DNA of 64,000 nt from Mucilaginibacter ginkgonis (lineage in GTDB: Bacteria; Bacteroidota; Bacteroidia; Sphingobacteriales; Sphingobacteriaceae). The stretch is taken from the NCBI RefSeq assembly GCF_009754905.2, contig NZ_CP066775.1:2108001-2172000 (forward strand), written 5' to 3'. The notes beneath the pieces are model-generated. The model searched no databases. It was not told the DNA's origin and saw only the letters and a list, made by a program, of their open reading frames with translations. Shown here one piece after another: positions 1 to 64,000 of the stretch. The position numbers were made by a program, and so were the translations under genes. Position 1 is the stretch's first letter. Each line of letters opens with the position of its first letter.

Positions 1-2
1 AG

Positions 3-626
3 CTTAGATTTTTCTTTATTCCTTATTTGATCATCCTTACCATTTGTCTGATCATTAAGCTTACAGAATCGCGGGAGGACATCTACTTTCTGGTAAATAA
101 ACACCACAATATTTTTGGGGATTACTTTTTTAGCTATGCTACCGACTTTGGCAGCGGTTTAGCCGTTCCGGTCATCGCCTGCATTTTGCTTTTTTACAGT
201 TACCGCAATGCTTTCTTATTAGTGAGCAGTTTTATACTGACGGTGATCGTCAGTCAGGCAATTAAGTTTGCTTATCACGCACCCAGGCCAACCATGTATT
301 TTAAGGCACAGATAGGCAAACTTTACCTGGTAAAAGGCATACACATGCTCAGTTGGAACAGTTTTCCATCCGGCCATACTGTACAGGCTTTTACCTTAGC
401 TACGGTGCTAACTTACATCACACCGAATAGATGGCTGGGTTTTGTCTACCTGTTAGTTGCCATTTTTATAGGCTATTCGCGCATGTACCTAAGCCAGCAT
501 TTTTTCGAGGATGTAACCGCCGGGTCTATGATCGGTGTGATGTGTACGGTTATGTGGATCACATTTATAGATGGCAAAGAGTTTTTGCACACCAAAAAAT
601 GGACCCGCGGTTCGCTGCGCGGCTAA
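3..626 (+). CDS. PAP2-family membrane phosphatase, 5' end cut off by the window
   Basis: The frame is open to the left edge, so the true start lies outside; the TTG at 27 is not a convincing start. All three PAP2 (type 2 phosphatidic acid phosphatase) signatures are present: K-x6-RP (KFAYHAPRP, near nt 264-290), PSGH (near nt 366-377) and SR-x5-H-x3-D (near nt 477-512). Several hydrophobic segments indicate an inner-membrane enzyme with its active site facing the periplasm. Known members dephosphorylate lipid phosphates such as undecaprenyl diphosphate or phosphatidylglycerol phosphate; the substrate cannot be told from sequence. It converges on the next gene, with the two stop codons overlapping. 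Confidence 0.9.
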   Translation, partial: LRFFFIPYLIILTICLIIKLTESREDIYFLVNKHHNIFGDYFFSYATDFGSGLAVPVIACILLFYSYRNAFLLVSSFILTVIVSQAIKFAYHAPRPTMYFKAQIGKLYLVKGIHMLSWNSFPSGHTVQAFTLATVLTYITPNRWLGFVYLLVAIFIGYSRMYLSQHFFEDVTAGSMIGVMCTVMWITFIDGKEFLHTKKWTRGSLRG

Positions 627-1282
627 TCTTTCTTTTTCTTCGGGCGGAAAATGAGCCACAATACCAATGCGATTACCAGCACTCCGGCCACAATGATGAT
701 AGTTTTAAGCGTAGTGCTCATGCCGGTGAACCTACCGTACATGGAGTACTGATCCGAGCCATCAAAAGTTGGTGCAGTTTTAATAGAAGCGAAGAACGCG
801 TCAGCTTCTTTTTTGGCGATGTCTTTACGCGCCTCGGTATATACAAACTGGAAGGTATAGGTTGTTGGTTTGGTATACAATATCCTGAACCTTCGCAGCT
901 GCACACCTTCGGCATCGCTGGTGGTGCTCAGGATGAAATCTCTTACCTCAACATTGTTTACAATAGTATCTTTATCATTAAGGATTACGGCTTGCTGGTT
1001 GCCTACACTCTTTTGTAATTTGCTGATGTATTCCTTAAAGACCTTGTTGAGGTCCTTCTCTTTCTTTAATACCTTCCCCGGCGGATTTGGCGCTTTAATA
1101 ACCAGCACATACCCTAAAGATGCCGTGCCCGAATAGATAGTTTGGCCTAATGTATCTTTTTTTTGAAATTCTGTTGGGAGTGAAACGGTAACAAGGCTAT
1201 CTATTTTTACAGGCTTAAGGTCCTGCGCCTGGGTTGCAACGGCTGCTATGGTTAAATAAAAAACTATCAGTAATTTTTTCAT
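623..1282 (-). CDS. Exported protein with C-terminal membrane anchor, unknown function
   Basis: 219 aa. A signal peptide is followed by an AQ cleavage-like site near residue 20, a soluble domain of about 160 residues, then one transmembrane helix (about 193-212) and a Lys-rich tail (RPKKKKD). This pattern implies a periplasmic domain anchored from its C-terminus with the positive tail in the cytoplasm. I do not recognise the domain. It overlaps the PAP2 gene tail to tail by three bases. The 169-bp repeat copy R1 lies about 120 bp upstream of its start. Confidence 0.75.
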   Translation of the reverse strand: MKKLLIVFYLTIAAVATQAQDLKPVKIDSLVTVSLPTEFQKKDTLGQTIYSGTASLGYVLVIKAPNPPGKVLKKEKDLNKVFKEYISKLQKSVGNQQAVILNDKDTIVNNVEVRDFILSTTSDAEGVQLRRFRILYTKPTTYTFQFVYTEARKDIAKKEADAFFASIKTAPTFDGSDQYSMYGRFTGMSTTLKTIIIVAGVLVIALVLWLIFRPKKKKD

Positions 1283-1404
1283 AGCTGTTATAACCTCAGA
1301 ATTACCAATAGGTTTTAATCTTAAAAGGAGTGCAGTTGTTATGTTGGCCCGAAAATTTACAATTGGAGAAAGCGGTTTTACTATAAATTCTGTGATTCAA
1401 GGTT

Positions 1405-1573
1405 ACGGGTGTAACACGTTACACTTTCCCCACTAAAAACTGACTTATTAGTATCTGACGGTATAATGTCAGCACTGTAAGTGACTGATTATCAAAAAGG
1501 CATGACCATGTCAGTGTTTCATACTTGTCAAAATTCGTGAAAAACTGTTTCATGTTTGTAACACCTGTTACAA
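1405..1573 (-). repeat. 169-bp diverged dispersed repeat, copy R1
   Basis: Read on the minus strand, this segment aligns almost without gaps with 52131-52299. In the central 82 bases (from TGAAACACTGAC to AATAAGTCAG) I count about 62 identities; both copies end in TTACACCCGT. It is full of TGACA/TGTCA half-sites, including CTGAC-N8-GTCAG and the near-palindrome GTGTAACGTGTTACAC. It makes up most of the 341-bp gene-free stretch between 1283 and 1623, in which I see no ORF. Confidence 0.7.
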
Positions 1574-1623
1574 TGGCATTATCATGTCACCCAAGGCCAA
1601 ATAACTGCTAATCGATCACGTCC

Positions 1624-3330
1624 TTAGTCGCTCAATTTATCAAGTTCCGATTTTACGAAGCCAACCAATTCTTTTACATAATCAGCACTAAAATCGAACC
1701 TGATCCCTGCGGTCTCGTAAATCTCCTTAATGGTTTTGGTGTAACCCAGTTTTAGTGCATCAAGGTACTGAGAAAGTCCTTTCTCAGGGTTTTCTTTATA
1801 ATTTTTCCAAACGGCGATAGCCCCTAATTGTGCCATACCATATTCTATATAATAAAACGGCACCTCGAAAATGTGTAGTTGCTTTTGCCATAAGTTAGCT
1901 TCGGCATCTGCATGATCGCTCCAGTCTGCAAAACCCGCCCCGAAACTTTCGTAGATCTGTACCCACGCTTCCCGGCGCTGCTGGTCGTTATGATCTGGGT
2001 TTGTATAAATCCAATGCTGAAACTGGTCTACAACCGCCACCCATGGCAGCGTCTTAATTACATCGATCAACTGGTCGCGTTTAGCACGCTTCAACTCTTC
2101 GGGGTTATCAAAATAAACATCCCACTTGTCCATAGATATCAATTCCATAGACATGGATGCCAGTTCGGCAACTTCAGACGGGCAATGTTTAAAGTCGTTC
2201 AATTCCAGGTCGGCAGTTAAAAAAGTATGTACGGCATGGCCGCCTTCGTGTACCATCGTCGTCAGGTCGCGGAAGGTATTGGCAGAGTTCATGAATATGA
2301 AAGGCGCCCCGGTTTCTGCCAATGGGTAATTGTAGCCGCCCGGTGCTTTACCTTTACGGCTTTCCACGTCAAACAAACCGTTTTCTTTCATGATCTCTAA
2401 ACGCTCGCCCAAATAAGTGCCAATGTTATTGAAGCAACGAATGGATTTATCGATCAGCTCGGCACCACTACTAAACGGTTTCAAAGGCATCTGGCCGGAT
2501 GTATCTACATCCATGTCCCAGGGCTTTAAAGATTCCAGACCCAGTGCAGCCTTGCGTTTCTCGGCCTGTTCTCTTACAACCGGTACTACTTCCAATTGTA
2601 TCGCTTCGTGAAAAGCATAGCAATCTTGCGGGGTATAATCAAACCTGCCCAACGCCTGGAACATGTAATCTCTAAAGTTTTCAAACCCGGCATTAAGCGC
2701 AACTTTATGGCGGAGGGTACGCAGCAGGTCGAATAGCTTATCCAGTTCAAATTTGTCCTGTAAGCGGCGCGCGGTAATCTTGTGCCAGGCCTCTTCACGT
2801 TTTTCGCGGTTAGGATCCTTAAGGATAGCGCCGGCCTGTTCGAGTGTAAATTCCTTATCGCCAATGTGAACAGACATGGCGCCTGTGATTGATTGGTACT
2901 TTTGCTGCTCTACCTGGATCTCTGTCTGGATAGGAATGTTCTCCTCCCTGAACAATTCGAGCGACTTTTTAACGCCGCGCAGGTAAATGAAATATTTATC
3001 GTGATCAAGCTCATTAAAAAATTCACTGTCTACCAGTTTCTTATTTAAGTCGTTGCTGTAGGGTGCAGTCTTTGGTTCTATCTCGGTAGCGAAATATTGA
3101 AAATCCTGCAGTAATTGTTCGCTGGTGGTATCACAGGTCATTTTAATATAGCGCCACGCGAAGTTTTCCTCAAGGGCAGCTTCAAATTCACTTCTGTCGC
3201 GGAGCCACTGTTCGAGTTCTGATACCGAATTGATCTGCCTGTCGCGTAATTCTATTAAAATAGGTTCCAGAGCTTCCCATTTCATTTCGAGGCCGGCGGG
3301 GATATAGTGTTTTTCTTTTTTAAGGATCAT
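1624..3330 (-). CDS. M3-family oligoendopeptidase (PepF-like)
   Basis: 568 aa, the usual length for this branch. The zinc-binding HExxH motif is HEGGH at residues 361-365 (TTMVHEGGHAVH), followed by a conserved helical C-terminal half with ESFGAGF and YYIEYGMAQLGA. M3 oligoendopeptidases are cytoplasmic zinc enzymes that cleave short peptides. No signal peptide is visible. The ATG start is preceded by a short AT-rich inverted-repeat region. Exact peptide specificity cannot be stated. Confidence 0.93.
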   Translation of the reverse strand: MILKKEKHYIPAGLEMKWEALEPILIELRDRQINSVSELEQWLRDRSEFEAALEENFAWRYIKMTCDTTSEQLLQDFQYFATEIEPKTAPYSNDLNKKLVDSEFFNELDHDKYFIYLRGVKKSLELFREENIPIQTEIQVEQQKYQSITGAMSVHIGDKEFTLEQAGAILKDPNREKREEAWHKITARRLQDKFELDKLFDLLRTLRHKVALNAGFENFRDYMFQALGRFDYTPQDCYAFHEAIQLEVVPVVREQAEKRKAALGLESLKPWDMDVDTSGQMPLKPFSSGAELIDKSIRCFNNIGTYLGERLEIMKENGLFDVESRKGKAPGGYNYPLAETGAPFIFMNSANTFRDLTTMVHEGGHAVHTFLTADLELNDFKHCPSEVAELASMSMELISMDKWDVYFDNPEELKRAKRDQLIDVIKTLPWVAVVDQFQHWIYTNPDHNDQQRREAWVQIYESFGAGFADWSDHADAEANLWQKQLHIFEVPFYYIEYGMAQLGAIAVWKNYKENPEKGLSQYLDALKLGYTKTIKEIYETAGIRFDFSADYVKELVGFVKSELDKLSD

Positions 3331-3333
3331 GGT

Positions 3334-3444
3334 TAGATGTGCAGATTATTAATGTGCAAATATGCAGATTAAGTAATGATCTTTAATATAAGCTTAACTG
3401 CTCATCATCCTATCTGCATATTCGCATATTTACTCATTTGCGCA
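3334..3444. repeat. Imperfect inverted repeat built of TGTGCAGAT / ATCTGCATA words
   Basis: The gap between the ubiA-like gene and the oligopeptidase holds GATGTGCAGATT, GTGCAAATATGCAGATT and, further on, ATCTGCATATTCGCATATTT and CATTTGCGCAC in inverse orientation. The arms could fold into a long imperfect hairpin. It fills the gap to the stop codon of the prenyltransferase gene. Confidence 0.6.
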
Positions 3445-4299
3445 CTACCGCACCCAAAGCCTGTCTGCTAAAAAAAGTACCGCGAAAACAACGCTTGCAA
3501 TACCGTTAGTGGTCATGAAGGCGAAGTTTACCCTACTAAGATCATTCGGCTTAACAAGGCTATGCTGATAGACGAGCATACTACAAAACACCACGATCCC
3601 AACATAATACGCCGGCCCCACCTGAATTACCAGTACAGGCAAAATAATGAATATGGCAGATAGCACATGCAAGAACGACGATAACCGCAGCGCATTCACT
3701 TTACCCATTTTTGCGGGGATGGAATGCAGGTTTTCCCCACGGTCAAAGTCTTCATCCTGTAAAGCGTAGATCACATCAAAGCCGCTTACCCAGCAAAGCA
3801 CAGCAAGCGAGAAGAATAGTGGTGGCAGGTCAAATTTCCCGGTCACCACCAGGTAGGCCCCTATAGGTGCCAAAGACAAACCTAATCCTAAAACCAAATG
3901 ACAAAGAAAGGTAAACCGTTTGGTGGCACTGTAACCTAATACTACCAGAAGCGCCACAGGGGCCAGGTAAAGACACAGCGGATTAATATACCAGGTAGTT
4001 ATTAAAAAGAACAGGCAATTAACGATGGTAAATGTCAAAGCCGCCCGCGGACTTATTCTTCCCGACGGTATATCACGCACTTTGGTACGCGGGTTTTTAG
4101 CATCAATGTCCCTATCCAGAAAACGGTTAAATGCCATTGCCGAATTACGAGCAAACACCATACACAGTACCATCAGCAGCAACTTCTGCCATGAAAATAT
4201 AGCATTGGTTGTTGTTACCGCCAGAAAGAAGCCAATAAAGGCAAACGGCATGGCAAATATGGTATGCGAAAATGTCACTAAAGAGAAGTATTTTTTCAT
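3445..4299 (-). CDS. UbiA-family polyprenyltransferase
   Basis: 284 aa, polytopic (about 8-9 helices). The first Asp-rich prenyl-diphosphate motif is NRFLDRDID at residues 58-66, followed by KNPRT; the second is in YALQDEDFDRGE around residue 180. These are the Mg-binding sites of UbiA prenyltransferases, which attach a polyprenyl chain to an aromatic ring in quinone synthesis. The NPRTxxRxIPxG form is the 4-hydroxybenzoate or MqnP-like type rather than MenA, but the acceptor is not certain. A decayed DUF559 reading frame on the same strand ends over its start codon (ATGA overlap). Confidence 0.88.
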   Translation of the reverse strand: MKKYFSLVTFSHTIFAMPFAFIGFFLAVTTTNAIFSWQKLLLMVLCMVFARNSAMAFNRFLDRDIDAKNPRTKVRDIPSGRISPRAALTFTIVNCLFFLITTWYINPLCLYLAPVALLVVLGYSATKRFTFLCHLVLGLGLSLAPIGAYLVVTGKFDLPPLFFSLAVLCWVSGFDVIYALQDEDFDRGENLHSIPAKMGKVNALRLSSFLHVLSAIFIILPVLVIQVGPAYYVGIVVFCSMLVYQHSLVKPNDLSRVNFAFMTTNGIASVVFAVLFLADRLWVR

Positions 4300-4719
4300 G
4301 TATAAGTTAAGTTCCCTTCATGAGAGGGGTTAGGGGTATGTTTATAAGATTGATGTCCTAAAATGTAAGTTTCAATAGTTCTTATAACATTGTCTATATC
4401 ATCTCGAACCTCTGACTCGTCAAATCTCATGATGATTAGATTATGTTCTCGCAGAAGCGCATCACGCAAATTATCCTCATTATATTTTTCTTCAGAACCA
4501 TGATAGCGACCATCCAATTCGATTACCAAATCTAATTCATTACAATAAAAATCGACAATGTAATCTAATAATGGCTTTTGCCTGTGAAAATCAAATCCAT
4601 AATTGCTTTCCGCTTAAATGTTTCCACAGTAAGATCTCTCCCGGCGTGCTATCATTCCTAAGTTTTCTGGCGAGCACTTTGAGACGATGATCGTATGGAA
4701 TGATTTTTCTCAATTTCAA
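4296..4719 (-). pseudogene. Frameshifted DUF559 (Vsr-like) endonuclease, element copy B-I
   Basis: Read from a TTG at 4719, the minus strand gives KIIPYDHRLKVLARKLRND, then TPGEILLWKHL, and then hits a one-base frameshift near 4600-4606. The next frame continues with YGFDFHRQKPLLDYIVDFYC, DLVIELDGRYH and IIMRFDESEV. Together these are a near-complete DUF559 domain, with the D of the VDF motif and the E-L-D of VIELDG as expected active-site residues of the PD-(D/E)XK fold. The C-terminus (KHTPNPSHEGNL) is encoded by a family B palindrome, and the stop overlaps the ubiA-like start. The frameshift means no intact protein. More AT-rich than its neighbours. Confidence 0.8.
4311..4360. repeat. Family B palindrome B1, 3' side of the DUF559 pseudogene
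   Basis: TTCATGAGAGGGGTTAGGGG followed by TATGTTTATAAGATTGATGTCCTA. It is in the same orientation as, and homologous over about 50 bp to, B3 at 4801-4850, including the flank GTATCCTA. It encodes the last residues of the pseudogene. Confidence 0.75.
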
Positions 4720-4732
4720 CTATCGCTTTAAA

Positions 4733-4850
4733 TAACACACCCCTGCCAACGCACTGCCTCGTACACCCCCTCTCAAGAGGGGATAAATCTCAATTGCTTA
4801 CTTCCCCTCTTGAGAGGGGTTAGGGGTGTGTTTGTAAGTTTGGTATCCTA
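4733..4850. repeat. Family B inverted palindrome pair B2/B3
   Basis: Left arm: ACACACCCCTGCCAACGCAC, then CCCCCTCTCAAGAGGGG. A 19-bp spacer follows, then right arm CCCCTCTTGAGAGGGGTTAG and GGGTGTGTTTGTAAG. CCCCTCTCAAGAGGGG is almost a perfect palindrome by itself and the arms together can form a long cruciform. It sits directly 5' of the DUF559 pseudogene. Confidence 0.8.
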
Positions 4851-4957
4851 AGCTTTTTCTTTAAATGCTTTCATAGTCTTTACCCTCATGCTGTAATGTT
4901 GTTCTGCAGACGCTTAGCTAAAGGTTTAATTTAGAATTGTATGGTATAATTCTTCTT
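4848..4957 (-). pseudogene. Severely decayed DUF559 N-terminal remnant, element copy B-II
   Basis: On the minus strand, in shifting frames, one can read RRIIPYNSKLNL, then LAKRLQNNITA, stop codons, and KHLKKKL. This matches KIIPYDHRLKVLARKLRND, NDSTPG and WKHLSGK of copy B-I. After this the sequence jumps straight to the 3' flank (TTAGGATACCAAACTTACAAACAC), which matches the end of B-I. I read it as an internal-deletion derivative of the same element. The matches are short. Confidence 0.6.
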
Positions 4958-4983
4958 AAATAAATAATATCACACGGCCTAAT

Positions 4984-5093
4984 ATACACACTCCTGACAA
5001 CGCACGGCCCGACACTCCCCCTCTAAGAGGGGACGAATTTCGACAGCCATATCTCCCATCTTGAGAAAGAAATTAGGGGTGTGTTTGTAAGTT
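4984..5093. repeat. Family B inverted palindrome pair B4/B5, degenerate
   Basis: Same layout as B2/B3: ACACTCCTGACAACGCACGG, CCCCCTCTAAGAGGGG, spacer, then CATCTTGAGAAAGAAATTAG and GGGTGTGTTTGTAAG. The right arm has lost most of its palindrome. It runs up to the stop codon of engB, so the stretch 4720-5091 is wholly accounted for by repeat-element sequence. Confidence 0.7.
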
Positions 5094-5733
5094 AGTCTTC
5101 GTTAAACGGAAAGTTTTGATTATTCGCATCAATTCCTTCAAACCTGCTGTTAACCTCGTCTATGAAACCCAACACCTCGTCGCGGCCGAGTTTATTTTCA
5201 GACGACGTGATAAAGTACTGCGGCATTTCATCGAAGGTTTTGGTAAGTGCCTTTTTAAACTGGGCAACGTTCTGATCTGTTTTTACACTTGATTGCTTAT
5301 CGGCCTTGGTAAATACAATAACGAACGGCAGGCCTTTTTCGCCTAACCAATTGCAAAATTCTAAGTCGATTTTCTGTGGTTCTAAGCGGCTGTCTATCAA
5401 TACCAAAACACATTGCAAACTCTCCCGTTTGTCGAGATAAAAACGGATAAACTTATTCCAGTCTTCCTTTTTGCTTTTAGATATGCGTGCATAACCGTAA
5501 CCGGGCAAATCAACCAGGAACCAATCGTCATTTATTAAAAAGTGATTGATGAGTTGCGTTTTACCCGGTGTTTGCGATGTTTTAGCCAAGCCCTTTTTAG
5601 CCGTCAGCATGTTGATCAACGATGACTTACCCACATTAGAGCGGCCTATGAAAGCATATTCGGGCTTAGTTGGCGGCGGCAGTTTTGAAACCTGCGTATT
5701 ACTGCATATAAATTCTGCCGACTTTACGATCAT
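5092..5733 (-). CDS. engB: EngB/YihA ribosome biogenesis GTP-binding protein
   Basis: 213 aa. TRAFAC GTPase motifs: G1 GRSNVGKSS near residues 31-39, G3 DLPGYGYA near 74-81, G4 TKAD near 142-145, and SSEN as G5. Known EngB/YsxC/YihA proteins assist late assembly of the 50S subunit and are usually essential. Start ATG at 5733. Its stop codon lies at the edge of a family B repeat, so the repeat has extended to the very end of the gene without disturbing it. Confidence 0.95.
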   Translation of the reverse strand: MIVKSAEFICSNTQVSKLPPPTKPEYAFIGRSNVGKSSLINMLTAKKGLAKTSQTPGKTQLINHFLINDDWFLVDLPGYGYARISKSKKEDWNKFIRFYLDKRESLQCVLVLIDSRLEPQKIDLEFCNWLGEKGLPFVIVFTKADKQSSVKTDQNVAQFKKALTKTFDEMPQYFITSSENKLGRDEVLGFIDEVNSRFEGIDANNQNFPFNED

Positions 5734-5844
5734 GCTGCAAAGTTATACTTTTTGTAATTATCGATGCCTTTGTACAGATTTAACACGCAGGCAATGGTGT
5801 ACAAAAATAAAAAATCTATTTTTATATGTTTAAACATTTAAGCG

Positions 5845-6333
5845 ATGGCTAAGTATAAAATTCCTGCTCAAACGCGTATTGGACATGTGCACCTAAAGGT
5901 TGCCGATTTGCAGCGTTCAATAGATTTCTATTGCGGATTACTTGGTTTTGAACTTCAGCTCATGTATGGCGATTCTGCAGCTTTTATTTCTGCCGGTGGT
6001 TATCACCACCACATTGGCTTGAATACATGGCACAGCAAAAATTCTCCGCCCGCGCCTGAGCAATATCCCGGCTTATATCACACGGCTATTTTATATCCCG
6101 GGCGCAAAGATCTGGCTGCCATATTTAAGAGGCTGGCCGACGCCGGGTACCCTTTCACCGGCGCATCTGACCACGGCGTATCTGAAGCTTTGTACCTCAA
6201 TGACCCGGATGGTAATGGCGTTGAATTATATTGGGACCGCCCCAAAGATCAATGGCCAACGGATGAGCATGGCAACTTAACCATGTTTACGCGGAGGCTA
6301 AACATTGAGGATTTATTAAAAGAATTGGATTAG
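5845..6333 (+). CDS. VOC/glyoxalase-fold protein (catechol dioxygenase-like)
   Basis: 162 aa. Two beta-alpha-beta-beta-beta modules typical of the vicinal oxygen chelate superfamily: HVHLKVADLQRSIDFYCGLL at the start and LYLNDPDGNGVELYWDRP near the end. Candidate metal ligands are His14, the HHHIG cluster (about residues 55-57), the YHTAI His and the Glu of GVELYWD. Resembles CatE-type extradiol dioxygenase-like proteins; the substrate is unknown. Converges with kup, the 3' ends overlapping by four bases. Confidence 0.85.
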   Translation: MAKYKIPAQTRIGHVHLKVADLQRSIDFYCGLLGFELQLMYGDSAAFISAGGYHHHIGLNTWHSKNSPPAPEQYPGLYHTAILYPGRKDLAAIFKRLADAGYPFTGASDHGVSEALYLNDPDGNGVELYWDRPKDQWPTDEHGNLTMFTRRLNIEDLLKELD

Positions 6334-8300
6334 TTATTTACCCTATGGATCTCTACAGGTTGCTGATCTGAAAGTACTAAAGGCACTTTTTCAACCGTCA
6401 CGAAACTCAGATCGAGGCCAAAATTGCGTTCTTCTGATAAACTGATCTTTCTTAATTGACCGTAGATAGCCATAACCACTTTCTCGTAGAACGATAAGAA
6501 GCCCGATCTTGAGATTACCTTTTCAATCACCACAAAACGGAAGTCGCCAACAATTTTGTGTTTGTTTAAAGACTCGTATTTACTAGTAATGTCAACCTCG
6601 CCTTTTTTTACCAGTTCTTCAACCACTTTTCTAAACAGTTGATTGATCTGCTGCTCTACCCTAAAACCGAGCTTAAAATCGATGCGGATAACCTTATTAG
6701 GTACTAAAAAGTCCACTTCGTACTCGCGGGTATAAGGCTCGTCCATTACATCTACGTGCACCAGCCAATAGATATCTGCTCGCTTGGGCTGTTTCTGCAG
6801 AATCGAATAAATGATCTTCGACTCAATTTCTGAATTGAAGTTGGCACTGGTTAAATAAACTAACTGTGAAGCATACTTAGCTACACTTGTATCGTCGCTT
6901 AGCTCTTTTAATATGGTGAAGTAATCTTCAATCTCGATGAACTTGATGTACCGGTTACGGATCTTACGGGCAACATGCCAGCTCCACATTACACCAAACA
7001 ATAGTAAACCGACAGATAGGGTGAACCAGCCGCCGCTGACAAATTTCACCATGTTACCCGAAAGGAAAGTTCCCTCGATAAGGATATACACCACCAGGAA
7101 CGCGTTTATGATATATGAAGGGACTTTCTTGCGTTTTAAGAACCTTGAAACAAGGATGGTGGTCATCAGCATAGCGATGGTAATACTTAAGCCATATGCA
7201 GCTTCCATCTTTGACGACTCCTGGAATAACAACACCACGCCAATACAACCGGCGCAAAGCAGCCAGTTAACGCTTGGTACATATAACTGGCCTTTTTGCT
7301 CAGACGGATAATTGATCTTTACTTTGGGCCACAAATTCAGCCTTACGGCTTCTGCTATCAGTGTAAAAGAACCTGAAATTAATGCCTGGCTGGCAATGAT
7401 AGCCGCGATCGTAGCTATGCTGATACCATAAATAAGAAACCACGTTGGCATGATGGCGAAGAACGGGTTATGCAGGTTCATATCCACCCTTTGGCCCTGA
7501 AACTTTAATAACCATGCAGCCTGGCCCAAATAGTTCAGTATCAAACAGGTTTTAACAAAGCCCCAGCTTACCCGGATATTATCGCGCCCGCAATGGCCAA
7601 GGTCCGAGTACAATGCTTCAGCCCCGGTAGTACACAGGAACACTGCGCCGAGGATAATAAACGCTACATGGCTTGAACTCGATGTAAGCAAGTGAACTGC
7701 GTAGTATGGATTCAGCGCTTTAAATACATAAGGTGCATCAGCAATATTGATGATCCCCAAAACACCCATCATACCAAACCATAGGAACATTATTGGCCCA
7801 AAGGCTTTACCCACCAGTGATGTACCAAACTGCTGTATAAAGAACAGCGCGGCTATGATGATAATTACTATGCGGACAGTATGCAGCTCGGGATAATAGC
7901 TTTTGAGACCCTCAATAGCGGATGATATGGTAATAGGTGGGGTGATGATACCATCGGCCAATAAAGCACAACCACCTATTACAGCGGGAACGATGAGCCA
8001 CTTGGCTCGCCTGCGCACTAACGAAAATAGAGAGAATATGCCACCCTCGCCTTTGTTATCGGCCCTTAGGGTGATGATAACATATTTTAATGTGGTTTGA
8101 AAAGTAAGCGTCCAGAATATAAGCGACACGCCACCTAAAACGAGTGTTTCTGAAATTGTTCGGGTCTCGATGCCCGGACCTGTGCCGATGATCGCTTTAA
8201 AAACGTATAAAGGGGAAGTACCTATATCACCGTAGATGATACCGAGGCTGATTAATACACCGGCAGCTGTTAGCCGGTTCAAGTCTTTGTGATGGCCCAC
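6330..8300 (-). CDS. kup: Kup-family potassium uptake transporter
   Basis: 656 aa, near full length for the family. The N-terminal two thirds hold about 12 membrane helices, beginning with GVLISLGIIYGDIGTSPLYV, the Kup signature, followed by GEGGIFSLFSLVRR. The last ~200 residues form the soluble cytoplasmic domain. Kup proteins take up K+ with protons. ATG start at 8300; a TATTTTTG box (8320-8327) on the minus strand fits a -7 element. Confidence 0.95.
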   Translation of the reverse strand: MGHHKDLNRLTAAGVLISLGIIYGDIGTSPLYVFKAIIGTGPGIETRTISETLVLGGVSLIFWTLTFQTTLKYVIITLRADNKGEGGIFSLFSLVRRRAKWLIVPAVIGGCALLADGIITPPITISSAIEGLKSYYPELHTVRIVIIIIAALFFIQQFGTSLVGKAFGPIMFLWFGMMGVLGIINIADAPYVFKALNPYYAVHLLTSSSSHVAFIILGAVFLCTTGAEALYSDLGHCGRDNIRVSWGFVKTCLILNYLGQAAWLLKFQGQRVDMNLHNPFFAIMPTWFLIYGISIATIAAIIASQALISGSFTLIAEAVRLNLWPKVKINYPSEQKGQLYVPSVNWLLCAGCIGVVLLFQESSKMEAAYGLSITIAMLMTTILVSRFLKRKKVPSYIINAFLVVYILIEGTFLSGNMVKFVSGGWFTLSVGLLLFGVMWSWHVARKIRNRYIKFIEIEDYFTILKELSDDTSVAKYASQLVYLTSANFNSEIESKIIYSILQKQPKRADIYWLVHVDVMDEPYTREYEVDFLVPNKVIRIDFKLGFRVEQQINQLFRKVVEELVKKGEVDITSKYESLNKHKIVGDFRFVVIEKVISRSGFLSFYEKVVMAIYGQLRKISLSEERNFGLDLSFVTVEKVPLVLSDQQPVEIHRVNN

Positions 8301-8319
8301 TATTCAGAAAAAAACGCTG

Positions 8320-8327
8320 CAAAAATA
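8320..8327 (-). promoter_or_regulatory. Putative -7 box for kup
   Basis: On the minus strand TATTTTTG matches the Bacteroidota TAnnTTTG consensus, about 20 bp from the kup ATG. No good -33 TTTG at the right distance was found, so this is tentative. Confidence 0.4.
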
Positions 8328-8468
8328 TTAATGTTTGATTAATAAACGATTATTTTTTAAACTATTAAACGATTGCCTGCGTATACACGTCTTAAAGGTA
8401 TTTGTTAAATTTTGTTAAAACTAATTGCAAATTCATATTGTATTTACAACAATAAGGTTGTTTATTCA

Positions 8469-8476
8469 TAGGTTTG
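8469..8476 (+). promoter_or_regulatory. Putative -7 box for the T9SS cargo gene
   Basis: TAGGTTTG matches TAnnTTTG and sits 17 bp before the ATG at 8493. No clear -33 element was found. Confidence 0.4.
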
Positions 8477-8492
8477 TAGCATAAACCAATCT

Positions 8493-8996
8493 ATGGGGAA
8501 AATTTTTACGTTTTGGTATTGTGGGTGTATCTTAACCGCGTTAACGGTTAGTGCAATTATTGCCCCTGCCCAAGCGAGCCAAACACGCCCCGATACCACC
8601 AGCATTCGCCTCCGAAGCAAATCCTCAGGAAAAGGCTCATACCTAAAAAACGGGTTTCACGTTTCTTTCCCAACCTTTAAAGCATTTACGCCATCTGTAA
8701 AAGCCGCTGCTGCAAAATCTGCCGCGGATGAAAAAGTGCTTAACAACGTACAGATATTCCCCAATCCGGTTACAGATCAGATCAATCTTAAATATACCAT
8801 CACCAAAAATACGATGGTGACTATTTCTGTAATGGATGTATTAGGCAACAGCGTACTTACGTTGTTGCAGCAACGCCTCGATCCAGGCGAACAAAAATTT
8901 ACCTACAACCTTAACAAGCAGTTAACCAGCGGCTTCTACTTTGTACGCGTCAATGCAGGCGCCGAGTCTGTCATCAGGCGCATATCTGTCCTCTAA
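8493..8996 (+). CDS. Small secreted protein with T9SS type A sorting domain
   Basis: 167 aa. An N-terminal hydrophobic signal peptide (about residues 8-28, ending AQA) is followed by a short basic linker, then from about residue 88 the Por secretion tail: IFPNPVTDQINLKY, VMDVLGN, LTSGFYFVRV and a final RRISVL. This is the type IX secretion sorting domain, so the protein is expected to leave the cell and be anchored or released at the surface. There is almost no cargo domain between signal and sorting domain, which is odd. Confidence 0.85.
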   Translation: MGKIFTFWYCGCILTALTVSAIIAPAQASQTRPDTTSIRLRSKSSGKGSYLKNGFHVSFPTFKAFTPSVKAAAAKSAADEKVLNNVQIFPNPVTDQINLKYTITKNTMVTISVMDVLGNSVLTLLQQRLDPGEQKFTYNLNKQLTSGFYFVRVNAGAESVIRRISVL

Positions 8997-9050
8997 GCGT
9001 TACGTTTTGCAAAAATGATGTTGCACTAAACTTCTTGGTGCATATAGTGT

Positions 9051-9058
9051 TAGTTTTG
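9051..9058 (+). promoter_or_regulatory. Putative -7 box for the FAH-M23-bcp run
   Basis: TAGTTTTG matches TAnnTTTG, 20 bp before the ATG at 9078. No TTTG element at 19-20 bp spacing was found. Confidence 0.4.
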
Positions 9059-9077
9059 GCAGTATTACAAAACCACT

Positions 9078-9689
9078 ATGAAGATCATCGCCATTGGCCG
9101 TAATTATGCCGAACACGCCAAAGAATTAAACAATCCCGTTCCGACTGTCCCGGTTATATTTATGAAACCGGACACAGCCTTGCTTAAAGACAATAAGCCA
9201 TTTTATTTGCCTGAGTTTTCGCAGGATGTGCACCACGAGATCGAGATCGTTTTGAAAGTGTGCAAAGAAGGCAAACACATAGAAGAGCAGTTTGCATCTG
9301 CCTATTACGATGAAATTGGGTTGGGAATTGATTTTACAGCCCGAGACATTCAAAGCAAGCACAAAGAAAAAGGCCTGCCATGGGAACTGGCCAAGGCTTT
9401 TGATAATTCTGCGCCGGTAAGCAACTTTTTACCTAAATCGCAATTTGCAGATCTTTACAATATGAATTTCCATTTAGATATTAATGGAGAGCCCAGGCAA
9501 AAAGGCAACACGCAAGACCTGCTGTTTTCGTTCGAAAAGATTATCGCCTTTGTTTCAAAATATGTAACCTTAAAAAAAGGCGACCTCATATTTACCGGAA
9601 CCCCCGAAGGTGTATCTCAGGTTAAAATAGGCGACCATCTGGAGGGCTATCTGGAAAATGAAAAATTATTAGACTTCCATATCAAGTGA
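9078..9689 (+). CDS. Fumarylacetoacetate hydrolase-family protein
   Basis: 203 aa, the short form of the family with only the catalytic domain. It starts IAIGRNYAEHAKEL, then MKPDTALL, the metal-site segment HHEIEIVLKV, IDFTARDIQ, and ends with GDLIFTGTPEGVSQV, all FAH-superfamily hallmarks. Such enzymes hydrolyse or decarboxylate 2-oxo acids (for example acylpyruvates or oxaloacetate) using Mg. The stop TGA overlaps the next ATG, so it is probably translationally coupled to the M23 peptidase gene. Confidence 0.92.
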   Translation: MKIIAIGRNYAEHAKELNNPVPTVPVIFMKPDTALLKDNKPFYLPEFSQDVHHEIEIVLKVCKEGKHIEEQFASAYYDEIGLGIDFTARDIQSKHKEKGLPWELAKAFDNSAPVSNFLPKSQFADLYNMNFHLDINGEPRQKGNTQDLLFSFEKIIAFVSKYVTLKKGDLIFTGTPEGVSQVKIGDHLEGYLENEKLLDFHIK

Positions 9690-11410
9690 TGGCGTTTAAG
9701 AGGTTATTCTTAGCAGCACTGGCATTTTCGATCTTAAGTTTTTCAGCATTTGCTCAACCGGGGCCTGCACCGGCCAGGCAATACCCGCAAAATATTTTTC
9801 GATATCCGCTTGATCTGCCGCCGAGCACTGCCGGCGGTTTTGCCGAGTTAAGGTCAAACCATTTTCATTCAGGTCTTGATTTCCGTACCAATCAACGCGA
9901 GGGCTACCCTGTTCATGCTGCTTATGACGGGTATGTGTCTCGCATACGGGTGCAGTTTGGCGGCTTTGGAAACGCTTTATATATCACCCATCCAAACGGT
10001 TTTACATCTGTGTACGGGCATTTGCAACGCTTCAGCCCGGAAATATTGCAGGCGTTACGTGCAGAACAAAAGCGCCAGCAAAAAGACGTGGTAGATTTTA
10101 GCCCCAACCCCTTGCAGTTTCCGGTTTACAAAGGGCAAATTGTAGCATGGTCTGGTAATACCGGTGGCTCTGCCGGGCCGCATCTGCATTTTGAATTGCG
10201 TGATAGCGAAACAGAGCAGACCATTAATCCGCAATTGTTTGGCTTAACCATTCCAGACAGGGTACCGCCCACCATCATGTCTGTTGCGGTCTACCATCTT
10301 AATGGTGCTCCTTTTAGTGAAAAAACAGAGAAAGCAATTTTCCAGGTGACTGGCGCGGGCGGCAATTATCATCCGGTTCATCCATCTGTTTTGGAAATTG
10401 GCGAAGAGGCCGCTATGGGCATTGCCGTAAACGACATGAACAGTGCCTCTGCTAACCGTAACGGTGCATTTTCCATTCAATTATTGCTAGACGGCAAGTC
10501 AATCTATACTTTCATGGCCGAGCGCTTCGCATTCGATCAAACACATGCCATAAACGCCTACATAGACTATCCCCTATTTTTATCCTCGGGCCGATGGATA
10601 CAAAAATGTTTCATACTTCCGGGCAGCCGCATTACAGTCTATCCGCAATCCGTGAATCGTGGCCTCATCAAACTGACGGACGATGAAGTGCACGACCTGC
10701 AGTACGTGGTAAAGGATGTTGCCGGCAATACGTCCATGGTCAATCTAAAAATTAAAAGAGGGCTTGTTAAAGCTGAGATGCCACCAGGTGCAGGTACCAC
10801 GCGCGTCAATTACAACCAAACCACGGTATTCACCCGCGATAAACTAAAACTCACCATCAATCCCTACAACCTTTACGATAACCTGGACATGACTTTTACC
10901 GAGCTGCCAAAGCGCCCCGGTGCATATTCGGCCGTATATAAAATTCATAACCACTTAACACCCATTCACGACAGCATTAACGTTTGGATAAAACCCGACA
11001 GCACTTTAGGCAACCTTGTAAACAAAGCGGTCATCTACAATACATACAGGGGATCAGTGGGTGGAGTATATGAAGATGGCTATATCAAATCCGCTCCGCG
11101 TGATTTCGGGGAATTCTATATCAGAGTTGATACCATCCCCCCAACCATTCGTCCGGTTAATTTAGTGAATGGTGGCAGCATGGCCGGCAAGTCGAAAATG
11201 ACCTTTCGAATTGGCGATAACCTTTCCGGAATTAAATCTTACCTGGCTAAAATAGACGGCGAGTGGGTACTATTTGAATGGGATTTCAAAACCAAGTTGT
11301 TAAATCATACATTTGATGGTACGCTGTCATCGGGCAAGCACAGCTTAGAGCTTACCGTGACAGACAATAAAGACAACACGGCGCAGTACAACGCTACATT
11401 CTACAGATAA
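9689..11410 (+). CDS. Exported M23-family (LytM-like) peptidase
   Basis: 573 aa from the ATG at 9689; a GTG at 9686 is also possible. Signal peptide (residues 1-23, ending AFAQ), then an M23 domain: HSGLD with the first zinc ligands near residues 57-61, and GPHLHFEL near 160. The first half thus has the residues needed for cleaving peptidoglycan cross-links in the periplasm. The remaining ~380 residues look like beta-rich Ig-type modules. Overlaps FAH (TGATG) and Bcp (TAATG) by one base each. Confidence 0.9.
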   Translation: MAFKRLFLAALAFSILSFSAFAQPGPAPARQYPQNIFRYPLDLPPSTAGGFAELRSNHFHSGLDFRTNQREGYPVHAAYDGYVSRIRVQFGGFGNALYITHPNGFTSVYGHLQRFSPEILQALRAEQKRQQKDVVDFSPNPLQFPVYKGQIVAWSGNTGGSAGPHLHFELRDSETEQTINPQLFGLTIPDRVPPTIMSVAVYHLNGAPFSEKTEKAIFQVTGAGGNYHPVHPSVLEIGEEAAMGIAVNDMNSASANRNGAFSIQLLLDGKSIYTFMAERFAFDQTHAINAYIDYPLFLSSGRWIQKCFILPGSRITVYPQSVNRGLIKLTDDEVHDLQYVVKDVAGNTSMVNLKIKRGLVKAEMPPGAGTTRVNYNQTTVFTRDKLKLTINPYNLYDNLDMTFTELPKRPGAYSAVYKIHNHLTPIHDSINVWIKPDSTLGNLVNKAVIYNTYRGSVGGVYEDGYIKSAPRDFGEFYIRVDTIPPTIRPVNLVNGGSMAGKSKMTFRIGDNLSGIKSYLAKIDGEWVLFEWDFKTKLLNHTFDGTLSSGKHSLELTVTDNKDNTAQYNATFYR

Positions 11411-11871
11411 TGGCAACACTACAACAAGGCGACAAAGCCCCTGGGTTTACAGCTAAGGACCAAAACGGCAATGCCGTTTCATTGAGTGATTTTGAAGGCA
11501 AAACAGTGATCCTATATTTTTACCCAAAAGATGATACCCCTGGTTGCACGGCAGAGGCCTGCGACTTTAGGGATAATTATCAATCGTTGTTAAGCCAGGG
11601 CTATGAGGTGATAGGTGTTAGCGTGGATGATGAAAAATCGCACAAAAAATTTGAGACCAAATACAGCCTGCCTTTTACCTTGATAGCTGATACCGGCCAC
11701 GAGATTGTTGAAGCTTATGGCGTTTGGGGCGAAAAGAGCATGTATGGCAAAACTTACATGGGTGTCAACCGCTCGACATTTATTATTGACGGCGACGGCA
11801 TTATCAAACACATTATCACCAAGGTTGATACCAAAGCGGCTTCGCAGCAGGTGTTAGACCTGGTAGGTTAA
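11410..11871 (+). CDS. bcp: Thioredoxin-dependent thiol peroxidase (Bcp/PrxQ)
   Basis: 153 aa. Thioredoxin fold with peroxidatic Cys46 in PGCTAEAC and a second Cys51 five residues later, the usual resolving cysteine of atypical two-Cys PrxQ. Reduces H2O2 and organic peroxides in the cytoplasm using thioredoxin. The ATG shares its A with the TAA stop of the M23 gene, so the three genes from 9078 are probably one transcription unit. Confidence 0.96.
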   Translation: MATLQQGDKAPGFTAKDQNGNAVSLSDFEGKTVILYFYPKDDTPGCTAEACDFRDNYQSLLSQGYEVIGVSVDDEKSHKKFETKYSLPFTLIADTGHEIVEAYGVWGEKSMYGKTYMGVNRSTFIIDGDGIIKHIITKVDTKAASQQVLDLVG

Positions 11872-11921
11872 AAACAAAATTTCTGTTTTAAGGGTTATCC
11901 TTCGTTAAATAATAATACTGA

Positions 11922-12476
11922 ATGTCTGCACAGGTAGAAGATGAAGAAATATTAAGCAAGTTCCGGGAAGAACGCACCCGCAATGAGGCTTTTACCCTGT
12001 TGCTAAAAAAATACCAGCAAAAGATCTATTGGCACGTACGCCGTATGGTAATTGACCATGACGATGCTGATGATATTACCCAGGATGTTTTTATAAAGGT
12101 TTGGAAGAACCTGCCGGGCTTTAGGGCCGACGCGCAATTATACACCTGGATGTACCGCATTGCCACCAACGAGTGCATTACCTTTCTGAATAAGAAGAAG
12201 CAGAAAAATAACGTTCCATTGGATGAGGTTTCTTACGACCTGGCAGATACTTTGGCCGAGTCTGCATACTTTGACGGGGATAAAGCGCAACGCAAATTAC
12301 AGGAAGCATTGTTAACCCTGCCAGATAAACAAAGGCTGGTATTTAACATGAAATACTATGATGACATGAAGTACGAAGAAATATCTGACGTGCTTGGGAC
12401 AAGTGTCGGTGCATTGAAGGCATCTTTCCACCTGGCGGTTAAAAAAATCGAAACTTTTTTAACTTCTAACGACTAA
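11922..12476 (+). CDS. ECF-type sigma-70 family RNA polymerase sigma factor
   Basis: 184 aa, with sigma region 2 (DADDITQDVFIKVWKNL, then YTWMYRIATNE) and region 4 (LPDKQRLVFNMKYY ... YEEISDVLGTSVGALKASF). No region 3, as in ECF sigma factors. The next two rightward genes encode a membrane protein and a periplasmic protein, so it probably belongs to an envelope-response unit; that link is inferred from order only. Confidence 0.94.
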   Translation: MSAQVEDEEILSKFREERTRNEAFTLLLKKYQQKIYWHVRRMVIDHDDADDITQDVFIKVWKNLPGFRADAQLYTWMYRIATNECITFLNKKKQKNNVPLDEVSYDLADTLAESAYFDGDKAQRKLQEALLTLPDKQRLVFNMKYYDDMKYEEISDVLGTSVGALKASFHLAVKKIETFLTSND

Positions 12477-12527
12477 TTTTGCAATTCAATTTAAACCTTT
12501 GGCTATTAAAAGTATCTACACTTAGAT

Positions 12528-13247
12528 ATGAATAACGATACAGAGAATAAGGAATGGCTTAAAGACTATCCCGCACTTGATGGTGTTGCGAAAGGCAACC
12601 CCTTTGTTGTGCCCGATGGTTTTTTTAACGCCAGTGAAGAGCAGATATTATCGTCAGTAAATATTTTAAGCACTATACAATCAGATACACAAGCGTTTAG
12701 CGTACCGGGTAACTACTTCGAAGATTTACAAAGCAATATTTTAAGCAGGGTTAAGATAGAAGAAGTATTAGGCAAAGATCATTCGTTTACCGTTCCGGAT
12801 AATTATTTTACAGACATGCATGAGCAGATCACCAGCCGTATTGCTGTTGAAGAAGCTGCCCGGGCACCGTTTACTGTTCCCGAAGGATATTTTGAAACGC
12901 TTAACCGCGAGATCTTAAACCAAACTGCCGGTTTAGAGGCTATACAGCGTCGTGGCGTAATACGTAAACTGGTTTCTACTGCTGCTTTCAAATATGCAAG
13001 TGCGGCATGTTTTGCATTGATAGTGGGCGCGGGTATCATAATCAGTCAGCAAAATTCGCCAAGAGCATTGCACGATAAAACGTACCTGCATAAGGCATTG
13101 TCCGAAGTGCCTAACGCGGATATTAAAGGTTACCTTGAAATGCGTGTAGATGCTAATGATGCTAACGGTAAAATCGACGAGAACAGCCAGTCTGACTTAA
13201 GCAATGTGAGTACAGACGATATGAAAGATTATTTAAGCAGCAATTAA
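12528..13247 (+). CDS. Single-pass membrane protein with four VPxGYF repeats, possible anti-sigma factor
   Basis: 239 aa. The N-terminal ~140 residues contain four copies of a short motif at regular spacing: PFVVPDGFF (25-33), AFSVPGNYF (56-64), SFTVPDNYF (86-94) and PFTVPEGYF (114-122), each followed by an amphipathic stretch with L/M-x3-I-x-R. One transmembrane helix lies at about 155-173, and an acidic tail follows. Position straight after an ECF sigma gene and a cytoplasmic repeat region before the helix suggest sigma-factor binding, but no known anti-sigma domain is recognised. Confidence 0.7.
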   Translation: MNNDTENKEWLKDYPALDGVAKGNPFVVPDGFFNASEEQILSSVNILSTIQSDTQAFSVPGNYFEDLQSNILSRVKIEEVLGKDHSFTVPDNYFTDMHEQITSRIAVEEAARAPFTVPEGYFETLNREILNQTAGLEAIQRRGVIRKLVSTAAFKYASAACFALIVGAGIIISQQNSPRALHDKTYLHKALSEVPNADIKGYLEMRVDANDANGKIDENSQSDLSNVSTDDMKDYLSSN

Positions 13248-13262
13248 CGGGTTCTTTAAGAA

Positions 13263-13769
13263 ATGAAAAGTGTTTTAAAATACCTGTGTTTTACATTGCT
13301 GATCAGCACCGGCTACAACGCCAGGGCGCAGCGTGGCATGGGTATGCCATTTCGTTATAACTCGCCATATAGTGTCGACAGGCGCTTTAACAGGCCTCAG
13401 ATAGCAGAAAGCCGCCCGGGTATCAAAAAGCTGAACGCGATAAGAAACAACTACATTAACAAGCGTCTTAATTTAACGCCTGAAGAAGCCGATCGCTTTT
13501 GGCCTTTATATAACCAGTATCAGAACGAACTTGCAAGCATTCAGGCTTTGCGCAGGCAAAATAACGCCAATATGCAGCAAAGTAGTATAGACAGGGTAAA
13601 CCAGGACATGTACTACGATCAGCAATTAGTTGCCGTCCGGTCGCATTATAAAGACCTGTTTTTAAAAGTACTTCCGGCAGATAAGGTTGTTAGCCTTTAC
13701 CAGAGCGAGCGCGAATTCAGGGGCGAGCTTTTCAAACAGTTACAGGAACGCGGGCAACCCGACAATTAA
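13263..13769 (+). CDS. Periplasmic LTPEEA protein, Spy/CpxP-like
   Basis: 168 aa. Signal peptide (residues 1-23, ending ARAQ) followed by a basic, Asn/Arg-rich mature protein that is mostly helical. LTPEEA at residues 71-76 within NKRLNLTPEEADRFWPLY resembles the LTxxQ/LTPEE motif of the periplasmic stress-sensing and metal-binding Spy/CpxP family. Only 15 bp downstream of the membrane protein gene, so the three genes likely form a sigma/membrane/periplasmic stress unit. Confidence 0.72.
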   Translation: MKSVLKYLCFTLLISTGYNARAQRGMGMPFRYNSPYSVDRRFNRPQIAESRPGIKKLNAIRNNYINKRLNLTPEEADRFWPLYNQYQNELASIQALRRQNNANMQQSSIDRVNQDMYYDQQLVAVRSHYKDLFLKVLPADKVVSLYQSEREFRGELFKQLQERGQPDN

Positions 13770-13817
13770 TTTTACCGGATATTAAGCTGCAGTTGCGTTA
13801 ATTTGCATGCTGGAACC

Positions 13818-15005
13818 ATGCTTACACTTCGACAGCTTTTCTTAGCCAATAACGCGCAAACCACAGACTTCCCTCTTCTTCTCGAGTTTGAGCGAGCCAA
13901 AGGTGTGTATATGTATGATGCCAACGGCAAGCCGTATATAGATCTGATATCCGGCATCGGCGTGAGCAACATTGGCCACTGTAATGACGAGGTGGTTGCC
14001 GCGGTAACTGAACAGGTAAGTAAATACATGCACCTGATGGTCTACGGCGAATATGTGCAGTCGCCGCAGGTTTTGTTTGCAGAAAAGTTGGTCAGCCTGC
14101 TGCCGTCGACACTTAATTCCGTCTATTTCGTCAACTCTGGGGCAGAAGCTGCAGAAGGTGCACTCAAATTAGCTAAGCGGCATACAGGCCGTAGCGGCAT
14201 AATAGCGTTTAAAAATTCTTATCATGGCAGCACCCACGGCGCGCTGAGCATTATGGGCAGCGACGAGTTTAAACGTGGTTACGGCCCTTTACTGCCTGAT
14301 GTTGACTTCATAGAACTAAACCGAACCGATCAATTAAACGCGATCACAGTCGACACCGCGTGTGTTATTTTAGAAACTATACAAGGCGAGGCCGGTATTC
14401 GTACACCGGATCCTGACTACATGCTGGCATTGCGTGAGCGGTGCAATGAAACAGGTGCCCTGCTCATACTTGATGAGATCCAAACCGCCTTTGGCCGAAC
14501 CGGGAAAATGTTCGCCTTTGAGCATTTTGATATTGTGCCTGATATTTTACTGTTAGGCAAGGCCTTGGGCGGCGGTATGCCCCTTGGCGCCTTTATCTCG
14601 TCGGCAAAGATTATGGGTGCTTTAAAAGATAACCCCATGCTTGGCCATATTACTACGTTTGGCGGCCACCCCGTTAGCTGCGCTGCCGGTTTAGCTGCTT
14701 TAAAGGTTTTGCTGGAGCAAGATCTGGTAAAAGGCGTTGATGAAAAAGGCCGGCTGTTAAAGTCGTCGCTCCAACACCCTGCCATTACAGAAATACGCGG
14801 CAAAGGGCTGATGCTCGCTGTGGGATTTAAAGATTTCGCACTCAATAAAAAGATAATAAACCATTGCATAGCGAATGGCGTAGTAACCGATTGGTTCCTG
14901 CATTGCGATGACGCTATGCGTATCGCTCCTCCACTTATTATCACAACAGACGAGATCATTCAGGCTTGCGGAGTTATCGATGATGCTATAGCTGTGTGCG
15001 TTTAG
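13818..15005 (+). CDS. Class III PLP aminotransferase (acetylornithine-type)
   Basis: 395 aa from the ATG at 13818; an in-frame TTG at 13803 would add five residues but is less likely. Fold-type I motifs: FVNSGAEAAEGALKLA, KNSYHGSTHGA, LILDEIQTAFGRTG with the cofactor Asp, and LLLGKALGGGMPLG with the PLP-binding Lys. Family members transfer an amino group from acetylornithine, 4-aminobutyrate or ornithine to 2-oxoglutarate. There are no arginine-pathway neighbours, so I do not assign argD. Confidence 0.9.
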   Translation: MLTLRQLFLANNAQTTDFPLLLEFERAKGVYMYDANGKPYIDLISGIGVSNIGHCNDEVVAAVTEQVSKYMHLMVYGEYVQSPQVLFAEKLVSLLPSTLNSVYFVNSGAEAAEGALKLAKRHTGRSGIIAFKNSYHGSTHGALSIMGSDEFKRGYGPLLPDVDFIELNRTDQLNAITVDTACVILETIQGEAGIRTPDPDYMLALRERCNETGALLILDEIQTAFGRTGKMFAFEHFDIVPDILLLGKALGGGMPLGAFISSAKIMGALKDNPMLGHITTFGGHPVSCAAGLAALKVLLEQDLVKGVDEKGRLLKSSLQHPAITEIRGKGLMLAVGFKDFALNKKIINHCIANGVVTDWFLHCDDAMRIAPPLIITTDEIIQACGVIDDAIAVCV

Positions 15006-15209
15006 CACACCGGCTAATCTGTGTCACAAGTCTGTTATCATTTTAGTAATTCTTCAGTTTTAGGGTGCTTTGCAAAACATTTTAGCACCTTAACCAGTTT
15101 CTACATGCGAAAAGCGTTTTAAAATCAGCACAGCGCAACAATTTGCCCGCCCTTTAAAATGCCCGGAAGTAAGTGCCTAAACGCTGCTTCCCAAACTTTA
15201 CACTACCAC

Positions 15210-17486
15210 ATGAAAATAGCTTATATCTCAACCTACCTGCCGCGCGAGTGCGGTATCGCTACCTTTAACAACAACCTGATGCAGGCCATCAGTGCAAACT
15301 TCCCTGAAAGGACTACACGTTTGCAAAACGGCTTTGTTGTAGCGTTAAATGATTCTGACGATACTAACCAGTACGAATACCCCGAAGAGGTTAAATATGT
15401 AATCCGACAGAACCATCAAAAAGATTATATCCGCGCGGCAAATTATATCAATACCAGTGACGTAAATGCAGTAATACTGGAGCATGAGTTTGGTATTTAC
15501 GGCGGTGAAAGCGGCATCTATATTTTGCCTCTGCTTAACAGGTTAGAAAAGCCATTGATCTCTATCTTGCACACCATCTTAAAAGAGCCAAACTATGTGC
15601 AGCGCGTAATCATCCGCGAAATTGCAGAGCAATCGGCCAAAGTGGTGGTTATGAGCAAAAGAGCTGTAGAATTTTTGACTACCGTTTATGACATCCCTCG
15701 CGAAAAAATACAGTTGATAGAGCATGGTGTACCTGATCTGGAAGAACCTGAACCCAATCCGGTTAAAAGCCTGGCTGCTTTTAAAAACAAAAAGGTGCTG
15801 TTAACTTTTGGTCTAATCAGCCGTAATAAAGGTTTAGAGGTAGTGGTAAAAGCTTTACCAAAAATTGTAGAAAAACATCCGGATGCGATGTATGTGATAT
15901 TGGGTAACACACACCCGGGTGTGGTGAAACATTCGGGCGAGGAATACCGCGACAGTTTAAAAAGCCTGGCAGCTAAATTGGGCGTGTCAGACAATCTTGC
16001 ATTCATCAATAAATTTGTAACCGAAGAAGAACTTATCAATTATCTAACCGCAGCTACCTTGTACGTAACACCGTACCATAACGAGGCGCAGATCACCAGC
16101 GGTACGTTATCTTATGCAGTTGGCGCCGGTGCCGCGGTTGTATCTACACCTTATTGGCATGCTACAGAACTATTAGCAGAAAACCGCGGCCGCTTGTTCG
16201 ACTTTAAAGACCCCGATGGTTTGGCAGCGAACGTAAACGATCTGCTTGATAATGAAGATAAGCTTCAAAAACTAAAACAAAACGCTTATCAATATGGCCT
16301 TAATCTTCGCTGGCCAAAAATTGGCGGTGAGTATATAGCCACAGCACAAGATGCTTTAATTAATCATGATTTTAGCGACAAGATACTTAAGAATAGTATT
16401 GTCGATCCGGAGATATTACCAAAATTCAGCCTGGCACATGTAAGACGTTTAACAGACGACACCGGTATAGTTCAACACGCTAAATATGGCATTCCGAATT
16501 TAAAAGAAGGTTACTGCCTTGATGATAACAGTCGAGCGTTGATCATGGCGCTTATGGCTTACCAGCGTAATAAAAGCCAGGAAGCCTTAGACCTGCTGCC
16601 AATATACCTAAGCTATATCCACTACATGCAGCGCGAGGACGGTAACTTCCGTAATTTCCTCAGCTTCGATCGCCGCTACTTGGATGAAGTAGGTACAGAA
16701 GATTCGTTCGGCCGTACGATATGGGCATTAGGTCATCTCATCAGTTGCGCATCTAACAACTCATATCGTGAATTCGCGATGGAACTGTTCCACCGCTCCT
16801 ATCCGCATTTCGAAACGCTGGTGCACTTACGGGGCATGGCCAATACGATCATCGGTATTTGCTTATACCTGAAGGTTTATCCAACTGACGAAGGCATGAT
16901 GGCACAAATGGCACGTATGACACAGCCTTTGATCGATGGCTATGAGAAGCACCAAACAGAGGATTGGCAATGGTTCGAAGAAAAGATGACCTACGATAAC
17001 GGCATACTTCCGTTGGCGTTGCTGCACTCATACGAAATTACAGGCAATGAAAATGTAAAACGCGTTGCCATGAATACTATGGCGTTCCTTGATAAACATA
17101 CGCTGTCTAACGGTTATCTAAACCCCGTTGGCAACGACGGATGGTTCCACAAGGGCGGAAAGATGCCTATTTACGATCAGCAAGCAATTGAGACTATGGC
17201 CATGGTGCTGATGCATTTCCAGGCATACGAGATTTTCCGCGAGCCTGAGTATATCGAAAAAATGTTCTTAAGTTACAAATGGTTCCTTGGCGAAAACTCG
17301 TTGCGCGCGCCACTTTACGATTACGAAACTAAGGGTGGTTGCGACGGCCTTCAGCCATCCGGCATTAACCGCAACCAAGGGGCAGAAAGTACGTTGGCCT
17401 ATCTTATCTCCCATCTCACCGTGCTTAAAGCATTTGAGCTGGAGTATGAATACAAAAAATACGGTCAAAGTATACAGATCTGCTAA
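15210..17486 (+). CDS. Glycosyltransferase with C-terminal all-helical domain
   Basis: 758 aa from ATG 15210 (MKIAYISTYLPRECGIATF); an upstream TTG/CTG-type extension from 15159 is unlikely. Residues 1 to about 410 are a GT-B, GT4-like glycosyltransferase, with TFGLISRNKGLEVV, the nucleotide-sugar site region GTLSYAVGAGAAVVSTPY and a conserved Glu-rich segment. The last ~330 residues look like a six-hairpin helical toroid (for example DDNSRALIMALMAY, QREDGNFRNFLSF, QQAIETMAM), as in some glycosidases and phosphorylases. Its partner glycosyltransferase gene follows with no gap, so the two likely build one glycan. The acceptor is unknown. Confidence 0.85.
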   Translation: MKIAYISTYLPRECGIATFNNNLMQAISANFPERTTRLQNGFVVALNDSDDTNQYEYPEEVKYVIRQNHQKDYIRAANYINTSDVNAVILEHEFGIYGGESGIYILPLLNRLEKPLISILHTILKEPNYVQRVIIREIAEQSAKVVVMSKRAVEFLTTVYDIPREKIQLIEHGVPDLEEPEPNPVKSLAAFKNKKVLLTFGLISRNKGLEVVVKALPKIVEKHPDAMYVILGNTHPGVVKHSGEEYRDSLKSLAAKLGVSDNLAFINKFVTEEELINYLTAATLYVTPYHNEAQITSGTLSYAVGAGAAVVSTPYWHATELLAENRGRLFDFKDPDGLAANVNDLLDNEDKLQKLKQNAYQYGLNLRWPKIGGEYIATAQDALINHDFSDKILKNSIVDPEILPKFSLAHVRRLTDDTGIVQHAKYGIPNLKEGYCLDDNSRALIMALMAYQRNKSQEALDLLPIYLSYIHYMQREDGNFRNFLSFDRRYLDEVGTEDSFGRTIWALGHLISCASNNSYREFAMELFHRSYPHFETLVHLRGMANTIIGICLYLKVYPTDEGMMAQMARMTQPLIDGYEKHQTEDWQWFEEKMTYDNGILPLALLHSYEITGNENVKRVAMNTMAFLDKHTLSNGYLNPVGNDGWFHKGGKMPIYDQQAIETMAMVLMHFQAYEIFREPEYIEKMFLSYKWFLGENSLRAPLYDYETKGGCDGLQPSGINRNQGAESTLAYLISHLTVLKAFELEYEYKKYGQSIQIC

Positions 17487-18497
17487 ATGAAGGTTGCTAT
17501 ACTATCGCCGGTTGCCTGGCGTACACCGCCGCGTCACTATGGCCCGTGGGAACAGGTTGCGTCCAATATCTCCGAGGGGATGGTGGCAAAAGGAGTCGAT
17601 GTGACACTTTTCGCCACGGGCGACTCCGTTACTGCCGGAAAGTTATCCTCGATATGCGCGACAGGCTATGAAGAAGATCGTTCGCAGGATGCCAAAGTTT
17701 TGGAATGCTTGCACATCAGCAACCTGATGGAACGTGCCGGCGAGTTCGATCTCATCCATAACAATTTCGATTTTTTGCCCCTCACCTATTCGGGGTTGAT
17801 CAAAACGCCTGTTATTACAACAATTCACGGCTTCTCTTCCGAGCGGATTGTCCCGGTATATAAGAAATATAATGATCGTGGCTACTACGTATCTATAAGC
17901 AATTCTGACCGTAGCCCGGAACTGAAATATCTTGCTACAGTTTACAATGGCCTAAACACAGCAGAGTTTGATTTTGTAGAAAAACCTGACGACTATTTGC
18001 TTTGCTTTAGCCGCATCCACCCACATAAAGGAACATCCGAGGCAATACAAATTGCCAGGACAGCTAACAGAAAACTGATTATAGCCGGCATCATACAGGA
18101 TGAAGGTTATTACAAACGCGAGGTAGAACCTTATGTAGATAATGAGCAGATCATCTATGTTGGCCAGGCCGGCCCTGCCCAGCGTAACGAATTATTAGGT
18201 AACGCAGCGGCCCTGCTGCATCCTATTAGTTTCGATGAACCATTTGGAATGAGCATCGCCGAATCTATGCTGTGCGGTACACCTGTGATCGCCTTTAATA
18301 GAGGCTCGATGTCTGAGCTCATTAAAAATACAGAAACCGGTTTTTTAGTAGAAACAGTTGATCAAGCAGTGGAAGCCGTAAAGCAATTACCATCGATTAG
18401 TCGCTCCCTCTGCCGCGAATGGGCATCATCTCAATTTTCGCAAGAAAAGATGGTAGATGACTACTACGAGTTATACCAGCAGATATTGCAGAAATAG
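17487..18497 (+). CDS. GT4-family glycosyltransferase
   Basis: 336 aa, GT-B fold. N-terminal acceptor domain starts VAILSPVAWRTPPRHYGPWE; the donor domain contains FSRIHPHKGTSEAI and the sugar-nucleotide site PISFDEPFGMSIAESMLCGT with the EX7E-like acidic residues. Retaining glycosyltransferase, probably cytoplasmic. The ATG directly follows the TAA of the preceding glycosyltransferase, implying coupled translation and a shared pathway. Confidence 0.9.
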   Translation: MKVAILSPVAWRTPPRHYGPWEQVASNISEGMVAKGVDVTLFATGDSVTAGKLSSICATGYEEDRSQDAKVLECLHISNLMERAGEFDLIHNNFDFLPLTYSGLIKTPVITTIHGFSSERIVPVYKKYNDRGYYVSISNSDRSPELKYLATVYNGLNTAEFDFVEKPDDYLLCFSRIHPHKGTSEAIQIARTANRKLIIAGIIQDEGYYKREVEPYVDNEQIIYVGQAGPAQRNELLGNAAALLHPISFDEPFGMSIAESMLCGTPVIAFNRGSMSELIKNTETGFLVETVDQAVEAVKQLPSISRSLCREWASSQFSQEKMVDDYYELYQQILQK

Positions 18498-18553
18498 TTT
18501 AAATGGCTAAGTTGTTAGTTTACATCTAAATAGAGTAGACCAGATGGTTATAT

Positions 18554-19357
18554 TTGGATAAATTATCTAAGCAAATGGTCCCTTTTCGTGTACAATGGAG
18601 TTGGTATGTCCTTAAATCTAAAAATCACGCTTTATTTAAGCGTGAGCTAAAACGCAGCAGCAATTTCTGGAAAGCCCTTGCACTAAAGTTTATCCCAAAT
18701 TTGCATAAGAAGCCGTTGAAATTGCGGCTTAAGGACGGCAACTTTGTTCAGATAAATAAGTTTATGGACCTGTTTATCTTTCACGAGATATTCATAGATG
18801 GCTGTTATGACACAACAAAGTTAGGAGCCAAACCCGTTATTGTTGATATCGGTGCCAACAGCGGCATGTTCGCCATCAGGATGAAACAGCTATACCCCGA
18901 TGCCACTATCTATTGCTTTGAGCCCTTTGAAGAGAATTTTGAACACCTGCTGCAAAATACCAGCCAGTTTAATGGTGTAACCTGTTATAAAAAAGGTGTT
19001 GCCGCTAACACCAGATCAGAGAAGTTATACATCCATGGTATAAACCCCGGCGCGCATAGTATTTACGAGGAGGTGGTCCCTCACCATGCGCAGGTAGCGA
19101 ACGTCGACTTGGTCAGCATAAATGAAATTCAAGATCTTACAGGTATCACTCGCGCGGATTTCTTAAAGGTTGATTGCGAGGGTGCAGAGTATGAAATAAT
19201 CAACGCGATGACGCCTGAGACAGCGCTGATCTATCCAAAGATGGTCGTCGAACTAATGTTACACCCCGATGAGTCGGTCGATAAGCTTATCCAACTTGGT
19301 TATCAGGTGCACCGCGAGAATGAGTTCATCGCACACGCGGAACTGCCTATGGAATAG
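18554..19357 (+). CDS. FkbM-family methyltransferase
   Basis: 267 aa from TTG 18554, or 260 from ATG 18575. The SAM-binding core is VIVDIGANSGMFAI (motif I) and YCFEPFEENFEHL; DFLKVDCEGAEYEI is the FkbM signature. FkbM-type enzymes O-methylate sugars or small metabolites. The position after two glycosyltransferases suggests glycan methylation, which is inference. A strong hairpin follows the stop codon. Confidence 0.88.
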   Translation: MDKLSKQMVPFRVQWSWYVLKSKNHALFKRELKRSSNFWKALALKFIPNLHKKPLKLRLKDGNFVQINKFMDLFIFHEIFIDGCYDTTKLGAKPVIVDIGANSGMFAIRMKQLYPDATIYCFEPFEENFEHLLQNTSQFNGVTCYKKGVAANTRSEKLYIHGINPGAHSIYEEVVPHHAQVANVDLVSINEIQDLTGITRADFLKVDCEGAEYEIINAMTPETALIYPKMVVELMLHPDESVDKLIQLGYQVHRENEFIAHAELPME

Positions 19358-19361
19358 CGCC

Positions 19362-19409
19362 AAAAATAGAAAAGCCCCGATCAAATTGATCGGGGCTTTT
19401 CTATTTTTT
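19362..19409. terminator. Bidirectional intrinsic terminator between fkbM-like gene and rplQ
   Basis: A perfect inverted repeat: AAAAATAGAAAAGCCCCGAT, CAAATTG, ATCGGGGCTTTTCTATTTTT. The A and T tracts on both sides let it work for both converging units, and it ends the ribosomal operon. Confidence 0.93.
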
Positions 19410-19418
19410 AAGCAAAAA

Positions 19419-20072
19419 TTATTCTCCTTTTTCTGCCTGGTCTTCGTTGCTTGCAGCTTCTTCTGCAGATGGTTCAGCAGGAGTTTCTTCGGTAGCAACA
19501 GCTTCGGTAGTATTACCTTCAGCTTTTGGTGTTTCAGTAGAAGGTGTTTCTTCAACCGCTGTTTCAGCAACAGGGTTTTCGTCAACAACAGCTGCATCAT
19601 CAGCAGGAGTAACTTCAGCAGTAGTAGCACCTGCAACAGCAGCGCCCTTACCAGAACCACCACGACGACGGGTTGCTTTCTTAGCAGGAGCAGCAGTTGT
19701 AGCACCGTATACAGTGTTGTAATCTACTAACTCGATCAATGCCATTTCAGCGTTGTCACCTAAACGGTTTTCCATTTTGATGATACGTGTATAGCCACCC
19801 GGACGGTCAGCAATTTTAACCGCTACATCGCGGAACAATTCTGTAACCGCGTCTTTGTTCTGCAAGTAAGAGAATACAGTACGGCGTGAGTGTGTGTTAT
19901 CGCTTTTAGCCTTAGTCAAGATCGGCTCAACGTAAACGCGTAAAGCCTTTGCTTTAGCTAAAGTAGTAGTGATACGCTTGTGCTCGATAAGCGATGAAGC
20001 CATGTTAGCCAACATTGCCTTGCGGTGACTGTCGGTACGGCCTAAGTGATTGTGTTTTTTTCCGTGTCTCAT
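19419..20072 (-). CDS. rplQ: 50S ribosomal protein L17 with long acidic tail
   Basis: 217 aa against about 120-130 for most bacterial L17. Residues 1-120 are the normal L17 core ([20 protein letters not shown] ... ALIELVDYN). Residues 121-217 begin with a basic Lys/Arg patch (KKATRRRGG) and go on into an Ala/Glu/Thr/Pro-rich acidic tail with no recognisable fold. Last gene of the alpha operon. Longer L17 proteins are known in Bacteroidota, but this tail is notably low-complexity. Confidence 0.96.
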
Positions 20073-20165
20073 TGTTTGTTAATTTGTGCACGTGCATACC
20101 GTTGGGCGGCTTTTAAGTCAAGCCCGCGGAATTATGCCCTCGCTTATTATTATAGTTTGCGAAGG

Positions 20166-21158
20166 TTATTCTTCGTCAAGTTTAAACTTTGCCAGGTTCA
20201 TACCAAAAGATAAGCCTTTTGATTTAACCAGGTCTTGTATCTCTGTAAGAGATTTCTTACCAAAGTTCCTGAATTTTAACATGTCAGCAACATCATAAGA
20301 AACAAGATCTGCCAGGCTGCGGATGTCTGCAGCTTTCAAGCAATTCAAAGCACGTACAGAAAGGTCAAGATCAACTAGCTCAGTTTTAAGGATCTTACGC
20401 ATATGTAAGATTTCCTCGTCAACTTCTTTAGTTTCTTCTTTAGCTTGTGCTTCAAGCATCATGTTCTCGTCAGAGAATAACATAAAGTGCTGTATCAAAA
20501 TCTTAGCAGCTTCTTTCAAAGCATGTTCAGGATGTACAGAACCGTCTGTTACGATATCAAGAACCAATTTCTCGTAGTCAGTCTTTTGCTCAACACGATA
20601 ATTCTCGATAGTGTATTTTACGTTTTTGATCGGCGTGTAGATAGAATCTATCGCGATAACACCTACCAAAGCATCAGGGTTCTTGTTTTCTTCGCTGGCT
20701 ACATAACCACGGCCCTTATTCACTGTTAGCTCTACTTCTAAAGTTACAGATGAGTCCATGTTCGCGATAACCAACTCCGGGTTAAGAACAGTGAAGTTGT
20801 TAGAAAACTTGGTGATATCACCGGCTTTAAAGCTATCCTGACCGTTGATGATCACAAAGATCTTCTCAGAGTCGCCAGAGGTACCGGTTTTTTTGAAACG
20901 TACCTGTTTAAGGTTAAGGATAATTTCGGTAACATCCTCAACAACACCTTTAATGGTCGAGAACTCGTGCGATACACCTGATAAACGTACAGATGTAATG
21001 GCATAACCCTCTAATGATGAAAGCAGAATACGACGTAAAGCATTACCAATGGTAATACCGAAACCCGGCTCTAACGGACGAAATTCAAACGTACCGTCAA
21101 AGTCGGTTGACTTTTGCATAATAACCTTGTCTGGTTTTTGGAATGCTAAAATTGCCAT
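20166..21158 (-). CDS. rpoA: RNA polymerase alpha subunit
   Basis: 330 aa. N-terminal dimerisation domain ([20 protein letters not shown] and [13 protein letters not shown]) and C-terminal alpha-CTD with the helix-hairpin-helix [19 protein letters not shown] ... LGFGKKS-like [16 protein letters not shown]. Located between rpsD and rplQ as usual. It binds promoter UP elements and regulators. Confidence 0.99.
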
Positions 21159-21186
21159 TTATATCCTTTTAATTTATTGTTAATGA

Positions 21187-21266
21187 TAGATGTGAGACTT
21201 GAGATTTGAGACATGAGATAACCTTGGCTACCTCTCTCAAATCTAATATCTCACATCTCAAATCTA
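21187..21266. repeat. Inverted repeat of GATGTGAGATTTGAGA words, rpoA-rpsD gap
   Basis: AGATGTGAGACTTGAGATTT, GAGACATGAGATAACC and then, inverted, CTCTCAAATCTAATATCTCA and CATCTCAAATCT. It could form a long imperfect hairpin in the ribosomal transcript. A relative lies at 22351-22465. Confidence 0.7.
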
Positions 21267-21271
21267 TTCTA

Positions 21272-21880
21272 TTATTTAGAGTACAACTCGATGATTAAGT
21301 TTTCCTTAATGTTCTCAGGAATCTCATCACGGTTAGGGTAGTTTAAAAGCTTACCGCTAAGGTTGGCAGAATCCCACTCAAACCAGCTGTATTTATTGAT
21401 CTTACGGCCTGCAACAGAGTTACTGATAGCTTCAAGAGATTTTGATTTTTCGCGTACCGCGATAACATCACCCGGGCGTAAAGTGTAAGACGCAATGTTC
21501 ACTACTTCGCCGTTAACGGTAATGTGTTTGTGGCCTACCAGCTGGCGTGCTGCAGAACGTGTTGGAGCGATGCCCAAACGGTAAACCGCGTTGTCTAAAC
21601 GGGCTTCTAATAATTGAAGCAAGTTTGTACCGGTAATACCTTCTTTAGAAGATGCTTTATGGAACAAGTTTTCGAAGTAGCGCTCCAATACACCGTAAGT
21701 GTATTTAACTTTTTGCTTCTCCATTAACTGAACAGCATATTCTGACTGTTTGCCACGACGTTTAGAAACGCCGTGCATACCCGGTGGGTAGTTCTTTCTT
21801 TCGAGCACTTTGTCCGGGCCGAAGATGGGCTCGCGGAAACGGCGTGCAATTTTGGATTTTGGTCCTGTGTATCTAGCCAT
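21272..21880 (-). CDS. rpsD: 30S ribosomal protein S4
   Basis: 202 aa, usual length. Starts [18 protein letters not shown] and contains the S4 RNA-binding domain ([34 protein letters not shown]). Assembly-initiating protein of the small subunit; located between rpsK and rpoA. No zinc cysteines in the N-terminus. Confidence 0.99.
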
Positions 21881-21944
21881 TGTTGTGTTTTTAAAGTATC
21901 GAGCAGCCCGCAGCTGCCGAATCTTAGCTTTAAAATTTGATTAA

Positions 21945-22334
21945 TTAAACTCTTCTGCGTTTAGACGGACGGCAACCATTGTGTGGAAGCGGTGTGATGT
22001 CTTTTATAATAGTAACCTCAATACCTGTAGTTTGCAAAGTACGGATAGCAGATTCGCGACCGGCACCGGGGCCTTTAACAAATACTTCTACCTTACGCAA
22101 GCCCAGGTCATAAGCAACTTTACCACAATCTGATGCAGCCTGGCCGGCAGCATAAGGCGTGTTCTTTTTAGAACCTTTGAAACCCATTTTACCAGCAGAA
22201 GACCAAGAGATAGCCTGACCGGTAGAATTAGTCAAAGTGATAATGATGTTGTTAAATGTTGCATTGATGTGTGCCTGGCCAACAGGTTCTACAACTACAA
22301 TGCGCTTTTTGGTTACTTTTTTAGCTTTAGCCAT
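21945..22334 (-). CDS. rpsK: 30S ribosomal protein S11
   Basis: 129 aa. Core motifs [20 protein letters not shown] and [19 protein letters not shown], ending with CRPSKRRRV, the conserved C-terminus that contacts 16S rRNA at the platform. Follows rpsM in the operon after an inverted-repeat spacer. Confidence 0.99.
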
Positions 22335-22350
22335 TTTCTTTTTAAGGTTT

Positions 22351-22465
22351 TAGATCAGGGATTTGAGATGTGAGATACTTCTCATTTCAAAAACTTTTGA
22401 TCCTATTTTTAAATCCGTTAGATGTAAACGCTGTGAGAGATCTCATGTCTCACATCTAACATCTG
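22351..22465. repeat. Inverted repeat of GATTTGAGATGTGAGA words, rpsK-rpsM gap
   Basis: GGGATTTGAGATGTGAGATA on the left and GAGATCTCATGTCTCACATC on the right are inverted relatives of each other and of 21187-21266. The spacer adds about 100 bp of untranslated sequence inside the operon. Confidence 0.7.
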
Positions 22466-22472
22466 TTATTTA

Positions 22473-22850
22473 TTACTTAGTAGCTTTTTTCTTGTTAGCA
22501 ACTGTCTTACGTTTACCTTTACGGGTACGTGAGTTGTTTTTAGTGCGCTGACCACGTAATGGTAAACCTTTACGGTGACGTGTACCACGGTAGCAACCGA
22601 TATCCATTAAACGTTTGATATTAAGCTGAACTTCTGAGCGTAGAGCACCCTCAACTTTAATATCGTCATTAATGATGGTACGTATAGCAGTTAACTGGTC
22701 ATCTGTCCAGTCTTGTACTTTAGTGTTACGATCAATACCAGCCTGGTCTAAGATAGATTGAGCAGTAGAACGGCCAATGCCGTAAATGTAGGTTAGGCCA
22801 ATTTCGCCTCTTTTGTTTCTTGGTAAATCAATACCCGATATCCTTGCCAT
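22473..22850 (-). CDS. rpsM: 30S ribosomal protein S13
   Basis: 125 aa from ATG 22850 ([20 protein letters not shown]). A longer frame to 22904 exists, but its extra 18 residues are not part of S13. Contains the helix-hairpin-helix [11 protein letters not shown] and the basic tail [17 protein letters not shown] that enters the decoding head. Follows rpmJ. Confidence 0.98.
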
Positions 22851-22917
22851 ATTTGTAATGTGTTTAAATGCAACCGAACGGCTGGTCCACCGTTGTACGA
22901 TCACATATCATTTTTAA

Positions 22918-23034
22918 TTATCCCTGACGTTGTTTGAACTTAGGGTTCTTTTTGTTAATAACGTAAAGCTTGCCGTTACGACGAATGATTTTGCAATCAG
23001 CGCTACGTTTTTTAATGGATGCTCTAACTTTCAT
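22918..23034 (-). CDS. rpmJ: 50S ribosomal protein L36
   Basis: 38 aa, too short for most ORF lists. It reads [20 protein letters not shown], then [18 protein letters not shown]. Only one Cys of the four-residue zinc set remains (Cys14), so this is a zinc-free (C-minus) L36. Lies between infA and rpsM, its normal place. Confidence 0.96.
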
Positions 23035-23043
23035 CTCTGTTTA

Positions 23044-23262
23044 TTATTTATATCTGTAGGTTATTCTCCCCTTTGTTAAATCATATGGGCTCATCTCTAA
23101 TTTTACACGGTCGCCCGGTAAAATTTTAATGTAGTGCATACGCATTTTTCCCGATATGTGTGCAATTATCTCATGGCCGTTTTCCAGTTCAACTCTAAAC
23201 ATTGCGTTAGACAATGCTTCTTTTATTGTACCGTCTTGCTCAATCGATGATTGTTTCGCCAT
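23044..23262 (-). CDS. infA: Translation initiation factor IF-1
   Basis: 72 aa, one S1-like OB-fold ([41 protein letters not shown]). Binds the A site of the 30S subunit during initiation. Placed between map and rpmJ, the usual Bacteroidota order. Confidence 0.99.
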
Positions 23263-23353
23263 ATTTTACTGATAGTTACTTGTTTATCTGCCCACTAAAG
23301 CGGAGCGCAAAGTTAAAAATTTTCATGTAAATAATCTAAATTATTTGCATTAA

Positions 23354-24142
23354 TTATAAGGCCTTAGCGGCCAAAGCATCTTCGATGTATGAAAAGGTAG
23401 ACAGGACGTCGGCACGGCCTTTTTTTACTGCTACAGTATGCTCAAAATGTGCGGAAGGTTTGCCATCTGTAGTAGATACCGTCCAGCCATCGTTCCAAAA
23501 CTTAACCCCTGCCCTACCGGCGTTGATCATCGGTTCAATAGCGATCACCATTCCTTCTTCCAGTTTCACGCCCGATCCGCGTTTACCATAGTTAGGCACT
23601 TCGGGCTTTTCATGCAATTGCAGTCCAACGCCGTGGCCTACCAATTCTTTGACCACCCCAAAACCACAACGCTCGGCATGGTCCTGCACGGCAAAACCTA
23701 TATCACCTACACGCATACCGGTAACCGCCTTTTCAATGCCTAATCGCAAACACTCTTGTGTTACTCGCAGAAGCTTTTGGGTTTCTTCGCTTACCTCGCC
23801 AATGGCGAAAGTGTAAGCCGAGTCGCCGTAGAATTTATTAAGGATAACACCACAGTCAATAGATATGATATCGCCGTCCTGCAGTTCCTTTTCGTTAGGG
23901 AAACCATGCACCACCTGATCATTAGGTGATATACACAGCGAATAAGGGAAACCGTGATAATTGAGAAAGGCGGGAACCCCGCCATTATCTCGTATAAACT
24001 CTTCTGCCATTTTGTTAAGCGATGCAGTTTTTACGCCCGGCCCTATCACCTTTGCCACCTCGGCCAGGGTTTTAGAAACAAGTTGTGCGCTCTTCCTGAT
24101 CAGCTCAATTTCATCGGCCGATTTAAAATGGATCTTCGCCAT
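23354..24142 (-). CDS. map: Type I methionine aminopeptidase
   Basis: 262 aa. Pita-bread fold with the five metal ligands: Asp in ISIDCGV, Asp in YGDSAYTF, His in LVGHGVGLQLHEKP, Glu in IAIEPMI, and Glu in HFEHTVAV. Removes the initiator Met from nascent chains. Located directly after secY (5 bp gap), a common arrangement. Confidence 0.98.
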   Translation of the reverse strand: MAKIHFKSADEIELIRKSAQLVSKTLAEVAKVIGPGVKTASLNKMAEEFIRDNGGVPAFLNYHGFPYSLCISPNDQVVHGFPNEKELQDGDIISIDCGVILNKFYGDSAYTFAIGEVSEETQKLLRVTQECLRLGIEKAVTGMRVGDIGFAVQDHAERCGFGVVKELVGHGVGLQLHEKPEVPNYGKRGSGVKLEEGMVIAIEPMINAGRAGVKFWNDGWTVSTTDGKPSAHFEHTVAVKKGRADVLSTFSYIEDALAAKAL

Positions 24143-24146
24143 GCAA

Positions 24147-25502
24147 TTAAATAGTCGGTGGCGTAGTGCCTGCAGCAGTCGGGATCGCGGTGCGACCTTT
24201 GATCCTGCCGGTCTTCATCAATCCGTCGTAATGGCGCATCAACAAGTGGCTTTCTATCTGCTGCAAGGTATCTAAAACAACACCTACCAAAATGATCAAT
24301 GATGTACCACCAAAGAACCTTGCAAATGCAGGGTTAACACCAGCTACGTTAGCAAACGCAGGGATGATAGCAATGATAGCCAGAAATATCGAACCAGGTA
24401 AAGTTATCTTAGAGATCACATCGTCAATGAAACTGATGGTTGCTTCACCAGGTTTAACACCCGGAACAAAGCCACCGTTCTTTTTCATATCATCTGACAT
24501 TTGCTTAGGGTTAACCGTAATAGCAGTGTAGAAGTATGTAAATACGATGATCAACAAACCAAACACCAGGTTGTGTAACCATGATGTATAGTTTGACAAC
24601 AAGATCATTGTTGCGTTCGAAGCCATTTTAGGGAAGAACGAACCAATAGTGGTTGGGATAAACATCAGCGCCTGCGCGAAGATGATAGGCATTACACCGG
24701 CAGCATTTACCTTTAAAGGGATATATTGACGTACACCACCATATTGTTTGTTACCTACGATACGTTTTGCATATTGAACAGCGATCTTACGTGTGCCTTG
24801 TACCACAAGAATGGTAAACATCACTACAGCTATAAGGGCAACTATCTCTACAATGAACAGCAATAAACCACCGCTGTTACCACCGGTTACGCGGCCTTCA
24901 AACTCAGACACTAATGCAGTTGGTAGCTGGGCAATGATACCCACCATGATGATCAATGATATACCGTTACCGATACCTTTATCAGTGATCTTTTCGCCTA
25001 ACCACATTACAAACAGCGTACCTGCGGTTAATACAAATACAGATGTAATGTTAAATAAGGTTGAGCCTAAAACAGGACTGATAGCGTTAGGAGTGATCTG
25101 CGTACGTACATAACCCAAAGCCTGAGCCGCTGTAATAGCGATTGTCAGGTAGCGGGTCCACTGGTTTAACTTGTTACGGCCACTCTCGCCCTCTTTCTGC
25201 AACTTGGTAAAGTAAGGTACCGCTATACCCAAAAGCTGCACTACGATAGATGCAGAGATGTAAGGCATAACACCTAACGCAAAAATAGACGCCCGTGAAA
25301 ACGAACCGCCTGCAAACATGTTAAGCAAACCTAAAAGGCCTTCTTTGGCACGCTGGGTATTAAGTGAAGACGGGTCTACACCGGGCAACACTATAAAAGA
25401 ACCTACCCGGTATATTAAAAGAAATAAGAGTGTGTTTGTGATACGCACTCTTAGATCTTCGATTTTCCAGATATTAGATAATGTGGTGAAAAATCTTTTC
25501 AT
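24147..25502 (-). CDS. secY: Protein translocase subunit SecY
   Basis: 451 aa with about 10 transmembrane helices. It begins KRFFTTLSNIWKIEDLRVRI and contains the plug/lateral-gate segments (PYISASIVVQLL, then TRYLTIAITAAQALGY). Forms the protein-conducting channel of the inner membrane with SecE/SecG. Between rplO and map in the spc operon. Confidence 0.99.
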   Translation of the reverse strand: MKRFFTTLSNIWKIEDLRVRITNTLLFLLIYRVGSFIVLPGVDPSSLNTQRAKEGLLGLLNMFAGGSFSRASIFALGVMPYISASIVVQLLGIAVPYFTKLQKEGESGRNKLNQWTRYLTIAITAAQALGYVRTQITPNAISPVLGSTLFNITSVFVLTAGTLFVMWLGEKITDKGIGNGISLIIMVGIIAQLPTALVSEFEGRVTGGNSGGLLLFIVEIVALIAVVMFTILVVQGTRKIAVQYAKRIVGNKQYGGVRQYIPLKVNAAGVMPIIFAQALMFIPTTIGSFFPKMASNATMILLSNYTSWLHNLVFGLLIIVFTYFYTAITVNPKQMSDDMKKNGGFVPGVKPGEATISFIDDVISKITLPGSIFLAIIAIIPAFANVAGVNPAFARFFGGTSLIILVGVVLDTLQQIESHLLMRHYDGLMKTGRIKGRTAIPTAAGTTPPTI

Positions 25503-25508
25503 TTAAAA

Positions 25509-25955
25509 TTATAGCTTAACGATGGAACCACCGGCTGCTTCAATTGCCTTCTGCGCAGTTGCAGAAAAAGCATGTGCTGTAACATCAAGCTTAGCTTTTA
25601 CTTCGCCACGGCCAAGGATCTTTACCAGGTCGTTTTTAGAAGCCAAACCATGCTCTCTGAAAGTGTCAAAATTAACAACGCTTAATGAGAATTTATCTGC
25701 CAGTTGCTGTAAAGCATCAAGGTTTACAGATACATACTCTACGCGGTTAGGGTTTTTAAAGCCCACTTTAGGTACGCGGCGTTGTAACGGCATCTGGCCA
25801 CCTTCAAAACCAACTTTGGTTGAAGTACCAGAGCGTGAACCTGCACCTTTATGGCCACGTGTTGAAGTACCGCCTTTACCAGAACCGGTACCACGGCCAA
25901 TACGTTTGCTATCTTTTACAGAACCTTTTGCAGGTTTAAGATTACTTAAATTCAT
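25509..25955 (-). CDS. rplO: 50S ribosomal protein L15
   Basis: 148 aa. The Gly/Arg-rich N-terminal extension (RIGRGTGSGKGGTSTRGHKG, AGSRSGTSTKVGFEGGQMPL) and the C-terminal globular domain are intact. Late assembly protein of the large subunit. Precedes secY by 6 bp. Confidence 0.99.
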   Translation of the reverse strand: MNLSNLKPAKGSVKDSKRIGRGTGSGKGGTSTRGHKGAGSRSGTSTKVGFEGGQMPLQRRVPKVGFKNPNRVEYVSVNLDALQQLADKFSLSVVNFDTFREHGLASKNDLVKILGRGEVKAKLDVTAHAFSATAQKAIEAAGGSIVKL

Positions 25956-25957
25956 GA

Positions 25958-26137
25958 CTAAATTTTTTCTACTGCTACCAAATGATTAACTGCTCTAATC
26001 ATACCAATGATGGCATCATTAGCTTCAACCTCAACGCTTTGGTTTATTTTGCGCAAACCTAAAGCGGCGATGGTCCTTTTCTGGCGCTCATTTCTATCAA
26101 TGACGCTCTTGATCTGAGTTATTTTTATTTTCGCCAT
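25958..26137 (-). CDS. rpmD: 50S ribosomal protein L30
   Basis: 59 aa: MAKIKITQIKSVIDRNERQK, then RTIAALGLRKINQSVEVEAN and IIGMIRAVNHLVAVEKI. It contains the RxxRxTxxALGL signature of L30. Too short for a long-ORF list, but placed between rpsE and rplO with tight spacing (2 and 6 bp). Confidence 0.97.
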   Translation of the reverse strand: MAKIKITQIKSVIDRNERQKRTIAALGLRKINQSVEVEANDAIIGMIRAVNHLVAVEKI

Positions 26138-26143
26138 GACCGA

Positions 26144-26662
26144 TTATCCGTTAAAAACTTTACCTAAATTGATACCACGGTGGTTGGCTACAGTATGTGC
26201 GTCGCGCAGTTGCGCAAGGGCAGATACAGTTGCTTTTACCACGTTGTGCGGGTTTGATGAACCTTTTGATTTTGCCAATACGTTGTGTACACCTGCAGAC
26301 TCTAATACTGCACGCATTGCACCACCTGCAATAACACCGGTACCGGTAGAAGCAGGTTTAATGAATACGAAACCGCCTGAGAATTTACCGTATTGTTCGT
26401 GAGGTACTGTACCGTTAATTATAGGCACTTTTACGAGGTTCTTTTTTGCATCATCTACACCTTTGGCAATAGCTTCTGTTACTTCTTTAGCTTTACCAAG
26501 GCCGTAACCAACTACACCATTCTCATCGCCTACTACCACAATGGCAGAGAAGCTGAAAGTACGGCCGCCTTTGGTTACTTTGGCAACACGTTGTATGCTA
26601 ACCAGGCGATCTTTTAATTCGATCTCGCTGGTTTTTACTCTTTTAACATTTATTGTTGACAT
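26144..26662 (-). CDS. rpsE: 30S ribosomal protein S5
   Basis: 172 aa. Double-stranded-RNA-binding-like N-terminal domain ([20 protein letters not shown]) and C-terminal domain ([20 protein letters not shown]). Contributes to decoding accuracy and mRNA unwinding at the entry site. Confidence 0.99.
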
Positions 26663-26675
26663 CTCTTTGCTTCAA

Positions 26676-27026
26676 TTAAAATTTTAAACCACCTTCACGT
26701 GCACCTTCTGCCAGTTGTTTAACACGGCCGTGGTACAGGTAACCATTTCTGTCAAACACAACAGATGTAATGCCTGCTGCAATGGCTTTTTGTGCTACCA
26801 GTTTACCAACTGCGGCGCTTTGCTCGCCTTTGGTGCCTGATGCTGAAAAATCTTTTGACAAAGATGATGCTGATACTAATGTTTTTCCGTTTACATCGTC
26901 AATAACCTGGGCATAAATGCCTTTGTTGCTACGGTATACTGATAAGCGCGGACGTTCTGTAGAACCAGAAAGACGTTTTCTGATCCCTTGTTTTATTCTG
27001 TCTCTTCTTGATAACTTAGCTGCCAT
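26676..27026 (-). CDS. rplR: 50S ribosomal protein L18
   Basis: 116 aa. 5S rRNA-binding protein with [20 protein letters not shown] and [20 protein letters not shown], ending AREGGLKF. Five bases after rplF. Confidence 0.99.
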
Positions 27027-27031
27027 GACGA

Positions 27032-27589
27032 TTATTTTTTAGATGCTGATTTACCTGCTTTTCTTCTTAACTCTTCGCCAACAAACTTGATACCTTTACC
27101 TTTGTAAGGCTCTGGTGCACGCAGCGAGCGTATTTTTGCAGCTACCTGACCGATCAATTGTTTGTCAATTGATTCAAGGATGATAGTTGGGTTCTTACCC
27201 TTCTCAGCAGTGGTTGTAACTTTAATTTCTTTAGGCAACTCAAACACATAGTGGTGAGAGTATCCTAAAACAAGGTCTAATGTATTGCCTGTGTTAGTTG
27301 CACGGTAACCCACACCTACAAGCTCTTGTTCAAGTTTGTAACCATTGGTAACACCGTTAACCATGTTATTTAACAAAGCGCGGTATAAACCGTGCAATGC
27401 TTTGTGACGTTTCTGATCAGACGGGCGGGTTACTGTTAAGATACCCTCGTTCTGCTCTAACTTAATGTCTGCATCAATAGCCTGGTGCAGCTCGCCTTTA
27501 GGGCCTTTAACAGTTACCAGATTATCACCTGATACTGAAATAGTAACGCCTGAAGGTATTGTTATAGGTGCTTTTCCTACTCTTGACAT
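27032..27589 (-). CDS. rplF: 50S ribosomal protein L6
   Basis: 185 aa, two similar domains. [20 protein letters not shown] at the start and [21 protein letters not shown] at the end (the L6 signature). Sits near the GTPase centre where EF-G acts. Confidence 0.99.
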
Positions 27590-27609
27590 TTTCTGTTCCT
27601 CCTAAAAGA

Positions 27610-28008
27610 TTAATAGATGTAGCATAAAACCTCGCCACCTACGTTCTGAGCGCGTGCCTCTTTATCAGACATAACACCTTTAGAAGTAGACAGGATAGCG
27701 ATGCCTAAACCATTTAATACGCGTGGCAGGTTCTCTGCGCCGGCATATTTTCTCAAACCTGGTTTACTGATACGCGACAATGTGCGGATAGCAGAAATTT
27801 TGGTTACCGGGTGGTATTTCAAAGCAACTTTGATAGTGCCTTGGGGACCATTATCCTCAAATTTAAAATTTGCAATGTAACCTTTGTCGAAAAGCACTTT
27901 AGTGATTTCCTTCTTCAGATTTGATGCAGGAATTTCAACAACCCTATGGTTGGCTTTAATAGCATTCCTTACTCGTGTAAGATAATCTGCGATTGGATCT
28001 GTATTCAT
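27610..28008 (-). CDS. rpsH: 30S ribosomal protein S8
   Basis: 132 aa. [20 protein letters not shown] at the start and the signature [20 protein letters not shown] near the end. Binds the central domain of 16S rRNA; in other bacteria it also represses its own spc operon. Confidence 0.99.
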
Positions 28009-28070
28009 TTTTATAAAATTTGGCGGTGGTTTCCTTCCCGGGCCTATCCCAGGCGACCTTCCGTCGTTAA

Positions 28071-28156
28071 CTTGATTTCGAATATCGAATTTTCGACTTC
28101 GAATTTATTTTTTCTAAAGATCAAATTCCGAAATAAAAATTCCGAAATCCGATATA
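28071..28156. repeat. Inverted repeat of TTCGAATA / TTCCGAAAT words, rpsH-rpsN gap
   Basis: TGATTTCGAATATCGAATTT and TTCGACTTCGAATTT on the left, AAATTCCGAAATAAAAATTC and CGAAATCCGATAT on the right. A 150-bp spacer here is unusual inside an spc operon. Confidence 0.65.
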
Positions 28157-28160
28157 GCAA

Positions 28161-28430
28161 TTACCAACTTGCTTTTTTCACTCCCGGGATCTTACCGGCA
28201 AGTGCCATTTCGCGGAATGTTACACGCGAAATACCAAATTGGCGCATATAACCTCTTGGGCGGCCTGTAAGCTTGCAACGGTTGTGCAATTTTACCGGCG
28301 ATGCTGCTTTAGGCAGTTTGTCTAAGGCAACATAGTCACCTGCGGCTTTAAGAGCTGCTCTTTTTTCAGCAAACTTCTCTACTAATTTCTCACGTTTACG
28401 TTCACGTGCTTTTACACCTTCTTTAGCCAT
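28161..28430 (-). CDS. rpsN: 30S ribosomal protein S14, zinc-free type
   Basis: 89 aa from ATG 28430 ([20 protein letters not shown]); a longer frame to 28466 is only the overlap with rplE. No CxxC pairs, so this is the long C-minus form. Contains [20 protein letters not shown]. Its start overlaps the rplE stop by 8 bp. Confidence 0.97.
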
Positions 28431-28992
28431 TGTTAACTGGAGTTTGATTTTTAAACGGTAAACCAAATTGTTTAAGCAACTCTAATGCTTCAACATCATT
28501 TTGTGCCGAGGTTACAAAGGTAATATCCATACCCATGATCTTATTGATCTTGTCGATATTGATCTCAGGGAAAATGATCTGCTCGGTAACACCTAAAGTG
28601 TAATTACCGCGGCCATCAAAACCTTTATCGTTAATACCTTTAAAGTCGCGGATACGTGGCAATGCAACAGCAATTAAACGGTCTAAAAACTCGTACATGT
28701 TGTTGTCACGCAAAGTTACACGCACGCCTACCGGCATGTTTTTACGCAATTTAAAGTTAGATATATCTTTCTTAGAACGTGACGCAACCGCCTGCTGACC
28801 GGTAATAGTGCTCATTTCGCCTATCGCAACGTCAATAAGTTTCTTATCGGTAGTAGCACCACCAACACCCTGGTTGATAGCTATCTTTTGCAGTTTAGGA
28901 ACTTGCATTACGCTTTTGTACTGAAATTTCTCTTTCAGTGCAGTGCGTATCTCGTCCTGATATTTCGATTTTAATCGTGGTGTGTAGGTCAT
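28423..28992 (-). CDS. rplE: 50S ribosomal protein L5
   Basis: 189 aa. [20 protein letters not shown] at the N-terminal side and the 5S-binding segment [20 protein letters not shown]; ends [12 protein letters not shown]. Overlaps rplX by one base and rpsN by eight. Confidence 0.99.
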
Positions 28993-29333
28993 TACTTAAT
29001 TTCCTCCCCTGATTTTTTTGAGAACCTAACCAATTTACCATCCTTGTTAGCTTTGCGGCCAACGCGGGTAGTCTCGCCTGTTTTAGCATCAATCAACGCA
29101 ACGTTTGATACGTGCAAAGCAGCTTCCTGCTTTACAATACCACCGTTAGGGTTAGCTGCATTTGGCTTGGTGTGTTTAGATACCATGTTAACACCTTCAA
29201 CAGTTACACGGCCTGTTTCGCGGTTAACCGCTGTTATCTTACCTTGCGAACCTTTAGAGTCGCCGGCAATAACCTTAACCAGGTCGCCGGTGCGAACCTT
29301 AAGTTTTGGTTGTTTATTCTTTTTATTTTCCAT
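28992..29333 (-). CDS. rplX: 50S ribosomal protein L24
   Basis: 113 aa. KOW motif [20 protein letters not shown] and the Bacteroidota-type C-terminus [20 protein letters not shown]. Assembly initiator of the large subunit. Confidence 0.98.
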
Positions 29334-29334
29334 G

Positions 29335-29703
29335 TTACAATACCTCCGGTGCTAATGAAACGATCTTCATGAATTGCTTTTCACGCAGTTCCCTTGCAAC
29401 CGGGCCAAATATACGTGTACCACGAGGCTCGTCCTGGTTGTTCAACAAAACAGCTGCATTGTCATCAAAACGGATGTAAGAACCATCCTTACGACGGATC
29501 TCTTTTTTAGTTCTAACAACTACTGCTTTTGATACTGTACCTTTTTTAACGTTACCAGATGGGATAGCACTTTTAACGGTAACCACCACCTTATCGCCAA
29601 TAGAGGCATATCTTTTACCTGTACCACCTAACACGCGGATCACTAAAACTTCTTTAGCGCCACTGTTATCGGCCACGTTCATTCTTGATTCCTGTTGTAC
29701 CAT
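29335..29703 (-). CDS. rplN: 50S ribosomal protein L14
   Basis: 122 aa. [20 protein letters not shown] at the start and [20 protein letters not shown] near the end, the L14 signature. Part of the intersubunit bridge. Confidence 0.99.
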
Positions 29704-29704
29704 C

Positions 29705-29959
29705 TTATTTAGCCCTTTCTAAAATTTGAACTAATCTCCAGTTTTTGTTTTTGCTCAACGGGCGTGTCTCCATAATCACTACGGTATCACCTATACCACA
29801 GGTATTAGCTTCATCATGAGCCATAAATTTGGTAGTCTTTTTCAAGAACTTGCCGTAGATAGGGTGCTTTACCTTACGCTCTACAGCCACCACGATAGAT
29901 TTCTCCATCTTGTTGCTTACTACCAGCCCGGTACGTGTTTTTCTTAAATTTCTTTCCAT
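29705..29959 (-). CDS. rpsQ: 30S ribosomal protein S17
   Basis: 84 aa OB-fold: [20 protein letters not shown], then [20 protein letters not shown] (S17 signature). One base separates it from rplN. Confidence 0.99.
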
Positions 29960-29979
29960 TTTCTTCTGTCGACTGATTG

Positions 29980-30189
29980 TTATTCTTTTTCAGAAGCTAC
30001 CGTAGCGTTACGCTTTGTTAATTCTGTGTTTAAACGGGCAATATCCTTGCGCACTTTAGTAATGCGGGTTGGATTCTCAATAGCAGAAACCGCGTGAGCG
30101 AATTTCAGCTTAGTGAGGTTATTTTTCTCCTCGTTAATTCTTGCAGTCAACTGCTCAGTCGATAGCTCTAAAATTTCTGAGTTTTTCAT
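29980..30189 (-). CDS. rpmC: 50S ribosomal protein L29
   Basis: 69 aa helical hairpin: [20 protein letters not shown] and [20 protein letters not shown]. Located near the peptide tunnel exit; binds trigger factor and SRP in other bacteria. Confidence 0.98.
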
Positions 30190-30203
30190 TTCTTCTTTGT
30201 GTT

Positions 30204-30272
30204 GTTATAGTTCTACTGCTGAAAGCTATATGTTGCAAGCATGTTTTCTCTATAACCTACAACTAAAACTTC
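30204..30272. repeat. Degenerate inverted repeat in rpmC-rplP gap
   Basis: TGTTATAGTTCTACTGCTGA, AAGCTATATGTTGCAAGC and TATAACCTACAACTAAAACT form a weak inverted arrangement (TTGTTATAG...CTATAACCTACAA). The 94-bp spacer is again unusual for this operon. Low confidence that it is one family. Confidence 0.45.
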
Positions 30273-30283
30273 AACCCTTTTAT

Positions 30284-30706
30284 TTATGCCTCTGCGTAAT
30301 CCCTTCTTACTACAAAGCGGGTTTGCACCGGCAATTTTTGCGCTGCAAGGCGTAATGCCTCTTTTGCAACTTCCAAAGGCACACCTTCGGCCTCAAATAT
30401 CATACGACCGGGGCGTACAACAGCAACCCAATACTCGGGTGCACCTTTACCTTTACCCATACGTACCTCTGCAGGTTTTTTAGTAACCGGCTTGTCAGGG
30501 AAAATCCTTATCCAAACCTGGCCTTCACGTTTCATAAAACGTGTAACCGCAATACGTGCAGCCTCGATCTGGCGGCTGGTGATCCAGGCCGCTTCGAGTG
30601 ATTTTATACCGAAAGATCCGAATGAAAGCTCAGCACCACGGGTGGCGTTGCCTTTCATCCTGCCTTTTTGCATCTTTCTGAACTTCGTTCTTTTTGGCTG
30701 TAGCAT
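30284..30706 (-). CDS. rplP: 50S ribosomal protein L16
   Basis: 140 aa. [20 protein letters not shown] at the start, [20 protein letters not shown] and the signature [20 protein letters not shown]. Sits at the A-site tRNA of the large subunit. Confidence 0.99.
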
Positions 30707-30749
30707 TATCTTATACTTTATTCGTTAAAACGATGTCTTCTCGACTTGA

Positions 30750-31592
30750 TTATCTGTTTCCACCCGGACGGTTACCACCGCCCTGACGGCCTGGGCCACC
30801 CGGACGATTGTTACCACCGCCGCGACGGTCGTTATTTCCACCTCTGCGGTCGCCGCCACGGTTATCACCTCTTTCGCCGCGTGCACCAAATGATGCCGCA
30901 CCTTCCGGCCTGCCACCTTTGCCGCTTGGGCTGTTAGTTTGGCCAATGTTTGGAGAAAGATCGCGTTTACCGTAAACTTCGCCTTTACAGATCCATACCT
31001 TGATACCAATTTTACCGTAGGTAGTTAAAGCTTCGCCTAAAGCGTAGTCAATATCTGCACGGAAGGTATGCAACGGAATCCTGCCCTCTTTGTACTGTTC
31101 GGTACGTGCCATCTCTGCACCACCTAAACGGCCGCTGGTCATTACTTTGATACCTTCTGCACCCATACGCATGGTAGAAGCGATAGAAGTTTTCATTGCA
31201 CGACGGAAAGAGATACGTGCTTCTAATTGCTTGGCAATGCCTTCTGCAACCAGCTGCGCGTCAAGCTCAGGGCGTTTGATCTCGAAGATGTTGATCTGAA
31301 CGTCTTTCTTTGTCAGTTTCTTTAACTCTTCTTTGATCTTATCAACCTCCTGGCCGCCTTTACCGATAACGATACCCGGGCGGGCAGTGTGGATTGTAAC
31401 AGTGATACGTTTTAACGTACGCTCTATAACTACTTTGGATACACCGCCTTTAGCGATACGTACCGAAAGGTATTTACGTATTTTTTCGTCTTCAACTAAT
31501 TTATCGGAGTAGTTGTCACCGCCGTACCAGTTAGAATCCCATCCTCTGATGATGCCTAACCTGTTACCTATTGGATGTGCTTTTTGTCCCAT
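30750..31592 (-). CDS. rpsC: 30S ribosomal protein S3 with RGG-rich tail
   Basis: 280 aa. KH domain ([20 protein letters not shown]) and C-terminal S3 domain ([20 protein letters not shown]) are normal. The last ~60 residues are a low-complexity Gly/Arg/Asn tail with repeated RGG, GGNN and RPGG units, rather like eukaryotic RNA-binding tails. S3 forms part of the mRNA entry helicase; a basic tail there could add mRNA contacts, which is inference. Confidence 0.98.
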
Positions 31593-31599
31593 TTTATGA

Positions 31600-32028
31600 T
31601 TAGTTGATTTCTGATTTACTGTCTACGATAAGTGTTACGTGGTTAGAGCGTTTGCGTATGCGGTAACCGCGGCCTTGCGGGGCCGGGCGCAACCTTTTTA
31701 ACTGGCGGCCGCCACCTACAGAAACTTCTTTTACAAACAGGCCGCTTTCTTCAACGCGTTTGCCTTCGTTCTTTGCTTCCCAGTTTTTAATGGCCGACAG
31801 CAATAACTTCTCTACACGTATAGCAGCTTCTTTGTTGGTAAACTTTAAAGTGTATAAAGCTTGCTCAACGTTCATACCGCGTATAAGGTCAACTACCAAA
31901 CGCATTTTGCGCGGAGAGGTAGGGCAGTCATTCAACTTGGCAACTGCCTGGCCGCCTTGTTGGGCTTTTTGCTCAGTTTTAAGCTGTGCAATGCGCACAG
32001 ATTTTTTTACTTTTTGTGTTGCTTCCAT
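31600..32028 (-). CDS. rplV: 50S ribosomal protein L22
   Basis: 142 aa, with an N-terminal extension of about 25 residues rich in K/Q before the usual core [20 protein letters not shown]. The tunnel-lining loop [20 protein letters not shown] is present. Site of macrolide-resistance changes in other bacteria. Confidence 0.98.
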
Positions 32029-32031
32029 TGC

Positions 32032-32298
32032 TTATTTTTTCTTTTCTGCGTGACCACGGAATGTACGGGTTGGTGCAAACTCTCCCAGCTTGTGCCCTAC
32101 CATGTTTTCTGTTACGTACACAGGTATAAATTTATTACCGTTGTGAACAGCGAATGTATGCCCAACGAAATCCGGAGAAATCATAGAACGTCTTGACCAT
32201 GTTTTTACAACAGATTTTTTATTTGAATCATTCAGGGTAAGAACTTTTCTTTCCAGGTTATGATCAATATAAGGTCCTTTTTTAATTGAACGAGCCAT
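32032..32298 (-). CDS. rpsS: 30S ribosomal protein S19
   Basis: 88 aa. [20 protein letters not shown] at the start and the signature [20 protein letters not shown]. Head protein next to S13. Two bases after rplB. Confidence 0.99.
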
Positions 32299-32300
32299 TA

Positions 32301-33125
32301 CTATTTCTTCCTTCTTTCAATGATATAACGATCCGATGTCTTTTTCTTGTAGCGGGTTTTGTAGCCTTTTGCTAATAAACCTTTGCGTGAGCGTGGATGA
32401 CCACCTGATGAACGGCCCTCGCCACCACCCATAGGGTGATCTACCGGGTTCATTGCAACACCACGTACACGTGGGCGGCGACCTATCCAGCGTTTGCGGC
32501 CGGCTTTACCCAACACCTCATTTGCTTTCTCTGCATTTGAAACTGTACCAATAGTAGCTAAACAAGTAGCTAAGATCATACGGGTTTCGCCAGAAGGCAA
32601 TTTGATGATGGCATATTTACCATCACGGGCCGATAGCTGGGCATAAGTACCTGCAGAACGTGCAATGGTACCACCCTGGCCCGGGTTAAGCTCGATGTTG
32701 TGGATAATAGAACCCAAAGGGATGCTCTTCAATGGTAAAGTGTTACCAACTTCTGGAGCTACCGCTTCGCCCGATAATACTACTTGGCCAACTTCTAAAC
32801 CCGCAGGGGCTATCATGTAACGTTTTTCGCCATCTGCATATACTAGTAATGCGATGCGTGCAGACCTGTTAGGATCGTACTCAATAGTTGCAACGTTTGC
32901 CGGAATGTCAAATTTGTTGCGTTTAAAGTCGATCAATCGGTACGACTTTTTGTGTCCGCCACCGATGTAACGCATGGTCATTTTACCGGTGTTGTTACGA
33001 CCGCCTGATTTCTTGTGTGATACAACCAGCGATTTTTCCGGAACGTTGGTTGTTACGTCAGAATAATCGGCACCTACTCTGAAGCGGGTACCGGGCGTAA
33101 CCGGTTTAAATCTTTTAACTGCCAT
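32301..33125 (-). CDS. rplB: 50S ribosomal protein L2
   Basis: 274 aa. [20 protein letters not shown] start; the C-terminal [20 protein letters not shown] carries the conserved His of the peptidyl-transferase-supporting loop. Usual length. Confidence 0.99.
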
Positions 33126-33131
33126 CTCTTT

Positions 33132-33422
33132 TTATATTGTGCTATAAAAATCTATTGTTTCTCCGTCTTTCAAAGAAATAACCGCTTTCTTGTAAGTAGC
33201 AGCGCGGCCGCTAACGGCACCTGCTTTAGTGTTGCGGGTCTTTAATTTGCCAACGTATTTCATGGTGTTTACCGCCGTAACATTAACACCATACATGTTC
33301 TCTATCGCAGATTTGATCTGGATCTTGTTTGCCCTGTGGCCTACTTTGAACACATAGCGGTTAAGTTTATCAGTTAACTGAGCAACTTTTTCTGTAAGTA
33401 AGGGTTTCTTTAAAATTTCCAT
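33132..33422 (-). CDS. rplW: 50S ribosomal protein L23
   Basis: 96 aa from ATG 33422 (MEILKKPLLTEKVAQLTDKL); the longer frame to 33434 only covers the gap to rplD. Contains VGHRANKIQIKSAIENMYGV. Docking site at the tunnel exit. Confidence 0.97.
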   Translation of the reverse strand: MEILKKPLLTEKVAQLTDKLNRYVFKVGHRANKIQIKSAIENMYGVNVTAVNTMKYVGKLKTRNTKAGAVSGRAATYKKAVISLKDGETIDFYSTI

Positions 33423-33423
33423 A

Positions 33424-34053
33424 TTACTTAGCAAACGCTTCCTCCAAAGTTTTAACAGAACCAGAGGTTAAGATCAGCTTACCTGCGTTTAACACATCAT
33501 AAGTGTTTAACTGGTCTGCAGTGATCACCTTGCTCTTTTTAAGATTTCTGCTTGATAAATAAACATTGTTATTAGCCGCAGGCAGTACCAATAAAGTTTT
33601 CTCATTGGTCATGTTCAGGTCGGCCATCAGCTTCACATAGTTTTTAGTTTTAACCGCGTCAAACGCAAAGTCTTCCAAAACTACTATGCTGCTGTCTTGT
33701 GCTTTATATGTAAGGGCAGATTTACGTGCCAATGATTTAAGCTTTTTGTTCAGCTTAAAGCTATAGTCGCGTGGCTGCGGACCGAAAACACGGCCACCAC
33801 CATTAAACAATGGCGATTTGATGCTACCGGCACGGGCGCCGCCTGTACCTTTTTGTTTGTGAAGCTTGCGGGTTGAACCTGCAATTTCATTACGTTGTTT
33901 TGCTTTGTGCGTACCCTGACGTTGGTTTGCCAGGAATTGCTTTACGTCAAGATATATTGCGTGATCGTTGGGCTCAATAGCAAATACAGATTCAGGCAGT
34001 TGCACCTTGGCTCCTGTTTCTTTACCTGAAACATTTAATACATTAACTTCCAT
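33424..34053 (-). CDS. rplD: 50S ribosomal protein L4
   Basis: 209 aa from ATG 34053 ([20 protein letters not shown]). The tunnel loop [20 protein letters not shown] is conserved. In E. coli L4 represses the S10 operon through the leader; here the leader lies before rplC (34673-34746). Confidence 0.97.
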
Positions 34054-34054
34054 C

Positions 34055-34672
34055 TTACTTATCAACGATTACGAACGATCCTTTAGCACCGGGGATAGAA
34101 CCCTTAACAACTAACAAATTCTGTTCTGGATAAACTTTAACCACTTCGAGGTTTTGCACTTTAACACGTACATTACCGGTTTGACCAGCCATGCGCATAC
34201 CTTTAAATACGCGTGATGGCCATGAAGATGCACCCAGTGAACCTGGTGCCCTTAAGCGGTTGTGCTGACCGTGTGTTTGCATACCTACACCACCAAAGCC
34301 ATGACGTTTTACAACGCCTTGAAAGCCTTTACCTTTAGATGTACCTACAACGTCAACGAAATCGCCTGAGTTGAAGATGTCTACGGTAACGGTATCGCCC
34401 AAATTCTTGTCGTCTTCAAAAGTTTTGAACTCAACAAGTTTACGTTTTGGGGTAGTACCGGCTTTTTGGAAATGACCTTTAAGAGGTGCAGAAGTGTTTT
34501 TTTCTTTCTTCTCATCATACGCCAGCTGAACAGCTGCGTATCCGTCTGATTCTGCAGATTTAACTTGTGTTACCACACAAGGACCAGCTTCGATAACAGT
34601 ACAAGGAATGTTCTTGCCTGCTTCATCGAATATACTGGTCATCCCTACCTTTTTACCAATAATTCCTGACAT
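34055..34672 (-). CDS. rplC: 50S ribosomal protein L3
   Basis: 205 aa. [20 protein letters not shown] start; the signature [20 protein letters not shown] is present. First gene of this operon segment, because rpsJ, which normally precedes it, is 6.2 kb away. Preceded by a strong promoter and a structured leader. Confidence 0.99.
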
Positions 34673-34746
34673 TTTATTTTTCTTTTGTTACGCTCATCGA
34701 AGCAGTAGGGCTTCGTTCAAAGCATTTTATCCCCCGAAAGGGACGG
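34673..34746 (-). promoter_or_regulatory. Structured leader of the rplC operon
   Basis: Between the promoter and the rplC ATG the minus strand has two hairpins: TCCCTTTCGGGGGA and CGAAGCCCTACTGCTTCG. Such a 5' leader is where ribosomal protein feedback control acts in other bacteria; here that role is only inferred. Confidence 0.45.
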
Positions 34747-34777
34747 CAAAGATAGAAATTAATAATTAAGTCTCAAA
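34747..34777 (-). promoter_or_regulatory. Promoter of the rplC-rplQ ribosomal operon
   Basis: Minus strand: TTTG (34774-34777), 19 bp, TATCTTTG (34747-34754). This is an exact match to the Bacteroidota TTTG-N19-TAnnTTTG consensus. The rest of 34778-34950 is AT-rich with no ORF. Confidence 0.85.
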
Positions 34778-34950
34778 TAGTTAGGTAAATAATTTTTAAA
34801 GAATTTTAGACCTTGATTTTGTGGTGTTTGTGCTGAGAAATTTTTAATTTTTCGGATAGCAAAAGTGCGCGGTGCAAACCCGCTTTTTTTAAATAAAATC
34901 AACCTAAGTATTACTAATATGTTAATCTTGCAATCTCATCTATAAATATC

Positions 34951-36825
34951 ATGTTTAAAAAATTGCTGCCTGTTATCCTCGCGATAATTGTTGTTCAAAC
35001 CGTCTCTGCGCAAACGCTTTACATCCCGCGTGATATCACTAAAGCCTTTAATAAAGGCACACGCGATGTAAACGGAAAGCCCGGTAAAAACTACTGGCAA
35101 AACCGTGCCCGTTATAATATTCATATAACCGCTGCGCCGCCAAACCGCACCATTACCGGAACAGAAGAAATAGTGTATATCAACAATAGCCCGGATACCC
35201 TAAGAAGCTTAAACATGAAACTGATCGTCAATATCCATCGCCCGGGAGCGGTGAGATTGGCACCGGTAAGCAACCGGTATCTGACAGATGGTGTACAGAT
35301 TGATACCTTTAAAGTTAATGACGCTATGATAAATTGGGATAATGCAGCACGCGGAGCAACAAATGACGCCGTGCGCTTGCCTAAATCGCTGATGCCGCAC
35401 GATTCTGTGCGGTTGAACATAGCATGGCATTACCAGGTTTCCCTCCAAAGCGAGCGCGAAGGAATGATAGATTCTACCACATATTACCTGGCCTACTTCT
35501 ACCCACGAGTTTCTGTTTATGATGATTACAATGGCTGGGACCGCTTGCCTTTTAATGACGCGCTTGAGTTCTATAACGACTTTAATGACTACAAGCTAAG
35601 TGTAACTATTCCGAAAAATTACATAGTGTGGAGCACCGGTACTTTACAAAATGCGTCACAGGTTCTACAGCCGGAATATCTAAAACGTTTGCAGGCTTCA
35701 TTTAAAAGCGACTCGACCATTCACATCGCCACTGCGCAAGACCTGGCATCTAAAAAAGTAACTGCGCAAAAGGACATGAATACCTGGGTGTGGACGGCAG
35801 ATAATATAACCGACGTTGCCCTTGGCATTAGTGACCATTATGTGTGGGATGCTGCAAGCGTTGTAGTGGATAAGAAAACCGGCAGACGCGCCAGCATGCA
35901 GGCCGCCTTTGCAGATGCCTCGCAAGATTTTCATCATTCAGTACAATATGGCCGTAACAGTTTAGGCTGGTTTTCTGAAAACTGGCCGGGCATGCCCTAC
36001 CCTTTCCCAAAGATGACAGCGTTTCAGGGTTTTGCCGACATGGAATACCCTATGATGGTGAATGACAGCCACACCCCTGATGTAAGGTTTGCGCAGTTTG
36101 TACAGGACCACGAAATAGCGCACACTTACTTTCCATTCTACATGGGCATCAATGAAACCCGTTATGGCTATATGGACGAGGGCTGGGCAACAACTTTTGA
36201 GTTGCTGATCGGCGGGGCCGAGGTTGGTAAAGATGCTGCTGAAAGACTATACAAAGGCTTTAGGGTAAACCGCTACACCCATGACCCGTCGACTTTTGAA
36301 GATCTGCCGATCATTACCCCAACCAGTGAATTAATGGCAGGCGCAGGTAATAACGAGTATGGCAAACCGTCTTTAAGCTATCTGGCGTTGAAAGATATGC
36401 TGGGCGACGAGCTGTTTAAAAAAGCGCTGCATACTTATATGGATAATTGGCATGGCAAGCACCCAATTCCGTGGGACTATTTCAACTCAATGAGTGCGGG
36501 CTCCGGTAAAAACCTGAACTGGTTTTTCAAAAACTGGTTCTTTACCAACAATTACATCGATATAGCTATCGATAAAGTCACAACTTCTGCTACGGGCGGT
36601 GTGGTTGACATTAAAAACATTGGCGGCTTCGCGATACCTTTTGATGTGGTGGTTACTTATGCCGATGGCAGCAGTAAAACCTTCCATCAGACGCCGGCAG
36701 TATGGCAAAATAACCAAACAGGATTCTCAGTAAATCTTACTGGCACGCAAGCGATAAGTTCGGTAAAATTAGACAACGGCATTTTCATGGATGCTGATGA
36801 AAGCAATAACAGCTGGAAGAAATAA
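34951..36825 (+). CDS. Exported M1-family metallopeptidase
   Basis: 624 aa. Signal peptide (residues 1-23, ending VSAQ), a beta-rich N-terminal domain, then the gluzincin site: HEIAHTYFPF (near residues 388-397) with the third ligand Glu about 20 residues on in YMDEGWATTFE, and a helical C-terminal part. The M1 GxMEN exopeptidase motif appears as GFADMEYPMMV, so the anchoring Glu is present. Likely a periplasmic or surface aminopeptidase. Divergent from rplC; it lies in the block that separates rplC from rpsJ. Confidence 0.92.
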   Translation: MFKKLLPVILAIIVVQTVSAQTLYIPRDITKAFNKGTRDVNGKPGKNYWQNRARYNIHITAAPPNRTITGTEEIVYINNSPDTLRSLNMKLIVNIHRPGAVRLAPVSNRYLTDGVQIDTFKVNDAMINWDNAARGATNDAVRLPKSLMPHDSVRLNIAWHYQVSLQSEREGMIDSTTYYLAYFYPRVSVYDDYNGWDRLPFNDALEFYNDFNDYKLSVTIPKNYIVWSTGTLQNASQVLQPEYLKRLQASFKSDSTIHIATAQDLASKKVTAQKDMNTWVWTADNITDVALGISDHYVWDAASVVVDKKTGRRASMQAAFADASQDFHHSVQYGRNSLGWFSENWPGMPYPFPKMTAFQGFADMEYPMMVNDSHTPDVRFAQFVQDHEIAHTYFPFYMGINETRYGYMDEGWATTFELLIGGAEVGKDAAERLYKGFRVNRYTHDPSTFEDLPIITPTSELMAGAGNNEYGKPSLSYLALKDMLGDELFKKALHTYMDNWHGKHPIPWDYFNSMSAGSGKNLNWFFKNWFFTNNYIDIAIDKVTTSATGGVVDIKNIGGFAIPFDVVVTYADGSSKTFHQTPAVWQNNQTGFSVNLTGTQAISSVKLDNGIFMDADESNNSWKK

Positions 36826-36844
36826 GTTTAGACGTAAAGAGATC

Positions 36845-37168
36845 TTATAACCCTTTTAAGCGTTGTAAGATCTCCTTATTAGAAATCGATTCAACTTCTG
36901 ACTTGTCGTAAATCGATAGTAAATAAATTTCCTCTTTCACTATAACTACGTATGTAATGACCCTTGCCCCACCAGACTTTCCTTTGCCTTTAGAATTTAT
37001 TGCTAACCTCACTTTATAGCAATTGTTGCCAATTGGCTGGCCAATATTAGGGTCTTCTTGGATTTCATTTATTAAATTCTGAAAGTCGGTCTTTAAAGAA
37101 ATATACTTTTTTGCAAGACGTTTTAATTCTCTTTCAAATGGTGGAGTCGGGATTATTTTAAAGCTCAT
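36845..37168 (-). CDS. RelE/ParE-type toxin
   Basis: 107 aa. The N-terminal FKIIPTPPFERELKRLAKKY and the later beta-hairpin CYKVRLAINSKGKGKSGGAR and IYLLSIYDKSEV fit the RelE/ParE fold, including the conserved Lys/Arg-rich strand. RelE proteins cut mRNA on the ribosome; ParE proteins poison gyrase; which applies is unclear. Second gene of a two-gene unit, overlapping the antitoxin by 11 bp. Confidence 0.85.
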   Translation of the reverse strand: MSFKIIPTPPFERELKRLAKKYISLKTDFQNLINEIQEDPNIGQPIGNNCYKVRLAINSKGKGKSGGARVITYVVIVKEEIYLLSIYDKSEVESISNKEILQRLKGL

Positions 37169-37379
37169 TCATTAACTGCTCTAATGACTTCGCATCCCCG
37201 TTACCAGCTTGATGCGATTTAATAAACTTAACTGATTCTTCAAGAGCGTTTAGGACTTCATTTTTTTTTGCTGCCTTATTTTCCAGATCTTTTGAGATGA
37301 CTTTTCCACCTAATTTCTCAATGAGGTCAGATAATGTCGTTTCCACATTTTCAGGTATTTCGATTGTAAGTGTAGTCAT
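37158..37379 (-). CDS. Antitoxin partner of the RelE-type toxin
   Basis: 73 aa. N-terminal beta strand TTLTIEIPENVETTLSDLIE followed by a charged, helical C-terminus. The size, position directly before the toxin and 11-bp overlap fit the antitoxin of a type II toxin-antitoxin pair. No clear DNA-binding domain can be named. Confidence 0.8.
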   Translation of the reverse strand: MTTLTIEIPENVETTLSDLIEKLGGKVISKDLENKAAKKNEVLNALEESVKFIKSHQAGNGDAKSLEQLMNEL

Positions 37380-37410
37380 ATAAACAAAAATAGTGAATTA
37401 AATTTCAACC

Positions 37411-38670
37411 CTAATCCATCATCAATCTTTTGATCAACTCTGCGCTTTGCTTTTTGCCTTCCTCTAACCTGCCGGCAAAGAAAGTTTGCACATCGTTAAA
37501 ATGCTTCTTATAACCCTCCATGTCGCCGTAGCCGATGATGGACGACCATTCGCGAACGGCTGAGTGAAACTCCAGATCGTCGCCGCGAATGGACTTGTCA
37601 TATAACGCCGTTTCTATAGATTCCTCCAGCAACGCTTCATTCTTAAATAAATACTCGGCTATGCCAAGCCGTAAACGAAAGGGCGGGGTTTGCGCGATTA
37701 AATTGTCGTAAGGATTTACGCCTAAATGGTACCAGGCGTCAACCATACTTAACAAGCTTAAGTGCGAATTAGGTTTTGGGTGCATCGCCGGATCTGATAA
37801 AGAGAAATCCTTCATCACTTTGTCGTTAAACATAATAAGCTTGCGGCTTTCATGAAACACAAAATCGCGGGCGGCATACACGCGCTTTTTAAAAGCATCT
37901 GCCTCTTCCATGATCATCAGCTTAAATAGTTCTGACTCTGACAAAGCATAACGTTTCACTTGCTCCCTTGCGTAAGGGTTAAGAATTGCCAGACCTGCAT
38001 AAACGTGGGCTTTGTAACCAAATATGCGAAGAGTAGTTAAAATCTTTACGTTATCAATGCCGCCTGTATATGACGCATTGTCCCAAGGAAAAAAGCCCGC
38101 TGCCTTCCAGGCAGTGCCCATGCTTTCAAAACCGACGTGTGTCACAGCTTGCGTATCGGCAACTATCTTATCGTGCTGATGATAGTCGGTAAGTTCTACA
38201 ATGTCTGTACCCAAACTCTTAAAAAGGTCATACATGCGTTTATAATCGCTGTTGCTACTGCGATGGCGTATTAATATCAGCTTCTGGCCTCTCGGTTCGA
38301 AACCCGGGCCGTGCATGGCATGGAAAGTAATGATAGGCGTGTCAGTCTCCAGATAGCGTTCAAAAATATTAATCTCCGGCTGTTTTACTGATGTTTGCCC
38401 GGCGACAATGGTATTTGCTCGGATTGCTTTACAGCTTTGTGCAACAACCTGCTCCAACTTCTCGGCTTCGACTGAGTAGATAAGCAGATTACTTTTTGCG
38501 GCAACGTCTGCTCCGTCATCGTAAATGCTGATGCTTAAATGGGCAAGCTCTTCTTCCAATCGCTGGCGATTGTGCGGTAAGTCGCACCCGCAAACCGTGT
38601 AGCCTGCTTTGGCAAAAGCCCTTGTATAAACCTTACCCATATCGCCCAGGCCGATAATCCCGATATTCAT
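37411..38670 (-). CDS. Prephenate dehydrogenase-like protein, fungal Tyr1 type
   Basis: 419 aa. Rossmann dinucleotide motif IGIIGLGDMGKVYTRAF at residues 3-19, then IVAGQTSVKQPEINIFERYL and FHAMHGPGFEPRGQKLILIR as in TyrA enzymes, followed by a long all-helical C-terminal half. The length and layout are closer to the ~440-residue yeast Tyr1 than to the usual ~280-residue bacterial TyrA. Known family members convert prephenate to 4-hydroxyphenylpyruvate with NAD(P)+. No aromatic pathway genes are adjacent. Confidence 0.75.
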   Translation of the reverse strand: MNIGIIGLGDMGKVYTRAFAKAGYTVCGCDLPHNRQRLEEELAHLSISIYDDGADVAAKSNLLIYSVEAEKLEQVVAQSCKAIRANTIVAGQTSVKQPEINIFERYLETDTPIITFHAMHGPGFEPRGQKLILIRHRSSNSDYKRMYDLFKSLGTDIVELTDYHQHDKIVADTQAVTHVGFESMGTAWKAAGFFPWDNASYTGGIDNVKILTTLRIFGYKAHVYAGLAILNPYAREQVKRYALSESELFKLMIMEEADAFKKRVYAARDFVFHESRKLIMFNDKVMKDFSLSDPAMHPKPNSHLSLLSMVDAWYHLGVNPYDNLIAQTPPFRLRLGIAEYLFKNEALLEESIETALYDKSIRGDDLEFHSAVREWSSIIGYGDMEGYKKHFNDVQTFFAGRLEEGKKQSAELIKRLMMD

Positions 38671-38790
38671 AACCGCTAATATAAATGATTAAGCAGCGTA
38701 GCAGGCAGTTTTCAACTTATTTGTGAGCCGTTTTAAAATTTGATACCTTAGTGCAAACCATCAAGTTAAAAATTACCGACCTCTATTGAT

Positions 38791-39555
38791 ATGGTAAATT
38801 TGAATTTTAAAAAGGCACTGAAGCTCACAACATTGATCTTGTTGTCAGTAAATATTTGCGTATTTGCACAAGATACTACCAGAAAAACAGGAGCAAAGCC
38901 TAAAACGATAGCTAAGCCTGTTGCTACTCCGCCGGCAAATAAATACCCTGCAAAGCCGGCGATCACCGTTCCAAAAACTGCATCTCCTGCCCCGGCTACA
39001 ACCACGCCGGCAGCAAATCCATACGCGGCACCTGCCCCGGCCCCAACCGACCGCAGCATAAACGGGCAATATCAGTACCTGCTTACCAAGCTTTACAACT
39101 ACCAGCGACCAATGGCTTCGGCATTTTACAAAAGTGTTAGCGACAGTCTGCACAGTGTTCAAAAGCGCATAAAGCCTTTAGAAAGTAATGTTGCAGCCTT
39201 GCAGGATACCGCTAAAGAGTTGCATAAGCAACTGGCAGGTCAGCAGGAAGAGTTAAACAAATCAACCTCACAGCAAGATAGCATTAGCCTGGCTGGCATA
39301 CCCATGACCAAAAGCAGCTACAACATGCTGATGTGGGGACTTGTTGTGGTTTTTGGCGTGATAGCTGTTGTAGTGATTACACGTTCTGGTGCTTATGCGC
39401 GCGAGGCTAAAAACCGTGTTCAGGCTTATGAAGAGCTGGAAGAAGAGCATAAAAACTATAAAGCCAAAGCCGGAGAAAAAGAAAAGAAACTGGCCCGCGA
39501 ATTGCAAACTGCCCGCAACAAACTGGAAGAACTTACAGGTAACCCAAATTATTAA
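38791..39555 (+). CDS. Exported Pro/Ala-rich coiled-coil membrane protein, unknown
   Basis: 254 aa. Signal peptide (about residues 1-26, ending VFAQ), then a Pro/Ala/Lys-rich linker with PAPATTTPAANPYAAPAPAP (about 55-85), a helical region with heptads (SVQKRIKPLESNVAALQDTA), a transmembrane helix near residues 183-203, and a charged coiled-coil tail (EELEEEHKNYKAKAGEKEKK). I do not recognise the family. Alternative minus-strand frames here are Ala/Gly shadows. Confidence 0.75.
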   Translation: MVNLNFKKALKLTTLILLSVNICVFAQDTTRKTGAKPKTIAKPVATPPANKYPAKPAITVPKTASPAPATTTPAANPYAAPAPAPTDRSINGQYQYLLTKLYNYQRPMASAFYKSVSDSLHSVQKRIKPLESNVAALQDTAKELHKQLAGQQEELNKSTSQQDSISLAGIPMTKSSYNMLMWGLVVVFGVIAVVVITRSGAYAREAKNRVQAYEELEEEHKNYKAKAGEKEKKLARELQTARNKLEELTGNPNY

Positions 39556-39564
39556 TTCTGATTA

Positions 39565-40017
39565 ATGGGTGCCTTCCTCTTTGGGTGGAACCCAATCAAG
39601 TGGCCGTGGATCGAGCTACCGCATGATATCGAAAGGTTAAACAAAGAAGGCAGCATCACCGAAGACTGGAGTATAGCCGCCTATAAAGCTGCGAAGCCCG
39701 GCGACCGGGCTTATTTTGTGCGGGTAGCTGTTGAGCCCAAAGGTATCTTCGCGTCGGGCACATTGGCATCAGAACCTTTCATTGCATTCCGGAAAGGGCG
39801 GCATTACCACCGTGTTAACATTAATATCGACACGCTGCTTAACCCGGATACCGGGCGTATCCTCACGTTCGACATTTTAAAGACAGGTAACCTTGCAGGT
39901 CAGCTATGGACACCCCAAGCATCGGGAATCAACATCAAACCGCACCTGGTGGATGAGCTAGAGGGGCTATGGCAAGACTTCCTGGAAAACAGACACACCG
40001 CTGACGATATTGTCTGA
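39565..40017 (+). CDS. Stand-alone EVE/PUA-like domain protein
   Basis: 150 aa. MGAFLFGWNPIKWPWIELPH opens the protein, followed by KPGDRAYFVRVAVEPKGIFA and GTLASEPFIA, then NPDTGRILTFDIL and LWTPQASGINIK. This resembles the EVE-like domain found at the N-terminus of some HNH (McrA-like) restriction proteins that read modified bases, but no nuclease is attached. Function is unproven. Starts 10 bp after the preceding gene, so the two may be cotranscribed. Confidence 0.6.
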   Translation: MGAFLFGWNPIKWPWIELPHDIERLNKEGSITEDWSIAAYKAAKPGDRAYFVRVAVEPKGIFASGTLASEPFIAFRKGRHYHRVNINIDTLLNPDTGRILTFDILKTGNLAGQLWTPQASGINIKPHLVDELEGLWQDFLENRHTADDIV

Positions 40018-40079
40018 TATCGATTAATCCTTCCTCTTCGATTTCTATCTATATATTATAAACTTAAGAGATAGAGATC

Positions 40080-40229
40080 ATGAAAAAGAGCATATTATTC
40101 ATCGCATTGTTAGCCTCATTTGCAGGCACATTGTCTAGCTGCGCAGTACGTGCAGATTATGGTTACCGCAACCATTACGATCGTTATCATCATTATAATG
40201 GTTATGACCGCGGTTACCACCACTACTAA
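40080..40229 (+). CDS. Small His/Tyr-rich lipoprotein
   Basis: 49 aa. MKKSILFIALLASFAGTLSS then C21: a lipoprotein signal with lipobox TLSSC. The mature 29 residues are AVRADYGYRNHYDRYHHYNG and a similar end, very rich in Tyr, His and Arg. An intrinsic terminator follows within 30 bp. The His/Tyr content suggests metal binding or simply a spacer; function unknown. Confidence 0.75.
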   Translation: MKKSILFIALLASFAGTLSSCAVRADYGYRNHYDRYHHYNGYDRGYHHY

Positions 40230-40254
40230 AATTTTTTGTTTTGATTTGACTTTT

Positions 40255-40290
40255 ACCAAAGGCTGCCGCAAGGGCGGCCTTTGGTATTTT
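40255..40290 (+). terminator. Intrinsic terminator after the small lipoprotein gene
   Basis: ACCAAAGGCTGCCGCAAGGG, CGGCCTTTGGT and then ATTTTATT. The stem ACCAAAGGC.GCC pairs with GGC.GCCTTTGGT. Confidence 0.8.
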
Positions 40291-40305
40291 ATTAATTTGC
40301 GCGAA

Positions 40306-40403
40306 GTCATGCCGAACTTGTTTCGGCATCTCACAGCACAATTAACCTGATGAGATTTAAGATATGTTTGCAATTTGGGATGCCGAAACAAGTTCGGCAT
40401 GAC
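40306..40403. repeat. Family D palindrome inverted pair
   Basis: GTCATGCCGAACTTGTTTCG and GCATC at 40306-40330, and the inverse GATGCCGAAACAAGTTCGGC ATGAC at 40379-40403, with 48 bp between. Each copy is itself a hairpin (GCCGAA...TTCGGC). Other copies lie at 40680-40704, 61831-61855 (variant TCCTGAAACAAGTTCAGGA) and 61883-61907. Confidence 0.85.
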
Positions 40404-40416
40404 AATACTGATTTAT

Positions 40417-40635
40417 TTAAAGAGGCTTGGAATACACTTGTCTCTTTTTAAATTCCTCGTAAGAAATAAACCTACCTGCTTTAAAATCTTCCTGCCCTCT
40501 TTTTATCCCATCCAGCACATGTTGTGGCAATTCAACACTTTCTTCTTCTTTGTCAAAAGAAACGTTTTGCGACTCCAAAAAATCCTCGACCGCTTTTTCC
40601 TGCTCTGCTGTTGGGTATACTACAAACGTGCTCAT
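40417..40635 (-). CDS. Small orphan antitoxin-like protein
   Basis: 72 aa from ATG 40635 (MSTFVVYPTAEQEKAVEDFL). A longer frame to 40758 merely reads through a family D palindrome (MPNLFRHLK), so the shorter start is right. N-terminal strand plus helices with ELPQHVLDGIKRGQEDFKAG resembles small Bacteroidota antitoxin-type proteins (DUF2683-like). No toxin gene is adjacent. Confidence 0.6.
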   Translation of the reverse strand: MSTFVVYPTAEQEKAVEDFLESQNVSFDKEEESVELPQHVLDGIKRGQEDFKAGRFISYEEFKKRQVYSKPL

Positions 40636-40679
40636 ACTCAAATATAATGATTTAATTAATTCGAAGACTGTCCATTTGA

Positions 40680-40704
40680 GATGCCGAAACAAGTTCGGCA
40701 TGAC
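40680..40704. repeat. Family D palindrome, single copy
   Basis: GATGCCGAAACAAGTTCGGC ATGAC, identical in core to 40379-40403. Lies just upstream of the antitoxin-like gene start. Confidence 0.85.
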
Positions 40705-40820
40705 GCTAACTGGCACAGATATTAAATAAAAAAGCCATCGGTTTTTATTGAATGACAATGGGTTTACTACTCCTGGAGATTGTTGTTGTTACACGCCTCG
40801 CGAAGATGTCTTGACTTTTG

Positions 40821-40853
40821 CTCCTCTCTTTTGGATAGGGTTGGGGTGAGGTT
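40821..40853. repeat. Family A palindrome A1, degenerate
   Basis: CTCCTCTCTTTTGGATAGGG then TTGGGGTGAGGTT. The loop differs from the consensus, but the GGTTGGGGTGAGG arm is exact. Confidence 0.75.
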
Positions 40854-40855
40854 AC

Positions 40856-40886
40856 AAAAAAAGCCACCCGTAAACGAGTGGCTTTT
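40856..40886. terminator. Terminator of the str operon (after rpsJ)
   Basis: AAAAAAAGCCACCCGTAAAC GAGTGGCTTTT. Read on the minus strand it gives AAAAGCCACTCGTTTACGGG then TGGCTTTTTTT, about 50-80 nt after the rpsJ stop, so the operon ends here and does not run on to rplC. Confidence 0.88.
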
Positions 40887-40894
40887 ATAATTTT

Positions 40895-40930
40895 CACCTC
40901 CCTCTCCTTCGGAGAGGGCCGGAGTGAGGC
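40895..40930. repeat. Family A palindrome A2
   Basis: CACCTCCCTCTCCTTCGGAG then AGGGCCGGAGTGAGGC. CCCTCTCCTTCGGAGAGGG is a near-perfect hairpin. It lies in the 3' untranslated part of rpsJ. Confidence 0.8.
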
Positions 40931-40935
40931 TTTTA

Positions 40936-41241
40936 TCACACTTTGATCTCTACTTCAACGCCGCTTGGCAATTCAAGTTTCATCAGCGCGTCAACCGTTT
41001 TGGAGTTAGAGCTATAAATGTCTAACAAACGTTTGTAGCTGCAAAGCTGGAATTGCTCGCGTGCTTTTTTGTTAACGTGCGGTGAACGCAATACTGTAAA
41101 GATTTTCTTTTCAGTTGGCAAAGGCAGCGGTCCGCTTACTACAGCGCCGGTTGGCTTTACGGTCTTAACGATCTTTTCTGCTGATTTGTCAACCAGGTTG
41201 TAGTCGTAAGACTTTAGTTTAATTCTGATTCTTTGGCTCAT
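40936..41241 (-). CDS. rpsJ: 30S ribosomal protein S10
   Basis: 101 aa. [20 protein letters not shown] and the signature [20 protein letters not shown]. Also the NusE antitermination factor. Last gene of the str operon here; its usual downstream neighbour rplC is 6.2 kb away behind unrelated genes. Confidence 0.99.
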
Positions 41242-41257
41242 CTTGTTTTTGTTATTT

Positions 41258-41388
41258 GTGATCTCACCGATTTAAGATGATCTCACTGATTTGTTATGCT
41301 ACCATAAGAGCTATTTATTATGGCAACGGTTAATTATCTTTAATTACACCGATCATCTGTGAAATCACAAACCAATCGGTGTAATCTC
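41258..41388. repeat. Family G repeat (GATTACACCGAT words), rpsJ-fusA gap
   Basis: TGATCTCACCGATTTAAGAT, TGATCTCACTGATTTG on the left; ATTACACCGATCATCTGTGA and ACCAATCGGTGTAATCTC on the right. Similar words recur at 43520-43610, 57544-57623 and 62483-62562. Confidence 0.75.
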
Positions 41389-41397
41389 TTTTCTATT

Positions 41398-43509
41398 TTA
41401 TGCTATCGCGCCTTTAACGCGGCCTTTAGACTTGGCAACAACCTCGTCTTGTACGTTGCGTGGTGCTTCGGCATAGTGGTCAAACTCCATGGTAGAAGTT
41501 GCACGGCCCGATGTGATGGTACGTAACTGGGTTACATAACCAAACATTTCTGACAATGGCACTGTAGCCTTGATCACCTGAGAGCCTGCACGGGTGTCCA
41601 TACCTAAAAGCTGGCCGCGGCGGCGGTTCATGTCACCGATAACGTCACCCATGTTTTCTTCAGGGGTTAAGATCTCTATTTTCATGATCGGCTCAAGCAA
41701 TACCGGTTTACATTTTACCAATGCTTCGCGGTAAGCAGATTTAGCAGCTATCTCGAAAGAAAGCGCATCTGAATCGACCGCGTGGAATGAACCATCGATC
41801 AACCTTACTTTCATGTTCTGCAGCGGATAACCTGCTAACACACCGTTAGACATTGACGCGGCAAAGCCTTTCTCTACAGATGGGATAAACTCACGAGGAA
41901 TTGCACCACCGGTAATTTCATTTACAAACTGTAAACCGTCTTTACCTTCATCAGATGGAGAAATAACAATTTGGATATCGGCAAACTTACCACGGCCACC
42001 GGTTTGTTTTTTGTAAGTTTCGCGGTGTTGGGTAGTACCTGTAATTGCTTCTTTGTAAGCCACTTGCGGCGCGCCTTGGTTAACCTCAACTTTAAACTCG
42101 CGTTTCAAACGGTCCATGATGATATCAAGGTGAAGCTCGCCCATACCTGAAATTACGGTTTGGCCGGTTTCTTCGTCAGAGTTTACGCGGAAGGTTGGAT
42201 CCTCTTCTGCCAGTTTACCCAATGCAAGGCCTAATTTATCAACGTCGGCTTGTGTTTTTGGCTCGATAGCCAAACCGATAACCGGCTCCGGGAATACCAT
42301 CGACTCTAACACTACAGGGTGTTTTTCGTCGCAAAGAGTGTCACCTGTTTTGATGTCCTTAAAGCCTACAACAGCAGCAATATCACCTGCACCTACGTTA
42401 GGTATAGGGTTTTGCTTGTTAGCATGCATCTGGAATATACGTGATATACGCTCTTTGTTGTCAGAACGCATGTTGTGTACATAAGAACCCGCGTCAAGGT
42501 TACCCGAGTAAACGCGGATAAAGCATAAGCGGCCCACAAACGGGTCTGTAGCGATCTTAAACGCCAAAGCAGCAAACGGCTCTTTAACATCCGGTTTGAT
42601 CATTACTTCGGCACCTGTTTCCGGGTTTGTACCAACAACACCTTTTGAATCAAGCGGCGAAGGCAATAGCTCCATCACATAATCAAGCATGGTTTGTACA
42701 CCCTTGTTCTTGAAAGAAGAACCGCAAGTCATCGGAACGATCTTGCCAGCCAACGTAGCCTGGCGTAAAGCGTCAAGCACTTCGCGCTCTGTGATAGTAG
42801 TAGGATCATCAAAGAATTTCTCCATCAATGTATCATCGTACTCAGCTACTGCTTCCAGCAATTTCTCTCTCCACTCGGTAGCTTCGTCTATCAGATCATC
42901 AGGGATGGGCACTTCGGTAAAGGTCATACCTTTATCGTGCTCGTTCCAAACCACACCACGGAAGTTGATCAAGTCAACCACACCTTTAAAGCCGTCTTCA
43001 GCACCGATAGGGATCTGCAATGGCACAGCGTGGCTGCCCAGCATGTCGCGCACTTGCTTAACAACTTTTAAGAAGTCGGCACCAGAGCGGTCCATTTTAT
43101 TAACGAAACCAATACGTGGTACGTTGTAGTTGTTGGCAAGGCGCCAGTTAGTTTCAGATTGAGGCTCAACACCATCAACAGCAGAGAAAAGGAATACCAA
43201 ACCGTCTAATACGCGCAGCGAGCGGTTTACCTCTACGGTAAAATCCACGTGGCCCGGGGTATCAATAACGTTTACCTGGTATTTGCTGCCGCGATAGTTC
43301 CAGAATACGGTAGTAGCAGCAGAGGTAATGGTAATACCACGCTCCTGCTCCTGTGCCATCCAGTCCATTGTTGCAGCACCTTCGTGTACCTCGCCTATTT
43401 TGTGGCTAACGCCCGCATAGTAAAGGATACGCTCTGTTGTAGTGGTTTTACCGGCATCAATGTGGGCGGCAATACCTATGTTTCTTGTGTATTTAAGATC
43501 TCTTGACAT
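41398..43509 (-). CDS. fusA: Elongation factor G
   Basis: 703 aa, standard length. GTPase motifs [15 protein letters not shown] (G1), the [10 protein letters not shown] switch I region, DTPGHVDFT (G3) and NKMD (G4); domains II-V follow with [10 protein letters not shown] and the C-terminal [17 protein letters not shown]. Catalyses ribosomal translocation. Third gene of the str operon. Confidence 0.99.
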
Positions 43510-43519
43510 AATATTTTTT

Positions 43520-43610
43520 TGATTTCTCTGATTATTTAATGATTACACCGATAAATCAATGGTTTCATCAACTTATCGGTGCAATCTTATTTTAATCGGT
43601 GTAATCTTTT
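43520..43610. repeat. Family G repeat, fusA-rpsG gap
   Basis: GATTTCTCTGATTATTTAAT, GATTACACCGATAAATCAAT, then ACTTATCGGTGCAATC and AATCGGTGTAATC. Potential stem-loop inside the str transcript. Confidence 0.75.
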
Positions 43611-43612
43611 GT

Positions 43613-44080
43613 TTAGAAACGGAAATGCGAGAACGCTTTGTTGGCCTCGGCCATTTTGTGCGTATCTTCTTTCTTTTTAACAGCAGCACCTTCGCCTTTG
43701 CTTGCAGAGATGATCTCGCCGGCAAGTTTCTCCATCATGGTTTTCTCACCACGGCGGCGTGCATAGCTGATAAGCCATTTCATACCCAAAGCCACTTTAC
43801 GCTCCGGACGAACTTCTGTAGGTACCTGGAAGTTAGCACCACCCACACGGCGGCTTTTAACTTCAACGGCAGGCATTACATTGTTCAAAGCTTTTTTCCA
43901 GGTATCTAACCCGTTTTCGCTGGTTTTTTTCTCTACAATGTCAACTGCGTTGTAGAATATGCTGTAAGCGGTAGATTTTTTACCGTCATACATCATGTTA
44001 TTTACAAACCTGGTTACCAAAACATCATTGAATTTTGGATCAGGAAGAAGGATTCTCTTTTTTGGTTTCGACTTTCTCAT
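43613..44080 (-). CDS. rpsG: 30S ribosomal protein S7
   Basis: 155 aa. [20 protein letters not shown] start, signature [20 protein letters not shown] and C-terminus [19 protein letters not shown]. Head-assembly protein; in E. coli it represses the str operon. Confidence 0.99.
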
Positions 44081-44101
44081 TGTATACTATCCTCCTATTA
44101 A

Positions 44102-44515
44102 TTATTTCTTTTTACCTTTTGCAGGTGCGGCAGCTGCCTGGCCTGGTTTAGGGCGTTTAGTACCATATTTACTACGGCGTTGGTTACGGCCGTTAACACC
44201 TGATGTATCTAATGCACCACGGATAATGTGGTAACGTACACCCGGTAAATCTTTAACCCTGCCACCGCGGATCAACACGATAGAGTGCTCCTGAAGGTTG
44301 TGGCCTTCACCAGGGATGTAGGCATTCACCTCTTTACCATTGGTTAAACGTACACGCGCAACCTTGCGCATTGCTGAGTTTGGTTTCTTAGGGGTAGTGG
44401 TGTATACACGGGTACACACGCCTCTTCGCTGTGGACAGCTGTCCAACGCTGGTGACTTACTCTTGTCTTCCAGAGCTACTCTACCTTTTCTAACTAATTG
44501 CTGAATAGTAGGCAT
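44102..44515 (-). CDS. rpsL: 30S ribosomal protein S12
   Basis: 137 aa. [20 protein letters not shown], then [20 protein letters not shown] (streptomycin-site lysine present) and [20 protein letters not shown]. The C-terminus carries a short Ala/Lys tail ([13 protein letters not shown]). First gene of the str operon. Confidence 0.99.
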
Positions 44516-44560
44516 TCTTTGCTTTTTCTTTTTACAGTTTTATCCTTATTTTAAGGACTG

Positions 44561-44591
44561 CAAAAGTACGAAGTTCTATTTTGATTTTCAA
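44561..44591 (-). promoter_or_regulatory. Promoter of the str operon (rpsL)
   Basis: Minus strand: TTG (44589-44591), 20 bp, TACTTTTG (44561-44568). Matches the Bacteroidota consensus, about 45 bp upstream of the rpsL ATG. Confidence 0.82.
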
Positions 44592-44700
44592 GGGGTTTGG
44601 TAAAGTTTTTTGCAGATGTGTTTAAGCAGCAGTTGCAAGTGGCTTTGGCAGGATTATCAATAGGTTAAGTAATTATAAAAATTACTGTGTGAACTTGCGC

Positions 44701-44733
44701 GTCATTGCGAAGAACGTAATGATGAAGCAATCC
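44701..44733. repeat. Family C repeat copy (TCATTGCGA.GAACG...GAAGCAATC)
   Basis: GTCATTGCGAAGAACGTAAT GATGAAGCAATCC. A second copy at 56527-56556 supplies the start codon of an acyltransferase gene. The stretch 44592-44778 otherwise shows no ORF or other signal. Confidence 0.7.
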
Positions 44734-44778
44734 CAAATATGTGGCTTCAAAAAAGAATAGTTGTTTATTGAATTAGCT

Positions 44779-45100
44779 ACTAATTGATGAAAAGCTTTCT
44801 TTGGGCGTTCCCCTCGTTGGCTCGGGTCAGGCTATCCGCTGTATCTGCTGCGCAGGATGCCGCTCCTATCCTTAACGCAAATATTATCGACAATGGTAGC
44901 ACTGTATTGACATAACCGAAAAATGCGGCATCAGTCTGTGCGGGAACCACAATTATTGAAAACAGCAGTAACGTTGTAGCACAGGGTGCAGCCGCGAGTT
45001 TTTTGGTTACTTTTTTGACGGCCAAAAAGTAACAAGCCTTAGCGGCGACTTAGCGCTTAAGGAGCATGTCCTTTCAGATGCTTCACCCTTTTCAGCACAA
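44779..45100. repeat. Composite repeat region with pseudo-ORFs before the sulfurtransferase gene
   Basis: Contains TTTCTTTGGGCGTTCCCCTC, GCTCGGGTCAGGCTATCCGC, GGATGCCGCTCCTATCC and the inverted pair GGTTACTTTTTTGACGGCCA / AAAAAGTAAC. These words are familiar to me as dispersed genomic repeats. Short minus-strand frames across it (44780-45025, 45007-45225) show no protein-like conservation, so I treat the whole as non-coding repeat debris. Confidence 0.5.
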
Positions 45101-45170
45101 CAAAACAGCTGGAAGTTATAAACTAATATTCTGTTCATTCTAAAATCCTGTAAATTCGGGTTCAGACAAT

Positions 45171-45178
45171 TACATTTG
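45171..45178 (+). promoter_or_regulatory. -7 box for the sulfurtransferase gene
   Basis: TACATTTG, an exact TAnnTTTG, ends three bases before the ATG at 45182. If used, the transcript would be nearly leaderless. Confidence 0.5.
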
Positions 45179-45181
45179 ATC

Positions 45182-46027
45182 ATGCAGCCACTTATAGATT
45201 TACCCAAGTTACTAGCATTAGACAAAACGACAACCGTGATCGTCGACGTGCGCGGGGGCGCTGACGCGCACGAACGCTATCAGCAAAGCCATCTGGATGG
45301 CGCCGTATTTGCCAGCCTCGATGATGATCTTGCCTTGCATCCTGAAGACGCCGCCTTCGGCGGGCGCCATCCCCTGCCGTCGACTAAAGATTTTGCCGAC
45401 TTGTTAACCAGGCTTGGCATCACTCCGGACACACATGTGGTGATCTATGACGATAAAGCTAATGCCATGGGCGCGGCCCGTTTGTGGTGGATGCTAAAAG
45501 CCATTGGCCATCAGAAAGTGCAGGTGTTAAACGGTGGCTTGAAAGCAGCTATAGATAAGGGAATTATTCTAAGCTTCGAGGAAGTTACCCCGAACGTTGT
45601 AGAGTCTTACCCTGTGCCCGCAGGGTTTGCCGGCACAGCATCTATAGAAGAGGTTAAACTGGCAGCAAATGACGATAGTCATCTTGTAATAGACGTAAGG
45701 GAGAATGCGCGTTACCTGGGGCAAACGGAGCCAATAGACCTGGTTGCAGGCCACATACCCGGTGCAATTAATATACCCTATGCAGGTAATATGGATAGTG
45801 ACAGCAAATACCTGGTGGACGAGTTATTACATGATAAATATGCCCAACAGCTTGGCGACATCAGCCCGAAGAATGTGATCGTGCATTGCGGATCCGGCGT
45901 TACCGCCTGCCATACCTTGCTGGCCTTAGAACAAGCCGGACTAACCGGCGCAAAACTTTACGTAGGCTCATGGAGCGAATGGTCGCGCAGGCCCGAGCTG
46001 CCTATCGGCAAAGAAAGCCGGTATTAA
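45182..46027 (+). CDS. Two-domain rhodanese-type sulfurtransferase
   Basis: 281 aa from ATG 45182 (MQPLIDLPKLLALDKTTTVI). Tandem rhodanese domains: the N-terminal one is inactive-looking, the C-terminal one has the catalytic loop VIVHCGSGVTACHTLLAL with the active Cys. The CGSGVTA loop is typical of thiosulfate/3-mercaptopyruvate sulfurtransferases. Cytoplasmic. Substrate not decided. Confidence 0.92.
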   Translation: MQPLIDLPKLLALDKTTTVIVDVRGGADAHERYQQSHLDGAVFASLDDDLALHPEDAAFGGRHPLPSTKDFADLLTRLGITPDTHVVIYDDKANAMGAARLWWMLKAIGHQKVQVLNGGLKAAIDKGIILSFEEVTPNVVESYPVPAGFAGTASIEEVKLAANDDSHLVIDVRENARYLGQTEPIDLVAGHIPGAINIPYAGNMDSDSKYLVDELLHDKYAQQLGDISPKNVIVHCGSGVTACHTLLALEQAGLTGAKLYVGSWSEWSRRPELPIGKESRY

Positions 46028-46058
46028 AACCATTCTGTAATTGGTCTGTCTTACCTCT

Positions 46059-46550
46059 ATGAAAAGATTGCTTCTGCTGTTTACAACCGCCGCCGTAATA
46101 ACTGCTTGTTCTGCACCTGCCGATAAGACGTCAAAGACAGATACTGTTGTTGCCGGCGATACACTAGCCAAAAGCAGCGACACCAAAACCACTAATAACA
46201 CGCCTACCGTTTCTTCACTTTGTTATTTGCATACCCAGGGTAAGGACAGCACAAGCGTAGAGTTAGTGATAAAGGGCAATAAAGTAAGCGGTGTAATGAA
46301 CTGGCTGCCATATGAGAAAGACAGTCGCAAAGGCAAATTAGATGGTACGGTAAAAGACAGCGTCATTAATGCTGTATGGACTTTTATGCAGGAAGGTATG
46401 ACCGATACCATGAATGTGGCCTTTCGTGTAAGCAACAATACACTTGCGCAGAAACCATTAAAACTGAATACAAAAACCGGGCGGCAGCAAACAGATAACT
46501 CAGCCGACTACTCTGTTATTTATAAGACTGCAGAGAAGCTACACAAGTAA
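46059..46550 (+). CDS. Lipoprotein, unknown function
   Basis: 163 aa from ATG 46059. MKRLLLLFTTAAVITACSAP is a lipoprotein signal with lipobox VITAC, so Cys17 would be lipidated. A Thr/Ser/Asp-rich linker is followed by a small beta-rich domain (CYLHTQGKDSTSVELVIKGN, GVMNWLPYEKDSRKGKLDGT). Similar small lipoproteins are common in Bacteroidota; no function can be given. Confidence 0.8.
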   Translation: MKRLLLLFTTAAVITACSAPADKTSKTDTVVAGDTLAKSSDTKTTNNTPTVSSLCYLHTQGKDSTSVELVIKGNKVSGVMNWLPYEKDSRKGKLDGTVKDSVINAVWTFMQEGMTDTMNVAFRVSNNTLAQKPLKLNTKTGRQQTDNSADYSVIYKTAEKLHK

Positions 46551-46574
46551 TCAGTAGCACTTATACGTGTGCAA

Positions 46575-48665
46575 ATGAGCCGGTTAAATTTCGGCGGTGC
46601 AATATTTTTGCGGATATTTGCACCTACCCTAATGTGCGCCGGATTACCCTCAGTTAACTTTAAAGCGAGCTTTCATTGGCTATCGGGATTACTGTTTTTG
46701 CTCCAGTCAATTGTTCCGGCATTGTCACAAGCACAAACTTGTACACCCACACTCGGGGCCACAGTGGTCGACATTACGTTTGGCGCCGGGGCTGCTCAGA
46801 TCAGCGACCCATTTCCACCCGGAATTACCACGCTTAACTACGCTTACGAGGGCTGTCCTAATGACGGCGACTACACCATTACCAACAAGATGGATTTTTG
46901 CTATACCAACGACTGGCATAAGTTGGTAAAGGACCATACCGGCGACCCGGGCGGCAGGTTCATGGTTATCAATGCCGATTATCAGCCAAGCACATTCTTT
47001 CGGCAGCAGATAGACGGCCTCTGCGGCGGAACTACCTATGAATTTGCCTCGTGGGTAATGAACCTGGTGACATTGACAGAGCGAAACCCCGATATTACCT
47101 TCAGCCTCGAAAAACCGGATGGTACGGTACTGCAGAGTTTCAACACCGGCGAGATCATGCCAACGGCGACGCCAACCTGGAAACAGTATCCGTTTTATTT
47201 TACCATGCCGCAAGGCATTACGTCTGTAGTGATCAGGATGAGCAACAATGGCCTGGGCGGGCAGGGTAATGACCTTGCGCTTGATGATATTACCTTCCGC
47301 CCTGCCGGGCCGGGTATCGATGTAAGTTTTAAAGATCAGCCCGGCAAAGAAATAACCGTTTGCCAGCCGGCCAGCGATAAGGTGACTTTAGTAGCAAAAA
47401 CAGACAATTGTATCTTAACCAATAACATTTCGTTCCAGTGGCAGCAAAGCATTGATGGCGGCACTACGTGGGTAAACGTGAGCGGCGCCACCCAAAGCAC
47501 CAGGGCCTTGTCACTGCTTGGCGTAGGCACTTATCTGTACCGCACATTGGTGGCCGGCGATAACAATACAGAGATCGTATCATGCCGTGTCATATCTGAT
47601 GTGTTAACGGTGCATGTAGTGCCGGCAACTGTTTCGTCTGTGTCAATTGTTTCATCAACAACAACTACTTGCCAGAACACACCGGTAACATTCACTGCAA
47701 CGCCGGTCAATCCGGGCCCGGCCCCTGTTTACCAATGGCAGATCAACGGCGTAAACGCGGGTACCAATAGCGCCACGTTTAGTCCGGGCAACCTGGCAGA
47801 CAATGATAAGGTAACTTGTATCCTTACGGGTGAAAATACCTGCAGTCCGCCTGCCACATCTAATAGCATCACAATTGGTGTTATAAGTCCCATCAAAAAA
47901 GTAACTGTTTCGTCTACTGCAAATACCATCTGTAAAAATGAGCCTGTAACCTACGTGGCGGCTGTTGACGCTACGACCACTAACCTTACGTATTCATGGC
48001 AGATCAATGGCGTTAGCACCGGTAACACCACACCAACATTTACCAGCACTTCTCTGGCAAATAACAATGTCGTGAGTTGCACAGTTACTGCAACCATTGC
48101 GGCGTGCAGTGCACCAATAGGTATTACGGCCACCGCGCCTGCTATAACCGTGCAAGACCCCGCAGTGATCACACTGCCTGTAACTACTTACACTATAGAC
48201 GAGGGAAGTTCTGTAAAGATAGATGCCGCTGTAAATGTGCCCGGAGCTACTTACAGCTGGACGCCCGCGACAGGCTTAAACCGTGCCGAGGTATTAAACC
48301 CTATAGCCCTTCCGCTAAAAACAACCAGTTACACCTTAACCGTTACAACACCCGGCGGCTGTACCACCATCAGCCAACCGGTTACTGTGCAGGTTATCAA
48401 GAATTTCATCGTCAGCCCAAACACCTTTACCCCCAATGCCGATGGTGTAAATGACACCTGGAATGTGGCCGGCCTGGCAGATTATCCAAACTGTACCGTA
48501 GATATTTACGGCCGCAACGGAAGGCAGGTTTTTCATTCCATTGGTTACAGCAAACCCTGGGACGGATTGGCTGATGGACAGCTACTGCCTGTTGGCACCT
48601 ACTATTATGTTATCGATCTTAAGAATGGCGTTAAGCCTTACGCGGGTTATGTAAGCCTGCTTTAA
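46575..48665 (+). CDS. Large Ig-like surface protein with CHU_C gliding-type C-terminal domain, paralogue 1
   Basis: 696 aa from ATG 46575 (GTG 46569 also possible). Signal region to about residue 55 (ending SQAQT). An N-terminal jelly-roll-like domain follows (CYTNDWHKLVKDHTGDPGGR ... LALDDITFRPAGPG), then three Ig-like modules recognised by YQWQ/FQWQ/YSWQ and paired cysteines, a PKD-like module (YSWTPATGLNRAEVLNP) and the C-terminal sorting domain (SPNTFTPNADGVNDTW ... YYYVIDLKNG). That domain marks type B T9SS cargo. Likely an exported adhesin or matrix protein. Confidence 0.85.
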   Translation: MSRLNFGGAIFLRIFAPTLMCAGLPSVNFKASFHWLSGLLFLLQSIVPALSQAQTCTPTLGATVVDITFGAGAAQISDPFPPGITTLNYAYEGCPNDGDYTITNKMDFCYTNDWHKLVKDHTGDPGGRFMVINADYQPSTFFRQQIDGLCGGTTYEFASWVMNLVTLTERNPDITFSLEKPDGTVLQSFNTGEIMPTATPTWKQYPFYFTMPQGITSVVIRMSNNGLGGQGNDLALDDITFRPAGPGIDVSFKDQPGKEITVCQPASDKVTLVAKTDNCILTNNISFQWQQSIDGGTTWVNVSGATQSTRALSLLGVGTYLYRTLVAGDNNTEIVSCRVISDVLTVHVVPATVSSVSIVSSTTTTCQNTPVTFTATPVNPGPAPVYQWQINGVNAGTNSATFSPGNLADNDKVTCILTGENTCSPPATSNSITIGVISPIKKVTVSSTANTICKNEPVTYVAAVDATTTNLTYSWQINGVSTGNTTPTFTSTSLANNNVVSCTVTATIAACSAPIGITATAPAITVQDPAVITLPVTTYTIDEGSSVKIDAAVNVPGATYSWTPATGLNRAEVLNPIALPLKTTSYTLTVTTPGGCTTISQPVTVQVIKNFIVSPNTFTPNADGVNDTWNVAGLADYPNCTVDIYGRNGRQVFHSIGYSKPWDGLADGQLLPVGTYYYVIDLKNGVKPYAGYVSLL

Positions 48666-48670
48666 AAGAT

Positions 48671-50734
48671 TTGCTTACTTTTAAACGCCTTGCCCGGGTT
48701 GATCATGTAATGCTGCAGTTAATGTTGTCCAAACCGTTATCAAAAACAAATCTCATGTCATTAAGCAAATTGCTCATCTGCATGCTGATGCTATTGGGAT
48801 TTAGTGTTGATGTCAACGCGCAATGCTCGGGCACGTTGGGCGATCCTGTAATAAATATTACGTTTGGCGCCGGTGCAGGCAGAGGGCCGGCTTTACCCGC
48901 TGGTACTACTAACCTGACCTACGTAACCGGTTGCCCCGAAGACGGGCAGTACACCATTACCAGCCGCATGAATACCTGCTTTACAGACAACTGGCACCTG
49001 GTGTATTATGATCATACCGGCGATACCGATGGGCGATTTATGGTGGCGAACGCATCTATTGCGCCAAGCGACTTTTATACGCAAACAGTTAACGGACTTT
49101 GCAGCGGTACTACATACCAGTTTGGTGCATGGATCATGAATATGGTAGGTCGATATGGAATTCCTCCGCGTATCACGTTTCGTATCGAAAAAACAGATGG
49201 TACCCTACTTAAAAGTCTTGACACTCAGGACATTCCCATGTCGTCTACACCAACCTGGCTACCATTTTCATTTTACTTTACCATGCCGGCCGGTGTAAGT
49301 TCGGTTGTATTGCGTATGCGTAACAATGCACCCGGGGGTGTAGGAAATGACCTGGCTTTAGATGATATTACCTTTAGGCCCAGCGGGCCGGCCATAAGTG
49401 TGGGCATCCAAAATGTAACGGGCAATACAGCTACTGTGTGCGAGTCGGCAAGCAGCGGCCTCAAATTAGTTGCCACTGCCGATGCCTGTTACTTGAAAAC
49501 TGCCTATCAATGGCAGCAGAGCACAGACAATGGCACTACGTGGACAGACATCGCCACTGCAACAACGGCAACCTACACTACGTCTGCATTAATTGCCGGC
49601 ACTTACCTTTACCGGGTACTGGTGGCAGATGACGGCAATACAGGCTTTGCATCATGCAGGGTGGTATCAGACGCGCTAACGGTAAAAGTAAACGCTCCGG
49701 CGGCGTCTGCAGTAAATATTACTGCGTCTGCGAATAACACATGTCCCGGCGTACCGGTTACATTTACAGCAACTACGGTGAACGGCGGTACGTCACCCGC
49801 TTACCAATGGCAGGTTAACGGTGTAAACGCCGGAGCTAACAATAGCACGTTCACTACTGCTGCATTAAAGGATAACGATGTAATAACCTGCGTGCTAATC
49901 ACTAACCTGCCATGCAGCGTGCCAGTAACATCAAACGCATTGGTTGTAAATTTGCTCAACCCGCTGACAGCCACTGTAAGTGCGTCGTCGACAACAATTT
50001 GCGCCGGCGGAACTATAACTTTTACAGCGGCGGCCGGCGGTACTGCTACAGGCCTGAGTTACGAATGGTTTATAAACGGAAAAACTACAGGTGAGACAGG
50101 CACTACATTTATTGCCGCAGGCCTTGCCGATAAGGATGCAGTTACATGCGCTATCACCAGCACAACAAACATTTGCAACGTACCGGTTACGGTGGTAGCA
50201 AACGCCGTATCGGTAACGGTTGAAAGCCCTCCGATTGTACGGTTTCCAAACACGCTTTATACGGTAATAGCAGGCGATGGCGTTACCATCAGCCCGGTAA
50301 ATGTGATCAGAGGGGCTACCTACCAGTGGTCGCCGGCGGCAGGGTTAAGCCGCACGGACATTGCCAACCCGGTTGCCGCGCCCGGTACAACTACCGAATA
50401 CACCCTTACCGTTATTTCGGCGTTGGGGTGTTATACCACTTCAGGACCGGTAACCGTAAAAGTGATCAGCGCCTTTGTACCTCCGCCAAACACCTTTACC
50501 CCTAACGGCGACGGCTATAACGATCTTTGGAACATACCCATACTGGTTGGCTTTAATAAATGCACGGTTGATGTGTATAGCCGCAATGGCCGCCAGGTTT
50601 TCCACTCCATCGGTTACAGTAAACCCTGGGACGGCACCTATGAGGGGCAAAAGTTACCGGCAGGCACTTATTACTATGTGATCGATCTAAAAAACGGTTC
50701 TAAGCCTTATTCCGGTTACGTGAGTTTGCTGTAA
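48671..50734 (+). CDS. Large Ig-like surface protein with CHU_C domain, paralogue 2
   Basis: 687 aa from 48671; ATG 48755 (MSLSKLLICMLMLLGFSVDV) gives a better signal peptide and is my preferred start (659 aa). Domain order is identical to the preceding gene: jelly-roll-like domain (CFTDNWHLVYYDHTGDTDGR), three Ig-like modules, PKD-like module (YQWSPAAGLSRTDIANP) and CHU_C domain. Only 5 bp separate the two genes from 48671, so they are tandem duplicates, and their last ~70 residues are almost identical. Confidence 0.85.
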   Translation: MLTFKRLARVDHVMLQLMLSKPLSKTNLMSLSKLLICMLMLLGFSVDVNAQCSGTLGDPVINITFGAGAGRGPALPAGTTNLTYVTGCPEDGQYTITSRMNTCFTDNWHLVYYDHTGDTDGRFMVANASIAPSDFYTQTVNGLCSGTTYQFGAWIMNMVGRYGIPPRITFRIEKTDGTLLKSLDTQDIPMSSTPTWLPFSFYFTMPAGVSSVVLRMRNNAPGGVGNDLALDDITFRPSGPAISVGIQNVTGNTATVCESASSGLKLVATADACYLKTAYQWQQSTDNGTTWTDIATATTATYTTSALIAGTYLYRVLVADDGNTGFASCRVVSDALTVKVNAPAASAVNITASANNTCPGVPVTFTATTVNGGTSPAYQWQVNGVNAGANNSTFTTAALKDNDVITCVLITNLPCSVPVTSNALVVNLLNPLTATVSASSTTICAGGTITFTAAAGGTATGLSYEWFINGKTTGETGTTFIAAGLADKDAVTCAITSTTNICNVPVTVVANAVSVTVESPPIVRFPNTLYTVIAGDGVTISPVNVIRGATYQWSPAAGLSRTDIANPVAAPGTTTEYTLTVISALGCYTTSGPVTVKVISAFVPPPNTFTPNGDGYNDLWNIPILVGFNKCTVDVYSRNGRQVFHSIGYSKPWDGTYEGQKLPAGTYYYVIDLKNGSKPYSGYVSLL

Positions 50735-50759
50735 AAGTCAGGGTAATAAAACTCTTTGT

Positions 50760-51875
50760 TTAGTCTTCGGCCATCTTGCTCAACGCCCGCCACACGGTAG
50801 TATGCGATAGCCCCATCTGCATGGCAATTTTGCGGCATGATAAGCCTTCTTTGTTCAGGTCTGCTATATGCCGCTTATCGGTTACAGATACATATTTTTC
50901 CTTGTCAAGGTGTTCCTGTTCTGCATCGTAGCCGGCATGGTCCATAAAAATATTACCATCGCCGGACCGTATTATGCGCAGGAGACACACCCTGTCTTCG
51001 CCATAGAGTTCTGTTGCATTGCGTTGTTTAATTTGCTTAAGGTACCGCATATCGGGCTCCTTTCTGCTCCGGCCCATCGCGAAAACACTGTCACAAAAGT
51101 TTACCAGCATTTTGCTGCCCTGCATATCGTTGTTGGTAATGGGTTTGGCCGTATTTCGTTTTGGTGTATGCGCCAGTGCCAGTATCGATAGGTTGTATTT
51201 ACTCTTCAGTTTCTTTAAAAACTTCATCATCACCATCGCATCGCGCGCCTTCTCTGCCTCGTTGGCAAGGTAGGTAAGGTTATCGATGATGAGCACACTC
51301 GCCTTTGTTTTCTTTACCCCTTCTTCAATGCAGGCATGCACACGGTCAAGGTAATTACGCACATCACCGGCGGCGGCATTTAGTTCTGCCCTGTAAAAAT
51401 TGGGGCTGAACTTAAATCTCTCGCGCTCCAGCGTGTACCTGGCCTCGAACTGGTTGCCGCTTTGCTCAAAGTCGAAGTAGATAACCGGGCACGCGGGTAT
51501 CTGCATTTGAAAACCTCTGACATCGCCGCCCGCAGCGATAGTATTTCCCAGCTGCACAGCCAGGATAGACTTGCCCACGTTGGTATCGGCAAATAATACG
51601 CAAAGCTCGTTCTCAAACCAAAAATTATCAAATACCATTTTGGGCTTCTGTATGTTTCGCGTGTCGCTATGCCAGTCGTTAGCCGGGCGGATCACCATCA
51701 GGTCGTCCGCACAATCATATTGTTCGTCAAGCCAACCCGCCTTATGCCTCGTTGTCGGGTTCGCCGCATCGCGAATCATAGACCGTATCATCTCAATTTG
51801 CGGCGGCCTTTCAATATACAGGTGGTCGTCAGCACGGCCGTTATTGGTAGTAATGTTCAAAAATCTGTTGCTCAT
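50760..51875 (-). CDS. RepA-like RecA-fold ATPase with C-terminal helix-turn-helix
   Basis: 371 aa. Walker A FADTNVGKS (about residues 95-103), a second acidic strand VIYFDFEQSG, Walker B VLIIDNLTYL (about 194-203), and a helicase-type sensor LALAHTPKRN. This is the RepA/AAA_25 helicase-loader fold seen in plasmid replication proteins. The last ~35 residues form a helix-turn-helix (LSCRKIAMQMGLSHTTVWRA), like a resolvase/Hin end. No mobilisation or replication genes are nearby. Converges with the paralogue above and diverges from ettA across a 169-bp repeat. Confidence 0.8.
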   Translation of the reverse strand: MSNRFLNITTNNGRADDHLYIERPPQIEMIRSMIRDAANPTTRHKAGWLDEQYDCADDLMVIRPANDWHSDTRNIQKPKMVFDNFWFENELCVLFADTNVGKSILAVQLGNTIAAGGDVRGFQMQIPACPVIYFDFEQSGNQFEARYTLERERFKFSPNFYRAELNAAAGDVRNYLDRVHACIEEGVKKTKASVLIIDNLTYLANEAEKARDAMVMMKFLKKLKSKYNLSILALAHTPKRNTAKPITNNDMQGSKMLVNFCDSVFAMGRSRKEPDMRYLKQIKQRNATELYGEDRVCLLRIIRSGDGNIFMDHAGYDAEQEHLDKEKYVSVTDKRHIADLNKEGLSCRKIAMQMGLSHTTVWRALSKMAED

Positions 51876-51892
51876 AAAAGTTTGCTATGGCA

Positions 51893-51900
51893 CAAACTTA
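51893..51900 (-). promoter_or_regulatory. Putative -7 box for the RepA-like gene
   Basis: Minus strand TAAGTTTG, exact TAnnTTTG, 17 bp from the ATG at 51875. No matching -33 found. Confidence 0.45.
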
Positions 51901-52027
51901 GTCAGCCTGCAAATTCCTTTTCGTGGCACTGTTTTGTCAGTAGTAGACAGATCTCTTGATAACTCCCCAATCCTCCTTTAAAAAACAAACGTAGAATCGG
52001 TAAAAAAGATGTTTCAAAATTTGCATA

Positions 52028-52062
52028 AGCCCCTCTCCCTTGGAGAGGGGTTGGGGTGAGGT
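52028..52062. repeat. Family A palindrome A3
   Basis: AGCCCCTCTCCCTTGGAGAG then GGGTTGGGGTGAGGT. Nearly the full consensus, in the gap between the RepA-like gene and ettA. The remaining part of 51901-52130 contains no ORF. Confidence 0.85.
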
Positions 52063-52130
52063 CCCATTGGGTATGCCGATTATACCGGAGTGAAAAATCG
52101 CTTTAGGGACTTGCTAACACTTCAACACCG

Positions 52131-52299
52131 CTGTAACATGATGTGACAGTGTGTGACACTTTTTGAGTAAAAAAAGGCAAAGTTGAAACACTGACGTGAT
52201 CGTGAATCGCTGATTTACAATTACTTACAGCGGTGACATGATCTTGTCAGATACCAATAAGTCAGGATTGTTATAAAAACTGTCACATGTTACACCCGT
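52131..52299 (+). repeat. 169-bp diverged dispersed repeat, copy R2
   Basis: Aligns with the reverse complement of 1405-1573 nearly without gaps, both being 169 bp by my limits. It shows TGTAACA, TGTGACA, GTGACATGATCTTGTCAG, AATAAGTCAG and TGTCACATGTTACACCCGT. It ends about 30 bp before the ettA promoter and about 255 bp before the RepA-like start. Confidence 0.7.
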
Positions 52300-52328
52300 C
52301 CGTCAGCTGACGGATCAGCGGATTTGCC

Positions 52329-52359
52329 TTGTAAGCCATCTTTATAAAACTGATATTTG
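52329..52359 (+). promoter_or_regulatory. Putative ettA promoter
   Basis: TTG (52329-52331), 20 bp, GATATTTG (52352-52359); one mismatch to TAnnTTTG. The ATG is 18 bp further on at 52378. Confidence 0.5.
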
Positions 52360-52377
52360 GCTTCTACACATATTACC

Positions 52378-54060
52378 ATGTCAGACGAAAAGATCATATT
52401 CTCTATGGCCGGCGTAAACAAGATTTACCCGCCGCAAAAGCAAGTCTTAAAAAACATATACCTCTCGTTCTTCTACGGCGCCAAGATCGGCGTTATTGGT
52501 TTAAACGGATCGGGTAAGTCATCGGTGCTAAAGATCATTGCCGGCCTGGACAAATCATACCAGGGTGAGGTTGTCTTTTCTCCGGGGTATACCGTTGGCT
52601 ACCTGGCACAGGAGCCGCAGCTCGACCCGGAAAAAACGGTTCGCGAGGTGGTGGAAGAAGGTGTGGCCGAAATCACCGCCATTTTGAAAGAATACGAAGA
52701 GATCAACGAAAAATTTGGCCTGCCCGAGTATTATGAGGATGCCGATGCCATGGATAAGCTGATGCAGCGCCAGGGCGAATTGCAGGATAAGATAGATGCG
52801 GTTAATGCCTGGGAACTGGATACTAAACTGGAGCGGGCGATGGATGCTTTGCGCTGCCCGGAACCGGAAACCAAGATCGCAGTACTATCGGGCGGTGAGC
52901 GGCGCCGTGTGGCCTTATGCCGTTTGCTCCTGCAAGAGCCCGACGTGTTATTGCTGGATGAGCCAACCAACCACCTGGATGCAGAGTCGATAGATTGGCT
53001 TGAGCAGCACCTTAAACAATACAAGGGCACGGTGATAGCCGTAACCCACGACCGCTACTTCCTGGATAATGTGGCCGGCTGGATACTGGAACTCGACCGT
53101 GGCGAAGGTATACCATGGAAGGGAAACTACTCGTCATGGCTTGACCAGAAAGCCAAGCGCCTGGCACAGGAAGAAAAGACGGAAAGCAAACGCCAGAAAA
53201 CTTTGGAGCGCGAGCTGGAATGGGTACGCATGGCACCAAAGGCCCGCCACGCCAAATCAAAGGCGCGATTGTCTAACTATGATAAACTTGCTTCAGAAGA
53301 AACTAAGGACCGCGAAGACAAACTGGAGTTATTTATTCCGCCGGGCCCGCGTTTGGGCAATGTGGTCATAGAGGCCAATAACGTTACCAAAGCCTACGGC
53401 GACAGGGTATTATTCGAAAACCTGACATTCTCATTGCCGCCTGCGGGTATTGTAGGTATTATAGGCCCTAACGGCGCGGGTAAAACTACGCTGTTCCGCC
53501 TCATTACCCAGCAAGCCGAGCCCGATGCAGGCACCTTCCGCGTAGGCGACACGGTAGCCCTGGGTTATGTAGACCAAAACCACGACGACCTTGACCCCGA
53601 AAAATCAGTCTGGGAAAACGTTACCGACGGATTGGATAATATTGCCCTGGGTAACCGTACCATCAACTCAAGGGCGTATGTTTCTAAGTTCAACTTCAAC
53701 GGTGCTGACCAGCAAAAGAAAGTGGGGGTATTATCGGGCGGTGAGCGCAACCGCGTGCACCTGGCCATTACGCTAAAAAAGAGCAGCAACGTACTGTTGC
53801 TGGATGAGCCAACAAACGATATCGACGTAAACACCTTGCGCGCCCTGGAAGAAGCATTGGAGAACTTTGCAGGTTGCGCTGTAGTCATCAGCCACGACCG
53901 CTGGTTCCTCGACCGTATCTGTACGCACATTCTGGCCTTTGAGGGAGATTCACAGGTTTACTTTTTTGAAGGTAATTACTCAGACTATGAAGAGAACCGC
54001 AAAAAGCGTTTGGGTGATATAGCGCCAAAACGGATCAAGTATAAAAAGCTGGTGGGGTAG
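52378..54060 (+). CDS. ettA: ABC-F protein EttA, energy-dependent translational throttle
   Basis: 560 aa from ATG 52378 (MSDEKIIFSMAGVNKIYPPQ); an in-frame upstream extension to 52357 is unlikely because it would include the promoter. Two ATP-binding domains with Walker A GLNGSGKSS and GPNGAGKTT, signatures LSGGERRR and LSGGERNR, and Walker B LLLDEPTNHLD and LLLDEPTNDID; the P-site-tRNA linker (about 240-320) is charged. No membrane segment, as expected for ABC-F. Gates early translation steps according to ATP level. Confidence 0.95.
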   Translation: MSDEKIIFSMAGVNKIYPPQKQVLKNIYLSFFYGAKIGVIGLNGSGKSSVLKIIAGLDKSYQGEVVFSPGYTVGYLAQEPQLDPEKTVREVVEEGVAEITAILKEYEEINEKFGLPEYYEDADAMDKLMQRQGELQDKIDAVNAWELDTKLERAMDALRCPEPETKIAVLSGGERRRVALCRLLLQEPDVLLLDEPTNHLDAESIDWLEQHLKQYKGTVIAVTHDRYFLDNVAGWILELDRGEGIPWKGNYSSWLDQKAKRLAQEEKTESKRQKTLERELEWVRMAPKARHAKSKARLSNYDKLASEETKDREDKLELFIPPGPRLGNVVIEANNVTKAYGDRVLFENLTFSLPPAGIVGIIGPNGAGKTTLFRLITQQAEPDAGTFRVGDTVALGYVDQNHDDLDPEKSVWENVTDGLDNIALGNRTINSRAYVSKFNFNGADQQKKVGVLSGGERNRVHLAITLKKSSNVLLLDEPTNDIDVNTLRALEEALENFAGCAVVISHDRWFLDRICTHILAFEGDSQVYFFEGNYSDYEENRKKRLGDIAPKRIKYKKLVG

Positions 54061-54098
54061 GGTTAGAGAAAAGAGGCAAGAAGCAAAAGGCGATCTTA

Positions 54099-54132
54099 AA
54101 GCCCTCCCTTCCGGGGAGGGTTGGGTGGGGCC
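54099..54132. repeat. Family A palindrome A4
   Basis: AGCCCTCCCTTCCGGGGAGG then GTTGGGTGGGGCC. Variant of family A with GGTTGGGTGGGG arm, just after ettA. Confidence 0.75.
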
Positions 54133-54141
54133 TAAATATTC

Positions 54142-54170
54142 AAAGCCGCTCATTGAGCGGCTTTTCTTTT
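54142..54170 (+). terminator. Intrinsic terminator after ettA
   Basis: AAAGCCGCTCATTGAGCGGC then TTTTCTTTT. Near-perfect stem with T-run. Confidence 0.9.
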
Positions 54171-54292
54171 AACCTGTTAACAACCACCAATTTGTTAACA
54201 AATAAATAACCACAAACCGCTGTTTTTCGGGAAAGTAATAGCTTACTTTTAATGAACCTAATACCGGGTTCGGCAAAAGTTAATTACACGAT

Positions 54293-54766
54293 ATGACCTG
54301 GAGAAAATTTAGCGGCGAAGTGCTGCAAACCCCCATCATTGAAGAAGTAGAAAAAACCATCGAGCGCGAAACGCTTGCCGGCAACAAACTAAAAGTTTGC
54401 ATTGGTACAGACTCGCAGGTTAAAGGCTCGGTAACCGATTTTGCTACCGTGATCGTATTCCTGCGCGAGCAGCGCGGCGGTTTTATGTACATCCACCAGG
54501 AGCGTACTTCCATTAAAATGAGCATCAAAGAACGCATGCTCACAGAGGTGCAAAAGTCTATCGACATTGCCTACAAACTTTGCGACTTGCTTGACCTTTA
54601 CGAAGTTGACCTGGAAGTGCATGCCGATATTAATACCAACCCGATGTTCAAGTCTAATCAGGCGCTGCACGAGGCAATGGGTTACATCCTAAGCATGGGC
54701 TTTGTATTTAAGGCTAAACCCGAAGCATTTGCCAGTTCATACTGCGCAAACAAGATGGTGCAATAG
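54293..54766 (+). CDS. YkuK-like RNase H-fold protein (DUF458)
   Basis: 157 aa. It contains KVCIGTDSQVKGSVTDFATV, with Asp in the RNase H-like first strand, YEVDLEVHADINTNPMFKSN and AMGYILSMGFVFKAKPEAFA, the family's three conserved blocks. Members have an RNase H-like fold with acidic residues, but the substrate is not established. Single gene before an SRPBCC gene; no partner suggests itself. Confidence 0.85.
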   Translation: MTWRKFSGEVLQTPIIEEVEKTIERETLAGNKLKVCIGTDSQVKGSVTDFATVIVFLREQRGGFMYIHQERTSIKMSIKERMLTEVQKSIDIAYKLCDLLDLYEVDLEVHADINTNPMFKSNQALHEAMGYILSMGFVFKAKPEAFASSYCANKMVQ

Positions 54767-54812
54767 CGTGAGGCCTAAAAAAACCTTAACGGGTAACACT
54801 TGTTAGCCGTAC

Positions 54813-55286
54813 GTGAAAACGTATCAGTTAAAATGGGAACAGGATATGCCCATCACTTTGGATGAAGCATGGCAATTCTTTTCCTCGCCGCTCAATCTAG
54901 CCAAGATAACGCCTAAAGAAATGGGCTTTAAGATAACGTCTGATTATACCGAAGACACTGTGATGTACGAGGGTATGCTCATTAGCTATAAGATCACCCC
55001 GTTACTGGGTATCAAGATGAACTGGGTTACAGAGATTACCCATATAAAAGACCGCAAGTATTTTATAGACGAGCAGCGCTTTGGGCCATACGCTATGTGG
55101 CACCACGAACACTTTTTTAAAGAAATAGAAGGTGGTGTGCACATGACAGATAAACTAACTTATGCCATTGCCCCGGCACCCATCGGTGGTTTGGCTAATG
55201 CACTGATAGTCCGTAAGAAAGTAAAGCAAATATTCCAATACCGCGAAAAAGCGATCATAGAAAGGTTTGGCAATCTCGTTATGTAG
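54813..55286 (+). CDS. SRPBCC (START/Bet v1-like) ligand-binding protein
   Basis: 157 aa from a GTG start. DMPITLDEAWQFFSSPLNLA, KITPKEMGFKITSDYTE and FGPYAMWHHEHFFKEIEGGV are typical of the polyketide-cyclase/SRPBCC cavity fold found in many small bacterial proteins. Ligand unknown. Its 3' end overlaps that of the acyltransferase gene by eight bases. Confidence 0.85.
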   Translation: MKTYQLKWEQDMPITLDEAWQFFSSPLNLAKITPKEMGFKITSDYTEDTVMYEGMLISYKITPLLGIKMNWVTEITHIKDRKYFIDEQRFGPYAMWHHEHFFKEIEGGVHMTDKLTYAIAPAPIGGLANALIVRKKVKQIFQYREKAIIERFGNLVM

Positions 55287-56556
55287 AAAGCCCGTCTCCT
55301 TTGGGGAGGGGTTGGGGTGGGGTCTGACGTATCAAATGATTTAACGGTTCCTCTGCCAATTTGAACAACAGAGTGGAAATGCCGTTCAGCGCGATGAACA
55401 ACCAAAGCACATTGAGCGTGTCATTCTCAAACGGCGAATGCCAATCGAGGTTTAGCTTGTCATATAGCTGAAAAACTTGGTCATTCAGTTTATCCGTACC
55501 CCATTGCAGAAAACGGGCAACAACGCCCAGATGTATAAGGTAAAAGATGTAGGAGCTCTTGCCCAGCAATTCTACAAAACGATTTGCCAATAGACGTTTC
55601 AGCCAAGTATTCTCAGTTAACAATCCATAGAAAAACAATGCTATCGCAATAGCCAAAAAATAATTGTTGGTAATAATACCCCGTGGATTGTGCAAACCTG
55701 CAGTCCAGCCTCTTGGGATGGTGAGTAATGACATGATCAGCGGCGCTGTAAAAACAAGCAGCAATCCGGAATAAGTGAATTTCGGTGTCTCAGAACTCGT
55801 AATACGTTTCTTAAGAAAAATCGTAGCCAGTTTCACCCCTACAAAAAACTCGAAGCACCGGCCTAAAAACGTATAGACCATCATAAATGTATCGTTACCG
55901 AAAAAGCCATACCAACCGGTGTGGCCAAACATTAACACTAACAGAAAACCCAAACCTGTCAACAATAGCACCTGTACCCAAAACAGTTTATACCTTTTGG
56001 CGAGATAGAAAATAAACGGCGCGGAAATGTAAAAGCACTCTTCAACCGTAAGCGACCAGCCCTGGGCAATGCCGGTAAACTTCAGGTCGTTGAAAAAGCC
56101 ACGTAAAAAAGTGAGGTTGAGCGCCAGCAGTCCCAAAGGATTGGAAAAATCACCGACAATGGTTTTGTCTCCCGAATAGTAATAATAAATAAAAGTGCCG
56201 ATGGTAAGTAAGAAATACATCGGGTAAATTCGGGCCACACGGTTGCGGATATACTTACCCAACCAATGCCAGCTATGCTCAAAATTGTTGTAATATCTGT
56301 AGGCGATCAAAAATCCGGACAGCACAAAAAATATGGTCACCCCGAAATGGAACTCCTGCAGGTAGCGCTTTACGCCCTGAGGAAGGCTCCCGTCAAAAGC
56401 GTATTCATAATGCGAGATAAATACCAGGTAAGCTGCGAGAGCCCTTACACCGGTTAAAACGGGAAAGTAGTTGGGTAAATTCCGCCCTTCATTTAGGGCA
56501 TGGCTTGAGATAGGTCGATCAGGATGCCGGGATTGCTTCGTTCCTCGCAATGACAT
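55279..56556 (-). CDS. Acyltransferase_3-family membrane O-acyltransferase with repeat-derived ends
   Basis: 425 aa with about 10 transmembrane helices. Motifs: YFPVLTGVRALAAYLVFISH with the catalytic His, FHFGVTIFFVLSGFLIAYRY, and GWSLTVEECFYISAPF. Family enzymes transfer acetyl or other acyl groups to sugars at the membrane, for example on surface polysaccharide. Residues 1-14 (MSLRGTKQSRHPDR) come from a family C repeat that carries the ATG, and the last ~13 (TPPQPLPKGDGLST) come from a family A palindrome. So both ends were rewritten by repeats. Confidence 0.88.
   Translation of the reverse strand: MSLRGTKQSRHPDRPISSHALNEGRNLPNYFPVLTGVRALAAYLVFISHYEYAFDGSLPQGVKRYLQEFHFGVTIFFVLSGFLIAYRYYNNFEHSWHWLGKYIRNRVARIYPMYFLLTIGTFIYYYYSGDKTIVGDFSNPLGLLALNLTFLRGFFNDLKFTGIAQGWSLTVEECFYISAPFIFYLAKRYKLFWVQVLLLTGLGFLLVLMFGHTGWYGFFGNDTFMMVYTFLGRCFEFFVGVKLATIFLKKRITSSETPKFTYSGLLLVFTAPLIMSLLTIPRGWTAGLHNPRGIITNNYFLAIAIALFFYGLLTENTWLKRLLANRFVELLGKSSYIFYLIHLGVVARFLQWGTDKLNDQVFQLYDKLNLDWHSPFENDTLNVLWLFIALNGISTLLFKLAEEPLNHLIRQTPPQPLPKGDGLST
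55287..55323. repeat. Family A palindrome A5 at the acyltransferase 3' end
   Basis: AAGCCCGTCTCCTTTGGGGA then GGGGTTGGGGTGGGGTC. Read on the minus strand it codes for the last residues of the acyltransferase (TPPQPLPKGDG). Confidence 0.8.
56527..56556. repeat. Family C repeat supplying the acyltransferase start
   Basis: GCCGGGATTGCTTCGTTCCT CGCAATGACAT. The minus strand ATGTCATTGCGAGGAACGAA is the start of the acyltransferase gene. Related to 44701-44733. Confidence 0.75.
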
Positions 56557-56565
56557 GGTGGTAAT

Positions 56566-57519
56566 TTACATTAGTGCAGATCCCTGTACCACACCCTTGC
56601 TTAAAATACGCTGATCTATAAAATGTTGTATCTCAGACTTTCTTAACTGCCAGTTAGGCGCGATCAACAATTCCCTGTCAGACAAGCCGAACAGGCGCTG
56701 GATCACCACATCGGGCCTCACCAGCGGCAATAACTCGCATAAAAAGTCGGCGTATTCTTCCAGGCTAAAAAGCTTAAACGGCTCGCGTTTATACTTCACA
56801 CCCATTACCGATCCTTCAACAATGTGCAGGTGATGAAACTTTACAAACTTGATGTGATCAAAGCGGTTGATCTCATCCGCGTAGCGCAGCATCATTTCCT
56901 TAGTTTCCCATGGGAAGCCAAAAATGGTATGCACACATATGTCCAGTTTACTATTGCGGGTAAGTTCTAACGCTTTCACCAGGTCGCCGTGCAAACAGCC
57001 GCGGTTTATCTGTAACAGGGTATCGTCATAAATAGATTCCATGCCCATCTCCAGGTCAACATCAAACCTGTCGGTATAACTTTCCAGCAAGGCTATCTTC
57101 TCAGCATCGATACAATCGGGCCGTGTACCGACAGAAAGACCAACAATGTTTTCGGGCTCTATACTCAATGCTTCATCATACATCATTTTCAAATAATGCA
57201 CGGGTGCGTAAGTATTAGTGTTGGGTTGAAAATAGATGATGAATTTATCGGCTTTATTGCCTTTACGGGCACGTTCCATTCCCTGGATAACTTGTTCGCG
57301 CAGGGTTGGTGCCTGACGCGATACAGATGGTGTAAACGAGTCGACATTACAATACGTGCAGCCGCCGTAACCCTTTGAGCCATCGCGGTTTGGGCAGGTG
57401 AAGCCTCCATCAACAATAACCTTAAATACCCGCTGGCCATTGTATTTTTCCTTTAGCCAGGGGCCATAATTATTGTAGCCCTTCTCCCACTGCGCCGCTG
57501 CCGATTGTGTTAACATCAT
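56566..57519 (-). CDS. Radical SAM protein, TIGR01212 (YhcC) family
   Basis: 317 aa from ATG 57519; ATG 57516 is equivalent. A longer frame to 57552 would place the start upstream of a good -7 box. The radical SAM cluster is in CPNRDGSKGYGGCTYCNVDS: CxxxxxxxxxCxxC with the CTYC pair typical of this family. Also PENIVGLSVGTRPDCIDAEK and ELGLQSIYD-like DLEMGMESIYDDTLLQINRG. Elongator-like proteins of unknown reaction; YhcC may act in tRNA or redox-related modification. Confidence 0.88.
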   Translation of the reverse strand: MMLTQSAAAQWEKGYNNYGPWLKEKYNGQRVFKVIVDGGFTCPNRDGSKGYGGCTYCNVDSFTPSVSRQAPTLREQVIQGMERARKGNKADKFIIYFQPNTNTYAPVHYLKMMYDEALSIEPENIVGLSVGTRPDCIDAEKIALLESYTDRFDVDLEMGMESIYDDTLLQINRGCLHGDLVKALELTRNSKLDICVHTIFGFPWETKEMMLRYADEINRFDHIKFVKFHHLHIVEGSVMGVKYKREPFKLFSLEEYADFLCELLPLVRPDVVIQRLFGLSDRELLIAPNWQLRKSEIQHFIDQRILSKGVVQGSALM

Positions 57520-57527
57520 AACAGGTG

Positions 57528-57535
57528 CAAAGATA
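57528..57535 (-). promoter_or_regulatory. -7 box for the radical SAM gene
   Basis: Minus strand TATCTTTG, an exact match to TAnnTTTG, 8 bp upstream of the ATG at 57519. It supports the shorter start. Confidence 0.5.
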
Positions 57536-57543
57536 CTGATTTT

Positions 57544-57623
57544 GGATTTCACTGATTGTCACGGATTTCACTGATTAGAAGGGATTACGCCGATAGGAAA
57601 GAATCACGCCAATGTTATTACAG
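57544..57623. repeat. Family G repeat before icmF
   Basis: GATTTCACTGATTGTCACGG, ATTTCACTGATTAGAAGGG, GATTACGCCGATAGGAAAGA and ATCACGCCAATG. Same words as at 41258, 43520 and 62483. Confidence 0.7.
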
Positions 57624-57723
57624 ATCAGCAATCTATTTACTGATTCACCACTCACTACTCAACAACTCACCATTCTTTAATTCACTAATTATTATGCGTG
57701 CATAGCATTAGCCCGAAAAACTG

Positions 57724-57731
57724 TAATTTTG
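57724..57731 (+). promoter_or_regulatory. -7 box for icmF
   Basis: TAATTTTG matches TAnnTTTG, 25 bp before the ATG at 57757. The -33 element is not clear. Confidence 0.45.
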
Positions 57732-57756
57732 ATTTCTTACCAATTAGTCCTGCCTG

Positions 57757-60700
57757 ATGGAGAACGTTCCTGCTTATAGTCCTGTACACAAAGTCCGTTT
57801 TGTAACCGCTGCCTCACTTTTTGACGGTCACGATGCTACCATAAACATCATGCGCCGCATACTGCAGTCTACCGGGGCCGAGGTGATCCATCTGGGGCAT
57901 AACCGATCTGTGGACGAGGTGGTGAATTGCGCTATCCAGGAAGATGTACAAGGCATCGCGTTGACGTCTTACCAGGGCGGGCACATCGAATACTTTAAGT
58001 ACATGTATGATTTGCTGCAGCAACGCGGCGCGGGGCATATCAAAATATTTGGCGGCGGCGGCGGCGTGTTTCTGCCACAAGAGATAGATGAGTTACAGGA
58101 ATACGGTATCGCGAAGATCTACTCTCCCGACGATGGCCGCCGTATGGGTTTGCAAGGTATGATCAATCACATGATGCAGATCTGCGATTTTGAAACTAAA
58201 ACTGTGCTGAATGGCGAGTTAAAGCACCTACCGAAAAAAGATCCAAAGGCTATTGCGCAGTTAATTACACTGGCAGAGAACCACCCGGAACAATTCATCT
58301 CTCCCCCCGCCCTCTCCAAAGGAGAGGGAGCTATCCCTGTACTTGGCATTACCGGCACAGGCGGCGCGGGTAAATCATCATTGGTGGATGAATTTGTACG
58401 CCGCTTTTTGGCCGAAACAGATAAAACACTGGCCATTATCTCGGTCGACCCGTCTAAACGCAAAACAGGCGGCGCGCTTTTAGGCGACCGTATCCGCATG
58501 AACGCTATAAACAATCCCCGCATTTATATGCGTTCGCTGGCGACAAGGCAGGCAAATCTGGCTTTATCGGGATATGTGCAGGAATCGATAGATATTTGCA
58601 AAGCCGCGGGTTATGATCTCATTATAGTCGAGACATCCGGCATTGGACAAAGCGATACCATGATCACCGATTATTGCGATGTATCGCTATACGTGATGAC
58701 GCCGGAATTCGGGGCAGCAACCCAGCTTGAAAAAATAGACATGCTGGATTTCGCGGATGTAGTGGCGATCAACAAATTTGACAAACGCGGCGCATTGGAT
58801 GCTATCCGTGATGTTCGCCGTCAGTATAAACGCAACCATCAGCTTTTCGACGCTAGTGACGACGCCATGCCGGTTTTCGGCACTATGGCTTCGCAGTTTA
58901 ACGACCCGGGGATGAACAGCTTATATACCGTTTTGATGGATACCATCAAAACAAAAACCGGTGTCGACTTTAAACCGAACATTCCGCAGGAAAACATACA
59001 GCAGGAAAAGACTTACATCATTACGCCGGATAGGATCCGCTATTTGGCAGAGATTGCCGAGAGCAGTGTTGCTTATGACGCCTGGGTAAATGAGCAGTGT
59101 AAAATTGCGCAGCAAATGTTCCAGGTTAAGGGTGCAATAGGCCTTGTTGAAGGACACACCCCTGTTCCCTCTCAAGAGGGGATTAAAAGTGGGCTTGAAG
59201 AAATTTATCAGCACCTGGAAGATCATTTGCATGCCGATTGCAAACGCTTATTAAAGGAATGGCCCGAAACCGTTGCCAAATACCAGGCTGAAGATTTTGT
59301 ATATAAAGTGCGCGACAAGGAAATACGTCAGCCGCTTACTACTACTTCACTGTCCCAATTACGTATACCAAAAATTGCCTTACCGAAATACGAAGCCTGG
59401 GGCGATATTTTGCGTTGGTTACTGACAGAAAATTTGCCGGGCGAGTTCCCGTACGCGGCGGGCGTATTCCCGCTAAAGCGGGAAGGCGAAGACCCTACGC
59501 GAATGTTTGCAGGTGAAGGCGGACCCGAACGTACAAATAAACGTTTTCACTACGTATCGATGGGGCAGCCGGCGCACAGGTTGTCTACAGCTTTCGACTC
59601 GGTGACGCTTTATGGCGAAGACCCGCACATTCGCCCCGACATTTACGGCAAGATCGGCAACTCGGGTGTGAGCATAGCTACGCTGGACGACGCCAAAAAA
59701 CTGTATTCGGGTTTCGATCTGTGCAGCCCGTCTACTTCTGTGTCCATGACGATTAACGGTCCTGCGCCCATGCTGCTTGGCTTTTTTATGAACGCCGCCA
59801 TTGACCAGCAATGCGAAAAATACATCATTGAACACAAGCTTGAGCATGTGGTTGAAGCGAAATTTAAAGAGGTTTATGACGATAAGGGATTGCAAAGGCC
59901 GGGGTATGAAGCCTCACCCCAATCCTCTCCAGAGCATACAGAGGTTGACGGTTTGCCTCAATCTGTTGCCTCATCCCAGACCTCTCCAGAGAATGCAGAG
60001 GTTGACGGTATGCCTCAATCTGTTGCCTCACCCCAACCCTCTCCAAAGGAGAGGGAGTTCGAAAACGAAAATAATTTTGGTTATAAAACCGCTGATTTAA
60101 AGATTTGGGAGGCACTAAAGGCAAATTCAAAAGCTAACAGGCAGTCACAAACGGAAACGGAGAATATCTTGTGGCAACTGTTACGAGATAGCAAAACAGG
60201 TTTTAAAATTCGTCGGCAGCATGCGATTGATGGCTACATCGCTGACTTTGTCTGCTTAGGAAAAGGATTGGTAATTGAGGTAGATGGTGGTTATCACCTC
60301 GAAACTGGAGAACAAGATGCAATTCGTACAGCCATTCTAAACTATGAAGGCTTTGATGTTATTCGCTTTACAGATCTGGAAGTCTTAAATGACCCTGATG
60401 GCGTAGTATCAAAAATAAAAAGGCGACTTGGATCACAACCCGACAGAATCACCAACAATGAAGAGAAAGCCCTCTCCTTTGGAGAGGGTTGGGGTGAGGC
60501 CAAAAATGGAGAACATTTGGGTGAGGCAAATTTAAATCAGCACATAAAAGCCCTCTCCTTTGGAGAGGGTTTGGGTGAGGCTGTCACTCTCCCCCCCGGC
60601 AACAACGGACTTGGTCTGATGTTGCTGGGCTTAACCGGCGACCAGGTTTTACCTGCAGATGTGTACGCTAAAATTAAAGCCTACGCTATATCAAATGTTC

Positions 60701-61800
60701 GCGGTACGGTACAGGCCGATATTTTAAAAGAAGACCAGGCGCAAAACACTTGTATCTTCTCGACAGAGTTCGCACTCCGTCTGATGGGTGATATCCAGCA
60801 ATATTTTATCGATGAAAAGGTGCGTAACTTCTACTCGGTTTCTATATCAGGATATCACATTGCAGAGGCAGGTGCCAACCCGGTTACACAACTGGCATTT
60901 ACATTATCTAACGGCTTTACCTATGTTGAGTACTATTTAAGCCGTGGGATGCATATAGATGACTTTGCGCCTAACCTGTCATTCTTCTTCAGCAACGGCA
61001 TCGACCCTGAATATTCTGTTATTGGCCGTGTAGCGCGCCGCATTTGGGCAAAAGCCATTAAGAATAAGTACAAGGGTAATGAGCGTTCGCAAAAACTGAA
61101 ATATCATATCCAGACTAGTGGCCGGTCGCTGCACGCGCAGGAGATTGACTTTAATGACATCCGTACTACGTTGCAGGCACTTTACGCAATCTATGACAAT
61201 TGTAACTCGCTGCATACCAACGCGTACGACGAGGCCATTACTACTCCGACAGAAGAGTCGGTACGGCGGGCCATGGCTATACAGTTGATCATCAATCGAG
61301 AATTGGGCCTTGCTAAAAACGAGAACCCGTTGCAAGGTGCGTTCATTATAGAAGAGTTGACCGACCTGGTTGAAGAAGCCGTACTGACAGAATTTAAGCG
61401 CATTAATGATCGTGGCGGTGTTTTAGGCGCGATGGAAACCATGTACCAGCGCAGCAAAATTCAGGAAGAGTCGCTGTACTACGAGACCCTGAAGCACACC
61501 GGCGAATACCCAATTATCGGTGTAAATACATTCCTGAATAAAAAAGGCTCACCCACATTGGTGCCGTCCGAAGTCATCCGCGCGATGGAAGAAGAAAAGC
61601 AGGCGCAGATCTCCAATCTTGAGGCGTTTCAACAACGGAACGCGGAACAATCCGAAACATTGCTAAAACAACTACAGCAAGCCGCAACAGCCGGCGAAAA
61701 CACTTTCGATAAGTTAATGGAAGTTTGCAAGTATTGTTCCCTTGGCCAGATCTCGCACGCTTTATACGAGGTCGGCGGGCAGTACAGAAGGAATATGTAA
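57757..61800 (+). CDS. icmF: Fused isobutyryl-CoA mutase IcmF carrying an in-frame DUF559 nuclease insertion
   Basis: 1347 aa, against about 1,090-1,150 for typical IcmF. Order: B12-binding domain (DGHDATINI near residue 23, [11 protein letters not shown]), MeaI-type GTPase chaperone (P-loop [12 protein letters not shown] near 197-207), then the mutase barrel ([20 protein letters not shown] to the C-terminus, including [17 protein letters not shown]). IcmF interconverts isobutyryl- and n-butyryl-CoA with adenosylcobalamin. Residues about 719-942 are an insertion between QRPGYE and LPPGNNG: tandem repeats, then a DUF559 domain (about 790-892), then palindromes. Two smaller palindrome insertions lie near residues 182-192 and 466-477. 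No stop codon interrupts the frame. Whether the mutase still folds is unknown. Confidence 0.93.
58302..58332. repeat. Family A palindrome A6, in frame within icmF
   Basis: CCCCCCGCCCTCTCCAAAGG AGAGGGAGCT encodes [11 protein letters not shown] just before the GTPase P-loop. It lies in the linker between the B12-binding and GTPase domains. Confidence 0.8.
59153..59184. repeat. Family B palindrome B6, in frame within icmF
   Basis: ACACACCCCTGTTCCCTCTC AAGAGGGGATTA encodes [11 protein letters not shown] in the linker between GTPase and mutase domains. Same arm (ACACCCCT) and core as the family B copies near 4.7-5.1 kb. Confidence 0.8.
59911..60059 (+). repeat. 57-bp tandem repeat with family A half-palindromes
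   Basis: Units begin at 59911, 59968 and 60025. Each starts GCCTCAYCCCARNCCTCTCC; the first two go on to AGAGGTTGACGGT and GCCTCAATCTGTT. The peptide is [19 protein letters not shown], then [19 protein letters not shown], then [11 protein letters not shown]. Confidence 0.88.
60467..60582 (+). repeat. Family A palindromes A10 and A11, right border of the icmF insertion
   Basis: AAAGCCCTCTCCTTTGGAGA GGGTTGGGGTGAGGCC at 60467-60501 and the same with TTTGGGTGAGGCT at 60547-60582, separated by a fragment containing a further TTTGGGTGAGGC half-copy. Unit spacing is 80 bp. Confidence 0.88.
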
Positions 61801-61827
61801 ACGGTCAACGGTCAACGGTCAACGGTA
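61801..61827 (+). repeat. Heptamer tandem repeat after icmF
   Basis: ACGGTCA repeated three times followed by ACGGTA, starting right after the icmF TAA. Confidence 0.85.
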
Positions 61828-61830
61828 TAC

Positions 61831-61907
61831 GTCATCCTGAACTTGTTTCAGGATCACTTGCCAAGTGTCAATTTTAGGATGGGATGCCGAAACAAGTTCG
61901 GCATGAC
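61831..61907. repeat. Family D palindrome inverted pair before the pentapeptide gene
   Basis: GTCATCCTGAACTTGTTTCA GGATC at 61831-61855 and the inverted GATGCCGAAACAAGTTCGGC ATGAC at 61883-61907. Same layout as 40306-40403. The second copy ends 3 bp before a TATATTTG -7 box. Confidence 0.85.
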
Positions 61908-61910
61908 GCT

Positions 61911-61918
61911 TATATTTG
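61911..61918 (+). promoter_or_regulatory. -7 box for the pentapeptide-repeat gene
   Basis: TATATTTG, exact TAnnTTTG, three bases before the ATG at 61922. The -33 region falls inside the family D palindrome. Confidence 0.5.
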
Positions 61919-61921
61919 TAC

Positions 61922-62485
61922 ATGCCCACGGAAGATCAGACATTTAACCGCCTTTCAGCAGACGATCTAAAGCAGCATGGTAGTGAATTTGAGCATTGTA
62001 AGTTCATTAACTGCGACTTTCAAGGCGCTTACCTGTCTAACCTGGTATTTATAGATTGTGAATTTCAGGATTGCAACATAGCGCTGTGCGACTTCAAGAA
62101 CACTGGTTTGCAAAATGTAGTGTTCACACACTGCAAACTAAGCGGTGTGGATTTCAGCAAAACAAGGGATTTTTTGTTCAAAGTACGGTTTGCGGATTGC
62201 CTGCTTGATAATGCGATCTTTTACCGAAAGAAAAACAAAAACGGGAAGTTTATAAATTGCTCTTGTACAGAAACAGACTTTACAGATGCTGATCTAACGG
62301 GAACATTGTTTGACAATTGCAATCTGCATCGCGCGTTTTTCGGTAATACAATCCTTAAAGATGCCGACTTCACTACTTCCTATAATTTCACCATCGACCC
62401 GGATGCTAACATGCTAAAGAAAACCAAATTTTCAGTCCATGGATTGCCTGGGCTGTTGACTAAGTATGATATTGTAGTTAAATGA
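61922..62485 (+). CDS. Pentapeptide-repeat protein
   Basis: 187 aa from ATG 61922. About 25 tandem A(D/N)LXX-type pentapeptides, for example CKFINCDFQGAYLSNLVFID and CDFKNTGLQNVVFTHCKLSG, making a right-handed beta helix along most of the protein. The fold is shared with Qnr/McbG proteins that mimic DNA and protect gyrase, but many relatives have no known role, so I do not call resistance. Confidence 0.88.
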   Translation: MPTEDQTFNRLSADDLKQHGSEFEHCKFINCDFQGAYLSNLVFIDCEFQDCNIALCDFKNTGLQNVVFTHCKLSGVDFSKTRDFLFKVRFADCLLDNAIFYRKKNKNGKFINCSCTETDFTDADLTGTLFDNCNLHRAFFGNTILKDADFTTSYNFTIDPDANMLKKTKFSVHGLPGLLTKYDIVVK

Positions 62486-62562
62486 TTTCACTGATTCATG
62501 ATCGATTACACCGATTTATGAAAAAAATCGGCGCAATCTCTTACAAAAATCGGTGTAGTCAT
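62483..62562. repeat. Family G repeat between pentapeptide and aldo/keto reductase genes
   Basis: ATGATTTCACTGATTCATGA, TCGATTACACCGATTTATGA, AATCGGCGCAATC and AATCGGTGTAGTC. It fills the gap between the two converging genes. Confidence 0.75.
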
Positions 62563-62565
62563 AGT

Positions 62566-63585
62566 TTATCGTTTCTCTACCCTGTCATAAAATCCGCCAA
62601 ATGAATTGGTTCGTACGGCTTCTTCCTTAAGGAAATCGCCCGGGAAACCCAGTTTAATGGCACTTACTTCATCAAGGCGTTTTAGCTGATCATCAGAAAG
62701 TTTAACGTCTACCGTTTTCAGGTTATCGTGCAGCTGTTCAACCTTTGTCGCGCCAACAATTGGAATGCATGAAAAGCCTTGCTGCATAGTCCACTTTAAC
62801 GCCACATGCGCAGGTGTGACACCAAGTTCGTCGGCTATTTCGATAACAACTTTAGTGATCTTTTCGCTATTCTCGTCACGCCGCACACTTTCTGCTTTTA
62901 TGCGGCCCTGTTCGCCGCGCAGATATTTCCCGGTCAACGCGCCACCGGCCAAAGGCGCCCATGGTGTAACCGTCATCCCAAAATGTTTGGCCATGGGTAT
63001 TAGTTCGCGCTCGGGTGTGCGTTGTATCAAACTGTATTCTACCTGCAAAGCAATAAACTGGCTCCAGCCCATTAATTCGGCTAATGTATTGCCTTTGGCA
63101 ACTACCCATGCCGGGGTATCGCTTATCGCGGCATAATTTACCTTCCCCTGGCGGATTAGGTCATCTAGTCCGCGCAACACCTCATCAATCGGGGTAACGT
63201 CATCCCAAATGTGCAAGTACAACACGTCAATAAAATCTGTCTTTAATCTTTTCAGGCTCTCCTCTACGCTGCGCATCATATTTTTTCGGTTGTTACCGGA
63301 CGCGTTCGGGTTGGTAGTGTTATCTTTGAGTGTATACTTTGTCGCTAATACAAAATAATCTCGGTCCTGATTGCTCAAGTATTCACCTATGATCTTTTCA
63401 CTGGTGCCTAGTTTATAGATATTTGCCGTATCCAGAAAGTTTCCGCCCGCGTTGGCAAAATCATCCATGATCTTAAAGCTGATGTCTTTATCAGCACCCC
63501 AGCCGCCTTCTGTGCCAAACCCCATGGTGCCTAAGCATAACTCCGAGACCTTTAGGCCGCTGCGGCCAAGCAATTTGTATTTCAT
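62566..63585 (-). CDS. Aldo/keto reductase
   Basis: 339 aa TIM barrel. Catalytic tetrad elements: Asp in FLDTANIYKLG with Tyr, Lys in FVLATKYTLK and His in VLYLHIWDD. Nucleotide site: ALKWTMQQGFSCIPIVGATK. NADPH-dependent reduction of aldehydes and ketones; related to the Tas/YajO-type branch. Substrate unknown. Starts near the divergent partial gene. Confidence 0.93.
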   Translation of the reverse strand: MKYKLLGRSGLKVSELCLGTMGFGTEGGWGADKDISFKIMDDFANAGGNFLDTANIYKLGTSEKIIGEYLSNQDRDYFVLATKYTLKDNTTNPNASGNNRKNMMRSVEESLKRLKTDFIDVLYLHIWDDVTPIDEVLRGLDDLIRQGKVNYAAISDTPAWVVAKGNTLAELMGWSQFIALQVEYSLIQRTPERELIPMAKHFGMTVTPWAPLAGGALTGKYLRGEQGRIKAESVRRDENSEKITKVVIEIADELGVTPAHVALKWTMQQGFSCIPIVGATKVEQLHDNLKTVDVKLSDDQLKRLDEVSAIKLGFPGDFLKEEAVRTNSFGGFYDRVEKR

Positions 63586-63674
63586 AACTTGTCAACAATG
63601 AATATCAGACGGTGGTTTTTACCAATGCTAATCTTCACAAACAAATTCACTTTGGCAGATGTAATATCAGCACC

Positions 63675-64000
63675 ATGAAGATCATTAAAACTACAAGGGC
63701 AGTTACAGCTGAAGAACTAAAGAAGTTTTTAGATGAAAACCTTAATGCGCTTTTCGAAAAACAAAGGCAATTGGTCCTCAAGTTCGACATCCGTCAGGAT
63801 GGCTACGCTGTCGAAATCAGCAATGATGAAAACTACGATAGTTTCTTGTTCCGGATAGAGATAAAAGGATTAGAAATGCACGTTATTAAGTCAGAACATT
63901 ATACAGACGACGTTAATGTACTTACACTCGAAGACATCATGAACAACTTGTTCCTGGAATTTCCGGGAAGGGGAAGGATCAAAGAAATTGAGGAAGGCTC
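63675..64000 (+). CDS. Unknown protein, 3' end beyond the window
   Basis: Reads MKIIKTTRAVTAEELKKFLD from ATG 63675 and stays open to the right edge (108 codons), with ALFEKQRQLVLKFDIRQDGY and DDVNVLTLEDIMNNLFLEFP. Codon use fits its neighbours. It looks like a small cytoplasmic alpha/beta protein; I do not recognise it. Confidence 0.65.
   Translation, partial: MKIIKTTRAVTAEELKKFLDENLNALFEKQRQLVLKFDIRQDGYAVEISNDENYDSFLFRIEIKGLEMHVIKSEHYTDDVNVLTLEDIMNNLFLEFPGRGRIKEIEEG

Follow-up and report, generated by a model that had tools for sequence, protein, structure and literature searches.

Bacterial genomes commonly contain short palindromic repeats, for some families of which no mobilising enzyme is known, and in Rickettsia palindromic elements are tolerated in frame inside proteins. 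The homing endonucleases of the EDxHD/Vsr-like type, I-Bth0305I among them, have a catalytic motif which we take to be made up of E, D, H and D residues. According to PMC9403480 a DUF559 gene has already been assigned to the EDxHD homing endonuclease family, and the Caulobacter DUF559 protein VsrA was proposed to be a Vsr-like mismatch repair nuclease (PMC12907096). In the REPIN/RAYT systems, as described in PMC3116915, a gene with hairpin repeats on its flanks is accompanied by dispersed non-autonomous copies of these repeats, and the repeat family and the gene lineage are coupled; PMC3733652 names the CGTC repeats as a family for which no mobilising enzyme is known. MITEs with an IS partner retain terminal inverted repeats, the gene having been lost via internal deletion.

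The locus described here lies in the soil bacterium Mucilaginibacter ginkgonis between the housekeeping genes engB and ubiA, in a stretch of 64,000 nucleotides (the window). We consider it probable that it is the relic of a homing-endonuclease-driven, REPIN-like element of about 0.45 kb, whose cutting and movement we infer. Like the EDxHD/Vsr-like homing endonucleases, the DUF559 gene shows site-bound presence and absence in relatives, but it has palindromic inverted ends of its own and leaves palindromic derivatives. Unlike intron- or intein-borne homing genes, the window element is intergenic; a structured RNA or intron around the gene was rejected, since no Rfam family matched positions 3900-5600 at the gathering score (best E 0.072, unrelated). 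The element shares with REPINs and RAYTs the hairpin-flanked gene, the dispersed non-autonomous repeats and the coupling of the two, but its gene encodes a Vsr-type nuclease and not a Y1 transposase, and the repeat units in the own genome are mostly single, with three inverted pairs. The retained terminal inverted repeats and the loss of the gene via internal deletion are as in MITEs; however, there is no classical transposase, and IS-type target duplications were rejected, none of at least 4 nt being found in 31 clade B and D elements (control fraction 0.004). Unlike in Rickettsia, a nuclease-bearing full form is present here at the same in-frame site (icmF). The nuclease family and the REP/REPIN biology are thus of known kinds, while the literature searches found no account of their union, in which a nuclease replaces the RAYT and the element can reside in frame: the titles and abstract beginnings returned by full-text searches, the coverage of which omits most subscription papers, contained no link between DUF559 and palindromes.

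The features of the locus are collected in Table 1. Read on the minus strand from the engB stop codon (5092) to the ubiA ATG (4299), they follow each other in the order R, L, N-terminal DUF559 remnant, R, L, frameshifted DUF559 gene, R, so that the palindrome array, spanning 4312 to about 5091, holds three R ends and two L ends. An R end is ACACACCCCTAACCCCTCTCAAGAGGGGAA or a near variant. An L end starts with the palindrome TTCCCCTCTTGAGAGGGG and closes, after at most about 20 more bases, with AGGGGTGTGT. Since L opens with the palindrome of R and terminates in AGGGGTGTGT, the two are mutually inverted copies, that is, inverted repeats from one palindrome family (B). A repeat search of 3500-6000 returned a direct repeat of 65 nt (4312-4376 and 4802-4866, 78%), the 21-nt tail of which recurs a third time at 5073-5093, and a fully complementary palindrome pair of 17 nt (4767-4783/4803-4819). 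Folded as single-stranded DNA, the inner R-L stretch reached a z of -8.05 against shuffles, while the outer, more decayed one (4970-5093) folded no better than its shuffles (z -0.25). At 4296-4299 the downstream frame of the DUF559 relic, having crossed the R palindrome, ends in a stop that forms an ATGA overlap with the ubiA start codon; reading through the R palindrome occurs in 8 of 22 clade-B genes and is not general.

Table 1. Features of the engB-ubiA locus and the solo palindrome in icmF (positions in the window)
Feature	Position	Strand	Evidence
engB/ysxC-type GTPase gene, left neighbour	5092..5733	-	213-aa ORF; PF01926 E 6.4e-21; adjoins ubiA in 62/80 relatives
R end of third, outermost unit, decayed hairpin	5053..5091	-	21-nt tail copied exactly at 5073-5093
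L end of remnant unit	4986..5033	-	17-nt family D3 copy at 5025-5041; layout as in L ends of relatives (by eye)
N-terminal remnant of DUF559-B gene	4855..4955	-	nhmmer E 9.3e-5, profile positions 14-115
R end of remnant unit, plus strand TTCCCCTCTTGAGAGGGGTTAGGGGTGTGT	4802..4831	-	0 mismatches to B pattern
L end of DUF559 unit	4735..4783	-	inverted repeat with 4803-4819, 17 nt, 100%
Frameshifted DUF559-B gene	4346..4713	-	PF04480; nhmmer 2.8e-77; ORF 4296-4529; start by eye TTG at 4713
R end of DUF559 unit	4312..4341	-	78% to 4802 copy over 65 nt; 3 mismatches to B pattern
ubiA-type prenyltransferase gene, right neighbour	3445..4299	-	284-aa ORF; 80 relatives retained, 79-84% identity
Solo B-like palindrome in icmF, translated HTPVPSQEG	59154..59183	+	second variable IcmF stretch; L209 has HTPNPSQEG there

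The first-pass annotation had placed a frameshifted DUF559 gene between family B palindromes, and this was confirmed. The 77-aa C-terminal frame of the relic matched PF04480 with E 4.3e-8, a genome search gave the same family at G000:C1:2112368-2112640 (E 9.6e-20, 72 bits against a curated cut-off of 20.6, one internal stop), and a clade-B DNA profile built from other genomes matched 4709-4346 on the minus strand with E 2.8e-77; the frame is broken by a short indel near 4600. The second unit, said to retain only the N-terminal coding end and the 3' flank, does so: the same profile matched 4955-4855 (minus) at positions 14-115 only (E 9.3e-5), and about 100 bases of the N-terminal end are followed by a jump to the 3' flank. 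The palindromes, flanks and order are common to both units, as had been described, with the same L/R order and the 65-nt repeat at 78%. Similarity between the units, on which the annotation was to stand or fall, is borne out by this repeat but not by the coding remnant, which scored 22 against the first copy when the palindromes were excluded, a value reached by 92 of 1000 shuffles and not significant. Therefore the claim of a remnant rests on the profile and the shared order.

From these units the annotation had concluded repeated insertion followed by internal deletion. The deletion in one unit stands; the two insertions do not follow, since tandem duplication explains the units equally well. 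Either a tandem duplication with subsequent internal deletion or a second insertion next to a resident copy may have produced the two units; whole mini-units in tandem are seen by eye at engB-ubiA of L078. An intact copy elsewhere in the genome was sought, and none of clade B was found. The own genome (a single contig of 3,697,784 bases) has three DUF559 genes, namely the relic and two open-frame ones of another clade, one internal to icmF (window 60115-60429) and one toward the truB end (G000:C1:1930140-1930454). The two dead clade-B copies are a minor member of the wider union of DUF559 genes and palindromes.

The DUF559 protein was modelled in the form of its unbroken orthologue, that of L079 from Mucilaginibacter sp. 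X5P1, with an alignment of 40 DUF559 domains. The AlphaFold model (mean pLDDT 86.6) matched 3hrl, an endonuclease-like protein, with Z 15.4, the catalytic domain of I-Bth0305I (3r3p) with Z 11.3, Vsr (1cw0) with Z 9.5 and a mitoribosomal chain with Z 9.2; Foldseek gave E 5.5e-4 against 3r3p_A. The sequence profile found 3hrl (E 3.3e-31) and 3r3p (E 6.3e-6) in the PDB. As judged from the model, the DUF559-B protein is predicted to share its fold with Vsr and with the homing endonuclease I-Bth0305I. Thirteen columns are invariant among the 40 sequences, including E27, D56, E67, D69 and D82, and H73 is nearly so. When aligned to 3r3p with HMMER, E67 and D82 stand opposite E and D, but the other two aspartates, D56 and D69, stand opposite A and N and do not line up with those of I-Bth0305I. 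A defence function was set aside, the PADLOC matches being weak (best E 9.1e-6) and falling on methyl-directed, homing and Dpd-type nucleases. The median dN/dS was 0.09-0.16 across the five DUF559 clades, with dS near saturation and computable for 37/253, 4/55, 5/78, 9/45 and 30/153 pairs; by these sequence comparisons the unbroken genes of all five clades look to be under purifying selection.

In order to follow the site in relatives, 80 of these, mostly named Mucilaginibacter, were retained through ubiA. The comparison was made on the 62 loci in which engB adjoins ubiA, the other 18 being set aside, including L059, whose DUF559-B gene does adjoin ubiA. By the patterns used, 14 of the 62 junctions have a DUF559-B gene (one of these 'full' genes, that of L083, is truncated), 11 have palindromes only and 37 have neither, the last class including L116 and L098, in which partial palindromes are visible by eye. 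The sites empty of gene and palindrome that the annotation had suggested looking for were thus found, within the reach of these patterns. Seventeen of the 62 junctions are just 0-16 nt long, and no palindrome is present in any of these except L116. In L071, L073, L065 and L106 a different repeat was seen by eye upstream of ubiA, in the engB-ubiA gap; it consists of GTCATTGCGAGGAACGAAGCAATC and its inverse and resembles REPs of the CGTC type.

On a host tree of EngB and UbiA, with the window as the fifteenth full row, the full and not-full states require 14 changes, at least 10 of which are forced by starred branches, and the presence of DUF559 shows no clustering beyond that of shuffled labels (387 of 500 were as low). 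The distances between the DUF559 genes follow those between the host genes (Mantel r 0.65, n=14; 1 of 2000 permutations as high), and for 147 of 153 pairs the similarity of the DUF559 gene does not exceed that of both host genes. In the pair L079/L187, 9 of 454 sites differ in the element, as against 104 of 1492 sites of the genes on either side (p 1.7e-5); this pair was tested as the most alike of the 153, and five other close pairs gave p values of 0.056 to 1.0. Its identity hump is as would be expected after a recent transfer of the element alone, and this one pair is an indirect hint of copying into an unoccupied site. Given the host-like divergence and the one picked pair, repeated loss may explain most of the pattern. 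The engB-ubiA element is read as a long-term occupant of one site that has often been lost and sometimes regained. Since the same clade sits at engB-ubiA in 14 of the 62 relatives and diverges there in step with the host genes, the copy in the window has most likely been resident for long and has since decayed. The insertion site is not incidental.

A purely vertical history would require one ancient insertion in the ancestor of the genus and many losses and decays, without homing, the nuclease now being bound to its locus. The Mantel correlation, the parallel between DUF559 and host identity in most pairs, and the partial palindrome remaining in L116, which by eye resembles a deletion and belongs to the sister of the full L105, all agree with it. 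For engB-ubiA alone, vertical descent with loss is the strongest rival. The identity hump of L079/L187 and the 17 short junctions, free of palindromes except in L116, argue against it, and so does the occurrence of clade B, with the same ends, at other sites. When 99 DUF559 domains were placed in a tree, 8 genes from other sites grouped with the 19 from engB-ubiA (the window included) in one clade with support 91, not starred; the tree has 109 columns, and 45 of its 96 inner branches are open. It omits the weak L188-L190, the short piece L191 at 1759, and L144, L151, L163, L168, L173 and L177, judged to be repeats of named genomes; seven weak matches in the genus and a good part of those beyond it lie outside the set, and L181 and L146 sit at contig ends. 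At the site occupied in L157/L146, a search up to 700 nt from the gene found no B hairpin in any of the relatives that have a full-length homologue (16 of 16); there the upstream gene abuts the downstream one, and its end can be made out by eye in each of the 16, with a tblastn match in 6. In a genome from another family of the class, the DUF559 gene is closest to clade B (63%, as against at most 56% for the other rows outside clade B), has B ends and lies at yet another site. These other sites are unexplained by vertical descent, and as an account of the whole we regard the vertical history as rather unlikely.

Residence inside genes was observed as well. In a set of 60 genomes that includes the own one, 132 DUF559 matches were obtained, and 44 of them fall within open frames of at least 250 aa (counted by eye; three are weak, E ~1e-4). 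Nine hosts of in-frame elements were identified with Pfam and by reading: IcmF, which we take to be methylmalonyl-CoA mutase, TruB, HisF, two leucyl-tRNA synthetases and the Lhr helicase, and outside the genus RecJ, methionine synthase and HsdR. A Pfam scan (E up to 1e-8) found no intein in these nine. In the window itself, 55 kb away from the engB-ubiA relic, a DUF559 gene of another clade lies with its own palindromes (CCTCACCCCAACCCTCTCC.../...GGAGAGGGTTGGGGTGAGG) in frame inside icmF (59912-60580), in an open frame of 1350 aa. Among 35 rows compared at this icmF site, 11 (from 9 genomes) have 160-226 additional residues, 2 have a scar, 20 have a linker of 2-5 residues and 2 are others; the scars, of 12 or 25 residues, are read as palindromes. 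A second variable stretch of IcmF contains solo palindromes in frame, that of the own genome being of the B type. Because of the in-frame cases in icmF and the other hosts, the engB-ubiA relic can be taken as one instance of a wider habit. Separately, in L040, L044, L045, L137, L138, L154 and others the HisF frame downstream of hisA begins with a fused DUF559, which has ends of the CCCCCTAAAGGGGG type; this hisA-hisF clade has 12 genes, some of them broken.

Each of the five DUF559 clades has its own palindromic ends. Among the flanks listed, palindromic inverted ends were also seen in clade D (intergenic), clade E (intergenic), the hisA-hisF clade and the icmF/leuS/truB/lhr clade. The upstream flank was aligned locally with the reverse-complemented downstream flank for 84 of the 99 tree rows (the window, L181, whose flank is too short, and 13 out-of-genus rows being left out). 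As controls, 249 pairs were taken from the same loci; their 95th percentile was exceeded by 74 of the 84 elements and their highest score (67) by 16, while 10 did not pass the percentile. The flanks alone identified the DUF559 clade in 76 of the 84 and assigned 8 wrongly. Of 36 genus genomes, 16 have a DUF559-B gene, whether intact or broken, and 13 of these contain B palindromes, as against 7 of the 20 that lack the gene (Fisher p 0.008). Three of the 16 lack a B palindrome at 3 mismatches, and G006, G009 (58% complete) and G015 have 5-9 B palindromes with the DUF559-B match absent. In a second linkage test, 6 of the 12 genus genomes that have a D-clade gene contained D palindromes, as against 3 of the 24 that lack one (p 0.036). 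The D palindrome is present 33 times in G030 and 33 times in G012 when up to 3 mismatches are allowed; since in G030 no clade-D DUF559 is among the placed matches, the palindromes may outlive the nuclease.

In the own genome the B palindrome gave 15 matches at up to 3 mismatches, two within the array and 13 outside it, with no control matches. Because both B copies are dead here, the 13 outside would now be orphans. With a shorter pattern, 15 loci were found outside the array, of which 10 are single hairpins and three are inverted pairs (L008, L019, L020). In relatives, gene-less mini-units with both ends stand beside a full unit, for example in L078, L094 and L100 (by eye); in these, and in the three own-genome pairs, the terminal inverted repeats are retained. 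The analogy with MITEs drawn in the first-pass annotation therefore holds for the gene-less derivatives but not for the usual IS partner, given the missing target duplications and a nuclease that is Vsr-type and not a DDE or Y1 transposase. Elsewhere in the window, at 40822-40929, two family A palindromes start 78 bases apart, with 3 and 4 mismatches to CCCTCTCCTTTGGAGAGGGTTGGGGTGAGG.

It could be argued that a Y1 (RAYT) transposase moves the palindromes, these being REP/REPIN repeats, and that DUF559 merely travels along or serves the cell as a Vsr-like repair gene, as proposed for the Caulobacter VsrA (PMC12907096). The B units are indeed REP-like, with a hairpin and a tail in about 30 nt, 10 of the 15 own-genome loci being single hairpins and 14 of the 15 lying under no frame longer than 144 aa, and there are two weak Y1 matches in the own genome. 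However, palindromes of the families B, A, D, H and E are absent from both Y1 loci (at 4 mismatches, in 2.5-2.6 kb around each), and on this ground a RAYT partner was rejected; the palindrome family tracks the DUF559 clade in 76 of 84 elements; and neither GTAG nor CGTC, the tags as defined in PMC3733652, stands at the hairpin foot of TTCCCCTCTTGAGAGGGGTTAGGGGTGTGT and the B units. This explanation is improbable. That the palindromes are transcription terminators or mRNA stabilisers downstream of genes, beside DUF559 by chance, is hardly credible: several solo units do stand soon after stop codons in the own genome (by eye) and the inner R-L stretch folds very stably, but chance flanking by terminators or REPs is disfavoured by the flank test (74 of 84), the ends are clade-specific, and solo palindromes occur in frame inside icmF.

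The reading as a homing-like element is preferred because of the site fidelity, the three-state polymorphism, the missing target duplications and the fold. The anatomy of the locus, the coupling of clade and palindrome, the full, scar and empty states, the occurrence at other sites, the purifying selection and the absence of target duplications form its direct basis. The intact element would consist of one Vsr-type nuclease gene (DUF559, clade B) between palindromic, mutually inverted L and R ends. The nuclease would cut or nick unoccupied target sites or the hairpins of its own ends, and the element would be copied in through recombination; such homing-like copying would account for both the site fidelity and the missing target duplications. 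Internal deletion of the gene would give rise to L-R mini-units and single ends, that is, to REP/MITE-like palindromes, and these could be moved in trans by an intact nuclease. Against homing stand the mostly host-like divergence, the single clear transfer signal and the two aspartates misaligned with I-Bth0305I.

On a wider scale, we hold the chances to be evenly balanced that the class of DUF559 genes as a whole provides the autonomous partners of REP-like palindromes in Bacteroidota, with nuclease-driven, splicing-free homing, invasion in frame or at junctions, palindromic scars left in frame, and dispersed palindromes moved in trans. On that reading, icmF, leuS, truB, hisF and lhr, and outside the genus recJ, metH and hsdR, would be putative in-frame targets and engB-ubiA a junction target, and ends that are palindromic and translatable would let the element enter conserved genes in frame.

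If a Vsr/EDxHD-type nuclease moves some palindrome families, it becomes possible to test how such repeats originate, and the family known mainly as DUF559 gains a role. Residence in frame in housekeeping enzymes without splicing would be a second route, beside inteins, by which a selfish gene settles in a host gene that is needed. The full, scar and absent states at one spot hint at a little-described route for the spread of short repeats. In the window the end stage, a dead nuclease with orphan palindromes, is seen together with an open-frame relative inside icmF, 55 kb off.
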